NCBI RefSeq assembly: GCF_029633865.1
Contig: NC_079213.1
Location: 86,577,793 to 86,641,792, forward strand
Direction of reading: 5' to 3'
From: Lampris incognitus
Lineage: Eukaryota; Chordata; Actinopteri; Lampriformes; Lampridae
Length of the DNA stretch: 64,000 bases
The translations under genes were made by a program, and so were the position numbers. Below are positions 1-64,000 of the stretch, one piece after another. Each line of letters begins with the position of its first letter. The first letter of the stretch is position 1. The notes under the pieces are model-generated. The model was not told the origin of the DNA. It was given only the letters and a program-made list of their open reading frames with translations, and searched no databases.

Positions 1-146
1 CAGAGATTTCTCACAATCCAAATACAGCTCCTATCAACAAAAAAAAAAACATTAGATAAAGTGGAACATTTTATAGATGAACCAGAGCTCTGTGGGCTAT
101 GCAACACTGCACTGGAAGCAGTCAGAAGATGTAGAGGTCTCATCAC

Positions 147-209
147 CTGAGGAGCTGATGGTGTCGTGGAAAACCAGTCACTCAGTGTGGCTCGAATACA
201 GTCTTGAAG
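147..209 (-). CDS. Candidate internal exon of an unidentified gene (21 codons)
   Basis: Read on the minus strand, a pyrimidine-rich stretch ending in AG precedes 63 open bases that are followed by a GTGATG donor. The frame without stops reads LQDCIRATLSDWFSTTPSAP plus Q. The length is a multiple of three and both splice signals fit, which is why it is listed. I do not recognise the peptide. It could be an exon of the gene whose possible first exon lies at 1549-1573, with the rest beyond the left edge. Chance occurrence of such a short exon-like segment is quite possible. Confidence 0.3.
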
Positions 210-794
210 CTGAAATATATCACACAAAGAACATAAAATAACACATTTTGTAAATCCATCTGTTTGTGGCACCAAAGTGGACAAAAACATCACACTTGGC
301 AGTTTGGTATTCTAAATTTAACATTTAAGATGGGTCCCAATATTTCTAATTCCCTTTCCTTGTGTGCTGCCCTGAATCTCTGTTAAATTTAGATGCAGTC
401 TTGACAGTGTAAATGTGTTTAATTCTGTAACCTTTCATTTAGAAAATGTCAGTTTCAGCCAAAACAAATGCTCTGAATGGACTGCACATTTAAGTTTGAT
501 GTAGGTATTACAGACATGTCGTTTCCCCACAGTGAACGGTTTAACCTGAGACGGGATTATGAAAAATGAAATTATTTGGAATTAAACAATTTATGGTGCC
601 GTTTCATGTTGGAAACCTAGGTAACAACCTTGTCCCATCTCAATACTGTGGCGTTCACACCTTGACCAAACTATACTGAGAACGAATAAATACCTAGGTC
701 GGGTGACTGTGAAACTACACAGACAATTAACAAAATATGTTACTCCATTTTCTTGCTCATGTCAGCAGTGTTGCAAAAAGGTTTTGCATCGGGG
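210..794. other. No gene seen
   Basis: AT-rich sequence without a convincing coding frame, splice pair or recognised repeat. If the exon candidates on either side are real, this is intron. Confidence 0.5.
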
Positions 795-982
795 GGTTCT
801 CAATCAGGTCCTCATGTACCACCAGTACTGCCGGTTTTCTATTCTACCAGGTAATTCATTACATTCACCTGTTGTTCCAGGTCTAAAACCTACCTGGTTG
901 GAGACTGGAATAACTTGAACATGTGAATGTAATTGACTAACAAAGAATAGAAAACCAGCAGTACTGGTGCTACTTGAGAACC
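795..982. repeat. Foldback (MITE-like) element of about 190 bp
   Basis: Bases 822-845 pair with 944-967 as a 24-bp inverted repeat with one mismatch. Farther out GGTTCTCAA near 795 pairs with TTGAGAACC near 974, and inside ATTACATTCAC near 856 pairs with GTGAATGTAAT near 923. Almost the whole element can fold into one hairpin. There is no coding capacity. This is the layout of a non-autonomous DNA transposon; the superfamily cannot be assigned from what is visible. Confidence 0.7.
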
Positions 983-1548
983 AGTGATCTGGCAGGAAAA
1001 GACCAAATCGACGTTCTGTAAATCCATGTCTGCCATTATTTGCAACGGACAACTACATATGTTTGTTGGCCACCAGTTTATACTGCCGTTATGTTCCAGC
1101 AATATAACCGAATTTCTTCTGTGACAATCTGTTAAACAATCATAGACCTGCCCTTGAATGGACACTCAACTTCAACCTGTAGTAGGCTGCTGTCAATGTG
1201 AACCTTGATAGATGCCATTTGGTTATAGATGCGGCATGTGATGTCCTGTCACCCAGGCCTGGTGTAATAATAAACATACCACAGATAGGCGGTTGTCAAG
1301 TATCAATAGCCACGGGAGCTAGCATAAACTGCTAATGTCTCGTTTGATACATTCTCAATAATCCAGGCAAAGAAATCACATAAAGTGTTATCAATTCATC
1401 AGATTAACTGATTCAACTTTCTGCGATAAACTGCTAATGTTCATGTTTGCGCTAACAGCCCGTTGTCAACCCGGGCATAGAGACACCGAGCATGGTGCAC
1501 GACCTGACAGGTAGGCAGGCAGGCTTCACTATCATCTATTTAACTTAC
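983..1548. other. No gene seen
   Basis: Unclassified sequence with no convincing open frame or known repeat. It would be part of the first intron of the candidate minus-strand gene. Confidence 0.45.
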
Positions 1549-1573
1549 CTCCTCGCTTGGAGAGGATGGACAT
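1549..1573 (-). CDS. Candidate first coding exon (8 codons plus one base)
   Basis: On the minus strand an ATG at 1573-1571 opens MSILSKRG and runs into an excellent donor, GAG followed by GTAAGT. The exon would end in phase 1. Upstream on the minus strand (about 1574-1960) is the most CpG-rich stretch of the left edge, as expected for a vertebrate promoter. The product is not recognised. The alternative is a chance ATG beside a chance donor. Confidence 0.25.
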
Positions 1574-1960
1574 TTCTTTTTTAAACGACTTCGGTTTACC
1601 AAATTCCCCGTATGCAGCTTCAGAGTTGTGGCATGGTTCAGCAGCGTCGTTGCATTATTTAAGTTAGCCTCGGTGTGTTGAGAGTCCATGTGGGTTCCTA
1701 CGTTAACCGTCCTGCTAACAAGTTGGCTAAACTGCGTCGTCCGGTGTAACAGCAAACCAGGCGCGTTTATCGCTCACCGAGTCTTGCGGCTTTTCAACGT
1801 GGGCTAGCTAACGGCAACACGCCTTCTCCACTTACTACGTGACAACCGTATAATCAAGAAGTCAGGGTGACTTGCATCTCACGTTATTAACTTGAAGCGC
1901 CGCAGACGAGCTGCTCAACCACGCCTACACGGAGGAGTCAATGAAGAGAATGAAGAGTAA
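1574..1960 (-). promoter_or_regulatory. Possible CpG-rich promoter and 5' UTR
   Basis: This segment has clearly more CG dinucleotides than its AT-rich surroundings, which suggests a housekeeping-type promoter firing to the left. No TATA box is evident. The call depends on the exon candidates at 1549-1573 and 147-209. Confidence 0.3.
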
Positions 1961-2514
1961 AAATCGGTCTGGATTTCTGGAATAGAGTGAAACAGGAATG
2001 GATCTCTGGAATGGATCTCTGGATAGGAGAGTGCACAAATCCCGGCACTAGATGGAGGTATAGTATTTTTTTAGTTGTCTCATCCCACATCCCCGTTGAG
2101 ACAGAGAGGGGCAATAGAACTATTCAAACCTGTTGATAGCTCCCTGAATTTAATCATGTAGCAACTCATCATCTTGTCGACTGAGATCACCATCTTTAAA
2201 GGAAAAGATCACAAAAAGCTACATTCACTTTCATCACCAAGAACAAGGAGGGCATACACATACAACAACTTGACTTCTGTGAGAATTTAAATAATGAAAA
2301 ATTAGGCGTAGAATTGGGTATGGACGGTGGGACATGCCCCTACCAAATGTCAAGGGGCTACTGAATTGTCATTTTATTTTAATTTATTTTAATTTAAATT
2401 CAGTAATTTAATCCCATCTGTATGGGCTGTGTCTGTGTTTTTTCTCCTCTCCCCAGGTAATATTCCAGCCTCAAATACTGTGAGTCATGTCTTTATGCAT
2501 GCTCAATAACCCAG
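1961..2514. other. No gene seen
   Basis: AT-rich sequence with a short A/T direct repeat near 2376-2396. No gene or identifiable mobile element is visible. Confidence 0.5.
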
Positions 2515-3260
2515 GTGAGAAAATCAAAGAAAGTTGAATCAGTTCATCTGGACACGTTTATTTAGAGAGAAACGTTTCATCACTCATCTAAGTGACCTCT
2601 TCAGTCTCAGCTCACTGCAAGTATCCCCACCCTTATAAACAATACAGTGGCTTAGCGACCAAAAACAACGATTGATTTCATATGCATATTGCCGTTGTGT
2701 CCTATATGTCTTTAAGAGAGGATCTGGACTTGGCCTGTCGAGAGAGTAGGCAGGACAAAACGATGGACATCGACAAGTAGAGTGAACAAGAGAGAGTGCG
2801 AGAGCTTGTAAATAATTTAATAAATTAACACTGAAATAAACGTGTACTGCTGCTGGAACGTGTCTGTCTCTGAGTGTTAATGCAAAACACAACATGGTAC
2901 CAGGAGTGGGTCCATTAACTAGAGTTTCAATGGCCATGTGTACTATTCACAGAGGATGGTGAAGAGTTTCAATCACAGCATTGTAAAATGGTGACAGGTG
3001 TACTCTTAGCCCCCACCCGGTTCTGGGATGGTCGTTCCCTCTTCACATAGATGACCTCTTTGACTCCCCGTTCAAACCAGCGTTCCTCCCTATCAACGAT
3101 GTGCACATCCTCATCTTTTAAAGAGCGGCCACTGGCCTGTAGATGGGAGTAGACTGTGGAGTCCTGGCCTGACGCATTAGCCCTCCTGTGTTGTGCCATC
3201 CTCTGGCCAGCGTCTACCACTGGACTACTGTTTTTCAGCAAACGCAGAGATGCTCATGTA
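2515..3260 (-). mobile_element. Penelope-like element remnant (GIY-YIG end)
   Basis: A frame read on the minus strand from about 3205 to 2969 resembles the C-terminal part of Penelope-like proteins: RMAQHRRANASGQDS is followed by VHIVDREERWFERGVKE, almost the same as the better copy at 54546-54720. This region belongs to the GIY-YIG endonuclease part; the GIY-YIG core and all of the reverse transcriptase are missing here. Bases 2515-2640 resemble the terminal flank of such elements. The copy is truncated and dead, and it is split by an LTR fragment at 2696-2914. Confidence 0.75.
2696..2914 (+). mobile_element. LTR plus primer-binding-site fragment of an LTR retrotransposon
   Basis: A segment starting TGTCC (2696-2698) and ending ACAACA (2894) contains AATAAA and is followed at once by TGGTACCAGGAGTGGG. 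Those 16 bases are the reverse complement of the 3' end of vertebrate tRNA-Leu(UAA) including CCA, which marks a primer-binding site. No gag or pol follows: Penelope-type sequence resumes within a few bases. This is a 5' LTR with its primer site left after loss of the rest of the element. The exact start is uncertain by a few bases. Confidence 0.6.
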
Positions 3261-3743
3261 ATTTTATTCCTGTCTGAGTAGACACCAAGGTAAATTTTGG
3301 TATGTTACAAGTTGGAAACTGTCTTGGAAAAAAAGATGTTTAGAAAAATGTTAAGTCTCACATGTTTAAAAATGTTTCAATTTCAAGAGTAGGCTATATC
3401 TAGAAAAAAATTCAAAGAATTAATCGATGCAATCTTTGCACTTTGTCCAGTCACATTGTACAAACAGAGGGGCACAGCTCGCATACCCAAACCTCCCAAA
3501 TGGACTCCCACACTTTGTGGTTATCATGTTTTCCAATTGACTTTGAAATCGTCGCTCACTCCAAACAGACACGAGAAAAACAGGGTTTCTTGTTTTTGCT
3601 TTTTTTGGATGCCATCGTGGCTTTTAGGTTTCGATTGGTGCGTGACGTCTACATCCTGGCACGATGACTTAAATTACTGAGGACCTATGAAAATCCTGTA
3701 TTGCCCACGTTACACTGTAAAACTAATACTCTACGAATGAGGC
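3261..3743. other. No gene seen
   Basis: AT-rich, no supported coding frame. It ends at the left target-site duplication of the LINE insertion. Confidence 0.5.
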
Positions 3744-3759
3744 TTATAATTAGAAAAGT

Positions 3760-5466
3760 TTATAATTATAATTAAGCTTATAATTAAAAAACTACTAAAG
3801 CTCTATAATGCCTGCAGGCAGAACCTATGCCTTCTTCAAGACTTCAAAGACACTTTGATTGTGACCATCTACAAGAAGAAGGGTGAACGAAGCAATTGTG
3901 GAAACCACCGTGGGATCTCACTTTGGTCGAGTGCTGGAAAGGTCCAGGCTGAGATCATACTGAACCGGATAAAGACCCTTTCAGAAGAAGTGTTGCCTGA
4001 AAGCCAATGTGGTTTCAGATCTGGTAGAGCCACACAGACATGATCGTCATCCTGAGACAACTCCAAGAGAAAGTGACTGAACAGCACCAGCCACTTTACA
4101 TTGTTTTTGTGGACATTTCAAAAGCGTTTGACACTGTTGACAGAGAGACACTGAAAAGTGCTAGAGACTTATGGCTGCCCCCAGAAACTGATCAGCATCA
4201 TCAGACTTTTCCATGATGATATGACAGGGAAAGTATCAATTGGAGGAGATGTCAGCGATGCTTTCAACATCAAGCATGGAGTGAAGCAGGGATGCGTGCT
4301 TGTACCGACCCTATTCATGTTATATGTCGTTGCAGCCCTAGAAACAATGTCAGCCAACTGGAGAGGTGGCTTGTACATCAGGACCCAAACAGATGGAAAC
4401 CTCTACAACCTTGTGAGACTCAATGTGTCTACCAAAACAAGAGAACTCTGTGTTCGAGAGCTTATCTACGCAGATGACTCAGCTCTGGTTGCCAATGATC
4501 CCAGAGAAGTGCAAGAAATAGTAGACTGCTTCTCATCAGCGGCTACCCTCTTTGGCCTGAAGATCAACGTCTCCAAAACAGAGCTTCTGTACCAGCCCCC
4601 CCCCCCCCCGACCCCTCAGAAAAGCCCCGAAGAAGGTCAGCCCAGTATTTTGCTTAATGGAGCAACTCTGAAGACCACTGAGTGCTTTATCTGTCTGGGC
4701 AGTGCTTTGACAGATACAAACTCCTCTGACTTAGAAGTGGACAGAAGAATCCAAGTGGCCACAAAAGCCTTTGGTGCCCTCCACAAATGACTTTGGTCCC
4801 ACCATGACATTAGGCTGACAACAAAGATCAAGGTCTACAACACAGCTGTTCTCCCTTCTCTACTATACTCCACTGAATGCATGACTCTGTATCGCAAGCA
4901 CATCAAGAAGCTCACCAGCATACAGCTTTGTCATCTGCGAAAGCTGTTGCGAATCAGATGGGAGGACAAATTGCCCAATGTGGAAGTATTGAGATGTGCT
5001 GGTACTGTCAGTGTTGGAGCCCTAATAACAGCCTCCCAGCTCAAGTGGGCCAGCCACATGAGAAGAATGCCAGACAACCGCCTACCAAAAGAGGTTTTCT
5101 ATGGGGAGCTGTGCCAGGGAAAAAGAAAACAGGGAGGCCAGAAGCTACGCTTTAGAGATGTGCTCAAGTGCCACATGAAAATCTGCGGCATAGATAACTG
5201 CAGCTGGGGGACAGTGGCCCTGGGCAGACAGAGATGGTGCTCCACAGCAAGGCAATCGAGAACAGCTGCTGAACAAAAGAGACAAGAAGCCTATGATAAG
5301 GCCCACCATCCAAGACATAACAGACCAACTCAAATAACATTCGTCTGTGACAAATGTGGACGATATTGTTGCATTAATGCGAGCGTGATGGCCCACAGGC
5401 ATACTTGCCGAGCTTAAACTGCATCACAGTCATTGTCATTTCGATGGACTGCCGAAGGGTACTGTG
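3760..5466 (+). mobile_element. 5'-truncated LINE with C-terminal zinc finger, 16-bp target duplication
   Basis: The element is framed by the 16-bp direct repeat TTATAATTAGAAAAGT at 3744-3759 and 5467-5482, so both ends are well placed. It carries the 3' half of a non-LTR retrotransposon pol gene followed by a short 3' tail. It landed in an older LINE tail whose remainder continues from 5483. I could not assign the clade safely. Confidence 0.85.
3800..5417 (+). pseudogene. Broken LINE reverse transcriptase with terminal CCHH-type finger
   Basis: The translation begins within the fingers region (VTIYKKKGERSNCGNHRGIS), then shows GVKQGCVL before the palm and the catalytic motif YADDSALV near 4468. 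Frames break at 4041 (stop), near 4150, and after 4790, so it cannot make one protein. The last open part, 4881-5417, ends in FVCDKCGRYCCINASVMAHR plus HTC, a C2HC/C2H2-like finger of the sort found at the C-terminus of some LINE proteins and thought to bind nucleic acid. A run of C at 4593-4609 adds a short proline stretch. The family role is target-primed reverse transcription; this copy is inactive. Confidence 0.85.
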
Positions 5467-5482
5467 TTATAATTAGAAAAGT

Positions 5483-5965
5483 AGACCATATTATGCTCAT
5501 TCAAACCACCCTTCTCCGGCTCCCTATCTATGCCACATCTGACTTTAAAGTGCTTCTGCTAATGTTTGAAGTAGCTACTTGATGGGCTTGCTCCGTCTTA
5601 TCTATCCTCATAAAGCGTACCTGTTCCTATCAAACCTTTACCATCCTGAACCCTCTGGTCCCGAAGTGCAAGCCTCGTTTGTCATTGTTTAACTGTGTCC
5701 CCCCAAAGTTATTGCAGCTCCTTTCTGTATGATAGTCTCCCTGCTTACATCGGACAGTCTGATTCTGTCATCTCCTTCAAATCTAAACTGAAAACCCATC
5801 TTTTCTCACTTTCTCTCAACTAGTTGTTATTGCTAAGTTAATTGTCTTTATTTTGATCCTTATCCTTATTATGCCATTCTCAGAAGGTCTCTGTCTTACT
5901 AGTGTAGCTGAGTCAATCTGTTGTTCATGTTATCTTTAATTTATTTTTTTCTTTGTCAACATTCT
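5483..5965 (+). mobile_element. 3' end of a Rex/L2-like LINE, degenerate
   Basis: Decayed translation shows the usual end of Jockey-superfamily pol proteins, with SFKSKLKTH-like residues near 5775 and LFS following, then an AT-rich tail. The zinc-finger LINE at 3760-5466 inserted immediately before it. Confidence 0.6.
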
Positions 5966-6175
5966 CAAAACCCTTGTGTAATATTTTTTGTCAGAGTCAA
6001 AATTTCTATATATCGCCAACTGTATACTGAATGAATGAATATGTATTTCCAGTTTACCTGTTGTAGCAAGGGGGACTTTAATTCATGACACACAAAAGAC
6101 GCAGGAGTGACATAGTTGCAAAACCCGGTCAAAAGTTGAGCAGCCTTTGTAATAATAGGGAATGAGAGAGCCCGC

Positions 6176-6316
<141 letters not shown>

Positions 6317-6537
6317 TACTGACTGTGCCCCGTTCTATTTTTATAGAATAAATGTGCCTGTTTCCTGGTGTGACAGATATTTTTCAGTATGTGAGCGACC
6401 ATTTTACAGCTACTACACTGGGATAAGTCTCTCTAGATTAACTAACTAAACTCTATCCTGCCAATGAGAATGGCCCTTAATGCTCCTGAAAGCTGTGCTG
6501 ATTTTACTGGATCTCAGCACAGGTCCTGTGCAATGGA

Positions 6538-6650
<113 letters not shown>

Positions 6651-6937
6651 TAAACTCATTGCAGGATTGGAGGTTGTGTGCTGCTAGCAACTGTAAGCTG
6701 ACTGCGAGGACACGGCTTCCGTCTGCATTGTGTCCTGTTTCCCGCTGACCATGGCCTTTAGCCTCGTGGAGACTTGTGTTTGTCTCCTTTTTTTTCCATG
6801 GCTGACTCTGCACCATCTGCATTGGCACTGGCTATGTACTACTCCCACTCTGCACTTTTCTCTCTGTCTGCTTCGAATGTTGTGCCTGAGTTTGCCTCCT
6901 GTGTGCCTGAGTGCTCAGACCTTTCTCCATGACACTA

Positions 6938-7513
6938 AACATCAAAAACATTACCCCCCCCCACATTCGACCCACATCAGTTCGCCTACCATCCCAAAAG
7001 GTCTACTGAGGATGCCATTGCCACTGCCCTGCAGTGGGTGGTCAAGGCAGCTCAGCATATCACTGGTACCCAGCTCCCAGCTATAAAAGACATTTATCAC
7101 AAACGCTGCCTTCGAAGGGGTCTGAGCATCAGCAGAGATCCCACCCACCCCAACCATGGACTGTTCTCCCCCCTGCGCTCTGGGAGGCGCTACAGGAGCC
7201 TCAGAGCCCACACTACCAGGCTCAAAAACAGCTTCTTTCCACAAGCTGTTGCCCACCTGAACCTGGCCACCCACTGAATGTCTGTAGATATTTTTAAATA
7301 TTTTGTACTCTTGCTATTTTTTAACTTATTTTTAGCTTTTGGTCTTCATTTGTGTATATCTTATACTGTGTTTGCTGTGTTTGTCTGTGTCTGTCTTGCA
7401 CTGTTTGGTGAAGCCACAGCCCTAATTTCATTTTTAACATGTGCCTGCACATTGTTTTTTAATGACAATAAACTGAATTGAATTGAATTGAACTGAATTG
7501 AATTGAATTGATG
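6938..7513 (+). mobile_element. Internally deleted Rex-like LINE copy
   Basis: The first 95 bases match the start of the longer LINE at 23768, and 7020-7513 matches its 3' end including the AATTGAATTG tail. About 0.7 kb of pol is missing in between, with the junction near 7030. The remaining reading frame encodes the end of pol (ITGTQLPAI, then [10 protein letters not shown] in another frame). Its left end coincides with that of the 23768 copy. Confidence 0.8.
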
Positions 7514-9004
7514 CATGGGGTCATACCTGCTCTGTCTGGAAGATGACTGACATGCTACTGGGGACGGTCTTTGATTCTTGAATATGTATGCTTTGCACTG
7601 TTTCCCTATGATTTATAACATCATTAAGCTTCCCTTGTTATGCTATAACAAATTTATTAATTGTGTATATTCTGTAGTGTCCAGCTAAGTGTGAAATCAT
7701 TTTGTGCCACATTGAGTGGTTATTGGAAATCTGTTACTGCTTATCTACTCTGTCCACTCACTCGCCACCTATTACATGTCTGTCCATCCTGGATGAGGGA
7801 TCTCTTTTCTATTGCCCTTCCTGAGGCTTTTCCCTTTTATATTTCTTGACAAGTTTGTATTCTGTGAAGTTTTCCCTCACCCAAGGATAATGGGGTGTTG
7901 TTCACTGAACAGAGTGTAATTTTAATTGTAAGTCCCTCTGGGAGTAAATTGTGAGTTAGGGCTATGCTAAAAAAATTTGACTTGACTTTATTTAACCAAA
8001 CAGAAAACGCTTTAGTCGATAACATCTGGCCTGGCAAGAAAATAAAACGATTTGCATGTAAAACTGATAAACACTAAACAAGTAGACATAACACAAACAC
8101 ATCATAAAACACCATAAAAATAGTTGAATCAGTTAGAGCTGTTTCAAAATTCCTCTTTGACCTTGTATGTTTTAGAGCAAAAGTCTGTGATGTGTACAAG
8201 GAGAAACCTTGTTTTCCCAAAGTCAGCAAGGTTTGACAGCGGAGAGAGTAATGATGTGACTGTTGAGGTATGGACATATGTAGGCCTATTCTACAGGAAT
8301 ATCTTAATGGCCTGACATCGTTATACTAAGAGAAGTCCAATGCATCATGTCATAAGGTTGATGGTGATGAGTGGGAGGCCTGGCATCTGTGGTAAACCCA
8401 GAGGGAGCATGCATACACACTACATCATCATGATCCCACACAGAAAGGAAGGTACTCTGCACCAGAACCTCCCTCGTATAAAAAAAGAAAAAAGAAAAAA
8501 CGGGCTTTAATGTGAATAAGGAAACCCAACATTAGCATCAACCTCTTTGTTAAGCAATCAGCATTCCATTTAAAACTCAATGTATCGTCTAAGCCTTGAT
8601 GTTTATAAGTTGTAACCTTTTCAACTGAAATACCTTGGCAAGTTTGGAGCTGCGTATGACTCCACCTTTCTGCATTCTGGTTAGAGAAGACCATAACTTG
8701 TTTTGTTTTGTTTTTGTTGTTTTGCAATCATCAAAAGCTGATTGCAGATGCAGAAGGGCCTTGGGCCAATAGGGCATCATATTCAATGCAAAGAGACCGT
8801 GGACTAACCACCGTAGAGATGGCCTATGTGATTACAAGTAACATGGCACACAGCATCCTTTTGGCTAAAGATAAGCTGTTGCTTTAGTATTGTATCATGG
8901 TACCAACATAAATGACTAGATGTTCGTTGTCCTGGTGCTTCAATGTACCATGATGACATTACAGGCCAATGAGGACTTTTTATTCTTCTTTCAACTTATT
9001 CCCT
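7514..9004. other. No gene seen
   Basis: About 1.5 kb of AT-rich sequence. No open frame with recognisable similarity, no splice-consistent exon and no clear mobile element was found. Confidence 0.5.
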
Positions 9005-9310
9005 GTTTCTCAGGGGGTTGCCACAGCAGATTGTACAGTTTCCATTGGTACCCTGTGAAGGCACAACACCAGTGGTGGTCGTTGTTAACCCGGGCCTTGA
9101 CCGATCCAGTATGGAAGCCTTAACTGATCCAGTATGGTCTTGTCAATCCGCATATTGATTTGGCAAACTGTTATGTGGGATGTCCTTCCTGACACAGCCA
9201 CTAACCCTATGGACAGGGGCACAGGTAAAGTGCTGGATGCCATCCCAGTATTCATGGACTTGTGCCCATGCCTGTGTCCACCCATGCCTGTGGCGACAGG
9301 GCCAATGGGC
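9005..9310 (-). mobile_element. Short RTE-derived element: 5' and 3' ends joined
   Basis: Bases 9010-9055 resemble the 3' end of the full RTE element at 13790-13845, and 9065-9200 resemble its 5' end at 16715-16830 (shared CCCGGGCC and CCGCATAT motifs). The body of the element is missing, giving a roughly 300-bp SINE-sized derivative in minus orientation. Confidence 0.6.
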
Positions 9311-9420
9311 CAATGAGGACAATGCTGGAAAAGAAGCATTTACTGAACAAGAAAGGTTTTGTGGCATCTCATCAGTGTAGGCATAATTAGACTGAACAGC
9401 ATATTAAAAAGTTCTCTCAT

Positions 9421-9895
9421 GGGGCATCCGGGTGGTGTGGCGGTGTATTTCATTGCCTACAAACACGGGGATTGCTGGTTCGAATCCTTGTGGTACCTCT
9501 GGCTTGGTTGGGCATCCCTACAGACACAATTGCTGTGTCTGTGGGTGGGAAGCCGGATATGCATATGTGTCCTGGTCGCTACACTAGCACCTTCTCTGTT
9601 CAGTCAGGGCACCTGTTCAGGGGGGAGGGGGAACTGGGGGGAATAGCATGATCCTCCCACGCGCTACGTCCCCCTGGTGTAATTCCTCACTGTCAGGTGA
9701 AAAGAAGTGGCTGGCGACTCCACGTGTATCAGAGGAGGCATGTGGTAGTCTGCAGCCCTCCCTGGATCGGCAGAGTGTGTGGAGCAGTGACTGGGAGGGC
9801 TTGGAGGAGTGGGGTAATTGGCCAGATACAACTGGGGAGAAAAAAGGGGGGGGGGAATCCCCCCCCAAAAAAACCCAAAATAGTAAAACAAAAAG
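9421..9895 (+). mobile_element. tRNA-derived SINE, long copy (family A)
   Basis: The head is tRNA-like, with a B-box-like GGTTCGAATCC at about 9478-9488. The body shares long segments (CCCTACAGACACAATTG, GGTGGGAAGCCGGAT) with copies at 13293, 28987 and 56699. The end runs into G- and A-rich sequence. No coding capacity; such elements rely on LINE machinery. Confidence 0.85.
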
Positions 9896-10470
9896 CTGTC
9901 TCCTGTAGCCGCAACTTGCTAATTTGGCTCTGTTTGTTGATTTACCAAAATCATAGGAAGAGCAATTGCATAGCCTTTTGGTTCCCTTATGATGCTGTTT
10001 TATCTCCAAGAAGGCATTCCTTCATTCAGGGTGTCTGACATTAATGCCATAGTTATAGACCACCTCTTTGTGCCCTCCTGAAATCCTAATCTGATGAGCA
10101 CATCCAGGGTGGATCTGCCACTATTCCACTAAAATGACCTGCTTTGTGGTTGCATAAAGTGCAATAATGTAAGAGAAGGGGATAAAAGAGGGAGGACCAC
10201 ATAAGGGGAGAGAGGGGGAGTATGTGTGTGCGTGCAAGCGAGTGTGTGTATGCAGCCTCTTCTTGCCCCTGAGATATGTGCTCTCATTGTCAGACATCAT
10301 CAGTAACTTTGACTGTGCCAAGAAAAGCAAAGATCTATGTGGTTCAGTGATCAAATTGCACATTTCCCGGGAATTGTAAAACTTGCCTATGTTCGTTTTT
10401 GCCCGTTGAAAGGAGGGGGTGTGGTGAAAAAAAAACGGGATTTGTGATGGGGGAGGGTAGAGTTCATGTG
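9896..10470. other. Region upstream of the chemokine gene, no gene seen
   Basis: No coding frame was found. A G-rich patch near 10410-10460 lies just upstream of the putative TATA box of the chemokine gene. Confidence 0.45.
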
Positions 10471-10478
10471 CACACTAC

Positions 10479-10554
10479 TATAAGAGTATTGTGTAACTAC
10501 AAACCAAGTTAGACAAGCTGCAAAACTCCCACGACATCTTTTGTAACCCTACAT
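10479..10554 (+). promoter_or_regulatory. Putative TATA box and non-coding first exon of the chemokine gene
   Basis: TATAAG at 10479-10484 is followed about 30 bases later by a short segment ending in ACAT and a good GTGAGT donor near 10555. A fitting acceptor, a pyrimidine-rich tract ending GATCAG, lies at about 10951, nine bases before the start codon. This suggests a 5' UTR exon of about 45 bases. It is inferred from signals only. Confidence 0.45.
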
Positions 10555-10959
10555 GTGAGTAGATGATCTCTGCATTTTTGTGCAATAGTGTCATTCATTT
10601 ATTTAATGTGTTTTCATAATGTTAATTTGCAAACATCTACTGTTGTTGCTTTTTGAGGGAAACTGCATGCCAAACATGGCCAAAAAGCCATCATTTCTGA
10701 AAAACACAACAATTTTGTCCTGAAACTTTGGCCCTGTTGCGTAACCTGACATGGTACTGCTGGGTGTTTAGTAAGATAAAACAGCTGCACACAGCTGGAA
10801 CCCAGGGAGCGTTTTAATGCTTTTTAATCAGGGGTCAAATTGATGACAGTAATATTTCGCAAGAACACAGGGGGAATGGTCAAACAGGACGGCGTTGGGG
10901 TTTATTTTGTGCTGCTGTGTTGTTCATGCTGTTTGTTTCTCTGTGGATCAGCGGCAGTC

Positions 10960-12874
10960 ATGAAGTTCCAGGCTCTGTTCTTTCTCCTGCTTTTGACCTG
11001 CATGTACCTGAGTGTGGCGCAAGGTAGGTAGACCAGCTCAGACCTGTTGTTCACGCAACACAATTGTGTAGTTGGAACAAAATGGACTTGCATAAAATGA
11101 CACTAAATGAAACTGTGCATGCCTTTAGAAAAGGTAGGTTGTCCAAGTTGCATTTACAGATTTCTTTAAGGGACTGGGGGTCTGCACCAACCAGAATGGG
11201 TGGAAATGTATGGTATAAATGTGTTGTTTACCGTCATGAAATTCAAAGAAATTTGTAATTTCTCATTGATTGTATCTGCAGATACATTAACAAACAGAGA
11301 TTTGGCTGCAGTATGTATGTGATCATGCAGTGCACATTACTTTTATGTTTCTCCTAACTCCCTTCTACCGAGCTGCTCCAAACTGCTCCAAACACTTACA
11401 GCAATGTATAAAATCCACCTCGACTTTCTCATTCCTTCTGATTAGCTGTGCAAAAGCGATCTGATTATTGCTATACGATTAAGCAAATGGAAAAATCCAA
11501 TTGTCAGAGAGCAAAATAGCAGTTCTTTTTTTAGTCATTTGATGTCACTTGAGCTCCATATTTACACACGCATTTCTCTGCAGGCAGTGTAATGTACATC
11601 TCTAAAGCGTTCAGAAACGGTGATTAGTGAGATAGTCTTTAGTAGATGTCGGTCTCACAGGTAACTGCGATTGGCTCGGTTAATAATATACACTCCTTAT
11701 TGATCTGTCAACATGCCTTTGTTAAGCTGTTTGTATAAGGCAGCTGAGTTGCTGCTTTGTGCATCTACTTTTGGGTACACACCACTTGTACCCAGATACA
11801 GGTAGTCTCACATACCAACATACCAAACTACTGCAGCCCTACATGCTTAGACACTAAGTGGTTTGTTTCCTATCACAGAACATTGTTTTTAGATCCCTTG
11901 AGTTGTTCGTGTTGAGCTTCCCACCAGGTGAAATTACTTAAATGTCCAAAACTGACTTGGAGAACAAAAAAAAAAAAGACTTGAATTTAAAGCCTTCATT
12001 GCTTCTTTCTATGTAAGTACTTTGGTTGCTATTACTAAATATGTTCTTTTCTTTTATAAACGCCCAAGTAGTCTTATGAATTACAAATATTTTATATCAG
12101 GAGACAGTTGTAAAATCATGTTTACTGTGCAAAAAAAATGGTTGGGATTTATTGCAATATGTTGTGTTTCACTGACTATGATGTAAAAACCAGACAAAGA
12201 GCAAACAAGTAAAAAGATGCTTATTTTTCATTTTGAGGTCGATTTGAAGATGCAAAAGTAAAGCCTTTGTACCCTTGTGTCTCCCTCCAGGTTCCTATGG
12301 CAATTGCTGCCTGGGCTACGTCAGGGGTCTAACGAAGAGCGCGAAAAAAAAAATTGAGAATTACAGGATGCAGGAAACAGATGGCGATTGCAACATCAGG
12401 GCTGTTGTGTGAGTAGAACAATCATCATTTCCTTCACCTTGTGGGCACTTTTGCTTTCTCATGGGCCTTTTTGAAGATTTAATTTTCCTTCAAACAACAA
12501 CTGCACTGCTGCCAGTATAACCATTTGGCATCGACACATGGAAAAATAAATCACCTGTTTACTTGTGTTTGAAACGTGTTTGAAGGGTTTAGCGAACGTA
12601 ACCTAATGTCTGAAGTAGCAGAATAAACTTCCCATGATCGTATTACCCTGCGCTCATGGGCTGTAAGGCAAAGATCAGGACGAACCCGTCTGTGAAGTCT
12701 GATACTGTCTGTGAAGCCTGGTGAAGTGTACCTTAAACAATGATTTTAACGTCTGGCAGGTTTTACATGAAAAAGAAGCCTACTCATGTCAGACAGCGGA
12801 CCATCTGTGCCAATCCTGGGCACGACTGGGTGCAAACACTGATGAGAACGGTGGCCAGGAGAGAGGCCAATTAG
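10960..12874 (+). CDS. CC chemokine, CCL25-like (three coding exons)
   Basis: Coding exons are 10960-11023, 12291-12408 and 12760-12874, all with GT-AG borders and compatible phases (1, then 2), giving 98 residues. Residues 1-20 are a hydrophobic signal peptide ([16 protein letters not shown]). The mature part starts near [10 protein letters not shown], with adjacent cysteines, and has the third and fourth cysteines in [12 protein letters not shown] and RTICANPG, the four-cysteine pattern of CC chemokines. The segment [11 protein letters not shown] with a basic stretch before the fourth cysteine resembles CCL25 more than CCL19/21, but the subgroup is tentative. The protein should be secreted and signal through a G-protein-coupled chemokine receptor on leukocytes. 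The chosen ATG gives the signal peptide and a good context. The intron between exons 1 and 2 is 1.27 kb. A (CA)n tract begins two bases after the stop codon, so the 3' UTR is repeat-rich. Confidence 0.88.

Positions 12875-12875
<1 letters not shown>

Positions 12876-12940
<65 letters not shown>
12876..12940. repeat. (AC)n microsatellite
   Basis: About 65 bp, starting directly after the chemokine stop codon and so inside its likely 3' UTR. Confidence 0.97.
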
Positions 12941-12942
<2 letters not shown>

Positions 12943-12998
12943 TCCACCTAACCCAGTGCGTCATTAACAAGCATTATGTCCATGTCCATGTCTTCCAC

Positions 12999-13000
<2 letters not shown>

Positions 13001-13039
<39 letters not shown>

Positions 13040-13153
13040 CTTGTGTAAATGTTGATTATAAATATAAATAAATAAATAAATAAATAAATAATAAACAGAA
13101 AACATGAAAGAATAGTAATAATAATAATAATAATAATAAAAATAATAATAATG
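13001..13153. repeat. (ATA)n / (AATA)n simple repeats
   Basis: Three adjoining AT-rich tracts: ATA units at 13001-13037, AAAT units at 13060-13090 and ATA units at 13112-13153. Confidence 0.95.
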
Positions 13154-13292
13154 CATTTTATTTACTTAAAGGCACCTTTCATGACACTCAAGGTCACTAC
13201 ATCAAATACAATAAAAACATTAGTGCAATCAACAATAAAACACACAATAAGCAATAGAGTATACATCAGCAGGAGTTGAAAAAATATGAATT

Positions 13293-13737
13293 TGGGGCAT
13301 CGAGGTAGTGTGGCAGTCTATACCACTGGCTGCCAAAACGGGGCTCGCCCGTTTGAATCCCCGTGTTACCTCCAACTCGGTCGGGTGTCCCTACAGACAC
13401 AATTGGCTGTGTCTGTGGGTGGGAAGCCGGATGTGGGTGTGTGTCCTGGTTGCTGCACTAGCGCCTCCTCTGGTCGGTTGGGGCGCCTGTTCAGGGAGGA
13501 GTGGGAACTGGGGGGAATAGCGTGATCCTCCCACGCGCTACATCCCCCTTGCAAAACTCCTCACTGTCCTGGCAACTCCACATGTATCGGAGGAGACATG
13601 TGGTAGTTTGCAGCCCTCCCCGGATCGGCAGAGGGGGTGGAGCAGGGACCGGGATGGCTCGGAATAGTGAGGTAATTGACCAGATACAACTGGGGAGAAA
13701 AACGGGGAAAAAGCCATAAAAAGAAAAAAGAAGAAGA
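13293..13737 (+). mobile_element. tRNA-derived SINE, long copy (family A)
   Basis: Same family as the copy at 9421-9895: tRNA-like head with GTTTGAATCC at about 13353, shared body, and an A-rich end (AAAAAGAAGAAG). It is slightly shorter in the middle than the 9.4 kb copy. Confidence 0.85.
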
Positions 13738-13760
13738 TCAATTTGATACTATTAAAGGTG

Positions 13761-16700
13761 GGCTATTACTACTACTACTACTTTCGGCTGCTCCCGTTAG
13801 GGGTCGCCACAGTGGATCATCCGTTTCCATTTCTTCCTGTCTTCTGTGTCTTCCTCTGTCACACCAGCCACCTGCATGTCTTCCCTCACCACATCCATAA
13901 ACCTCCTCTTTGGCCTTCCTCTTCTCCTCTTCCCTGGCAGCTCCATATTCAGCATCCTTCTCCCAATATACTCAGCATCTCTCCTCCACACATGTCCAAG
14001 CCATCTCAATCTTGCCTCTCTTGCTTTGTCTCCAAACTGTCCAACCTGAGCGGTCCCTCTAATATAATCGTTCCTAATCCTGTCCTTCTTCGTTACTCCC
14101 AGTGAAAATCTTAGCATCTTCAACTCTGCCACCTCCAGCTCCGCCCCCTGTCTTTTCGTCAGTGCCACTGTCTCCAAACCATATAACATAGCTGGTCTCA
14201 CAACCATCTTGTAAACCTTCCCTTTAACTCTTACTGGTACCCTTCTGTCGCAAATCACTCCTGACACACTTCTCCACCCACTCCAACCTGCCTGCACTCT
14301 CTTTTTCACCTCTCTACTGCACTCCCCGTTACTTTGGACAGTTGACCCCAAGTATTTAAACTCAGATGTCTTTGTCACCTCCACTCCTTGCATCCTGACC
14401 ATTCCACTGTCCTCTCTCTCATTCACGCATAGGTATTCTGTCTTGCTCCTACTGACTTTCATTCCTCTTCTCTCCAGTGCATACCTCCACCTCTCCAGGC
14501 TCTCCTCAACCTGCACCCTACTCTCACTACAGATCACAATGTCATCCGCGAACATCAACGTCCATGGAGACTCCTGCCTGATCTTGTCCGTCAACCTGTC
14601 CATCACCATTGCAAACAAGAAAGGGCTCAGAGCCGATCCTTGATGTAATCCCACCTCCACCTTGAACCCATCTGTCATTCCAACCGCACACCTCACCATT
14701 GTCACACTGCCCTCATACGTATCCTGCACCACTCCTACATACTTCTCTGCAACTCCTGACTTCCTCATATAATACCACACCTCCTCTCTCGGCACTCTGT
14801 CATAAACTTTCTCTAAATCTACAAAGACACAATGCAACTCTTTCTGGCCTTCTCTATACTTCTCAATCAACATTCTCAAAGCAAACATCGCATCTGTGGT
14901 GCTCTTTCATGGCATGAACCCATACTGCTGCTCACTGATCATCACCTCTCCTCTTAACCTAGCTTCTATTACTCTTTCCCAAATCTTCATGCTGTGGCTG
15001 ATCAACTTTATACCTCTGTAGTTGTTACAGTTCTGCACATCGCCCTTGTTCTTGAAAATCGGTACCAGTATGCTTCTTCTCCACTCCTCAGGCATCCTCT
15101 CACTTTCCAGGATTGTGTTAAACAATCTAGTTAAAAACTCCACTGCCATCTCTCCTAAACATCTCCATGCCTCCACAGGTATGTCATCAGGACCAACTGC
15201 CTTTCCACTCTTCATCCTCTTCATAGCTGCCCTCACTTCCTCCTTGTTAATCCGCTGAACTTCCTGATTCACTATCCCTACATCATCCAACCTTCTCTCT
15301 CTCTCTCATTTTCTTCATTCATCAGCCCCTCAAAGTACTCCTTCCACCTTCTTAGCACACTCTCCTCGCTTGTCAGCACATTTCCATCTCTATCCTTGAT
15401 TGCCCTAACTTGCTGCACATCCTTTGCAGCTTGGTCCCTCTGTCTAGCCAATCGGTACAAGTCCTTTTCTCCTTCCTTAGTGTCTAATCTGTCATACAAC
15501 TCCCCATACGCCTTTTCCTTTGCCACCTTTCTCTTTGCTTTACGCTGCATCTCCTTGTACTCCTGTCTACTTTCTTCATCTCTCTTACCATCCCACTTCT
15601 TCTTTGCCAACCTTTTCCTCTGTATAATTTGCTGTACTTCCTCATTCCACCACCAAGTCTCCTTGTCTTCCTTCCTCTGTCCTGATGACACACCAAGTAC
15701 CTTCCTAGCTGTCTCCCTCACTATTTCTGCAGTGGTTGTCCAGCCATCTGGCAACTCTTCACTACCACCCAGTGCCTGTCTTAACTCCTGCCTGAACTCC
15801 ACACAACAATCTTCCTTCTTCAACTTCCACCATTTGATCTTTGGCTGTGTCTTCACTCGCTCCCTCTTCTTGGTCTCCAAAGTCATCCTACAGACCACCA
15901 TCCGATGCTGCCTAGCTACGTTCTCCCCTGTCACCACCTTGCAGTCTCCAATCCCTTTTAGATGGCGCCTTCTACATAAGATATAGTCCACCTGTGTGCA
16001 CTTTCCTCCACTCTTGTATGTCACCCTGTGTTCCTCCCTCTTCTTGAAATATGTATTCACCACAGCCATTTCCATCCTTTTCGCAAAATCCACCACCATC
16101 TGTCCTTCCACATTTCTCTTCTTGACTCCATACCTTCCCATCACCTCCTCATCACCTCTGTTCCCTTCACCAACATGTCCATTGAAGTCCGCTCCAATCA
16201 CCACTCTCTCCTCCTTGGGTACCCTCTCCACCATGTTGTCCAACTCACTCCAAAATTCTTCTTTTTCATCCATCTCACACCCAACTTGCGGGGCATATGC
16301 GCTGATAACATTCAGCAATAAACCTTCAATTTCCAGCTTCATACTCATCACTCTGTCTGACACTCTCTTCACCTCCAGCACGCTCTTGACATACTCTTCC
16401 TTCAGAATTACCCCTACCCCATTACTCCTCCCATTCACACCATGGTAGAAGAGTTTGAACCCACCTCTGATACTCCTGGCCTTACTCCCCTTCCACCTGG
16501 TCTCTTGCACACACAGTATGCCTACCTTTCTTCTTTCCATCATGTCAGCCAGCTCTCTCCTTTTACCAGTCATAGTGCCAACATTCAAAGTTCCAACTCT
16601 CACCTCCACATGCCTACCCTTCCTCCTCTCTAGCTGCCTCTGGACATGCTTTCCCCCTCTCCTTCTCCTTCGCCCAACAGTAGCATAGTTTCCACCGACA

Positions 16701-16913
16701 CCCTGCTGGTTAACAGTACCGGTGGCGGTCGTTGGTAACCCGGGCCTCGACCGATCCGGTATGTAAGTCTTATTTATGATCCGCATATTTGATTTGGCAA
16801 AGATTTTACGCTGGATGCCCTTCCTGACGCAACCCTCCCCATTTGTCCGGGCTTGGGACCGGCACTAAGGATGCACTGGCTTGTGCATCCTCAGTGGCTG
16901 GATTATTAAAGGG
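13761..16913 (-). mobile_element. Nearly complete RTE-clade LINE, 12-bp target duplication
   Basis: CTATTAAAGGTG occurs at 13749-13760 and again at 16914-16925, directly flanking the element. The minus-strand 5' end lies near 16913 and the 3' end is a (TAG)n-like tail at 13766-13783. At 3.15 kb with endonuclease and reverse transcriptase, this is close to the usual RTE length. Only two or three disabling lesions are seen, so the insertion looks fairly young. Related fragments lie at 9005-9310 and 33221-34170. Confidence 0.92.
13797..16786 (-). pseudogene. RTE-type endonuclease/reverse transcriptase, lightly broken
   Basis: Read from 16786 downward: a basic N-terminus, then an APE-type endonuclease (VGTLNVGTMTGKRRE, VQETRWKGSKA, ISAYAPQVG, VVIGADFNGHVG), then a linker and reverse transcriptase (WRRSILVPIFKNKGD, NNYRGIKLIS, GLHQGSALSPFLF, catalytic FADDIVIC near 14545) and the C-terminal RWLGHVWRRD region. 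The frame shifts near 15290 in a GA-repeat, and a single TGA at about 14909 interrupts GFMP and KSTTDA. Except for these the roughly 970-residue protein is readable. The family nicks the target and copies its RNA there (target-primed reverse transcription). This copy cannot make the full protein without readthrough and frameshift. Confidence 0.9.
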
Positions 16914-16925
16914 CTATTAAAGGTG

Positions 16926-17540
16926 AGCCGTTAAAGTGAGTATGCTAGTTTAAAAAGGTAGCTTTTACTTTGAATTCTGTAATGGAGTCCAGTAAGCAGA
17001 TGTGATGGGGAATGGAGCTGCAGAGTTTGGGTGAAGCATAGGAGAAAGCTCTGCACCCACTGTACTCAGGTTGATGGCTGCTAGTGCCAATAGACCTGCT
17101 GCTGAAGACCGCAGGGAACGAGATGGAGTGTATGTCTGAAGGAGGTCTGTGAGATAAGTGTAACATAACAGTTTACTTACCTAAGCACTTGACGTTTCAT
17201 TGTAAACATTTTGTCCCGACAGAATGTAAAGAAGACAGAGACAGAAGAAGACGGAAAGCAGAGGATTGGGACACGGGAGGTTGTCTCCATACATCACCTC
17301 TACACAGATGGGTTGGATCTGGATCCTGTTTCAGTGGATTAGCTATCTCCTGGAGCTGACTAATGTTAATCATGTACATAGCTTTCCACAACGATAACAA
17401 ATCATATCCATGTTCATTGCTCTCTATGTTACAAGTGGCATAGCAGTATTAATGTTGAACCCGAGCCTCAGAACTAGTCACTGCTCATTGACATATACAG
17501 CATGCTGGGAATGAGCCACCACTTGGCAGCTTTGTATTGT

Positions 17541-17638
<98 letters not shown>

Positions 17639-18280
17639 TGAGAGAGCGGGGCACAGATTTATGTATGTCCAGCTGTGTGCTTGTGGGATTTATGTTTTTA
17701 ACCATAGAAAAATTTAGATAAATTGAGACATTTTTATACACAAGCTTTCTGTTTTTTTATACCAATGATACCAAGTGTGCTTATCTCTCTATATATCCAA
17801 TAAAGGATCTTTATGAACCATTAGTCTGAGTTTCATTATTATCAATTCATGGGAAGTTTTCAGCACACATCAAGCCAGGGCTCTTCACGGCACTATTCAT
17901 GTTGCTTGGCACAGACACTTGTTCCTGTTCCGTCTAAGACCACCTAGTTTACTTGGCGGGGAACACAAAGAACAGCAGTTGAGTAATTCATGGATGATGC
18001 TTTCTTTTCTCACCATAAAAGATAAATGAGACACAAGGCAGTGTGAGATTATACATCTGTCATGGAGCAGAGAGCCGTGGAATGGACCCTGAGGCTCCTG
18101 CTGCTCTTCTCTCCTGTGATTCAGTCTGTCACAGCAGGGACTTCACCTTCTCCTGCGGCTCTCATAATTACTGCTTGAAAACGGTATGGGTTGAGCAATA
18201 ATCGCAACATGTCAGGTCTGCCTCTGTCCTGTCACTGACATTTCTTTGGTGGCAGAAAGAGAAGTTTACTCTCATTAAAT
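16926..18280. other. No gene seen apart from a microsatellite
   Basis: No supported exon or mobile element apart from the TG/CGTG tract at 17543-17641. Confidence 0.45.
17543..17641. repeat. (TG)n followed by (CGTG)n microsatellite
   Basis: About 32 bp of TG switches to CGTG units for about 66 bp. Pure CG-containing tetranucleotide tracts of this length are less common than plain TG. Confidence 0.97.
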
Positions 18281-18285
18281 GATTT

Positions 18286-18930
18286 ATGTCTCAGCAGGAT
18301 TTGGAAAAACTTGTCCACGCATTTATCTTCAGTCAACTCGACTACTTCAACAGTGTCATGACAGGTCTCTCTAACAAAATCGATAAAACAGCTGCAGCCG
18401 ATTCAGAATGCTTGTGTCCTTACCAAGACCAAAAAAGTGGATCACATCACTCCAGTTCTGAGGTCGTTACACTGGCTTCCTGTCCGTCAAAGAATTGATT
18501 TAAAACTCTGCTCTTGGTTTATAAAGCACTGAATGGTTTAGGGCCAAAATACATTTCTGATCTTCTGCTACACTATGAACCATCCAGACCTCTCAGATCG
18601 TCTGGGGCGGTTCTGCTTTCTGTCCCCAGAGTCAAAATTAAACATGGAGAGGCAGCTTTCAGTTTTTATGCACCACATATCAGGAACAAACTCCCAGAAA
18701 ACTGCAGGTCTGCTGCAACTCTCAGTTCTTTTAAATCAAGGCTGAAGACTTTCCTGTTTGCTGTTTTAAGCTTTTGAGTTTCATCTTGCGCTGCATTGTA
18801 ACTTTTACTTTCTTTTTATTGGTTTTTGAGTTTTTTAGTGTTGCCTTTTGTGTTTTGTGTGGAGCACTTTGAATTGCCTTGTTGTGGAGATGTGCTGTAT
18901 GGATAAATTTGCCTTAGCTTGGTCGGGGGC
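18286..18930 (+). mobile_element. 3' end of a Rex/L2-like LINE
   Basis: Open parts read FIFSQLDYFNSVMTGL, then after a frameshift near 18490 VYKALNGLGPKYISDLL and NKLPENCRSAATLSSFKSRL, the standard end of Jockey-superfamily pol proteins. A 3' tail follows to about 18930. The copy is 5'-truncated and broken. Confidence 0.8.
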
Positions 18931-18959
18931 CCAGATGGGAGTGTTGGCCCTAACATGCA

Positions 18960-19322
18960 TGTCTTCTGATGTCTTTTTAGCTACTATGCAACAAATAGCT
19001 GGAATAAACTTCCAGAAGATTTGAGACTTGCTCCGACACAGACCACTTTTAGATCCATATTGAAAACGTTTATGTCTACCATTGGTTTCTGCCAAACTGC
19101 AAACCTTGCACTTTACTGCAAACCTTGCACTTTACCTTTTGCAAAGTTGTAAACCTCACATTATATTTTGTTTTATTCTTTTATTCTTTAATTTAAATGT
19201 CTTTTTATGAATTAGTTGTTAAATCCTTTTTTGTTGTATGTTTTTTTTAATTTTTTTTATGTGAAGCATATTTAGTCTGCCTTGTGTATAAAATGTGCTA
19301 TATAAATAAAGTTGCCTTGCCT
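18960..19322 (+). mobile_element. Second L2-like LINE tail
   Basis: A decayed frame contains SWNKLPEDLRLAPTQTTFRS and is followed by a tail ending TGTGCTATATAAATAAAGTT, typical of L2-like 3' ends. It is a different subfamily from the neighbouring copy. Confidence 0.65.
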
Positions 19323-20061
19323 CATGGTCAAGGTAGATTATATGTAAGGGCATTTTACATGTTGAAATAAACATGAAATGGTGCAAAACTACAACTGATA
19401 TTTTCAGCTGGGATGGTACAGGGTTTTGGGTTTGTGTACTACTTCGACTATCCATCCATCCACCCATCCATCCATTATCCAAACCACTTATCCTGCGCTC
19501 AACATATTATCCAAAGGAGTTGAATTTTTCTCAACATATTAAACATACATTAAAAAACACATATTAAAAATGCATACATTCATGGTTCTGTCAGGTTTGC
19601 TTTGATAGGGGAGTAGCACTGCTAAAATCCCAAAATGGTAGCATCTATCCTCTGAATGCTCGCCCATAATAGCGCCTTCCGGCCTGTGAGATTTAGTTGC
19701 GTTTTGAGACAAACATTTTGAAATGTCTGGCAGGTTGTCAAAATGGGATGACTAGGAGTGTGACATGTGATAAAAAGCTGGATAAAAGAAGCTGTTATGA
19801 CACAGTAATTGACGGACTCTATCACAATTCCCACAGAGTCACATATAAAGTATGCATTGCTTAACCACTGAGTCTCCCCAGAATAACATTTGGTTCTGAT
19901 TTGCACACAGTTTGGAAGCTATTCACAGGCAAACTAAACCAACTGTACAGCCACCGTAACAGTTAAAAACATGCCTACGCGTTTCAGACATTAGGGCCTT
20001 CATCAGGGTGAGTCAAAATGGCTGCCTTTGGGCTGTTTCTCATACATGTTAAAGATAGGTA
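19323..20061. other. No gene seen
   Basis: Contains a short CCAT repeat at 19448-19476 related to the start of the SINE at 58575. No coding feature is supported. Confidence 0.45.
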
Positions 20062-20337
20062 GAGGCTAGTTCCCATCGATGCAGAGAACGGAAATGGAGT
20101 AGAGAACGGTCAACTGAGCATGCGCGAAATGCCTCTATCATGCCTCCACACGCCCCGCGTAGCATCCAGGCGCTAGGATTCTAGGGGGACCCACCCCTAC
20201 TCTGCGTCTGATTAGCTAACTTTAACCCTAACCCCGCCCTAACCCTAACCTTAACCTACCCAAACAACGGAGGCAACGAGTACTTGCGCATGCTCAGTTG
20301 ACCGTTCTCTGCATCGACGGGAACTAGCCTCTACCGT
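20062..20337. repeat. Inverted-repeat (MITE-like) element
   Basis: The left arm at 20062-20127 (GGTAGAGGCTAGTTCCC, CGATGCAGAGAACGG, TCAACTGAGCATGCGC) is repeated in inverted form at 20285-20337. The left arm carries an extra 18-base partial duplication. The interior holds telomere-like CCCTAACCCTAACC units near 20240. No coding capacity. Part of the interior (CAACGGAGGCAACGAGTACT) recurs at 49611-49630. Confidence 0.7.
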
Positions 20338-20502
20338 TAAGGATACTATGTATCGGAATTGTACAACTGTTGAATTCATACCCCAGACATATAGGGGGCA
20401 GCATATTAACGGAAAGTTGGGGTGAACTGCACACTGTCGACCCGATCCGTACCGGAAACCCGATTTGTTCTAACCTCAACCTCGACCCAACCCTAACCTT
20501 AA

Positions 20503-20788
20503 CTATGCTTACCTTGCGCCTGCGTAAGCCAACAATAACAACATGGCACATGCGTAGAATAAATCGGGTTTCCGATTCGGATCGGGCAGTTACAGTCCCT
20601 CCCAAAGGGACTTCGCCCAAAAGGTTTCCAATGGGAATTTAGACAGAACTGGGCGTTTGCCACAAGGATTTCTAACTCGCCGCTACCCGTGCGAGTAATC
20701 ACATGATCAATATGGACAGGTAAGTAGTCACATGATTAGGTAAAGTCACATGACAGACCATGTGTTAAGCCAAATTAGGTAGAGGAAG

Positions 20789-20830
<42 letters not shown>

Positions 20831-21082
20831 TCAGGGCAAATTTTTTTCAAGAATCTGCACATGAACATGAACAATGTTCAATAAATTAAAAAAAACTATC
20901 AGGGCAAAACAGCGATAAACACCAAAACAAAAGAATATATATATAAAAACATCTCAATATTTTAGTTTTAAATACATTAAAAAAAAACTGCACATGGGGT
21001 TGGGCAAAGTACCCAGATGACCAAATCAGAGACAATTACAGGAAAGAGGAGAAGTCCAGTTCCCCATTTAAACTCAGATTTC
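20503..21082 (+). repeat. Dispersed repeat R, copy 1
   Basis: Highly similar to 28045-28806 in the same orientation, from CTATGCTTACCTTGCGCCTG to TTTAAACTCAGATTTC. It includes an internal (AC)n tract at 20793-20828. There is no open frame of note. It abuts an L1-like LINE on the right. The nature of R is unknown. Confidence 0.75.
20793..20828. repeat. (AC)n microsatellite
   Basis: 36 bp; the equivalent tract in copy 2 of repeat R has grown to about 135 bp. Confidence 0.95.
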
Positions 21083-23676
21083 TATGAGGTATTTAATTTC
21101 TATAAATCACTATATTCCTCTTCGTTTTCTGAGTCTGGTTCTATGCAGTTTTTAACAAGGTTAAAGGTCACCTGCCTAGCATTGATCACCCTTTCAAAGA
21201 TTTGTGTGATACAGACGTTCTTATAGAAGAATTGGATCATGTTACTACGATTTTTTAAAAATGTTTTTGGTCAGATATTAGAGAATTATTACTAAATGCA
21301 ATAAAAGACTGCATAGAAAGGCATGAACTGACCCCAGCTATGAAAAAAGGAGTAATAACTTTGATCCCTAAACCGGGGAAAGATAAAAGTATTCTTGATA
21401 ATTTAAGGCCTATCACTTTGCTAAATACAGACTATAAGATTCTGTCAGGAGTGTTAGCTGCCAGACTGAAAGAAGGTATAACACAAATAATTAGTGAAAC
21501 ACAGTCTGGTTTTATCAAGGGAAGATCTATTCACAATAACATCTGTCTGGTTCTGGATCTGCTATATTACAGTGATTTAGTAGTTGAAGATGATGGATTC
21601 TTACTGTTTCTAGATTTTCACAAAGCGTTTGATTCTGTTAAGCACCCTTTCATCTTACAAGCCCTACATCATTTTGGTTTTGGAGAAAGGTTTGTTGGTG
21701 TCATAAGCATGTTATACAAGGATATAAACAGTTGCGTGTCCTTACCTGGTGGTACCTGCCCAAGATTTGGTGTTAAGAGAGGCATTAGACAAGGCTGCGG
21801 CAGCTCCACTTCGTTATTCATTATTGTAGCAGAATTACTTTCCATTCTAATTAAAAATGATAACATTGAGGGCCTAGAGGCCTTGGGTAACAAGTTATTG
21901 ATAAGCCAACTTGTGGATGACACCACACTTTTCTTAAAAAATGCCTCCCAGATCCCCTGGGCCCTTAAATCAGTTGAGCTCTTTACCAAAGAATCAGGTT
22001 TAACTTTGAATATAAGCAAATGTGAACTTCTGGCGATACATGAGCATCATTCTAGCTCTTTATTTGGTGTCCCTGATAAAACTGAGGTTAAATATTTAGG
22101 AATTAACTTAAGTAAAAACCTTGAATCAAGAGAAGAGATGAATGTGCAGAATAATATTACAAAGTGTAAAGCTATATTAAACAGCTGGTTACAGAGGGAC
22201 ATTACTCTGTTTGGGAGGATTCTTCTCACCAAGATGGAGAGTCTCTCTAGATTTATTTATCCTGCTTACTCATTGGCAATTTCATCAAGAATGATTAAAT
22301 CCATTAACCAAACTAATTTCAATTTTATTTGGAAAAACAAGTATCATTATATCAGGAAAAGTGACCTCTTGAAAAGTTATGAAAACGGGGGGTTGAATGC
22401 CATTGATTTTGACATTATGAATGGTATGATTAAACTGAAGTGGCTGAAAGCCTTTGTCATGGATGAGACTGTGTTTTGGCATGCCATCCCTAATGCAATC
22501 TTTAAAAAGCTGGGGGGGATTGCTTTTCTTTTGAACTGTGATTTTGAACTGTCAAAGATGCCGTTACGTTTATCCGCCTTTCATAAACAAGTTTTGCAAT
22601 ATTGGAAACTGTTGTTTAAACACAACTTTACCCCCCATGCAGTTCCAATGTGGAATAATAGATGTGTCCTGTTTAAGGGAAAATCTTTGTTTTTGGAAGA
22701 GTGGTGGAAAAAAGGTATTTGGTCCATTGCACACATCATGGATGACACAGGCAGTCTATTGAATTAGTATAATGAGTTGTGTCTGTGAATGTTCTCATTC
22801 ATCCAGGTCATGGTTATCCAAAGGAATTGAATCAAGTGCAACTGGACTTGATCTTGGTCTTCACGGATATATACCAAGTCCAGTTGCACTTGATTCAATT
22901 CCTTTGGATATAATGAGTTGTGTTTGAAATATAGTTTATTCACCTCTGTAAAGGTCTATGACATGGTAATAGGTACGATCCCAATACAACTCAAGATGAT
23001 GGTCTCACAATGTCTTATTTACTCCTCTGTCAGGCCCACACTTCGCCCCTTAATGATTGACAACTTAAAATTTGTCAACAGAACCTGCAATAATCTCTTT
23101 ATCAGAAACTCTCTGTTGAAGATATGATATCCTAGCCTTTTCAGAAGGAATTATATTTTAGACATGTACTCAAATTTGAAGGCCCATAAAATTAGAAAAC
23201 GATACATTTCATTCCCTATCCCCCCCAAAGCCAAAGAGGTTCACTTCAAGATAATTAATGATATTTACCCCTCCAGTGAATTTATAAGTTTAAAATTTAA
23301 TGTAGACTGTAATTTCTGCCAATTCTGCAAGACAGACATAGAAACAACGGATCATTTATTTTCCCACTGTAACATTACTTATAAGTTTTGGTATAATTTG
23401 TATGTATGGATGAAGTCGAGCATTAGTGCTCTACCGCCATTTTTACTAGTAAGTGTCAAAGTTGGAATGTTTATGGAGGATAGAAATATAGAACTCTTGT
23501 TGAATAATGTAATTATTTTGGCAAAATATTTCATATACAAATGTAAATATTGCAAAACGCATCCCTGTTTAGCAGCCTTTAAAACCGAATTAGCAACTTT
23601 GTCCAAATCTCTAAAATGTAAAAAAAAAACAGAAATGCCCAAAAATTATTCTTTGCATTTGAACAATTTAATGTAA
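21083..23676 (+). pseudogene. L1-type ORF2 reverse transcriptase fragments
   Basis: After a disrupted start (FYEVFNFYKSLYSSSFSE near 21078-21130), the long open part 21340-22767 (475 codons) shows GVITLIPKPGKD, LRPITLLNTDYKI, SETQSGFIKGRSI, DFHKAFDSV and GIRQGCGSSTSLF. The catalytic site reads LVDDTTLF near 21910, where most L1 proteins have FADD, so the usual aromatic-Ala pair is replaced. A TAG stops it at 22767, then the hairpin insertion follows. The frame resumes at 22909 and again at 23164-23676, which carries a knuckle-like CQFCKTDIETTDHLFSHC. The endonuclease domain is absent. Confidence 0.85.
22783..22908. mobile_element. 126-bp Penelope-derived hairpin insertion
   Basis: Flanked by the 15-bp direct repeat TATAATGAGTTGTGT (22768-22782 and 22909-22923). 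Bases 22817-22850 and 22875-22908 form a perfect 34-bp inverted repeat around a 24-base loop. The sequence matches the terminal repeats of the Penelope-like element at 53769-55277, so this is a coding-free derivative consisting only of termini. Confidence 0.9.
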
Positions 23677-23767
23677 TTTAACCCCTAGAATATTGCATTG
23701 TCCTATTTTTTTTAAATTTTATCTCTTTTTAATTTTCCTTTTCTGTTTCCTTGTTTTGTTCTGGCTC

Positions 23768-25078
23768 ACATCAAAAACATTATCCCCCCCACATTCGACC
23801 CACATCAGTTCGCCTACCGTCCCAAAAGGTCTACTGAGGATGCCATTGCCATTGCCCTACACATTGCTCTGACCCACCTTGAACTTAACAACACATACAT
23901 CCGGATGCTGTTTATAGATTACAGCTCTGCCTTCAACACTATCATCCCCACCAAACTAACCACCAAACTCCTCTCCCTTGGCCTCAACCCCTCCCTCTGT
24001 AACTGGATCCTGGACTTCCTGACCAACAGACCTCAGTCTGTTAGGTTAGGTGACCACTCCTCCTCCACCCTTACCCTCAGCACAGGTGCCCCTCAAGGCT
24101 GTGTTCTGAGCCCCCTCCTTTTCTCCCTCTTCACCCACGACTGCCTGCCAACTCACCCCTCAAATGTTATAGTTCAATTTGCAGATGACACCACAGTCAT
24201 TGGCCGTATCACCAACAATGACGAGATGGCCTACAGAGACGAGATTGAGCACCTCACATCATGGTGTACTACCAACAATTTTGTCCTTAATTTGCAGAAG
24301 ACAAAGGAGCTGATTGTGGACTTCAGGAGGTCTAGAAGCTGCAGCCACTCCCCCATACACATCAATGGGGTGGAAGTGGAGCGTGTTTCCATCTTTAAAT
24401 TCCTTGGAGTCCACATCAGCGAGGACCTTTCGTGGACATTAAACACCCAGGCCCTTGTGAAAAAGGTCCAACAGCGCCTGCATTTCCTGAGGAGGCTGAG
24501 GAGCGCCCATCTACCCCCCAAAATTCTCACCAACTTCTACCACTGCACCATAGAGAGCATCCTGACCAGCTGCATCTCAGTGTGGTACGGCAACTGCACC
24601 TCAGTAGACCAGAAAGCTCTGCAGCGGATCGTCAAGGCGGCCCAGCATATCACCGGTACCCAGCTCCCAGCCATAAGACATTTATCACAAACGCTGCCTT
24701 CGAAAGGGTCTGAGCATCAGCAGAGATCCCACCCACCCCAACCATGGACTGTTCTCCCCCCTGCGCTCTGGGAGGCGCTACAGGAGCCTCAGAGCCCGCA
24801 CTACCAGGCTCAAAAACAGCTTCTTTCCACAAGCTGTTGCCCTCCTGAACCTGGCTACCCACTGAATGTCTGTAGACATTTTTAAATATTTTGTACTCCA
24901 GCTCTTTTTTAACTTATTTGTAGCTTTTGGTCTTCAAGTGTGTATATCTTATACTGTGTTTGCTGTGTGTGTCTGTCTTGCACTGTTTGGTGAAGCCACA
25001 GCCCTCATTTCATTTTTAACATGTGCCTGCACATTGTTTTTAATGACAATAAAATTGAATTGAATTGAATTGTTGTCA
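23768..25078 (+). mobile_element. Rex-like (Jockey superfamily) LINE, 5'-truncated
   Basis: Begins within the reverse transcriptase coding region and ends in an ATTGAATTGAATTG tail after AATAAA. Its left end matches that of the deleted copy at 6938-7513. The clade (Rex1, L2 or CR1-like) is inferred from protein style only. Confidence 0.85.
23770..24885 (+). pseudogene. Partial LINE reverse transcriptase
   Basis: The frame from 23770 reads [20 protein letters not shown], then [31 protein letters not shown] and the catalytic FADDTTVIG near 24178. The C-terminal part continues through [13 protein letters not shown] and [14 protein letters not shown], where a frameshift (near 24675) converts the expected LRR-type tail into an out-of-frame end. 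The N-terminal endonuclease and finger regions are missing, so the product could not retrotranspose alone. Confidence 0.85.
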
Positions 25079-25184
25079 TTGTCTTTGACATGTTTGATGT
25101 ACTGTTCTTAGCCTACTCTGTTGTTTTAGAGTATACTGGCTTTGTTTGATGTGTTTGTATATCTGTAGTCTTGATTAAAAAAAA
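25079..25184. other. Short unclassified spacer
   Basis: AT-rich sequence between the LINE tail and the gypsy element; it ends at the gypsy target duplication. Confidence 0.5.
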
Positions 25185-25193
25185 CTATGTGTT

Positions 25194-27822
25194 ATGTCTG
25201 CACACATCGACAGTGCTGCATTTGATTTGGTGCTGTTCTATTGTGCTGGGATCGATTGGTGGGGCCTGCGTGTCTGCGTCGATCTACGTGCAGTAAATAA
25301 GGCAGTGGTCCCTGATAAGTATCCACTGCCCACCTCAGAAGAACTCACTGCTCAGTTCTATGGCTCTGAGGTGTTCTCCAAGCTCGACCTCAGACAGGGG
25401 TACTTACAGGTGCCCCTCCACCCCAGCAGCCGAAACCTCACAGCCTTTGTGACACATGCAGGAGTGTTTCGCTACACCAGGATGCCTTTCGGTCTCAGCT
25501 CCGCCCCTAGCTGCTTCCAGAAAATCATGGTCTCCGTGCTGGCTGGCATACTGGGCGTGGCCATTTATCTGGACGATATAGTGGTACACGGGCCCACCAG
25601 TGAAATCCACGACAAGCGCCTCAACGTGGTCTTCGCAGCCCTGTCCAAGCACAAGCTAACTCTCAATGCTGAGAAATGTGTCCTCTCTGTGCCAGCCATC
25701 GACTTCGTGGGGTTCCGGCTGTCAGCGAGCGGTGTAACTCCACTACAATCCAACGTGGACGCCATTCAGGCCATCCCTGAGCCCAGCTCGGCCGCCCAGG
25801 TCACCTCCTTCCTGGGTATGACAAGTTACTACCTGAGGTTTCTTCCCCAGTACTCTGCGACCACAGCCCCCCTGCGCCAGCTGCTGCGTAAGGACGAGCC
25901 ATGGGTGTGGTCAAAGGCATGCAGTGACGCTGTGCGTGATCTCAAGACTCAACTGACTTCACCACCAGTGTTGGCTCACTTCGACATCTCCAGCTCCACC
26001 TTTGTGACCTGTGACACATCAGCCACAGTGATAGGGGCTGTGCCGTCTCAAACCCAGAACGGTGTGGAGAAGCCCATCGCCTTCGCCTCCCGTGCCCTCA
26101 ACCTTACCGAGCAGCGGTACTCCGTGGGTGAGCGTGAGGCGTTAGCCTGTATCTGGGCTTGTGAAAGGTGGCACCTCTACCTCTATGGCTGCTCCTTCAC
26201 CCTCAGGACAGATCCCCAGGCCCTGACAGCGCTGCTGTCCACATCTGGGACAGGCCACAAACCCCTGAGGCTGCACCGCTGGTCTGACCGCCTCCGCCAG
26301 TACAACTTCAGCCTGCAGTTCACCCCAGGCAGAGACAATGTTGTCGCCGACCTGCTCTCTCGCTCTGTCTCCACCCCAGCTCCACAGACGGACACTGACT
26401 GTGTGGAAAAGGACATTGTCCAAATGCTACACACACCCCTCCAGGCCACTGTCTCTCTGCAGGAGCTGAGGGCAGCCTCCGAACAGGACCCTGTCCTCTC
26501 CCAGCTCCGCACCTACATCCAGAACGGCTGGCCTCACAAGGTCCCAGAGGAGCTGGCTGCGTTCGCCCGAGTCAGACAGGAGCTCTCCTGCTGGAACGAC
26601 ACCTGCGTGGCATGTGGGTTTTGCACAGTGGTCCCAGCTGCTCTCCGTGCACGTGTTTTGAATACGGCGCATGAAGGCCACCTGGGCATTGTGAAACTGA
26701 ACCAGCGCTGCCAAGACCTGGTGTGGTGGCCGGGGATAGACAGAGATATTGAGGCTCTGGTGAAGGACTGTTCTGCCTGCCTTGTGAGTGGCAAGACTGG
26801 CCACCAGGCTCCCCCACCCCTGCAACCTCTCGCCTGGCCCTCTCAGCCCTGGGAACACCTGCAGTTGGACATTTGTGGTGAGATCCATGGAGTTCCCCAC
26901 CACCAACGCTTCATGGTGGTCGCCTACGATCTACACTCAAAATGGCCTGAACTCACCACTTCCGGCATTGTGACCTCACAGACCATCATCTCTTTTCTCT
27001 CGCTGGGGCCTCCCAAAGACCATCACCACTGACAACGGCCCTCAGCTGGTCTCTGCTGAGTTCACTGCTTATCTCGAAAGCAAGGGCATCCGTCATATAC
27101 GCACTGCGTACTACCACCCCCAGGCCAATGGCGGCGTTGAACGTTTTCACCAGTCACTGAAGAACGGCCTCAGAGCACACATGGCCCAAGGGTGCTCTTT
27201 CACGCAGGCCATCCGTCACACTCTGCTGCACTATCGGGCCACACAGCACTCGACCACAGGCGTCTCCCCAGCCTCTCTCATGCTAGGCCGGGAACTGTGC
27301 ATGCCCCTTGACAGGCTCCGCCCCTCCACACCTCAGGCACCTCCCTCTGGGGTCAGAGCCTCAGTCACTCGTCAGCAGACGCAGATGAAGCAACGGTTTG
27401 ACCAGTCAAAACGAACCAGGGTGCCAGACATCAATGTGTCAGACTGGGTCAGGGTCCGCAGGCCCCACAGGGACAATAAAATGGCTTCATACTGGTCCTC
27501 TCCTCTCCAAGTCACCCGTCAGCTGGGCCCAGCCACTTACCTCCTCAGCGATGGCACTCGGTGGCACTCCAGTCGTCTACGGAAGGTGTCAGCTCCGCCA
27601 CACACAGCTGGTGACACAACCATAGCCATTCCCTCAGCATGGCGAGACGCCCCGGGGCTTCATGCAGCTCCTACACGGGCCCCAGACATTTCTGGGCCTC
27701 AGCTTCCCCTGCCTTCTCCCTCCCCACCTCGGCCTGCCCAGCCTCAGGCCGCCCCGCGACCTGTTCGCACACGTTTACGCCCTGGCCACCTAGAGGACTT
27801 TGTGTCAACCTTTCATGTTTGA
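25194..27822 (+). pseudogene. Gypsy pol: reverse transcriptase, RNase H, integrase with frameshift
   Basis: The open frame 25194-27032 starts inside the LTR remnant and runs straight into reverse transcriptase: LRVCVDLRAVNKAV, FSKLDLRQGYLQVPL, RMPFGLSSAPSCFQ, catalytic YLDDIVVHG near 25567. RNase H follows (FVTCDTSATVIGAV, then YSVGEREALACIWACERW) and the integrase zinc region (HEGHLGIVKLNQRC, CSACLVSGKTG). A one-base frameshift near 26997 separates the catalytic core, which resumes as TTDNGPQLVS and PQANGGVERFHQ, then runs to a stop at 27822. Without the frameshift the integrase would be complete. The family copies its RNA and integrates the cDNA. Confidence 0.9.
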
Positions 27823-27844
27823 AATCCTGCTGGGGGGGGGGGGA

Positions 27845-28044
27845 TGTTATGTCTGCACACATCGACAGTGCTGCATTTGATTTGGTGCTGTTCTATTGTG
27901 CTGGGATCGATTGGTGATGCCTGCGGGCTCTGGGTTGTTTGATCGGGTCTGCCTTTGATGCTGTGTCAGTCTAAATAAAGAATGCCACGGAGAGGTTGTG
28001 TCGAGCGACAGCGCTGTGTCCTGAAGTGATTTAAAAATACAATA
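27845..28044 (+). repeat. Gypsy 3' LTR (200 bp)
   Basis: Starts TGTTATG after the purine tract, holds the polyadenylation signal AATAAA near 27975 and ends at the CTATG duplication. Confidence 0.85.
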
Positions 28045-28319
28045 CTATGCTTACCTTGCGCCTGCGTAAACCAACAATAACAATATGGCACTTGCGTAGA
28101 ATAAATCGGGTTTCCGATTCGGATTGGGCAGTTACAGTCCCTCCCAAAGGGACTTCGCCCAAAAGGTTTCCAATGGGAATTTAGACAGAACTGGGCGTTT
28201 GCCACAAGGATTTCTAACTCACCGCTACTCGTGCGCGTAATCGCATGATCAGTGTGGAGGATTAGGTAAAGTCACATGACGGACCATGTGTTCAAGCCAA
28301 ATTAGGTAGAGGAAGCTGC

Positions 28320-28457
<138 letters not shown>

Positions 28458-28503
28458 TATCAGGGCAAATCAGCAATAAACAACAAAACAAAAGAATATA
28501 TAT

Positions 28504-28664
28504 AGTAGCAAATTCGGGGGGCAACCACAGGAACTGCCGCGGCCGCGACGCGAGCCTGTATCGCCCGCACCGCAGGAGACATCGCTAACCGCTCGACTAA
28601 AGGGTGAGATCCATCAGGCCCGTCAGCCAGCGGCCAACGTGTCTACTTGTCCATGCACGTTACA
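28504..28664 (-). mobile_element. Solo LTR of the small tRNA-like LTR element
   Basis: Reverse complement of the 157-bp LTRs at 50407-50563 and 50681-50837, more diverged. Read on the minus strand it starts TGTAACGTGCATGGA and keeps the A-box-like TAGTCGAGCGG, while the B-box-like part is degraded (GGCTCGCGTCG). It sits in an AT-repeat that is uninterrupted in the other copy of repeat R. Confidence 0.75.
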
Positions 28665-28806
28665 CTATATAAGAACATCTCAATATTTCAGTTTCAAATA
28701 CATAAAGAAAAAAACTGCACATGATGTTGGGCAAAGTACCCAGATGACCAAATCAGAGACAATTACAGGAAAGAGAAGTCCAGTTCCCCATTTAAACTCA
28801 GATTTC

Positions 28807-28986
28807 GTTAGCAGTACTCATCAGTAGGATCCCCAAACTGAAGAGCCCCAGAGGGAAATCTTTTTATACTCGAGCAGCACTCTGTGCAAACTGTTTTTTT
28901 GATTACAGCACCTGTACATTTCCCCATAAAAATCTCATACAGTCAATACAGTCATAGTATAATCTATATATAAAGTGGTCTATCTC
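28807..28986. other. No gene seen
   Basis: Unclassified short AT-rich sequence between repeat R and the SINE. Confidence 0.45.
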
Positions 28987-29172
28987 GGGCGTCCGGGTAG
29001 CATGGCGGTCTGTTCTGATGCCTATCAACACGGGGATCGTCGGTTCGAATCCCCGTGTTACCTCCGGCTTGGTCGGGCGTCCCTACAGACACAATTGGCC
29101 GTTTCTGCGGGTGGGAAGCTAGATGTGGGTATGTGTCATGCTTGCTGCGCTAGCGCCTCGTTTGGTCCGGTC
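28987..29172 (+). mobile_element. tRNA-derived SINE, 3'-truncated copy (family A)
   Basis: Keeps the tRNA-like head with GGTTCGAATCC at about 29042-29052 and the CCCTACAGACACAATTGG body, then stops near GCGCCTCGTTTGGTCC. It lacks the second half seen in the copies at 9.4 and 13.3 kb. Confidence 0.85.
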
Positions 29173-30959
29173 CAACCATCTCAATAAAGATGTGGTTACT
29201 AACCAGATAACTATGTGGATTTGTCATCCATCCAAAAACCAAGTCCTTAACAGTTCTGCCAAATGCAACTGAATACAAATATTGTGGGTTTTTTGTTTTT
29301 TTTTTTGGCTGCAGTACCATTTCTTGTCATTGTGACACCAGATAATGAGTGAATGGGGGCTGAGATGAAGAAAACCGTGGCCTTTATGAATGTGAAAGTA
29401 TGAATGTTATCATTGCCAAGTGAAGCAGAAGGGAATAAGCTGTCTCTGCATGTGCAATGGTTGAAACTTGGTTTTTGATCAGCTGAATTGCAGTTACTTC
29501 AGGGCTATTTAAATCCAATAGGAGTGTTTCATGAAATCAATGGAAAACTGTTCTGTGTCTCAAGACATTCTGCTTTCTAATATGACCAAAAGGTGCCATT
29601 TCGTGAATGTGACCAAACAGCTCTGCGGAATCGAACCAGACTTTTCATACATTCTGGCTCCAAACTTCAAAATTTATCAACCACATCTAATGCAAATATC
29701 AAAATATCATCATTGTCAAAAACCTTAATGTGAAGTTTAAGTCAAGGGTGTAATTGTGTAGTTAATCGCATGGATTCAAGGTTCAGAGAAGAGCTATTTT
29801 TCCAACCTCTTGCAATCTGATATCACCTGCAGGCGCACTCCTTTTTCATTCACAAGGAAATTTCTTTTTGAAACGTTCTTTGAGGTTGATTGCTCAAGCT
29901 GTTCGATCTGCAGATTTCAAACACTGGTATGTGACATCGTAAATAATGATCCCCTAAAGGTTAATGGGAACTTACAAAATGGAGGGTAAAACACAACTGC
30001 AAAGAGTATCTTTCTCAGAGAAAGAGGCTCTCAGATGGGTGTCAGACCAGCGGGTCTTATGACGTTCCTGACACATTGGCCAACACTTGCAGACGCTGTT
30101 AGCTCTTTTCCTCAGAATTTCAGTGCTTTATCTGCTGCACCTTCAGTCACTTTAAAAAGTGGATGTAAAAGGGGGACTAAAATACTCCTGGAGATTAGTC
30201 AGGAACCGTAGCACAGATTTACACAACAGTTAAATATTGAGCAATAGTAGGCCTCATAAAACAACAGGGCTTCAAGTCAGAACTCCTCTTAGACAGCAGT
30301 AGGTAATTTGATGGTCTCTCGCTTTGTCATTCTGCCCACACAATGCACACATGTTCTTGTCTGAACAGGGTAAAAGCATTGCAAAATTTGTAGCTTATTA
30401 CAGTGCCAATAAGTGAAGTGGAACTCAACATGTGTGTAGACACTGGCAGTTATTTGTGCTAAAGGGAAAGTAATAGGAAACCTTTTTTTCCTTTTTTTTT
30501 TTAACGGGATACTTACTGGGTACTTGCATTTTTGAAGGATTAGTTCTTTTTGGGCAGTTTTTGTCCTTCCTTGGCTGGACAAACAGGAAATATGGTGTTC
30601 AGAGTTGGATATTGGAATCATTTACATGATCTGAGCTTGAACGCAGAACACTGTGCTTGTAAAGTTGGCTTAAGGGCTGACTCACCAAGACATACTAACA
30701 ACTGATAGTCTAAACTAAAGACCACAAGAAGTTTTGAGTGTTTCACCACATCCGAGCACTGTCGATGTTATTTCCCATACTGACATTCAACCTTTAACAC
30801 CATTTAGGAACAGGAACACTTTGTCATTTCACCTCATGTACTTGCGCACATGAAATGAAATGCTGTTTCCCCCAGTGCACAGCAGTACAACACAGAGACA
30901 AAAACACATTCAAGAACGCACACATTAAAACTGACACATATATCCAATCCAAAAAAAAA
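29173..30959. other. About 1.8 kb without recognised genes
   Basis: Ordinary AT-rich single-copy-looking sequence. Short open frames on both strands lack recognisable motifs and I found no matching splice pairs. Confidence 0.5.
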
Positions 30960-30979
30960 AAATCACTGTCTAAGGGACC

Positions 30980-31468
30980 AATCGCCAGCCAGGATGACTG
31001 TCGGAACCGCCGGTCTGCATGGGCTAGCAGTTAGCCTAGCCTGCCCCAATTACACGTTTTGTCAGACCGCTCCTCCTCGGGCGCAGCTCCAGGCAGGGGC
31101 CATGGTCCCTGTGGCAGACCAAGCCCTCCCAGCCGATCCAGTGCCAGCTTCCCAGCCAGACACCCTTGACACACCTCCCCGCACAACACACGACGACACC
31201 AAAGGCACCAGTCAACGCCAGATGAGGCCACCGCCAGATTGCCCTCGGTGTTATCGGAACTGCCCGTCTGCTTGGGCTAGCAGTTAGCTTAGCTTGCCCC
31301 GCTTCTGTGTCCTGTCAGACCACCCTCAGTGTTACCTCCTCTGGTGCAGCTCTGGGCAAGGCCGCGGTCCCTGGGCCCACAGCGCAGCAGACTAAGCTCT
31401 CGCAGCCGATCCAGCACCAGCTCTCCTAGCCAACAAACGAAGACAAAAATTTAGACGCAGACGCAGAC
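30980..31468. repeat. Diverged tandem repeat (two units of about 245 bp)
   Basis: GGGCTAGCAGTTAGC with flanking sequence occurs at 31019 and at 31272, and GCAGCTC plus GCCGATCCAG-type segments recur in the same order. A related flank continues at 51988 on the other side of the large hAT insertion. Confidence 0.6.
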
Positions 31469-31814
31469 CAGTGTTTCCCAACCAGGGGTCGTACCCCTAG
31501 TGGTACGTGGGTGGTCCCCAGGGGGTACGTGAAAAGATTTTAAAAATGAGAGAAAAAAAAAACCATTTCAAAACTGTACAGGAAAACTGTAGCCAAATAA
31601 TGAATAATGTACAATCTGTAATAATGTAACCAAAATTGGGACAATAAAAATTAAGTAAGAATTTGCTGGCTATATTATTATTGGCTATGTAATGCGCGAC
31701 AGTTTCCCACCGGACTTTGTCAGTCGTCACTCCGCCCACGAGCGCATAGTCATGTGCTGTGTTTCTTGCTAGCTAGCAAAATATCAAGCCTCTTTCAAAG
31801 TTTCAGTTAACGTT

Positions 31815-32413
31815 ATGGATAAATGGCTGAGTCGAGCGGGTTCATCCAGCAAGAACAGCACAGCTGATAATGCTGAATCGGGAGAACCTGTTCAGAAGAA
31901 AACGAAAACGGAGAAGGTAAAGCATCGTCAGTTTGGTGAACAATATGTGCGCTCTGGATTTACTGCCACAACTACAGCGCTGCCGCAGCCAATGTGTTCC
32001 CTCTGTGGCGACGCGCTTTCGAATAATACCATGAAACCGTCCCATTTACATTGCCACCTCAGTACTAAGCATCTCTCCTGTGTGGGTAAACCGAGTTTTT
32101 CCATCAAAAGCTGTCTCGATTTAAGAGAAGATAAGAAAAACCAAAAAAAGTGACATCGGCCTCAACCAAGGCTTTGGAGGCATCATATGCTTGTGTCGCT
32201 ACTCGTGGCTAAATCAAAAACGCCATTTACCATAGCCAAAGAGCTAATCTTGCCTGCTGCTGTCATACTTGCAAAAACAATGATCGATAAGAAAGCAGCT
32301 GACGTCCTGAAGAAAGTGCGTTGTCAAATAATACTGTATGCCATCAGATCGACGACATGGGAATTGACATTATTGACCAAGTGTTGGAGAAATAGGGCTC
32401 CCCTGCATTTCTA
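31815..32413 (+). pseudogene. N-terminal part of the ZBED5-like hAT transposase
   Basis: Starts MDKWLSRAGSSSKNST and carries a BED-type zinc finger (CSLCGDALSNNTMKPSHLHC, then HLSTKH). A stop at 32151 and a frameshift follow, then decayed frames with SYACVATRG and DDMGIDIIDQVLEK. This matches transposases related to host ZBED5-like genes; here it is clearly a dead transposon copy. The central DDE part that should follow is absent, and a THAP element begins instead. Confidence 0.85.
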
Positions 32414-32522
32414 AAAATAGAACAGGCTTGAGTGCGCATTGAATCATGGGATTGGTTTGCGGACAAACTGCTCTTCGTTTCGTAGTGTGCGAAAGTGGTC
32501 TTGCAGAAGAGTTGTGTTTACG

Positions 32523-33100
32523 ATGGCTGGTAACCTTGTCATAGAGGGAGCCAAACAATCTAGAAAAGGTGCCACAAAGCATTGCTGCTGGGGAACTTGT
32601 AGATCAGATTGACGATATAAAGAAAGGTTGCCTGAAGGAACAGAATTTTTGAGATTCCCAAAGCCAGGAACCGTGAAAGATGGCAACAGAGTGGGAAATG
32701 AAACGCGAAAAAGAGAAGACAGAAAAAGCAAAGAGGTGGCTTCATGCATGTGGAAGGAAAGACTTCTGTCATCTTTCGGACATTAAGAAAGACACTTACA
32801 TATGCAATTTACATTTCTTCGGGGGGAAGGGTTCTACGGAGGACCATCCTGACCCTATTCTTGCTACTCTTACCGAGAATGAAATGGAGGGTCATGCTCT
32901 TCGTGCAACAAAATTATTAAGAACGAAGCAAGCCCGAGAAAGCCGTATTATGGGCCCTTCTGAAGTAAAAAAAGAACGAATTGAGCCTGAAGTAATTACT
33001 ACTGGCTGTGTTTCAACAGAAGGACTGTAAATTGAAGAATCTAATTCCATGTTAGTCGGGGCTGATGATGGTGAGGATGATGCCTGCTATCCCTTTCAGG
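32523..33100 (+). pseudogene. THAP-domain protein fragment from a DNA transposon
   Basis: Decayed frames give KHCCWGTCRSD, stop, RYKERLPEGTEFLRFPKPG, then after a frameshift EKAKRWLHACGRKDFCHLSD and YICNLHFF. The C-C ... W ... C ... H spacing, with FPKP and the CNLHF ending, fits a THAP zinc-binding DNA-binding domain. THAP domains occur in host genes and in transposons; the position inside another transposon and the lesions favour the latter. It is cut at 33101 by the end of another hAT. Confidence 0.65.
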
Positions 33101-33220
33101 CAGTGGCGGCTGCTGACCAACATTTTTGGTGAAGTAACCACCCAACCAACCCCCCCTATTATATTTTTAAATTATCCCTCACTGTATGTGTAAAAACAAT
33201 AAATCATTAAGCAGATAAAT

Positions 33221-34170
33221 ATGGATATGTATGAGGGAAGTGTGACAATGGTGAGGTGTGCGGTTGGAATGACAGATGGGTTCAAGGTGGAGGTGGGATT
33301 ACATCAAGGATCAGCTCTGAGCCCTTTCTTGTTTGCAATGGTGATGGACAGGTTGACGGATGAGATCAGGCAGGAGTCTCCATGGATGATGTTTGCGGAT
33401 GACATTGTGATCTGTAGCAAGAGTAGGGTGCAGGTTGAGGAGAGCCTGGAGAGGTGGAGGTATGCACTGGAGAGAATAGAAATGAAAGTCAGTAGGAGCA
33501 AGACGGAATACCTATGCATGAATGAGAGGGAGGACAGCAGAATGGTGAGGATGCAAGGAGTAGAGGTGACAAGGGCATATGAGTTTAAATACCTGGGGTC
33601 AACTGTCCAAAGTAACAGGGAGTGCATAAGAGAGGTGAAGAGAGTGCAGGCAGTGCGGAGTGGCTGGAGAAGAGTGCCAGGAGTGATTTGCGACAGAAGA
33701 GTACAGGCAAGAGTTAAAGGGAAAGTTTACAAGATGGTTGTGAGACCAGCTATGTTATATGGTTTGGAGACAGTGGCACTGACAAAAAGACAGGAGGCGG
33801 AGCTGGAGGTGGCAGAGTTGAAGATGCTAAGATTTTCATTTGGAGTGACAAGAAGGACAGGATTAAGAATGATTATATTAGAGGGACTGCTCAAGTTGGA
33901 TGGTTTGGAGACAAAGCAAGAGAGGCAAGATTGAGATGGCTTGGATGTGTGGAGGAGAGATGCTGGGTATATTGGGAGAAGCATGCTGAATATGGAGCTG
34001 CCAGGGAACAGGAAAAGAGGAAGGCCAAAGAGGAGGTTTATGGATGTAGTGAGGGAAGACATGTAGGTGGCTGGTGTGACAGAGGAAGATGCAGAAGACA
34101 GGAAGAAATGGAAACGGCTGATTCGCTGTGGCGACCCCTAATGGGAGCAGATGAAAGTAGTAGTAGTAGT
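33221..34170 (+). mobile_element. 5'-truncated RTE copy with 15-bp target duplication
   Basis: ATTAAGCAGATAAAT occurs at 33206-33220 and 34171-34185, immediately bounding the element. It carries the last third of the RTE protein (GLHQGSALSPFLF, FADDIVICSKSRVQ, KFLGST-like core) as in 13797-14900, with a frameshift near 33850-33930. It ends in a (TAG)n tail. Plus orientation. Confidence 0.92.
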
Positions 34171-34185
34171 ATTAAGCAGATAAAT

Positions 34186-35045
34186 CCCAGCATATTATGT
34201 CAGTGACCTTTTATTCAAAAGACGTGACTGACATAACAATCTCTGTCCTTTGATGTAGGCATTTCCATTTGATGCAATAATTTAAAAAACAATCAATCAA
34301 ATAGACATTTCAGGTTATGAGTTACTTGGACTTCTGACAGTAGTGGATTAGCTGACAGGGAGGAGGGCACAAGGAAGGGTCTGTCGGTCTTTTGGTGCTT
34401 CTGTGCTGCAAATACAGACATAAAACATAGATTAGTTCAAGTAAACAACTCTTCACCTTAGATAGATTAGAATCATAATACAATTAAATCACCCTGATGA
34501 AGGCCAGTGCTGCCGCAAGACTTTGGTGTTTTTTATATTTTCACTTAAGTCATGTATTAGCACATTAATAAAGCCTTTTTCATTTTTTCTTCCCCAAGAC
34601 TTACACTAGACTTAAACTACTTTTATTGTCATTGCCTCATATGCTTGTCTCATACATACAAGGGAACAAAATTATGTTTCACAAGGACCACAGTGTTGCA
34701 TAAAAACAAATAATACACAATAAATATTAAAAACAAAAAGTGCATTAAAAGCAAAAAGACCTAAGCATCACAAGCACACCTGACATGGACAGTGAGAAAG
34801 ACAGTCAAAAAGAGTGCCTTGGTCACTTCTTTTTTTGCATTATAAAATTAATTTGAAACAATAATATTTACCAGTGGTAAGAGCTGTTGGTTCTCTGCTA
34901 GGATAATGCTGCGAGCAATGGGAGGGGACTGAGCTGGTCTGGACTGTGCTTCACATGAGAGTGGAGGGCTGAGCTGGACTGGACTGTACTGCAAACAGAA
35001 GTGTAGCCTGAACAACATAAACCTCCTGGTTCTGTAGAGAACCTA
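34186..35045. repeat. Non-coding part of the TTF hAT, duplicated at 37644-38110
   Basis: Segments such as CCTTTTATTCAA, TAACAATCT, ACATTTCAGGTTA and AGACATAAAACA recur in the same order at 37657-37885. The two copies flank the DIRS-like element. They look like a tandem duplication of transposon sequence. Confidence 0.55.
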
Positions 35046-37643
35046 GGTTCTATGAGCTACGGAGTAGTGCTATATTTATCGCGTCTTTGGACAGCATCTC
35101 CAATATTTCCTGCCGCAACACCTCTGCTTCGGCAGGTGAATGGGTCAGCGTCTGACGTATGCCTGTGTAAGGGGGAGGACCCTGCTCGAACCGAATCTCG
35201 TGCCCATGCCTGACCGTCCGGAGGATCCACTCTGGTACACCCGGCAGCGCCTGCCAGCGTGCGTAATGGGGAGACAGAGAGCGCGTGACGTGTTGTGTCT
35301 GGCTGTCGAGAAATAGGCTGTATCGCTGCCATTCCGGTCCAACCTCCGAGCTCTCCACAGAAGTGTTGAGAGGCTCCCACGGCGGACGCGTCCCATATGG
35401 GGAGGGAATATGTGCAGGATTTTGCCCAACAGAAGGTGGGAGCGCGGAAAAATCAGCATCAGCATGCGCGCGCCCAGCACCCTCTCCGACTGGCCACAGA
35501 CAGCGAGTCATGCGCTCCGGTAACCCTGCTTTACGCACGGGAAAACCCAGGGCGTAACTCTGGACGCCTGTCCGATGGGATAAATTAATTTCATTCCCAT
35601 CTGACAGCTCATGATTATCCGAGACAGGCATAGATACAGAGTTCAACAACCCATAACCTTGTGTACGGTTTGAAACAGAACTGATCTCAGCGGTATAATT
35701 CACATAGCCTACACCCTGTGAAGCTAGTGAACCCATTGCCATATCTGGAACATCTTCGTTTCTTCTGACTTGCTTGCAGAGTCCGGTGGCATGTGACACA
35801 ACATTACTCACTACACCATGTGCGCGTGGAATAAAAGTAGCATCGACATCACCAACATTATATGACAGACCACCCACCGTAGAATAATCTACAGACGAGG
35901 AACACGAAGGATAAAATGCCGAACTGAAATCTTTATTCATCAACATGTTCCCCTCATTGCATGGTAAAACCTTGCCACCAGTGGCCATAACATCAATACC
36001 TGCAATGTTCGAACAGGGGGTGTGGGGGTCTGTCGCGCACCGTCAGCGGCGGCGTGGATCTCCCGAGCTGGCACCCCTGGTCTGGTGCTCGTACTTCCGC
36101 TTCACGTCAGGCTGAGGACCACCCGCGCCGCCTCCGCCAGCGTGGTGGGACTGACGGTGAGCCCCAGGGGCTGGCGCCGGGCCAGCCGACTGGCTCTTGT
36201 CGTAGTTCTTGCAGCGCTTCGAGGCTCGACCTCGCCCCCCCTGCGGCTGGGGCTTCGGAGAGCCTTGAGCGCGTGTCGGAGGCTGCGCGGGACCCTTCTC
36301 TTTGAAGGTCTTAGCCAGCAGCTCCGCGTTGGCCAGGTCGTGACGGATCTTTTCCAGTGCTGGCTCATCCACACCGAAAAGGCCGTCCGTGTTGATGGGG
36401 AGCTTGCGGATCATCTTAACGACCCCGTCCTCCAAGCGACAGTCCTTCGTCCAGAACTCGCGCCTCAGCAGGACTGAGGAGGACAGAGCCGCACCCAGGT
36501 TCACCGCGGCATCACGGAGGAACGTGCCGATGATCTGAGAAGCCCTCCAAGCCTCGTCCAGGTGTGAGGCATCGGTGTCGTCATCCCCCTGGCTCTCACT
36601 GTTTGATCTTCATCGCCGCCTCCTTGCTCTCCGGTTCACGTAGCTTACCAGGGTAGAGCCGGGGAAAAAGAAATTTCTCCACAGTCGGGGGCGGCATAGA
36701 AGCAGGAGACCAGCCGGCAACCGTCAGGTGGCTCTTGGTGTTCACTTTAACAGTGGAGCGCACCTTCTCTGGTTCCGGCCATGTGGCTTTGATGGACTCC
36801 GTGATGGGGGGGAAGGGCGGAATGTGCTTATGGTCTTGCGCACCTCCACCGAGGCAGAGAACGCCTGATACATTCCGGGCGTCACCGAGGCATGGACTGG
36901 GGCAACCCTTGTGGTCCCCGTCGAAGCCAAGGCCCTCTCGAGGAAAAAAGGGAAAAAGTCGTCGAACTTTGCCTCCTCCTTGGACCCTTCCTCAGGGACT
37001 TGGTAGGAGCAAGATCCGTCATCTTGAGTAGCAGCCTGCGGAACCGCCGGTGGGCACATGTGGTCCTGGCTCCCAGGGAGCACAGCAGAAACCAACGAGC
37101 CCGGCCGGGGAGGGATCTCGAACACACCGACACCAACCTGAGTGGAAAGGCGTGTGAAACCCAGCTCGTCCGTCGACTGAGCGGCCATGAAGCGCACACC
37201 ATGCATGGTGGCACCTCTAGGCTAGCTGCAGTCTCCCGAACATGAGCCATGCTAGGATGGTCGCTGCAAAAAGGATGGAAATCGCCAGCGTCCTTCTTCC
37301 TGTGGCAACAACTGTAAAACTCGGCGAAAAGAACATCGACGTCGACGTTAACACCAGCCATAGTGACGGAGAAAACCGCACTATTGTCAAAATAGAGAAA
37401 ATAGCTAAGCTAGCTAGCAATGAAGAAAAAACCCGCAACAGAGCTCAGCACGACACGTCTTCCCTTGAAGGAGGCTCTAGTCGAACTGACGAGTGATGTG
37501 GTGACGCATGTCAAGTGCAGTTGTGGGCGGGGCTTAGGGGATGCTGTCGCATGAGCGGTGAATTTCAGAGCCTAGCGTCGCCAGAGGCGAGGTCAGAGGG
37601 GCAATATGTAAATATAGCACTACGGAATAGCGATAATAGAACC
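35046..37643 (-). mobile_element. DIRS-like retroelement, gag and start of pol only
   Basis: The ends form an imperfect inverted repeat: GGTTCTAT...GTAGTGCTATATT at 35046-35078 matches the reverse of 37611-37643. Inverted termini are typical of DIRS elements. No RNase H or tyrosine recombinase is present, so this is a deletion derivative that would depend on a full-length element. Confidence 0.6.
35050..37361 (-). pseudogene. DIRS-like gag and N-terminal pol fragments
   Basis: Reading from 37361 down, frames at 37361-36882 and 37206-36742 overlap, then 36504-36043 (153 codons, with NLGAALSSSVLLRREFWTKD and a Gly/Pro/Arg-rich tail) and 35988-35050 (312 codons). The last ends ARWQALPGVPEWILRTVRHG followed by a PPP...TLTHSPAEAEVLRQEI-type region, the start of DIRS reverse transcriptases, and stops before the catalytic region. 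The long frames suggest a young insertion. Assignment rests on style of sequence, so moderate confidence. Confidence 0.55.
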
Positions 37644-37989
37644 AGCATATGTTCACGACCTTTTATTCAAGACATGTGACTAATATAACAATCTATGTCC
37701 AAATAGACATTTCTATTTGATGCATTAATTAAAAACACAAACAAATACAGACATTTCAGGTTAATAGACAATGACTTACTTGGACTTATGACAGCAGTGA
37801 ATTATCTGACAGGGAGCAGGGCAGGTATGCTACAGGTATGCTGGTTTTCTGTTGATTCTGTGCTGAAAACAGAGACATAAAACACATAGGTTAGTTCAAG
37901 TGAACAAATATTCAAGTTTGAGTATTTGAAGCATAATAAAATGAATTTGAAACAATAATACTTACCAATGGGCTTGCTTCCTGGACTTG

Positions 37990-38800
37990 AGAGAGCCTGG
38001 TTTGAGAGCTGGCTGGACATGAGAGAACTGGGCATGACAGAAGAGGGCAGAGTTGGCTGGATATGAGAGAGCTGGGCATGACAGAGGAGGGCTGTGCTGG
38101 CTGAACATAAGAGAGCTGGGCATGCCACTCTGATGGCCGAGCGGAATAACCCGCCATTCTTGCAACCCGCTCGTCATGTGGCTGGGAGGTTCGTGTCCCA
38201 GACTCAACGTAACCGGTCACGGCCAGAGCGTCCACGGGGTAAGGCATTCAATAGGCCACCCTTACCCGAGGGATAGTGGGTGTAGATCGGTGTAGTGTTC
38301 AGGGACTCGTCGATCTCCAGCGACCCCTCTGGCCCATCTGGGCGCCTGCAGCCAAGCAACAGAAAGCATTCTCCCTACGTCTCCTTCGCGGCCTGAAGGT
38401 AATGCAATCCATGCGAGGCTTCAGCGTGTAGAATAGCGAGAGCAGTTGACACGAGTTAGAAGGAAGCTGGTGTTACGACTATCTCCTTCCTGTGGAAACG
38501 TGAGCCAGGGGAGTTATTCGACAAGAGTTCCAGCCATATGACATTGGGTTAATTGGGTGGGATAAGGGGAAAAACTAGAAATAAATTTATAAATAAAAGA
38601 GAGCTGGGCATGACAGAGGAGGGCAGGGCTGGCTGGACATGAGAGAGCTGGGCATGACAGAGGAGGGCTGTGCTGGCTGGACATGAGAAACCTGGGCATG
38701 ACAGAGGAGGGCAGAGCTGGCTGGACATGAGATATCAGGGCATGACAGAGGAGGGCTGTGCTGGCTGGACATCAGAGAGTTTGGTATGAAAGAAGGGCTG
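37990..38800. repeat. 42-bp minisatellite split by a SINE
   Basis: Units close to GAGAGCTGGGCATGACAGAG + GAGGGCTGTGCTGGCTGGACAT (42 bp) occur about three times before 38125 and about five times after 38597. Because 42 is divisible by three, the array is open in several frames and gives false proline/serine-rich proteins. A few related words also appear near 34915-34990. Confidence 0.85.
38125..38596 (+). mobile_element. tRNA-derived SINE (family B) with 16-bp target duplication
   Basis: AAGAGAGCTGGGCATG is present at 38109-38124 and 38597-38612. The head TGATGGCCGAGCGG and GGTTCGTGTCCC near 38190 fit A- and B-box motifs of a tRNA-derived promoter. The tail is AAATTTATAAATAAA. Unrelated to family A at 9.4 kb. 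Confidence 0.85.
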
Positions 38801-39264
38801 ACTTGGACCTTACTGTGCTGCAGAACAAATCCAACATAAACCTTCTTCTTTCTCTCCCTATTCACTTTCCCATCCTGATGCTGTCTCATCTGCTAATGGC
38901 ATCCTTTCTCACTGATGTTTTTCCTTATCATCCTGGTGATCAGTCTTATTTACTACAAAATGCAAAATACAGAAAAATCTCAAATCTCATTAATACAGTA
39001 ATAAAGGAAAGCTAGTCTCAACACACCTATAGGAAAATGTTTTGGTCCTTAAACTTGTTTCAGCACTCATCAAAACTCAGGTAATTGTAGTTATATGCAA
39101 TAACTGCAATGAATAGTCATACTTATCAACAAATACAAAATCTGAATAACATACAAGCAATTATATTAAATCTCAGCTCTCACCTTGTAAATTAATTCTG
39201 TCCTCCTGTTTTTCTTGGTGAAGTGGTCAATCACTGTCATACCAGGAAGGATTTTTTTTCCAAA

Positions 39265-39826
39265 GACTTGATTATTCTCCTCTCAATTGCTAGCACTGCT
39301 AAGTTTTGAAGTTGTTACTGCCCCATGGTATTCCTTGTGCATGCCTTTAGACGCTTCAGATATGAAAAGCTCCTCTCCACACCAGCTGATGTTACTCCAA
39401 CTGTTGCAATGAAGCACATGAGCCAATAAGCCTGTGGCATTGCCCTGTCCAGCTCAGTAGTTTTTAAAAGAGCTATGAGGTCACACAGCTTGCCTTTGTT
39501 TGTATGAAGCCCCGTGTCTGAGTACAGGACTTGCAACTCTGCCTTCAACCTGTCTGAATGAAAGAAATGCCCATAGCCTTTCTTTAGACACTCAAATGAC
39601 TCAAAAGGAAAATCTCTCACCATGTCATCAAACTTCACTGGATTGAGCAGCTCAAGGAAGCGTGTGTTATCCATGTTAACATAACGCTGTGTGATCTGGT
39701 CAATCAAGTTGTTCAAGACAGCCTATACACATCCCTGTAATGCTGCTTGGGATCTTGAGTGTTCCCTCTGCGTCGTCTTTTCCTGGGATGATGCTCTGGC
39801 TCCTCTGTCATGCCAGCAGCTTTTGC
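39265..39826 (-). pseudogene. C-terminal part of the TTF hAT transposase
   Basis: Read from 39826 down: PEHHPRKRRRRGNTQDPKQH, a one-base frameshift near 39722, then NNLIDQITQRYVNMDNTRF, ELDRAMPQAYWLMCFIATVG and SAGVERSFSYLKRLKACTRN followed, after TMGQ and a stop, by LAVLAIERRI. This is the hAT C-terminal dimerisation region. It continues the coding at 42568-43900 across the inserted ZBED hAT. Confidence 0.8.
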
Positions 39827-39834
39827 ATAGATAG

Positions 39835-42559
39835 TAGGGATGCACCGAAATGAAAATTCTTGGCTGAAACCGAAAACCAAAAATGAGGAAACCAAGGCCG
39901 AAAACCGAAAACCGAAACACCGAAAGAAATGACTATGTCAATTATTAGAACCATTGCATTTATGGCTATGACTATGTACTAACCTCACTAAAATCAAGGC
40001 ATTGCAATTCAAAGAATAAATCAATTACAAAAGTATGAAAATATTTATTTAGCACTGACATTACAACAATGCACAATATAAATTATAATTCAAAACAAAA
40101 TGTTTAACTTGACCCCACTCATGTATACATTAAATAATAATGTACAGGCCTATAACTGACTGGCCTGCTGAAAGATTGTAAAATTAAATATGTTCTCTCA
40201 TAAAAACACAAAGTGCATTTAAGTCAAGTGCCTTTTAAATTTTTCTCTGTAGGACTACTATAACAAAGTGCATTCAGAACAAGTGCAACTGCTGAAAGAT
40301 ATAACAATATTTTCTCTGTAGGCCTACAACATAACAGTGTATCAAAACAAAGATTGCCATAGCCTGTAGGCATTTAACAACAACAAATGCACCAAGAATT
40401 GTGGATGTGCAGAGTGGAAAACAAATATTTTAACAATAGACACACGCCCATTCTACTTCTTGAGGTAAAGTGGCAGGTTTTTCTTGATGAAGAGTAGCTT
40501 CTCTGCTTTGTCACAGTGAAGTCTGTTCCTCTTCTCATCGAGAACATGAGCTGCAGCACTGAACAGTCTCTCGCTGTCAGTGCTTGTGCACGGAGCAGAC
40601 AAGTACTTGCGTGCCATCTTTGCCAGGTCAGGAAAGCGGCCATGGTTATTTCTCCAGTAGGCAAGAGGGTTATCACTTCTGGAGATGGGGACTTCAGACA
40701 GATAACCATCCAACTGTTGAGCGGTTGAGCTTGTTGTCTGCGTGATATTTGAGAAAGATAAAGGGCCAGTGCATAAACATTTTTATCAAATAAAATAAAA
40801 CTGTCTAGCAGAAAAATAAAATCATCTGATAGTCACATATAGTAAGTCAGAACAGAATAGCCTACCTATTATTTGGGGCACTCTCTTGCAGGATCTCATT
40901 GAACATATCAGACAAGGAAGGTGCATGCCCCTCATCTGGTGCAGAGACGAGTCCTTTTTTCTGCGCTCTGCTCTCCTCCCACGCTGTGCGCTGGTCCGTC
41001 TCCAAGCGGGTTGTCCGAATCCATCGCGGCCTGGATCATTTCACGTGCGCGCTGCTTTAATCCCACATCCAAGTAATGATCCTTATAACGCGGATCAAGT
41101 ACAGTCACGATGAAGTGCAGAGGATCCGAATAGATCTCAGTGAAACGTGTGTTGACAGACTCTAAGAGTGTGCTTTTCATTGTTTTCACTCCATGGTCCG
41201 TCTCAACCTCTTTGCTTAGAAGACGCTTGGGTGCCGCAATTAACGGAATAACGTCTGCTACAGATAACCTGGGGGAGCTGATCTCTTTAGTTAACTGCTC
41301 AAAGTGGGCAAGACGAGAGAGAGAATGTTCTCTATTAAGACCCACTGGTGTGAAGTGAATGTCGCGAGGAGCTCGTGATCTGCGCTGTATGCAGCCAAGA
41401 CTCGCTTTTGCGCAAAGAGGCTTTCCAGCATGTAAAAAGTGCTGTTCCAGCATGTACTCACGTCTTGTTGAAACCGTTTTATTGGTGTTCCAAACTGATC
41501 TTACATAGACTGTAAGCGGGAATAGGCCAGCTGAGAATGTTTAAAGTGGCCAACAATTCTTCTGCCTATAGCCAATACGTCTTTTACGCTGCGCTGAGAC
41601 AACACTCCCTCATTCACAGCCAGATGTAGTGTGTGGGCCATGCACCGTATTCCTTTCAGCTGGCTGTCTTCTATCGCTTTTGCCATATTTCTTGCATTTT
41701 CACTGACTATGGCATGCACTTTAGATCGGTCGATATGCCAGGTGTCGAACATATTGGCGAATGCAGCAGAAATGGCTGCTGCTGTATGTGACCCTCTAAA
41801 CTCTTGTGAATGGAGCAGAATCTTTTGCAGCTTGAAATCTGTATCGATCCACTATGCGGTTAGACTGAGCATACTGGTGAGGCTGACGTCTGAGCTCCAT
41901 ATGTCGATCGTGAAACTGATAGCTGTAATATCTGATGCTATAAGCTCATGGACATGAGTTGCAACAACATTAAACAGCTCAGGTAAACACACGTCTGAGA
42001 AATGCCGTCTGCTTGGCATGGCATAACGGGGCTCAATGTGATCAATCAGCCTACGAAATCCCACATCTTCTACGACAGAGAACGGCTGATCATCTAAGGC
42101 AATAAACTCCATAATTTTTTGTGTTATGGCCTTTGCCTTAGCACCATCACTGGAAAACTGTCTTGAGTGGGCGTGCTCGGATTGACTTTTCTTTTCTGCG
42201 CCGCATTCTTCTCATATTCAGAATGGCAAACGGGATGTTTGGATTTCAGGTGATAAATTAAACCCGACGTGGAGAAACTCTTTGCAGACACACCCCCTCT
42301 TGAAATTTCAGCATTGCATGTTTTGCAAATCGCTATCCGTGGGTCATATTCCGAGATATTGAAATACGTCCACACCGCAGAGATGTTGGCTCTTATCCAG
42401 ATAACCGTGTGCTGGCTGAGCTTTTTGCTTGCGTCATCACAATTCTGTTTTGGCCGTGTTGTTTCGGTGATTTAGGTCTTTCGGCCGAAAACCGAAAATG
42501 CGCTTTTGGGCCATTTTCGGCCGAAAATTTTCGGTGGCCGAATTTTCGGTGCATCCCTA
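39835..42559 (-). mobile_element. ZBED-type hAT transposon with perfect 8-bp target duplication
   Basis: ATAGATAG flanks both sides (39827-39834, 42560-42567). The ends are inverted repeats starting TAGGGATGCACCGAAA, with further sub-terminal repeats of CGAAAA and CGGCCGAAAA. At 2725 bp with a full-length but broken transposase, it is close to a complete Ac-like hAT. Confidence 0.95.
40453..42375 (-). pseudogene. Ac-like (ZBED) hAT transposase, broken
   Basis: From 42375 down: BED finger (YDPRIAICKTCNAEISRGG ... LIYHLKSKH), then RRLIDHIEPRYAMPSRRHF, FTIDIWSSDVSLTSM (first catalytic D region), SENARNMAKAIEDSQLKG, GIRCMAHTLHLAVNEG, FQQDVSTCWNSTFYML, TVLDPRYKDHYL, and the dimerisation end NPLAYWRNNHGRFPDLAKMA, STDSERLFSAAAHVLDEKRN. 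Stops and shifts occur near 42124, 41851, 41500 and 40930. Such proteins cut and paste DNA; this one is inactive. Confidence 0.9.
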
Positions 42560-42567
42560 ATAGATAG

Positions 42568-43900
42568 CTTGGAATGATGCCTCAGACTTCTTCTCCTTGC
42601 AAAGGTCAGAAGAGACTCAATCCGTGATATGCAAAAGACAACATCTGCTGCTTTCTGCTGCACAATATCAAAAACCACAGCTGTCTCACAAAAATATGCT
42701 CATATGTCAACAGCATAAAAACAAAATCCACACAAGGTTCTCACTAACCCATTTGCAGCACTGATTGTTTCCCCCATCTGTCCGATTCAAACATGCTCTA
42801 AAAAGTTACAAGTAGCTTCTCATGATTGTTTACTACTGTGCTAACAATGCCTGACGAGAAGTTCCTGCGTGTGGGGGCATTTTTTGGTTTGTTCTGTTTT
42901 TTTGGTAGCCTGGAGCAACTCCCCCCCCCTCAAAAAAGTCATTCTCTTCTGAAAAATGTTGCAAACCCCGCCAAAGTTGCAAAAAAAAAAATCTTTGCTT
43001 CCGATATGTATTTTGCTCCTTGACTCAGTACGAGATTGAGCGGATGCGCATACCAATGAACAAACAGCGTATGGAGCAACTTGTTTCACTTCCGCCTGAA
43101 GCCCGTTCAATGAAGATGCCATCACAGCCGCGCCATAACACGTTTGACTAACAAGTTTGTTTGTAATCGTAGCTAGCCATCTCTCTGTCAATGAAATTAA
43201 AGACTGACTCAGCATCCCTGCCTCCTGACACATCAAAGAACCCAACGAAACGTTCCTGTGTTATTCCCGCAGCATCGACATAGCACAACTGGGCTTTGCA
43301 TGGTATATCGGTCGTCTCGTCTATCTGCCATGAAAGAAAAAAAAAAGGTGCAGCGGCAATCTCGCTTTTTATTTCCTCCTGAACGGCAGCAGCAATGCCT
43401 TCAATCAGAAAATCTTGTATGGTCTTAGAGATCTCAGAAAACAGAGTGGTCGACTTCAAATGAGCATCCAGAACATCATCATAGCGGGAAAACACTTCTA
43501 CCGTCTCTCTGTAGTTTCCTTTATTATCAGACTTTTCACTCTCATCATGCCACCTAAATGCCTGCTTCTGACGACCCAATAATGACACCGAATCAATCAA
43601 CCTTTCCAGAATGTCACGGTTTTTCCGGACCGTGTAGCTATGCTTTGCCAACTGGAGACGCTTGCCTTCATCAGTCAGAGTATCAATCCTCACATTTCCC
43701 AACAGACTTAATTGCACGGCTGCACTGACATGCTCCTTTGATTTTTCATGAAGCTTAACAGAGCTGTCAAAATGTCTTGATCCTCAAATCCATCTCTTGC
43801 AAACTTTGAAGAACACCCATCTCCTGCAGCAGCACACTTAAACATCACGCAAGGCCAGCAATACAAACGGTTTGTTAGCACACTCCACCTTGTCATACTG
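42568..43900 (-). pseudogene. N-terminal and central part of the TTF hAT transposase
   Basis: From 43900 down: TNRLYCWPCVMFKCAAAGDG (TTF-type finger), HSYTVRKNRDILERLIDSVS, FFFLSWQIDETTDIPCKAQL (catalytic D region) and GFFDVSGGRDAESVFNFIDR, stop near 43145, then TCYGAAVMASSLNGLQAEVK. At 42690-42568 it continues with VVFDIVQQKAADVVFCISRI up to the inserted ZBED hAT. Related host genes are ZMYM-like, but the lesions mark this as a transposon. Confidence 0.8.
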
Positions 43901-43916
43901 TTGACGTCGCCATCTC

Positions 43917-44122
43917 TGAGGGCAGGAATACCGGCTCAACTAGACTCATTTCACGGAGAATAATCACGCGTGCGCTTCGTCGGTGTTGCTGTAACCCGGA
44001 ATGGTTTCTTTATTGTGCGCATGCTCTTTTATAGACCACAGGTCAACACAACAACGCTCTCTAGTGGTAACATCAGTATAAGAGCACATACACATAACCT
44101 TGGCTTAGCCAATATTGTAACA
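43917..44122 (-). repeat. Copia 3' LTR (206 bp)
   Basis: Minus orientation, TG...CA ends, TATAAAAG promoter-like motif near 44028 and AATAAA near 44010. Confidence 0.7.
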
Positions 44123-44486
44123 CCCCCACTTGCTCTATACTGTACACATTGTAGTGATATACGCCATGTATATCCACTGGAACTACACTAGGTGTTATGT
44201 ACTACCCGGACTGTTATTATGGTTACACCACTACCATGTATGGTTATTACGTCTGCCTACTGAGCCACGATTAAACCTGAGTTCTATAACCCAGTGTGGT
44301 CATTGATCCTCGACCAATACTACACCAAGTATTACTTCATGGTGGCAGCGGTAAAGTACTCTCTATGAAGAATGAAGATAGACTGATAAAATTGTCCGTG
44401 GATAATTTCTGTCATCATTCAAGCAAGAGTGCGCCGGAGCTGAGCTAGCCGCAAAGCTAACTAGCTAGCTAGTAACAGGAGACGTC

Positions 44487-45275
44487 ATGGCATCGCATCT
44501 ACCGACGATGAATTGGTCCGACCCGGACCTGGGTGAGGCAATTTCACTGTATAAACAGAAAATGACTCTGTATTTAGAAGATGAAGAAATAAATGGCGCA
44601 GCTAAACAAGCTAGGAAAATATGTCGTGGAATCGGAGATGAAGGATTAAAAAGACTGAACGCCAGTGGTCTCACTGATGATGAAAAGAAAAAGCCTGCCA
44701 AACTATGGGACTTCTTTGAAAAACAGCTAAAGTTGAACGTAAATTTCAGAATCCATAGACTGCAACTGATGCAACACAGACAGAAACCAGATGAGAATAT
44801 TGATGATTTTGTGACCAGAGCCAGAACACTAGCACAGAAATGTCAGTTTTCAGACGAAGAGCTTAACGAGCGTATGATCTAGCTTATTATTGCGAGCACT
44901 CCCCATGATGCCCTGAAGAATGATCTATACAGCAAACCAAAAGGATATTCCTTAGCAGAGGTTCTGGACGAGGGACGAAAATATGAAGCCCTGACAGCAG
45001 GCAATGAACAGTTAGACAAACTTAGCCTGTCACACAATGAGAGAATCCACGCTGTGGACAGGGACCGCATATGTCGTAACTGTGGGAGAAGCCACAAACC
45101 ACGTCGTTGTCCTGCATATGATGATGAATGCAATGCGTGTGGTGCAAAAGGTCACTGGGAGCGGTGCTGCAGGAAGGCCAAACGAGAGCACCAGAACACT
45201 CCAGCCAGAGCAGGAGCGGGGGAAGTAAGTCCCACACACCACAAGACAAACAGCACAAGCACAAAACCTATATAA
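44487..45275 (+). pseudogene. Gypsy gag with one premature stop
   Basis: Starts MASHLPTMNWSDPDLGEAIS and continues through WDFFEKQLKLNVNFRIHRLQ to a TAG at 44880. The same frame resumes (LIIASTPHDALKNDLYSK) and ends in two zinc knuckles, CRNCGRSHKPRRC and CNACGAKGHWERC, which bind the genomic RNA. Apart from this single stop it is intact. Pol overlaps its end in another frame from 45128. Confidence 0.88.
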
Positions 45276-47398
45276 ACAAAAAGCAACAGAGCAGGACTCG
45301 CATACATGCTGTAGAGAGTAGCAGTGAAACAGACAGTGAGAACGAAAGTACTTACCAGAAACAGTTCCACTCCATAACTATCAGTGAAAAGTGCATGCAT
45401 AGCATAGACAGCAAGCCGGCCAGAGAGGAGGCGTACACAGTCCTGAAGGTGACACCACCTGACCTACCTGGTCGTGGATACACACTACGTCTGAAGATAG
45501 ACACAGGTGCATCAGGCAACACACTCCCATTGCGTACCTTCAAGCAGATGTACGGTGAAAATGCATGCACCCAGAAACGACTGAAAAAAACCAACAGGAG
45601 GCTATCTGCATACAGTGGTCACGCCATCCCCTGCCTAGGCACCATTGACATTCCATGTCAGTACAAAGAATCCAAATGGATCAATGCAAAGTTCTATGTT
45701 GTAGACGTACCAGGGCCAGCCATAGTTGGGCTGCCAACATGTGAACTGTTAAACCTAGTGACTGTCAATGTAGATGCAGTGACCGAGAAAGGACATGCAA
45801 ACCAGAAAAAAGTCAACACAAGACAGACAAAACCCAAAATGACCATATCTAACAGTGCAGACCTAAAGAGAGCATACCCAGACCAGTTTGACAAAATTGG
45901 CAACTTCAGTGGAAAGGCCAAGCTCTTCCTGAAAAAGGATGCTGAACCATTCATAGACCCACCACGTAAGTGCAGCATTCACATCAAAGACAAACTGAAA
46001 GATGAACTGAATAACCTAGTCGAACAAGATGTGTTAAGAAAAGTAGAACAGCACACAGACTGGTGCTCGAGTCTGGCATACAGCACAAAGAAAGACGGTT
46101 CCCTTCGCATATGCTTAGATCCCCAAAAGCTTAATGCCAGCCTTAGGAGATGCCCACACAAGATTCCTACTGTGGAGGAACTGAACCCGAAGTTTGCAAA
46201 TGCAAAAATATTCAGCAAACTTGACGCAAAAGCTGGATATTGGTCAATACACCTAGAGGAAGAGTCACAACTGCTAACCACATTCCGAACTCCATTTGGT
46301 AGATACTGCTGGAAACGTTTGTCATTTGGTCTCAGTGTCTCTCAAGATCTCTTCCAGGCAAAGATGGACCAAATCCTGGAGGGGCTCGACAGTGTCGTCA
46401 GCATAGCCGATGATATCGCAGTCTACGGAGCAAGCGAAGAGGAGCATGACAGGAACCTGACCAACCTGATGGAGAGAGCAGCCAAGACAGGTATTGTGTT
46501 CAACAGTGACAAGTGCACAATCAAACAGACAAGCATCTCATTCTTTGGCAACCTGTACACAGACAAAGGTATCAAACCTGACCCAGCCAAAATCAGGGAC
46601 ATCCAGAAAATGCTGACACCCCAGAACAAAGATGAACTGAGCAGATTCTTGGGGATGCTGACCTACCTGTCACCCTACATCCCAAAGTTCGCAGACAAAG
46701 CACACACACTGAGGGTGCTGCTGAAAAGTGACGTGCCTTGGACATGGGACACTGACCACCAAAAGAGCTTTGAGGACCTGAAATCAGTTATCAACGAACA
46801 TGACTGCCTGAAGTATTATGATCCAAGCACACCTCTGACACTTGAGGTCGATGCATCACAGAAAGGACTGGGCGTGGCATTAGTGCAGAACAAAAGACCC
46901 ATAGCTTTTGGTTCAAAGACACTGGACGACTGCCAATCCAGGTACAGCAACATAGAGCGAGAAATGCTGGCCATAGTCTATGGAATGCAGCGATACCATA
47001 CCTACCTGTATGGGAAGTCATTCATCGTAGTTACAGACCACAAACCCCTCGTTACCATATGCACAAAGCCACTGCATGCCGCCCCGCCACGGCTTCAGCG
47101 AATGCTGATAAAAACACAAGGATACAACTACGAGGTCACGTATCGACCAGGAAACCAGATGGTCCTGGCAGACACACTCAGCCGACTACCCAACCCTGAG
47201 AACAACAGCAACATCGAGCTGGATGAGCGCATTGACGGAATAGAGGCAGAAGTCGAGGATCCAGAGATGCTCACTGTTGCAACGATGACATCGAAAGAGT
47301 CTGCAGGTCATGTAGCGTATGCGTGGAACATCAGGATGCAAATCCAAAGCAACCTCTCAACCCACACAACACACCGTCAAAACCATGGCAATCCCTAG
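45128..47398 (+). CDS. Gypsy pol: protease, reverse transcriptase, RNase H (756 codons)
   Basis: An uninterrupted frame. Protease at about residues 125-215 with LKIDTGASGNTLP; reverse transcriptase at about 270-450 with LDPQKLNASL, FSKLDAKAGYWSIHL and the catalytic SIADDIAVYG near 46407; RNase H at about 560-680 with LEVDASQKGLGVALV, SNIEREMLAIVYGMQRY and TDHKPLV. It leaves the family frame after about 47260, where the integrase zinc region should start. The likely expression route is a frameshift from gag in the overlap at 45128-45275. Whether it is translated is unknown. Confidence 0.85.
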   Translation: MQCVWCKRSLGAVLQEGQTRAPEHSSQSRSGGSKSHTPQDKQHKHKTYINKKQQSRTRIHAVESSSETDSENESTYQKQFHSITISEKCMHSIDSKPAREEAYTVLKVTPPDLPGRGYTLRLKIDTGASGNTLPLRTFKQMYGENACTQKRLKKTNRRLSAYSGHAIPCLGTIDIPCQYKESKWINAKFYVVDVPGPAIVGLPTCELLNLVTVNVDAVTEKGHANQKKVNTRQTKPKMTISNSADLKRAYPDQFDKIGNFSGKAKLFLKKDAEPFIDPPRKCSIHIKDKLKDELNNLVEQDVLRKVEQHTDWCSSLAYSTKKDGSLRICLDPQKLNASLRRCPHKIPTVEELNPKFANAKIFSKLDAKAGYWSIHLEEESQLLTTFRTPFGRYCWKRLSFGLSVSQDLFQAKMDQILEGLDSVVSIADDIAVYGASEEEHDRNLTNLMERAAKTGIVFNSDKCTIKQTSISFFGNLYTDKGIKPDPAKIRDIQKMLTPQNKDELSRFLGMLTYLSPYIPKFADKAHTLRVLLKSDVPWTWDTDHQKSFEDLKSVINEHDCLKYYDPSTPLTLEVDASQKGLGVALVQNKRPIAFGSKTLDDCQSRYSNIEREMLAIVYGMQRYHTYLYGKSFIVVTDHKPLVTICTKPLHAAPPRLQRMLIKTQGYNYEVTYRPGNQMVLADTLSRLPNPENNSNIELDERIDGIEAEVEDPEMLTVATMTSKESAGHVAYAWNIRMQIQSNLSTHTTHRQNHGNP

Positions 47399-48249
47399 CT
47401 TCTAATCTATTCGAGATCGATGGACATCAGTATTTACTGATTGTGGACAGATATTCTAAGTTCCCTCTAGTGGATGAAATGCCCATGCCTGTGTCCAGCC
47501 AGGCAGTTGCACAAAAAATGGAAATGTACATGTCTCTTTTTGGAAGGCCTGACGAGATACTTACAGATAATGGACCCCAGTACACAGGGCACGCGTTCCA
47601 GAAATTCACGGCTGACTGGGGAAGCTCACCCCACTATCCAAAAAGCAATGGATTCATTGAGAGGCATGTGCGACACATCAAATCCATTGTGAAGAAAACC
47701 ATGAGACAAGGAGGTAACATACAAGTGGCCTTACTACAGGTTAGAGCAACACCCATCAACAGTAAACTACCATCACCAGCAGAACTGATCTTCGGAAGGC
47801 CGGTCACCACCCTGCTGCCGAGTCGAGGGGACCCAGGCAAGGAGGAAAACCGACTCCACCTGGAGCAGAGAACAGCAAACATCAAGGAACATCATGACCG
47901 CAGCAGCGGCAGAGAACTACCTCCACTCGGTCCCGGACAGCACTTATCTGTCCTAAACAAGGAAAAAGGGACTTGGTATCCAGCCACCGTCGTAAAAAAG
48001 TGCGATGAGCCAAGGAGCTACATTGTGCAAACATCAAATGGGAACAAACTCAGACGTGGCAGGAGCCACCTGCGGGAAATTCACCACCCCCATGCACTGA
48101 GGAGCTCAAGAACCCGCTTCACAGAACCTCAACGGGACACTCATGCAGCTGGAACTTCTTCCAGCCAAACCTGTGAAACACACAAGACAGTACGCACAAG
48201 ATATGGAAGAGCTGTTTCCAAACCAGCTCACTACAAGGACTATGAGTAG
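47323..48249 (+). pseudogene. Gypsy integrase lacking most of its zinc domain
   Basis: The frame opens with EHQDANPKQPLNPHNTPSKP, then the catalytic core: LLIVDRYSKFPLVDEM (D), ILTDNGPQYTGHAF (D) and SNGFIERHVRHIK (E). All three acidic residues are present. The C-terminal part ends HYKDYE. A CSVC pair is readable just upstream (about 47303-47314), but the H-H half of the zinc region is missing, so a deletion plus a shift of frame separates it from RNase H. This likely disables integration. Confidence 0.85.
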
Positions 48250-48603
48250 AGACAATCACACACAAAAGGAGGGCTCTGAATATGTTTATTGTTTTTTGAG
48301 ATGGACAATTCTGAGTGTGTTGTCTAAAAAAAAAAAAAAAAAAAGAGAAGGCAACCTCTGTGTAATGAAAAAATTAAAAACTAAACAGGGGGGATGTAGT
48401 GATATATGCCATGTATATCCACTGGAACTACACTAGGTGTCATGTACTACCCGGACTGTTATTATGGTTACACCACTACCATGTATGGTTATTACATCTG
48501 CCTACTGAGCCACGATTAAACCTGAGTTCTATAACCCGGTGTGGTCATTGATCCTCGACCAATACTACCCCAAGTATTACTTCACACATCAGTCACAAAA
48601 CAT

Positions 48604-49305
48604 TTACATCCCAAACATATATCTTACAAGTTTTTCAATCTTGAACTTTGTTACAGGCTTGGTCATGACATCTGCAACCATATCTGCTGTTGGACAATAT
48701 TCGATAGTTATTTTCCCATCAGTAAGTGCAGATCGTATGAAATGATATCTAATGTTGACATGTTTGCATCTCTGACGACACACTGGGTTCTTTGACAAAG
48801 CGATTGCACCTTGGTTGTCCTCAAATAATTTCACTGGTGTATGTTGGCTCTCACTATCCATCCCATTCAATAACTGTACAAGATACAAACTTTCTTGTGT
48901 TGTTGCAGCAAGCGCCATGTACTCTGCTTCACATGTAGACAAGTCTACTGTTGCCTGCTTCTTATTTTTCCATGACATAACAGGCCCATTTTTAGTTAGA
49001 CTAAAGCCGTACCCTGTTGTGCTTCGTCTGTCATTTTGATCTGCTGCCCAATCAGCATCACTATATCCTTCAAGTTTGAGTTTTTCATCACTTTTCTTGT
49101 AACACAACTCCTGGTTGATTGTGCCCTTTAAGTATCTTAACACATGTTTGGCTGTTACCCAGTGTTGTTCTTTTGGCTCTGATAGGTATTGTGACAGCTT
49201 GCTTATAACCCAACTTAGAACAGGTCTTGTACATGTCATTGCATATTTCAAACTGCCTACTATTTCACGATATCCTGTTGGATCTACAAGTTCACCTTCA
49301 TTATC
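48604..49305 (-). pseudogene. Copia pol C-terminus (reverse transcriptase end and RNase H)
   Basis: From 49305: DPTGYREIVGSLKYAMTCTR, HWVTAKHVLRYLKGT, GYSDADWAADQNDRRSTTGY, CEAEYMALAATTQESLYLVQ, PVKLFEDNQGAIALSKNP, HVNIRYHFIRSAL, ending RYMFGM and a stop. These are the diagnostic motifs of copia RNase H, where D, E and D catalytic residues are all kept. The frame is open for over 210 codons, so decay is slight; the element is dead because the upstream part is lost. Confidence 0.9.
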
Positions 49306-49640
49306 ATTTTTTTCCTTTTTTATTTCTGATTTTTCCCGTTTTCTCCCAATTTAGTGGCCAATCGATCCCTATTTTAGTTCAAACACCGACCCTCGTACTG
49401 CATGCGTTCGCCAACTGCATCTCTCCGGCCGGCAGTCTCGAAGGAAGGGGACGCCTCGCCACTTTCGTGACAGGCGACTCGGTACCGCGTGATTTTTTTC
49501 GTACCCGTTTTCAGCAAGAACGCGCCTCCGTCACGCCTGGATTCCGGGAAGACCCGCCCCTACTTTATCTTTGATTGACTAACCCTATCCCTAACCTTAA
49601 CCAACCTAATCAACGGAGGCAACGAGTACTAGCCAATCAG
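49306..49640. repeat. Unclassified repeat sharing segments with the 20.2 kb foldback element
   Basis: CTAACCTTAACC and CAACGGAGGCAACGAGTACT at 49592-49630 match 20245-20284. The left part has CCGTTTTCTCCCAATTTAG. It replaces the expected upstream copia pol sequence. Confidence 0.5.
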
Positions 49641-50238
49641 AGGCATTTCATCGTTGTTAGCATAGTTACAGTCTTTAACGAGTAACTTTAGCTCTGTTAC
49701 AAAATTCTGAAAAGACTCTACCACGTTCTGCATCTTTTCATGAAACTTGTACCTAGCAAAAATCGGGTTAGCTTTAGGAATCACGTATTCCTCGTATCTA
49801 TCATAATACGTTTTCAGTAACTTAACTTAATCAGCTGTCAGTGTCCATGTGTTGAAGACGTCGCGTCCTTTTTCTCCCACCCATAGTAGAAGATAACTGC
49901 ACGTTGCTTCTTCGTTTTGCAAATGTAGTGGGCCTAAGAATATTAGCTCAACATGCTGTCGAAACTTTCTCCATGCGTCCGGCAGGTTCGTCGAATCCCA
50001 GTCCATCCTAGGGCTCGGAACGCCGCGGGAATCCATCTTATCTCTGTTTGACGTGAGTTCGATCAACTACTCTGACATCATGTCGTATTCGTCGATACCG
50101 TATAATGAATGGGGCAGTTTACTCAAATTGATTGTCTTTAATGAACTCCATCGGGGCATCCCCATGACGTCTCCGACCTCCAGTACTTCCGTACGTCCTA
50201 TGTCATATCCTGTCGTGATAGGTTACAGGAATACTACA
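49641..50238 (-). mobile_element. Gypsy 5' LTR and gag fragment
   Basis: On the minus strand an LTR-like segment runs from 50238 (TGTAGTATTCC) to 50091 (GAATACGACA), followed by a TGATGTCAGAG primer-site-like sequence. Gag starts near 50036: MDWDSTNLPDAWRKFRQHVE, CSYLLLWVGEKGRDVFNTW, stop at 49827, then YEEYVIPKANPIFARYKFHE and VTELKLLVKDC. This is the capsid region of a gypsy family different from the 44150 element. Pol and the 3' LTR are missing. Confidence 0.75.
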
Positions 50239-50247
50239 CGCAGCTGA

Positions 50248-50406
50248 TTTGCGTTTGTGCGAATGGTTTAATGGCCCACATCAAAAAGGTAAACCCTAAT
50301 GTTACATGGCACTGCATGATTCACCGCGAAGCATAAGCTAGCAAGAGAATGAGTCCAGAGTTAAACGATGTTTTGAATGATGCCGTAAAAGTGATCAACT
50401 TCATAT
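50248..50406 (+). pseudogene. Middle fragment of the ZBED5-like hAT transposase
   Basis: Reads ICVCANGLMAHIKKVNPNVT then WHCMIHREA, stop, ASKRMSPELNDVLNDAVKVI and NFI. This fits the segment after the second catalytic Asp region in ZBED5-like transposases. The frame is taken up again as SRPLNHRLFQSL at 50842 once the small LTR element is removed. Confidence 0.85.
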
Positions 50407-50837
50407 TGTAACGTGCATGGATAAGAAGACACGCTGGCCGCTGGTTGGCGGGTCCGACCCTTTAGTCGAGCGGTTAGCGATGTCTCCTGCGGTGCGGGCG
50501 ATACGGGTTCGCTTCCCGGCCGCGGCAGTTCCTGTGGTTGCGTTGTCCCCCGAATTCGCTACATTGGTGTCAGAAGTGGGATGGAGCGACCGTAAGGCCA
50601 TCGGAAGCGCATGCGCTCTGAAGCGTGAAGGAGCTGATATGCTTAAGCGCGGGGATACGCTTCCCGAAGGAGGGGGGTAGTGTAATGTGCATGGATAAGA
50701 AGACACGCTGGCCGCTGGCTGGCGGGTCTGACCCTTTAGTCGAGCGGTTAGCGATGTCTCCTGCGGTGCGGGCGATACGGGTTCGCTTCCTGGCCGCGTC
50801 AGTTCCTGTGGTTGCGTTGTCCCCCGAATTCTCTACA
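50407..50837 (+). mobile_element. Miniature LTR element (TRIM-like) with tRNA-like LTRs
   Basis: Two 157-bp direct repeats, 50407-50563 and 50681-50837, start TGTAA and end CTACA and differ at six positions. Between them are 117 bp that begin with a primer-binding site TGGTGTCAGAAGTGGGA (50565-50581), the complement of the 3' end of tRNA-Leu(CAG) including CCA, and end with a purine tract GGAGGGGGG next to the second LTR. The flanks carry ATAT on both sides (50403-50406, 50838-50841), and removing the element joins the hAT coding sequence exactly. There is no room for gag or pol, so it must use proteins of another element. Confidence 0.85.
50463..50516 (+). promoter_or_regulatory. tRNA-like A and B boxes inside the LTR
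   Basis: TAGTCGAGCGG at 50463-50473 fits the A-box consensus TRGYNNARNNG at every position, and GGTTCGCTTCC at 50506-50516 fits the B box at 10 of 11. Spacing is that of a tRNA gene. The same pair occurs in the second LTR at 50737-50747 and 50780-50790. The rest of the segment does not fold into an obvious full tRNA, so it is called a promoter-like relic and not a tRNA gene. Confidence 0.65.
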
Positions 50838-50841
50838 ATAT

Positions 50842-51705
50842 AGTCCAGGCCTTTGAATCACAGACTATTTCAGTCACTTTGTCAAGACGGTGGGTCAGAA
50901 CATGAACAGCTACTGCTTCACACCGATGTCCGGTGGTTATCCCGTGGTAAGACGTTACAGCGGCTGTTCGAGCTACGCGATGAAGTGAGGGTATTTCTGT
51001 CGGAGCATACGCACCCCCTTGAGGCTATGTTCGGCGACGCTGACTGGGTAGCTCGGCTGGGATACCTCCGATATTTTCAGCAAACTCAACCAGCTGAATC
51101 TCTGTATTCAAGGTAAAGACACACATGTTCTTAGCTTGTATGACAAAGTATGTGGATTCATGGAGAAGATCAAGCTCTGGCAGAGCAAATGTGAAGATGG
51201 GGATACAAGTTGTTTCCTGCAGCTGGACAAGTACATTCCCACTGGTGAATGTGACAGAGCTACAATTGTGAAAATAGTACACACACATTTATCCAAGCTC
51301 AAGAATGAGTTCAACGCCTACTTCCCTGATATTGTCAACAAGTCTTCCAAACTGGAGTGGGTGCATAATCCATTTGTGACGGACGTTACCAGCAGCATTC
51401 CCGACAGACTGCAAGAAAACCTCATAGATGTGTCCTCAGATAGGAGCCTGAAGATGAGGTACTCAGGCACACTACTGATACAGTTCTGGTGTGTTGTGGA
51501 GAAGGAGTATCCTGAATTGGGGAAACATGCCCTGAATTAACTGTTGCCCCTTGGATCCACATACCTGTGTGAGGCGACATTCTCCACCATGACCCACACC
51601 AAAACTAAACACAGGAACAGGTCCAACTTGGAGAATAACCTGATCACAGCTGTTGCAACAATCTCCCCCAGACTCACAAAACTGATGAGTGAGAAACAGG
51701 CTTGA
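50842..51705 (+). pseudogene. C-terminal part of the ZBED5-like hAT transposase
   Basis: Starts SRPLNHRLFQSLCQDGGSEH, then LLLHTDVRWLSRGKTLQRLF, FGDADWVARLGYLRYF, shifts frame near 51110, then MYDKVCGFMEKIKLWQSKCE to KHALN and a stop at 51540, and finally LGSTYLCEATFSTMTHTKTK with HRNRSNLENNL, the dimerisation motif. Order and orientation match the N-terminal part at 31815, supporting one original element. Confidence 0.9.
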
Positions 51706-51995
51706 GTGTCCCATTGAATGTCTCATTAATTGATGAGTTTGAGCCTTACTTTTTTAAAGTCTATAAACAATGGCTATTATAAGTAATATGATTAGTTATG
51801 ATTGAATATGATTAAAGTGTCACATTAATTGGGGAGATTCAGTATTATACTGTATATGTATATATAAATTATATACATTAATGATATATCCTGGTGATCA
51901 CCACAGTAATTGCATAGTAGGGGGTACTTTAGGTTGGTTTGAAATGCTTTTGGGGTATAGTACTCAAAAAAAGGTTGGGAACCACTGACGTAGAC

Positions 51996-53590
51996 AAAGA
52001 CACTGCATCGACGGTACGGGGTGAGGCCACCGCAAATGTGAATTCGCGCCACGATCTTCCCACACTGGTACTGGGTGCGGTCGCTGCAAACATGAATTCA
52101 TGCCGCCATCTTAGATAAGAGATGGTTATGTTGGTTTAGCTATAATGGTTAGAAATGGTTATGTTTAGGTATAATGTGAGAGAGAGATAGTTAAGTTTAG
52201 GTGTGGTTAAGGTCAGGGTTCGGCTCTGGGAGGCCTGTAATTAAGCATTGTAATCCATATTGAGTATAAATTGGTGTTAACCAGAAAAAATATTGGTTCA
52301 AAACTGATAAAGTAAAGGGAATTTCAGCGAAAGAGATATGCAGAGGCTGTTTTAGTAACAAATCTGAGAATCATAATCCAGTGCAGATTTTCTTTGAGCC
52401 CAGTAAATCTGTGGTTTCACTTTCTGTTCTCTTGACAGAACACGTGTTCATGCTGTAATGTCCTGGGATATCCTGCCATCTGCTGGATGTTGATGCCAGA
52501 GGAAGTTGCTGTTACGGATGCTCAGAGACAAAAATAACTTCGAAAATGTTTATTTTTTATATTTCAGGTATACTATCACAGGTATTTTTTTAAACAGCAT
52601 AGCCACCTGGGGTGCAACAAGTTTTGACTTCATTGCAGTGTAATTTCTTGAGGTTGAATTTATGTTTTATCTAGCCTGATAATTTGATTGTACAGTGGCC
52701 AGTATCAATGAAGCGTTTGTAATTTTTTTTAACTTTATCTTTCTTCCAAACCAAGCAAAAACGAAGGGAATGTTTGCTAAAAGAATTGCACAAAACAGTT
52801 AAAATAATCGCTCTTGTTCATAGAACATGTTTTTTTGATAGCTGTAATTCACTCAAGAAAGGTTCATTGTCCTTATAAATCTTTTGATTCATACTGACAT
52901 TGGTTAAATAAAGGCATATCAGGCATATTGGTATGAAATACAAATTAATGTTTACAGGAGACCTTTACCAGTTCTGTTTAAATCCGATTCAGTATTGTTT
53001 TCGCTATTAAATGCACTTAAACTTCAACAACAGACGTTACTGTAATTGAACATGATTGTACTTCCTGATAATTTATGTGTTAAATATTTGCATTAATATA
53101 TTTTGCCTCTAAAACAGACATCATACTGGAGCAAATTCAAATCTTTTTAATCCAGATATCAATCCATGAATCAACCAACTGATCAATTAATGTGTGACTC
53201 TGTGTTTCTTCTGTTCCTTGTATTTTTTTTTCTGTAAATTGCTATATCATTTCACTCTGATCAAAGCACTCGTCCAGTGTCCTGCTGACCTGGATTGTCC
53301 TTGGCCTTGGAGGAAATTACGCAGGCTCTGTAGATGCTGATAGCGATAAAGTGCGTCAGCAAACCCATTGCAGCTGGTTATGTAGCTAGCCCAAACAGCC
53401 ATAGCCAATTACGTAAGAGAGCTGCCCAAGCCTGTAAGCTGATTCAGTGAAAGGAAGAAAAAGATGATTAAAACTGTGCCTCTAACCCGGAACTTGAACT
53501 TTTCATGTTTCTGGCAACACAGTTCATCAACACAATGTCAGTTGATTCTTAGCACACGATGGCGTTATGCATCTTTTTTTTTCTAACAGT
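51996..53590. other. No gene seen
   Basis: The first 100 bases continue the repeat found left of 31468. The rest is AT-rich without recognisable coding, RNA or mobile features. Confidence 0.5.
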
Positions 53591-53615
53591 AACACAATGA
53601 ATCCCTGAGCTAGAG

Positions 53616-53720
53616 TTAGTGAGTGAGCAAGTGAGTGAAAGAGTGAACAAGTGAGTGAGGAGTGAGTGAGTGAACAAGTGAGCGTGTGTGCAAATGAGTG
53701 AGTGAATGATTGAGTGAGAC
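53616..53720. repeat. GTGAGTGAGT-type low-complexity repeat
   Basis: Imperfect tetranucleotide (GAGT) repeats with AACAAGTGAGTG variants. Confidence 0.85.
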
Positions 53721-53768
53721 AGTCTGAGTCTATGAGTTTGTGCAGACTGCATGCACACACATGCTCAT

Positions 53769-55277
53769 ATGTCTGTGAATGTTCTCATTCATCCAGGTCA
53801 TGGTTATCCAAAGGAGTTGAATCGAGTGCAACTGGACTTGGTATATATCCGTGGAGATGTTTCGCCTCTCATCCAAGAGGCTTCCTCAGTTTGTGCCTTT
53901 CTGACTAGACGAAGCTATAGTCTGACTGGCTGGTGATGAGACTCAGAATTTATCCTCTTTAAGTTCACAAGGGAAGACGTAAAGAACAACAGTTTGCCCT
54001 TCCTAGACTGTGACGTCCACATTGGAGAAGACAGGAGCCTCCACATTGGGGTTTACAGGAAACCTACATACACAGACCAATATCTACTTTTCGACTCACA
54101 CCACCCTCTGGAACACAAACTGAGCATCATCAGAACTTTGCAACACAGAGCTGACAATGTGCCCAGCAGCACTCAGGCCCAACGAGAAGAACACAAACAC
54201 CTGAGGGGAGCTTTAAAAACCTGCGGCTACCCCAGTTGGACCTTTGTGAAAACTGCAACACGTTCCAAAAAGACCAACCAGGTGAGCGACGAGGAGAAAA
54301 GGAACAGAAGGAATAGCACAGTCATCCCGTATGTTTCTGGGGTCTCCGAGAAACTCAGGAGAATTTTCAACAAACACCGCATCCCGGTATACTTCAAACC
54401 CAGCAACACACTCCCACAAAGACTGGTTCATCCCAAAGATTGTGTACCACACACCCAAAAAAGCAATCTGGTGTATGCTGTACAATGCAATGAGGATTGC
54501 ATTGACCTATACATAGGAGAAACCAAATAACCACTACACAAACGGATGGCCCAACACAGAAGGCCAAACTCCTCAGGACAAGACTCAGCAGTCTATCTAC
54601 ACCTAAAGGAGAAGACACACTCCTTCGAGGACAGCAACGTACACATTTTGGACAGAGAAGATATATGGTTTGAAAGAGGGGTGAAGGAAGCCATCTATGC
54701 GAAACTGGAAAAACCATCCCTCAACAGAGGAGGAGGTCTACGACACCACATATCTCCCGCTTACAATGCCGTCCTTTCATCTCTACCCAGGAGACTCAAG
54801 AAGCCTAACATCCAAGAACAACAGTCGGTAACTAATGGCTCCAACGACTCTCATGACCACTGAATAATGAAGTCGAATCTAACACCCCCAACAACCGTCG
54901 CTGCTAAACAAATGCAAATCAGTAGCTCCGATGGCGACGGGCGCGGCTGGACATCAGAGCACAGGAGAGTCACGCATATCAATAGCTCCGATAACGACGG
55001 ACGCGGCCAAACATCGGTACACAAAAGAGTCACTCATATCTATGGCTCTGTTAGCGACGGGCGTTGGTAAACATAGGGACACAAAGAGCCATGGACATCT
55101 ATAGCTCTGACAACGACTCCAAGAGGATAAATTCTGAGTCTCATCACCAGCCAGTCAGACTATAGCTTCGTCTAGTCAGAAAGGCACGAACTGAGGAAGC
55201 CTCTTGGATGAGAGGCGAAACGTCTTCACGGATATACTATATACTATATACCAACACTTGATTCAACTCCTTTGGAT
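53769..55277 (+). mobile_element. Penelope-like element with inverted terminal repeats and 12-bp duplication
   Basis: ACACATGCTCAT flanks the element at 53757-53768 and 55278-55289. About 150 bp at the left (53805-53957) is repeated in inverted form at the right (55115-55276), over 90% alike by eye. Only the C-terminal third of the coding region lies between, so this is a deletion copy. The 22783 hairpin derives from the same termini. Confidence 0.92.
53994..54863 (+). pseudogene. Penelope C-terminal region with GIY-YIG endonuclease, one stop
   Basis: Reads LPFLDCDVHIGEDRSLHIGV, YRKPTYTDQYLLFDSHHP (end of the reverse transcriptase region), ISRYTSN-free linker, then NLVYAVQCNEDCIDLYIGET, the GIY-YIG core, a TAA at 54528, and RMAQHRRPNSSGQDSAVYLH and VHILDREDIWFERGVKEAIY. 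The stop replaces a single codon; otherwise the frame is open to 54863. The catalytic palm of the reverse transcriptase is absent. GIY-YIG nucleases nick DNA for target-primed insertion. Confidence 0.88.
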
Positions 55278-55362
55278 ACACATGCTCATTTGCATTTCAT
55301 AAAGTAGGGTGCTTGGGCTCTACCAAAGCAAGTCCATCGTCCCTTGTCTAAAGTATCACTGT

Positions 55363-60162
<4,800 letters not shown>

Positions 60163-60844
60163 GTCTCTCCAGTGTGGCTCCTGGCTGACTGCGACAGAAA
60201 ATCTGAATGAAGCCTCAGAAGACTAAAGCTCCCCTCACTGCCACTCTGGTAATCCTATTAACAGACTGTATTAATGCCAATTAAGTTCTCTGACAGACAA
60301 CGATGAAAGCTGCTGCGCTGACAATTCTAAAAAAAAAGAGAAAAAAAGCATAAACCAGCATACAACTTTCGATTACGAATGGGCCAATAACTGCTGAATG
60401 TAATTTTGAATTTTGATCAATTTTGCAGAATTTAAGTGGGGAAAATTTATGTGAAATAGTTTTAATTTTCCATAAATATGAGTTAGGATCGATGGTACAC
60501 TACACCAATTTTTATTTATAGACTTATGTAGCGTTGATAATGCAGAACACTGTGTTCCCGTTTAGTTATCTTGAATGTCCCCCAAATGTTGGCGCGAAGT
60601 ACTTTGATTGGCATTTAATTACAGCCAATAGTTCACTCGTACTTTGTAGTCTCACCAACTACCGATAAGGAACAGTTGGCGGGAGAGGAAGAGGCGGGCT
60701 TTAGAATTGCTCGGTTGACGAATGAGATCACGTCCCTGACGGAGCGAAAGGAGCACATGCTAGCTGCCGTAGTTTTGATATGTAAAAATAACCTGCAGCG
60801 ATCCTTTGGGGTTTTGATGATTCAACTGTTGAAGAGTCGGAAGA
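60163..60844. promoter_or_regulatory. Head-to-head promoter region of nim1k and pole4
   Basis: Only 682 bp separate the two divergent start codons. Two CCAAT boxes in opposite orientation, ATTGG at 60607-60611 and CCAAT at 60625-60629, lie 215-240 bp from the pole4 ATG and suggest NF-Y binding. No TATA box is evident near pole4. Confidence 0.6.
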
Positions 60845-61426
60845 ATGGCAGCGACAGTGGCAGTGCCCGTCACACCCACAGAGTCCGACCCTGACCGATT
60901 TGTGAGTGAGGAGGACAGCCGAGGGAACGAGGCTGAAGAGGAGGGTGGTCAGCATATGGGCCCCGCTGCAGGTGTCACACACAGCCGTCTGTCCAAACTC
61001 CCTCTGACCCGCATCAAGGCGCTGATGAAAGCCGATCCAGACGTGTCACTCGCCAGCCAGGAGTCTGTCTTCATAATCGCCAAAGCGACGGTAAATTCCA
61101 CATCGAATGATACTACAAAAGAAGTAAATGTTTATACCTTTGGCTGGCTTTAGTCTAGTCAGCCTATGCTAGCAAGTTGCATTACGTGTGGCTTATATGT
61201 TTTTACTCCATTCAGTTAGCGTTGCATCACTGTGTTTCCCCTGTCAAAGCTCACAGCAGTGCAGCTGATGCAGATGGACTGGCTGTGCGGTTGTGCTCCA
61301 CCCTTGGGACAGATATGTGCCTTTAAACTCTTGTGTTGCAGGAGCTGTTTGTTGAGATGATTGCCAAGGATGCCCTAGTGTATGCCCAACAAGGCAAGAG
61401 AAAAACTTTGCAAAGGAAGGATTTGG
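60845..61426 (+). CDS. pole4: DNA polymerase epsilon subunit 4, first two exons (partial)
   Basis: Exons 60845-61090 and 61342-61426 (phases 0 and 1) encode 110 residues. After an acidic, low-complexity N-terminus, residues 46-110 read RLSKLPLTRIKALMKADPDV, SLASQESVFIIAKAT, ELFVEMIAKDALVYAQQGKR, KTLQRKDL, nearly the same as the histone fold of vertebrate POLE4. That protein pairs with POLE3 in the leading-strand polymerase epsilon and helps pass parental histones to new DNA. Human POLE4 has 117 residues; about 30 C-terminal residues (the NAIEAVDEF-type end) are missing and should be in a later exon. I did not find it before 64000, where the sequence is transposon-rich. Confidence 0.93.
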
Positions 61427-62110
61427 GTAAGTTTTTGAAGCAATCTTTATATATATTAACTGTTAAATATGGACACAGGGTTGCTGGACAAGAACAGGGT
61501 CTGAGTATTACTCATCAAAATCCTGTCTCTCAGCTGGGACACCTGATGGACTGGGGTCCAACTTTGTTTTTTGGATAGGACTAGTGAAACACTCCAGTCA
61601 ATAGACTTACATGTACAGAAGGCCTTTCATACAAGACAGATCTGTTTAATTTCATTTGTACATCTGTATGATGTAAATTATAGCTCACAAATTTGTCCTC
61701 TATGAAAGACCAATACTCAGGTGGTGTACATCAGGGTTCAACGTTAATTTCTTCTTCTTTTTTTTTTTTTAGAAATCTACTTGCCCGAAGTCGGTTTTAC
61801 TTGCCCCTATACAAGTTGTTTTATTTATTAGCAGTTACCAAATAACAACAAAGACTATAGTTAACAGTCATTTTTAATCTTTATTTAAGTGAATGAAACA
61901 TAACAACGATAGTGTCATAGATATGTAGCAACAAACATTCTTACATGGTATGACCCATCCCCCCATCCATCCCCCCTTCCTTCTCCCCAGAGATGGACTC
62001 ATTAACTGTGAGTGATTGAGCAAGTGAACTTAACCGATTGTGAGTGAGTGAAAGAACAGGCAGATGTTTTGCATCTAAAAACATAATGAAACCATACAAA
62101 TCTTAATTAC
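61427..62110. other. Probable pole4 intron
   Basis: No exon matching the expected C-terminus was found. A T-rich stretch at 61749-61770 is followed by CTACTTGCCCGAAG, a word seen next to ZNF862-like hAT copies in fish, so the transposon may begin here. Confidence 0.45.
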
Positions 62111-62113
62111 ACT

Positions 62114-63999
62114 CTACTGACAGCCATCTTTGTACAACACACTCCGCATTGAGATTGGCAACTGCTGGCATATAATGCTAATGTATAGCAGTTTCCACAA
62201 TATTTTAACTGAAAGGTTGCTCCACCAATCTGTTTTAATGCACTTCATGGCACTGAAGCCACGCTCATAGGCAGCGGTGGATAGTGGGAGTACGAGGATC
62301 AGCTCAACCACCATCAGCAGGTTGGAGAAGATCTGTAGCTTATCAGGGTCTGTTAAAAAGTTTGCCCATACCTTGCTTTATTGGACCTGGGGCAGCGCTT
62401 TGATCACCACTTTTGCGCTTGGCCACTCCTGGTGCCTTGCCTGATCCGTGTCACAGCCCACTCTATCCAGTATGTCAGCAAAGTGGTCTGTGATGACACG
62501 GAGATGGTCTGCTCTGTAACTGGCCAGGCCTGCCTCCTCTGCGGGCCACTCCCTCGGGTCGAACAAACTCACAGCTGCCTGAAGAATCTTGTCAGTCTCC
62601 AGGTCCTTGAAACAGCTCCTCATGCTTTTGATGACTGCATTAAGGAGTTGGCTCTTCAATCTGTCAACATGAAATTTAATTTTAAGTAGTTTCTTTTGAA
62701 GGCAGGGAAAATGTGCAATTAAAACGTCACACAGTGAACACAATTGAGTGAGCCATTTTATGAACAACAGGCTAATTGAACTATATCAACAATGCTCTTA
62801 TTTTCCCTTTTTCCATTTGCTACCTGTCGAATCTATCCCTGCTCTCCTGGCTAAAGCTCTGGAGCTACGCTGCATGGAACTGGCCCTCTGTGGAGTCCTG
62901 AAGAAAGCCTTCAAGGTTCTCTCTAGCTGCTGAGTGCATGCTCGTGAGCATGAGCAGTTCAGTCTCAAAGGCCTGTAAAGCCTTGGGGAGTGTAACATTG
63001 TCCTCCTGAAGCTTCAGACTTAGATTGCAAAGAATAACAATGTCACTAATACTAACACTACACTATACTACTCAGATCTACTACTCACTCTCAGATCCTC
63101 TTCTGCTCTCCAACTCGCTACACCATCGGCCTGCTTGACTACCATGGGGACTAGAGCCTTCAGTGGTTCTGCTCCCCCCCCCCCCGCCTATGTAACTCTC
63201 TCCCACAAGAAATTCGCAACATTGACTCTCTTTCAACCTTCAGATCCCATCTCAAAACGTACCTTTTCATACTGGCATATTCAGTCTGATCCATGCTTCA
63301 TTGAGTTTTGTGCAGATGATGATTTTATACTTATCTGTTGTGTTAACTTTTTATTGTCTACCCTGCTTTGTTTTGATTTTACACTGTCTGATACAGTGCT
63401 GCTTGTTTTGTTTTGTTTTTTACTGTGTTCTGTAAGGTGTCCTTGAGTGTTTTGGAAGGCGCCCACAAATAAAATGCATTATTGTTATTATTATTATTAT
63501 TACTAATCACTCAAAATAATACAGAGGAAAAAAACATGAAAAATTTTGACCAGCTCAAAACTTTTAGGCTATCCTGTAACAGGACCATAAACAGGAGGTG
63601 GCTGTAGTCCTTCAAGATCTGGACACACTGCTTGGCTCTCCCAATCATGTCTGCACTGACAGATCTGGATAAAGCACACACATCACAGTTATTCAATGAT
63701 GAGAATACAACCCAGTAATGCAAACTGAAAAATAGATGACTCTTTGCCACAGCAAAGACTTGCCTGATTTCAATGGTGTTCTCCATATGTGCCAACACCA
63801 CAGCATAGTCCTTCATGGGGGTCTGAAGAGATCTCTCCATATGCAGGAGCCACTGTGCCCCCCCCCCCCCCCCCAGATTGGTTAGCCTCCAGATCTTATG
63901 CTGGAGGACCCCATTAAGCGCTTAGAGCTCCCACTAGGCTTTGAGCAAATAGTGGTACTGTTTGTAGAGGTCTTTGAGGAGCTCAGTCATGAATGAAGA
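62114..63999 (-). pseudogene. ZNF862-like hAT transposase remnants with introns
   Basis: Coding pieces on the minus strand, in order from the right edge: SSFMTELLKDLYKQYHYLLK (63999-63940), WLLHMERSLQTPMKDYAVVL and AHMENTIEIRQ (63860-63760), SVSADMIGRAKQCVQILKDY (63665-63560), LQEDNVTLPKALQAFETELL (63010-62850), FHVDRLKSQLLNAVIKSMRS and SLFDPREWPAEEAGL (62767-62378), stop, then LPLSTAAYERGFSAMKCIKT (62314-62114), the C-terminal dimerisation motif. Splice-like borders separate several pieces. The stop at 62376 and a poly-G run near 63860-63876 break the frame. It may be a transposon with introns or a decayed gene derived from one. It runs off the right edge. Confidence 0.7.
63060..63500 (+). 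mobile_element. LINE 3' tail inserted in the hAT remnant
   Basis: Decayed Jockey-type pol end (LPQEIRNIDSLSTFRSHLKT-like reading near 63205-63265 and YLF) followed by a tail with AATAAAATGCATTATTG and a TTA repeat at 63485-63503. Confidence 0.65.
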
Positions 64000-64000
64000 G

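Follow-up and report, generated by a model that had tools for sequence, protein, structure and literature searches.

A probable Helenus-type TRIM with tRNA-derived LTRs in Lampris incognitus and hybrid insertions that point to a Ty3/gypsy helper

Introduction

The TRIMs with tRNA-derived LTRs that occur in fungi, animals and plants were named Helenus by Kojima (2024, PMC10886601), and their hosts include coelacanth, sterlet, paddlefish, zebrafish and other fish (PMC10886601). Most Helenus families are described as carrying the motifs TRGCY and YGG in box A and GGTTC in box B, and the animal elements are reported to have 4-bp duplications and gypsy helpers, the latter deduced from primer-site similarity (PMC10886601). 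The founding paper itself leaves Pol III transcription unproven and states that the way in which TRIMs depend on helpers is not known and that nothing indicates a helper for Cassandra, another TRIM (PMC10886601). In plants, LTR swapping between autonomous and non-autonomous elements is, by its title, the subject of a study in soybean (Du 2010, cited in PMC5668417), and complex elements of Triticeae are attributed to fusion by template switching during reverse transcription (PMC1950507).

Here we analyse a 431-bp element for which an initial annotation had stated that no vertebrate TRIM with a tRNA-type promoter was described. This is wrong in view of the vertebrate Helenus elements (Kojima 2024, PMC10886601). 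The kind of element is known since 2024, and what is new here is the helper evidence from hybrid copies; hybrid-based helper evidence for a Pol III-type TRIM in a vertebrate was not found in the open-access literature searched.

Results

The window, i.e. the whole 64-kb stretch of DNA that was analysed, harbors at 50407-50837 a 431-bp element consisting of two LTRs and a non-coding interior; with fewer than 1000 bp, two LTRs and no coding capacity, it has the size and structure of a Helenus TRIM. The two 157-bp repeats with six differences, the 117-bp interior ending in a purine tract and the ATAT duplication on either side, all proposed in the initial annotation, could be confirmed, and its reading as a miniature LTR element carrying a tRNA-type promoter is supported by this anatomy together with the A and B boxes. 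The features are as follows.

50403..50406, no strand: left target-site duplication ATAT, read from the sequence
50407..50563, + strand: 5' LTR, 157 bp, TGTAACG...TTCGCTACA, by repeat comparison
50463..50473, + strand: A box TAGTCGAGCGG of the 5' LTR, by motif match
50469..50521, + strand: tRNA-Gly(GCC)-like stretch, D arm to T arm, score 43 against a shuffle best of 38 (n = 500)
50506..50516, + strand: B box GGTTCGCTTCC of the 5' LTR, 10 of 11 positions, by motif match
50564..50680, + strand: interior, 117 bp, non-coding
50565..50582, + strand: primer-binding site, 18 nt, complement of the tRNA-Leu(CAG) 3' end with CCA
50666..50677, + strand: polypurine tract GAAGGAGGGGGG, then TAG
50681..50837, + strand: 3' LTR, 157 bp, six substitutions relative to the 5' LTR
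50737..50747, + strand: A box of the 3' LTR
50780..50790, + strand: B box of the 3' LTR
50838..50841, no strand: right target-site duplication ATAT
28505..28664, - strand: older LTR from this family, 84% identity, without interior

The LTRs align without gaps and have TG...CA ends, and the interior runs from a T through the 18-nt primer site to GAAGGAGGGGGG-TAG, so that both the primer site and the purine tract of Helenus are present. If a single ATAT is retained between the flanks, one reading frame spans the site and has a stop codon where the flanks meet. The hAT identity that the initial annotation gave to the restored sequence was not confirmed by Pfam, which named no family on the two flanking pieces whose frames had been called 'hAT'. 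Elsewhere, the window contains an array of 44-bp direct repeats (38005-38835).

The primer site is the exact complement of 18 nt of a tRNA-Leu(CAG) gene plus CCA from the same genome; the tRNA had been named correctly in the initial annotation, at a length of 17 instead of 18 nt. At up to three mismatches the site occurs once in the window, there exact and correctly placed, and 23 of 100 window shuffles contain at least one match at this tolerance. The 22-base 3' end of tRNA-Leu(CAG) has 39 exact matches in the genome. Among 12 of these that were examined, six overlapping loci represent three distinct genes, identified as Leu-CAG by ARAGORN, and at least two (L044 and L045) are not genes but tRNA pieces within retroelements, in which 29 and 35 nt of tRNA-Leu complement including CCA, respectively, adjoin an LTR end. 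These embedded mature tRNA-Leu 3' ends exceed the usual 18 nt, and the LTR ends that they adjoin are inverted. Both scars lend support to priming by tRNA-Leu.

Searching with the A-box consensus TRGYNNANNGG and the B-box consensus GGTTCGANTCC, we found the A box of the window LTR to fit at all positions and its B box at 10 of 11, as initially annotated. When the LTR was dinucleotide-shuffled 2000 times, a single shuffle contained such a pair at a distance of 35-75 bases. The likeness to tRNA was scored against 16 human tRNAs, with 500 dinucleotide shuffles per LTR family. For the family of the window element (family A), the best score of 43, obtained with tRNA-Gly(GCC), was reached by 0 of 500 shuffles (maximum 38 over any of the 16 tRNAs), and the LTR of a second family (B) scored 39 with tRNA-His, again reached by 0 of 500 shuffles (≤33). 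A third family (C), which is close to A, was weak, with six of 500 shuffles attaining its score and no B box within three mismatches in the copy tested. Among 63 full family A LTR copies examined, 57 have an exact A box and 55 both boxes. With regard to the Helenus motifs, family A has TAGTC, whose fourth base departs from TRGCY, together with CGG and GGTTC; family B has TAGCC and CGG without GGTTC, so that TRGCY of box A is found in family B only.

Several further searches were negative. ARAGORN called no tRNA in the window, and Rfam models gave no tRNA or 5S match on the LTR (none up to E = 1). Neither the tRNA-like stretch nor the interior folds better than shuffles, the A and B boxes were not clearly more conserved than the remaining LTR among young copies, and the element's lack of TTTT, considered as a mark of Pol III, is not significant. 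LTR copies truncated at the 5' end, which might have marked the RNA start, begin at scattered positions (41, 61, 58/60 and 91) and are too few. A scan of IMG/VR with the LTR core yielded no match. Judged by its A box, its B box and its similarity from the D to the T arm, the LTR is tRNA-derived, as in Helenus, without containing a recognisable tRNA. From the boxes alone we infer that transcription by Pol III would start within the LTR.

The genome surveyed comprises 1.48 Gb in 537 contigs. An exact 35-base junction of TRIM LTR end, primer site and TRIM interior occurs in it 1,367 times (reversed control: 0), which confirms that the element is not a one-off, and adjacent junction matches 267 bases apart reveal tandem arrays. 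Among the loci examined, 28 distinct full LTRs have no recognised interior alongside, five of which precede a primer site and are thus not solo LTRs; matching 4-bp flanks were found in 17 of the 28. Of six complete LTR-interior-LTR copies examined, four have matching flanks, and their LTR divergence lies between 5 of 150 and 13 of 157 sites. Each of the 21 matching duplications conforms to RTAY (ATAT 11, GTAT 5, ATAC 4, GTAC 1) and has the 4-bp length of animal Helenus elements; most of the loci scored were picked by likeness to the window LTR and hence lean to young copies. Copy ends are flush with the duplications and lack an A-rich tail. On this sequence evidence it can be regarded as shown that TRIM has multiplied and integrated in the manner of LTR elements, duplicating 4 bp of RTAY.

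Family B (L002:1668-2037, L014, L016, L027, L038) measures 370 bp with an LTR of 135 bp and a consensus A box, and differs from family A in its LTR ends, its B-box sequence and its primer site, TTGGTGGCAGCGGTGGGATCC, which presumably fits tRNA-Leu(AAG). Its duplications readable by eye are CTAC, GCAC, ATAT, TAAG and ATCA, i.e. RTAY in one of five, hinting at a different helper. Some individual loci are irregular. L041, considered as a parent element, turned out to be a TRIM interrupted by an apparent LINE 3' end (read by eye). In L017:1204-1393 two TRIM LTRs lie head to head, folding back near LTR position 58-60, at the A box, and another inverted pair (C1:34782467 and 34782636) is known from opposite-strand junction matches only. 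In L006, L015, L026, L007 and L075 the LTR is still preceded by AG or TAG from the side of the purine tract, which looks as though one of the ends had escaped processing.

A candidate helper came into sight at L029, where TRIM interior and 3' LTR follow a foreign 5' LTR with AATAAA. This LTR belongs to a Ty3/gypsy family, here called P, with a 327-bp LTR and 624 LTR candidates in the genome, 40 of which were scored. Elsewhere the P LTR leads into the same 18-nt primer site and then into a gag frame with a zinc knuckle (zf-CCHC, PF00098). A middle piece encodes reverse transcriptase (RVT_1, PF00078) and RNase H (RT_RNaseH, PF17917) in frames that are broken in the copy read, and the 3' half contains integrase domains (PF17921, PF00665, PF22938; Integrase_H2C2, rve). 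By coordinates, two P copies measure about 5.6 kb each. P may be called autonomous insofar as gene content is concerned. Its LTR lacks an A-B box pair and has little in common with the TRIM LTR besides the termini TGTA.CG and TTCGCYACA. The partner gypsy element anticipated in the initial annotation, with the same LTR or primer site, thus exists with respect to the identical primer site but not with respect to the LTR. Two solo P LTRs have the duplications GTAT and ATAT, and further P flanks are mostly RTAY, with the exceptions GTAG (L056, L057, L058) and ACAC (L064); L056 and L057, which have an identical flank, look like a single insertion sampled twice. Among the matches listed, P 3' LTR junctions lie on one strand at intervals of about 140-420 kb on C289, C399, C419, C521 and C22, as if within a very long repeat.

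We then compared P and TRIM by means of four exact 35-base junction patterns (control 0 each), which catch well-kept copies only. Genome-wide there are 1367 TRIM-TRIM, 32 P-P, 20 P-TRIM and 15 TRIM-'P-type' junctions. Fifteen P-TRIM loci were read, namely 14 of the 20 exact junctions and L061, which is off the pattern by one primer-site change, and all 15 consist of a P LTR (or part of it) followed by TRIM interior and TRIM LTR (or part of it). The P LTR is present end to end in 11, and nine of these 11 have identical 4-bp flanks (L054, L060, L061, L081, L082, L083, L086, L088, L090), eight following RTAY and one, L083, reading TTAT. L088 lies within a long AT repeat, which makes its flank match trivial, and L086 precedes an AT repeat. 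At the observed duplication frequencies the chance of a flank match is 0.37, and that of at least nine in 11 is 0.003; excluding the AT-rich sites L086 and L088, the chance of at least seven in nine is 0.016. The nine loci lie in mutually different flanking sequences and are therefore not segmental duplicates. L084 and L089 have an end-to-end P LTR and mismatched flanks, L079, L080 and L085 have a 5'-truncated P LTR without an exact matching duplication, and L087 is a composite in which a TRIM LTR precedes the end of a P LTR, with the flanks GTAC/GCAC. The truncated P LTRs of L079, L080 and L087 begin at P positions 281, 253 and 244, near the AATAAA at 278; they possibly represent minus-strand switches carrying R-U5 only.

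The spacer base after the LTR is C in 16 of 20 P-TRIM junctions and 31 of 32 P-P junctions, compared with four of the first 100 listed of the 1367 TRIM-TRIM junctions (Fisher test, 16/20 vs 4/100: 6.5e-13). Of the 15 TRIM-'P-type' matches 12 were read, and four join a TRIM LTR to P gag (L069, L072, L073, L075); the other eight represent TRIM subfamilies, TRIM point variants and, in L071, other sequence. A P tract-LTR junction follows downstream on the same strand 5.2 kb away in L072, 2.1 kb away in L075 and about 4.5 kb away at C25:3151225, a junction match known by coordinate and one of the three outside the 12 read. For L069 and L073 there is none in that range among the first 100 of 109 matches listed; L069 has no P LTR at the expected distance, its P match stopping after about 0.7 kb, and the reciprocal junction of L073 is preceded by another TRIM interior and purine tract, not by a target site.

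At least two more fusions involve other gypsy sequences. In L010, TRIM is joined to gypsy pol at a 10-nt identity (AAGTGGGATG), with a reverse transcriptase frame whose RVT_1 match is below the curated cut-off, and in L005 a 5' LTR-like end of foreign origin precedes TRIM interior and LTR, after which RNase H (RT_RNaseH) and integrase domains follow. Neither pol sequence gave a nucleotide match to a 2-kb P pol piece.

Discussion

When an LTR element replicates normally, the same strands serve as templates for the two LTRs of a new insertion, and these come out identical. An insertion with a P LTR at its left end and a TRIM LTR at its right end is therefore not heritable by retrotransposition, which means that each hybrid is a separate first-generation event. 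The sole long identity between P and TRIM is the primer site. We propose that Pol III would start within the 5' LTR, a short way ahead of its A box, and read through the 3' LTR, and that P would co-package the TRIM and mobilise it. The plus-strand strong-stop DNA of P, comprising P LTR, spacer base and primer site, would then jump to the TRIM minus strand via the common primer site, which would place a P LTR to the left of TRIM interior and TRIM LTR; a jump in the opposite direction would join a TRIM LTR to P gag. A jump between P and TRIM implies that both nucleic acids are in the same particle, and a strong-stop transfer between molecules predicts a spacer base that follows the LTR donor, as was observed. 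The simplest cause of the hybrids would thus be a jump of P strong-stop DNA to TRIM cDNA within one particle. That the Ty3/gypsy family P, which shares the 18-nt primer site, would supply the machinery of the TRIM is strongly supported, and mobilisation by gypsy, as put forward for Helenus in animals, is here indicated by the hybrid insertions themselves. Taken together, a Helenus-type TRIM with a tRNA-derived unit of A and B boxes in its LTR, moved by P via co-packaging, is very likely the best joint explanation.

The hybrids might alternatively have arisen by unequal recombination of resident P and TRIM copies at the common primer site, which would tell nothing about packaging. Such a crossover would fall within the 18-nt identity, as is the case, no exact duplication matches in six of the 15 hybrids, a further hybrid matches trivially, and a spacer base that follows the LTR donor is equally expected from DNA recombination inside the primer site, so that only the duplications speak against this origin. 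Recombination of two insertions, however, would leave unrelated flanks, whereas the flanks are identical in nine of the 11 hybrids whose P LTR is present end to end, which chance hardly explains even with the RTAY preference or without the two AT-rich sites, and the mutually different flanks argue against duplicated copies of one event. We therefore regard recombination as quite improbable. P could also be a helper among several gypsies without being the principal one, and for us this is only slightly short of an even call. L005 and L010 are fused to pol sequences of other gypsies, and P is therefore probably not the sole helper; the TRIM seems not to be faithful to one. On the other hand, hybrids with P are recurrent, with 20 exact junctions beside 32 from P to P.

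With regard to the promoter, the element could be an ordinary TRIM transcribed by Pol II, whose A and B boxes were left behind by an inserted SINE. The absence of visible constraint on the boxes among young copies and of any tRNA call by ARAGORN or Rfam would fit this view, but both boxes are retained in most full LTR copies (55 of 63), and family B, which differs in its LTR ends and its B-box sequence, still has a consensus A box and tRNA similarity. The TRIM LTR also lacks the AATAAA that P possesses, which has little weight, as 98% of shuffles lack it by chance. On balance, a Pol II TRIM appears unlikely. Two tandem tRNA SINEs, brought to mind by the boxes in each repeat and by the arrays with a spacing of 267, can practically be dismissed: flush ends with 4-bp duplications, the lack of A-rich tails or SINE-like ends in the genome copies, the primer site, the purine tract and single LTRs with duplications rule them out, in line with the argument of the initial annotation.

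Under the preferred reading, i.e. co-packaging by P, hetero-LTR insertions are scars of two elements in one particle. Their counts offer a general route, requiring nothing but sequence, to the helper of a Pol III-type TRIM, and also allow an estimate of how often plus strands are transferred between molecules in nature. Among the 52 exact P 5' LTR junctions, which represent well-kept copies only, 20 lead into TRIM; such a share would be striking beside the second strand transfer that a review on retroviruses describes as intramolecular (PMC5086612). The tRNA-promoter LTR before gypsy gag in the reverse hybrids would imply that P and TRIM keep trading promoters. It seems reasonably likely to us that, jointly, the hybrids pin down the helper of a vertebrate Pol III-type TRIM, which would be new to the literature searched, that plus-strand transfer of P is often intermolecular, and that P and TRIM exchange promoters for different polymerases.

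Compared with known systems, the element has A and B boxes in common with tRNA SINEs but shows LTR-type integration, without a LINE-type tail or variable ends. Like Cassandra it would be a TRIM with a Pol III promoter inside its LTR; in contrast, the Cassandra LTR is derived from 5S rRNA, for which Rfam gave no match here, and Cassandra has no known helper (PMC10886601). The soybean and Triticeae cases resemble ours, by title and abstract, in LTR exchange and element fusion and differ in concerning plants (PMC5668417, PMC1950507). The element resembles Helenus in the tRNA-derived A and B boxes of its LTR, in having both a primer site and a purine tract, and in its 4-bp duplications and proposed gypsy helper; fish hosts, tRNA-Leu among the vertebrate primers and tandem arrays as in zebrafish LTR-11_DR are common to both as well (PMC10886601). 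It is thus a probable new Helenus member, assigned by features rather than by sequence kinship to named families. The difference lies in the helper, which was deduced from primer-site similarity for the animal elements described so far in that paper (PMC10886601), whereas here hybrid insertions would tie the TRIM to one particular gypsy family.
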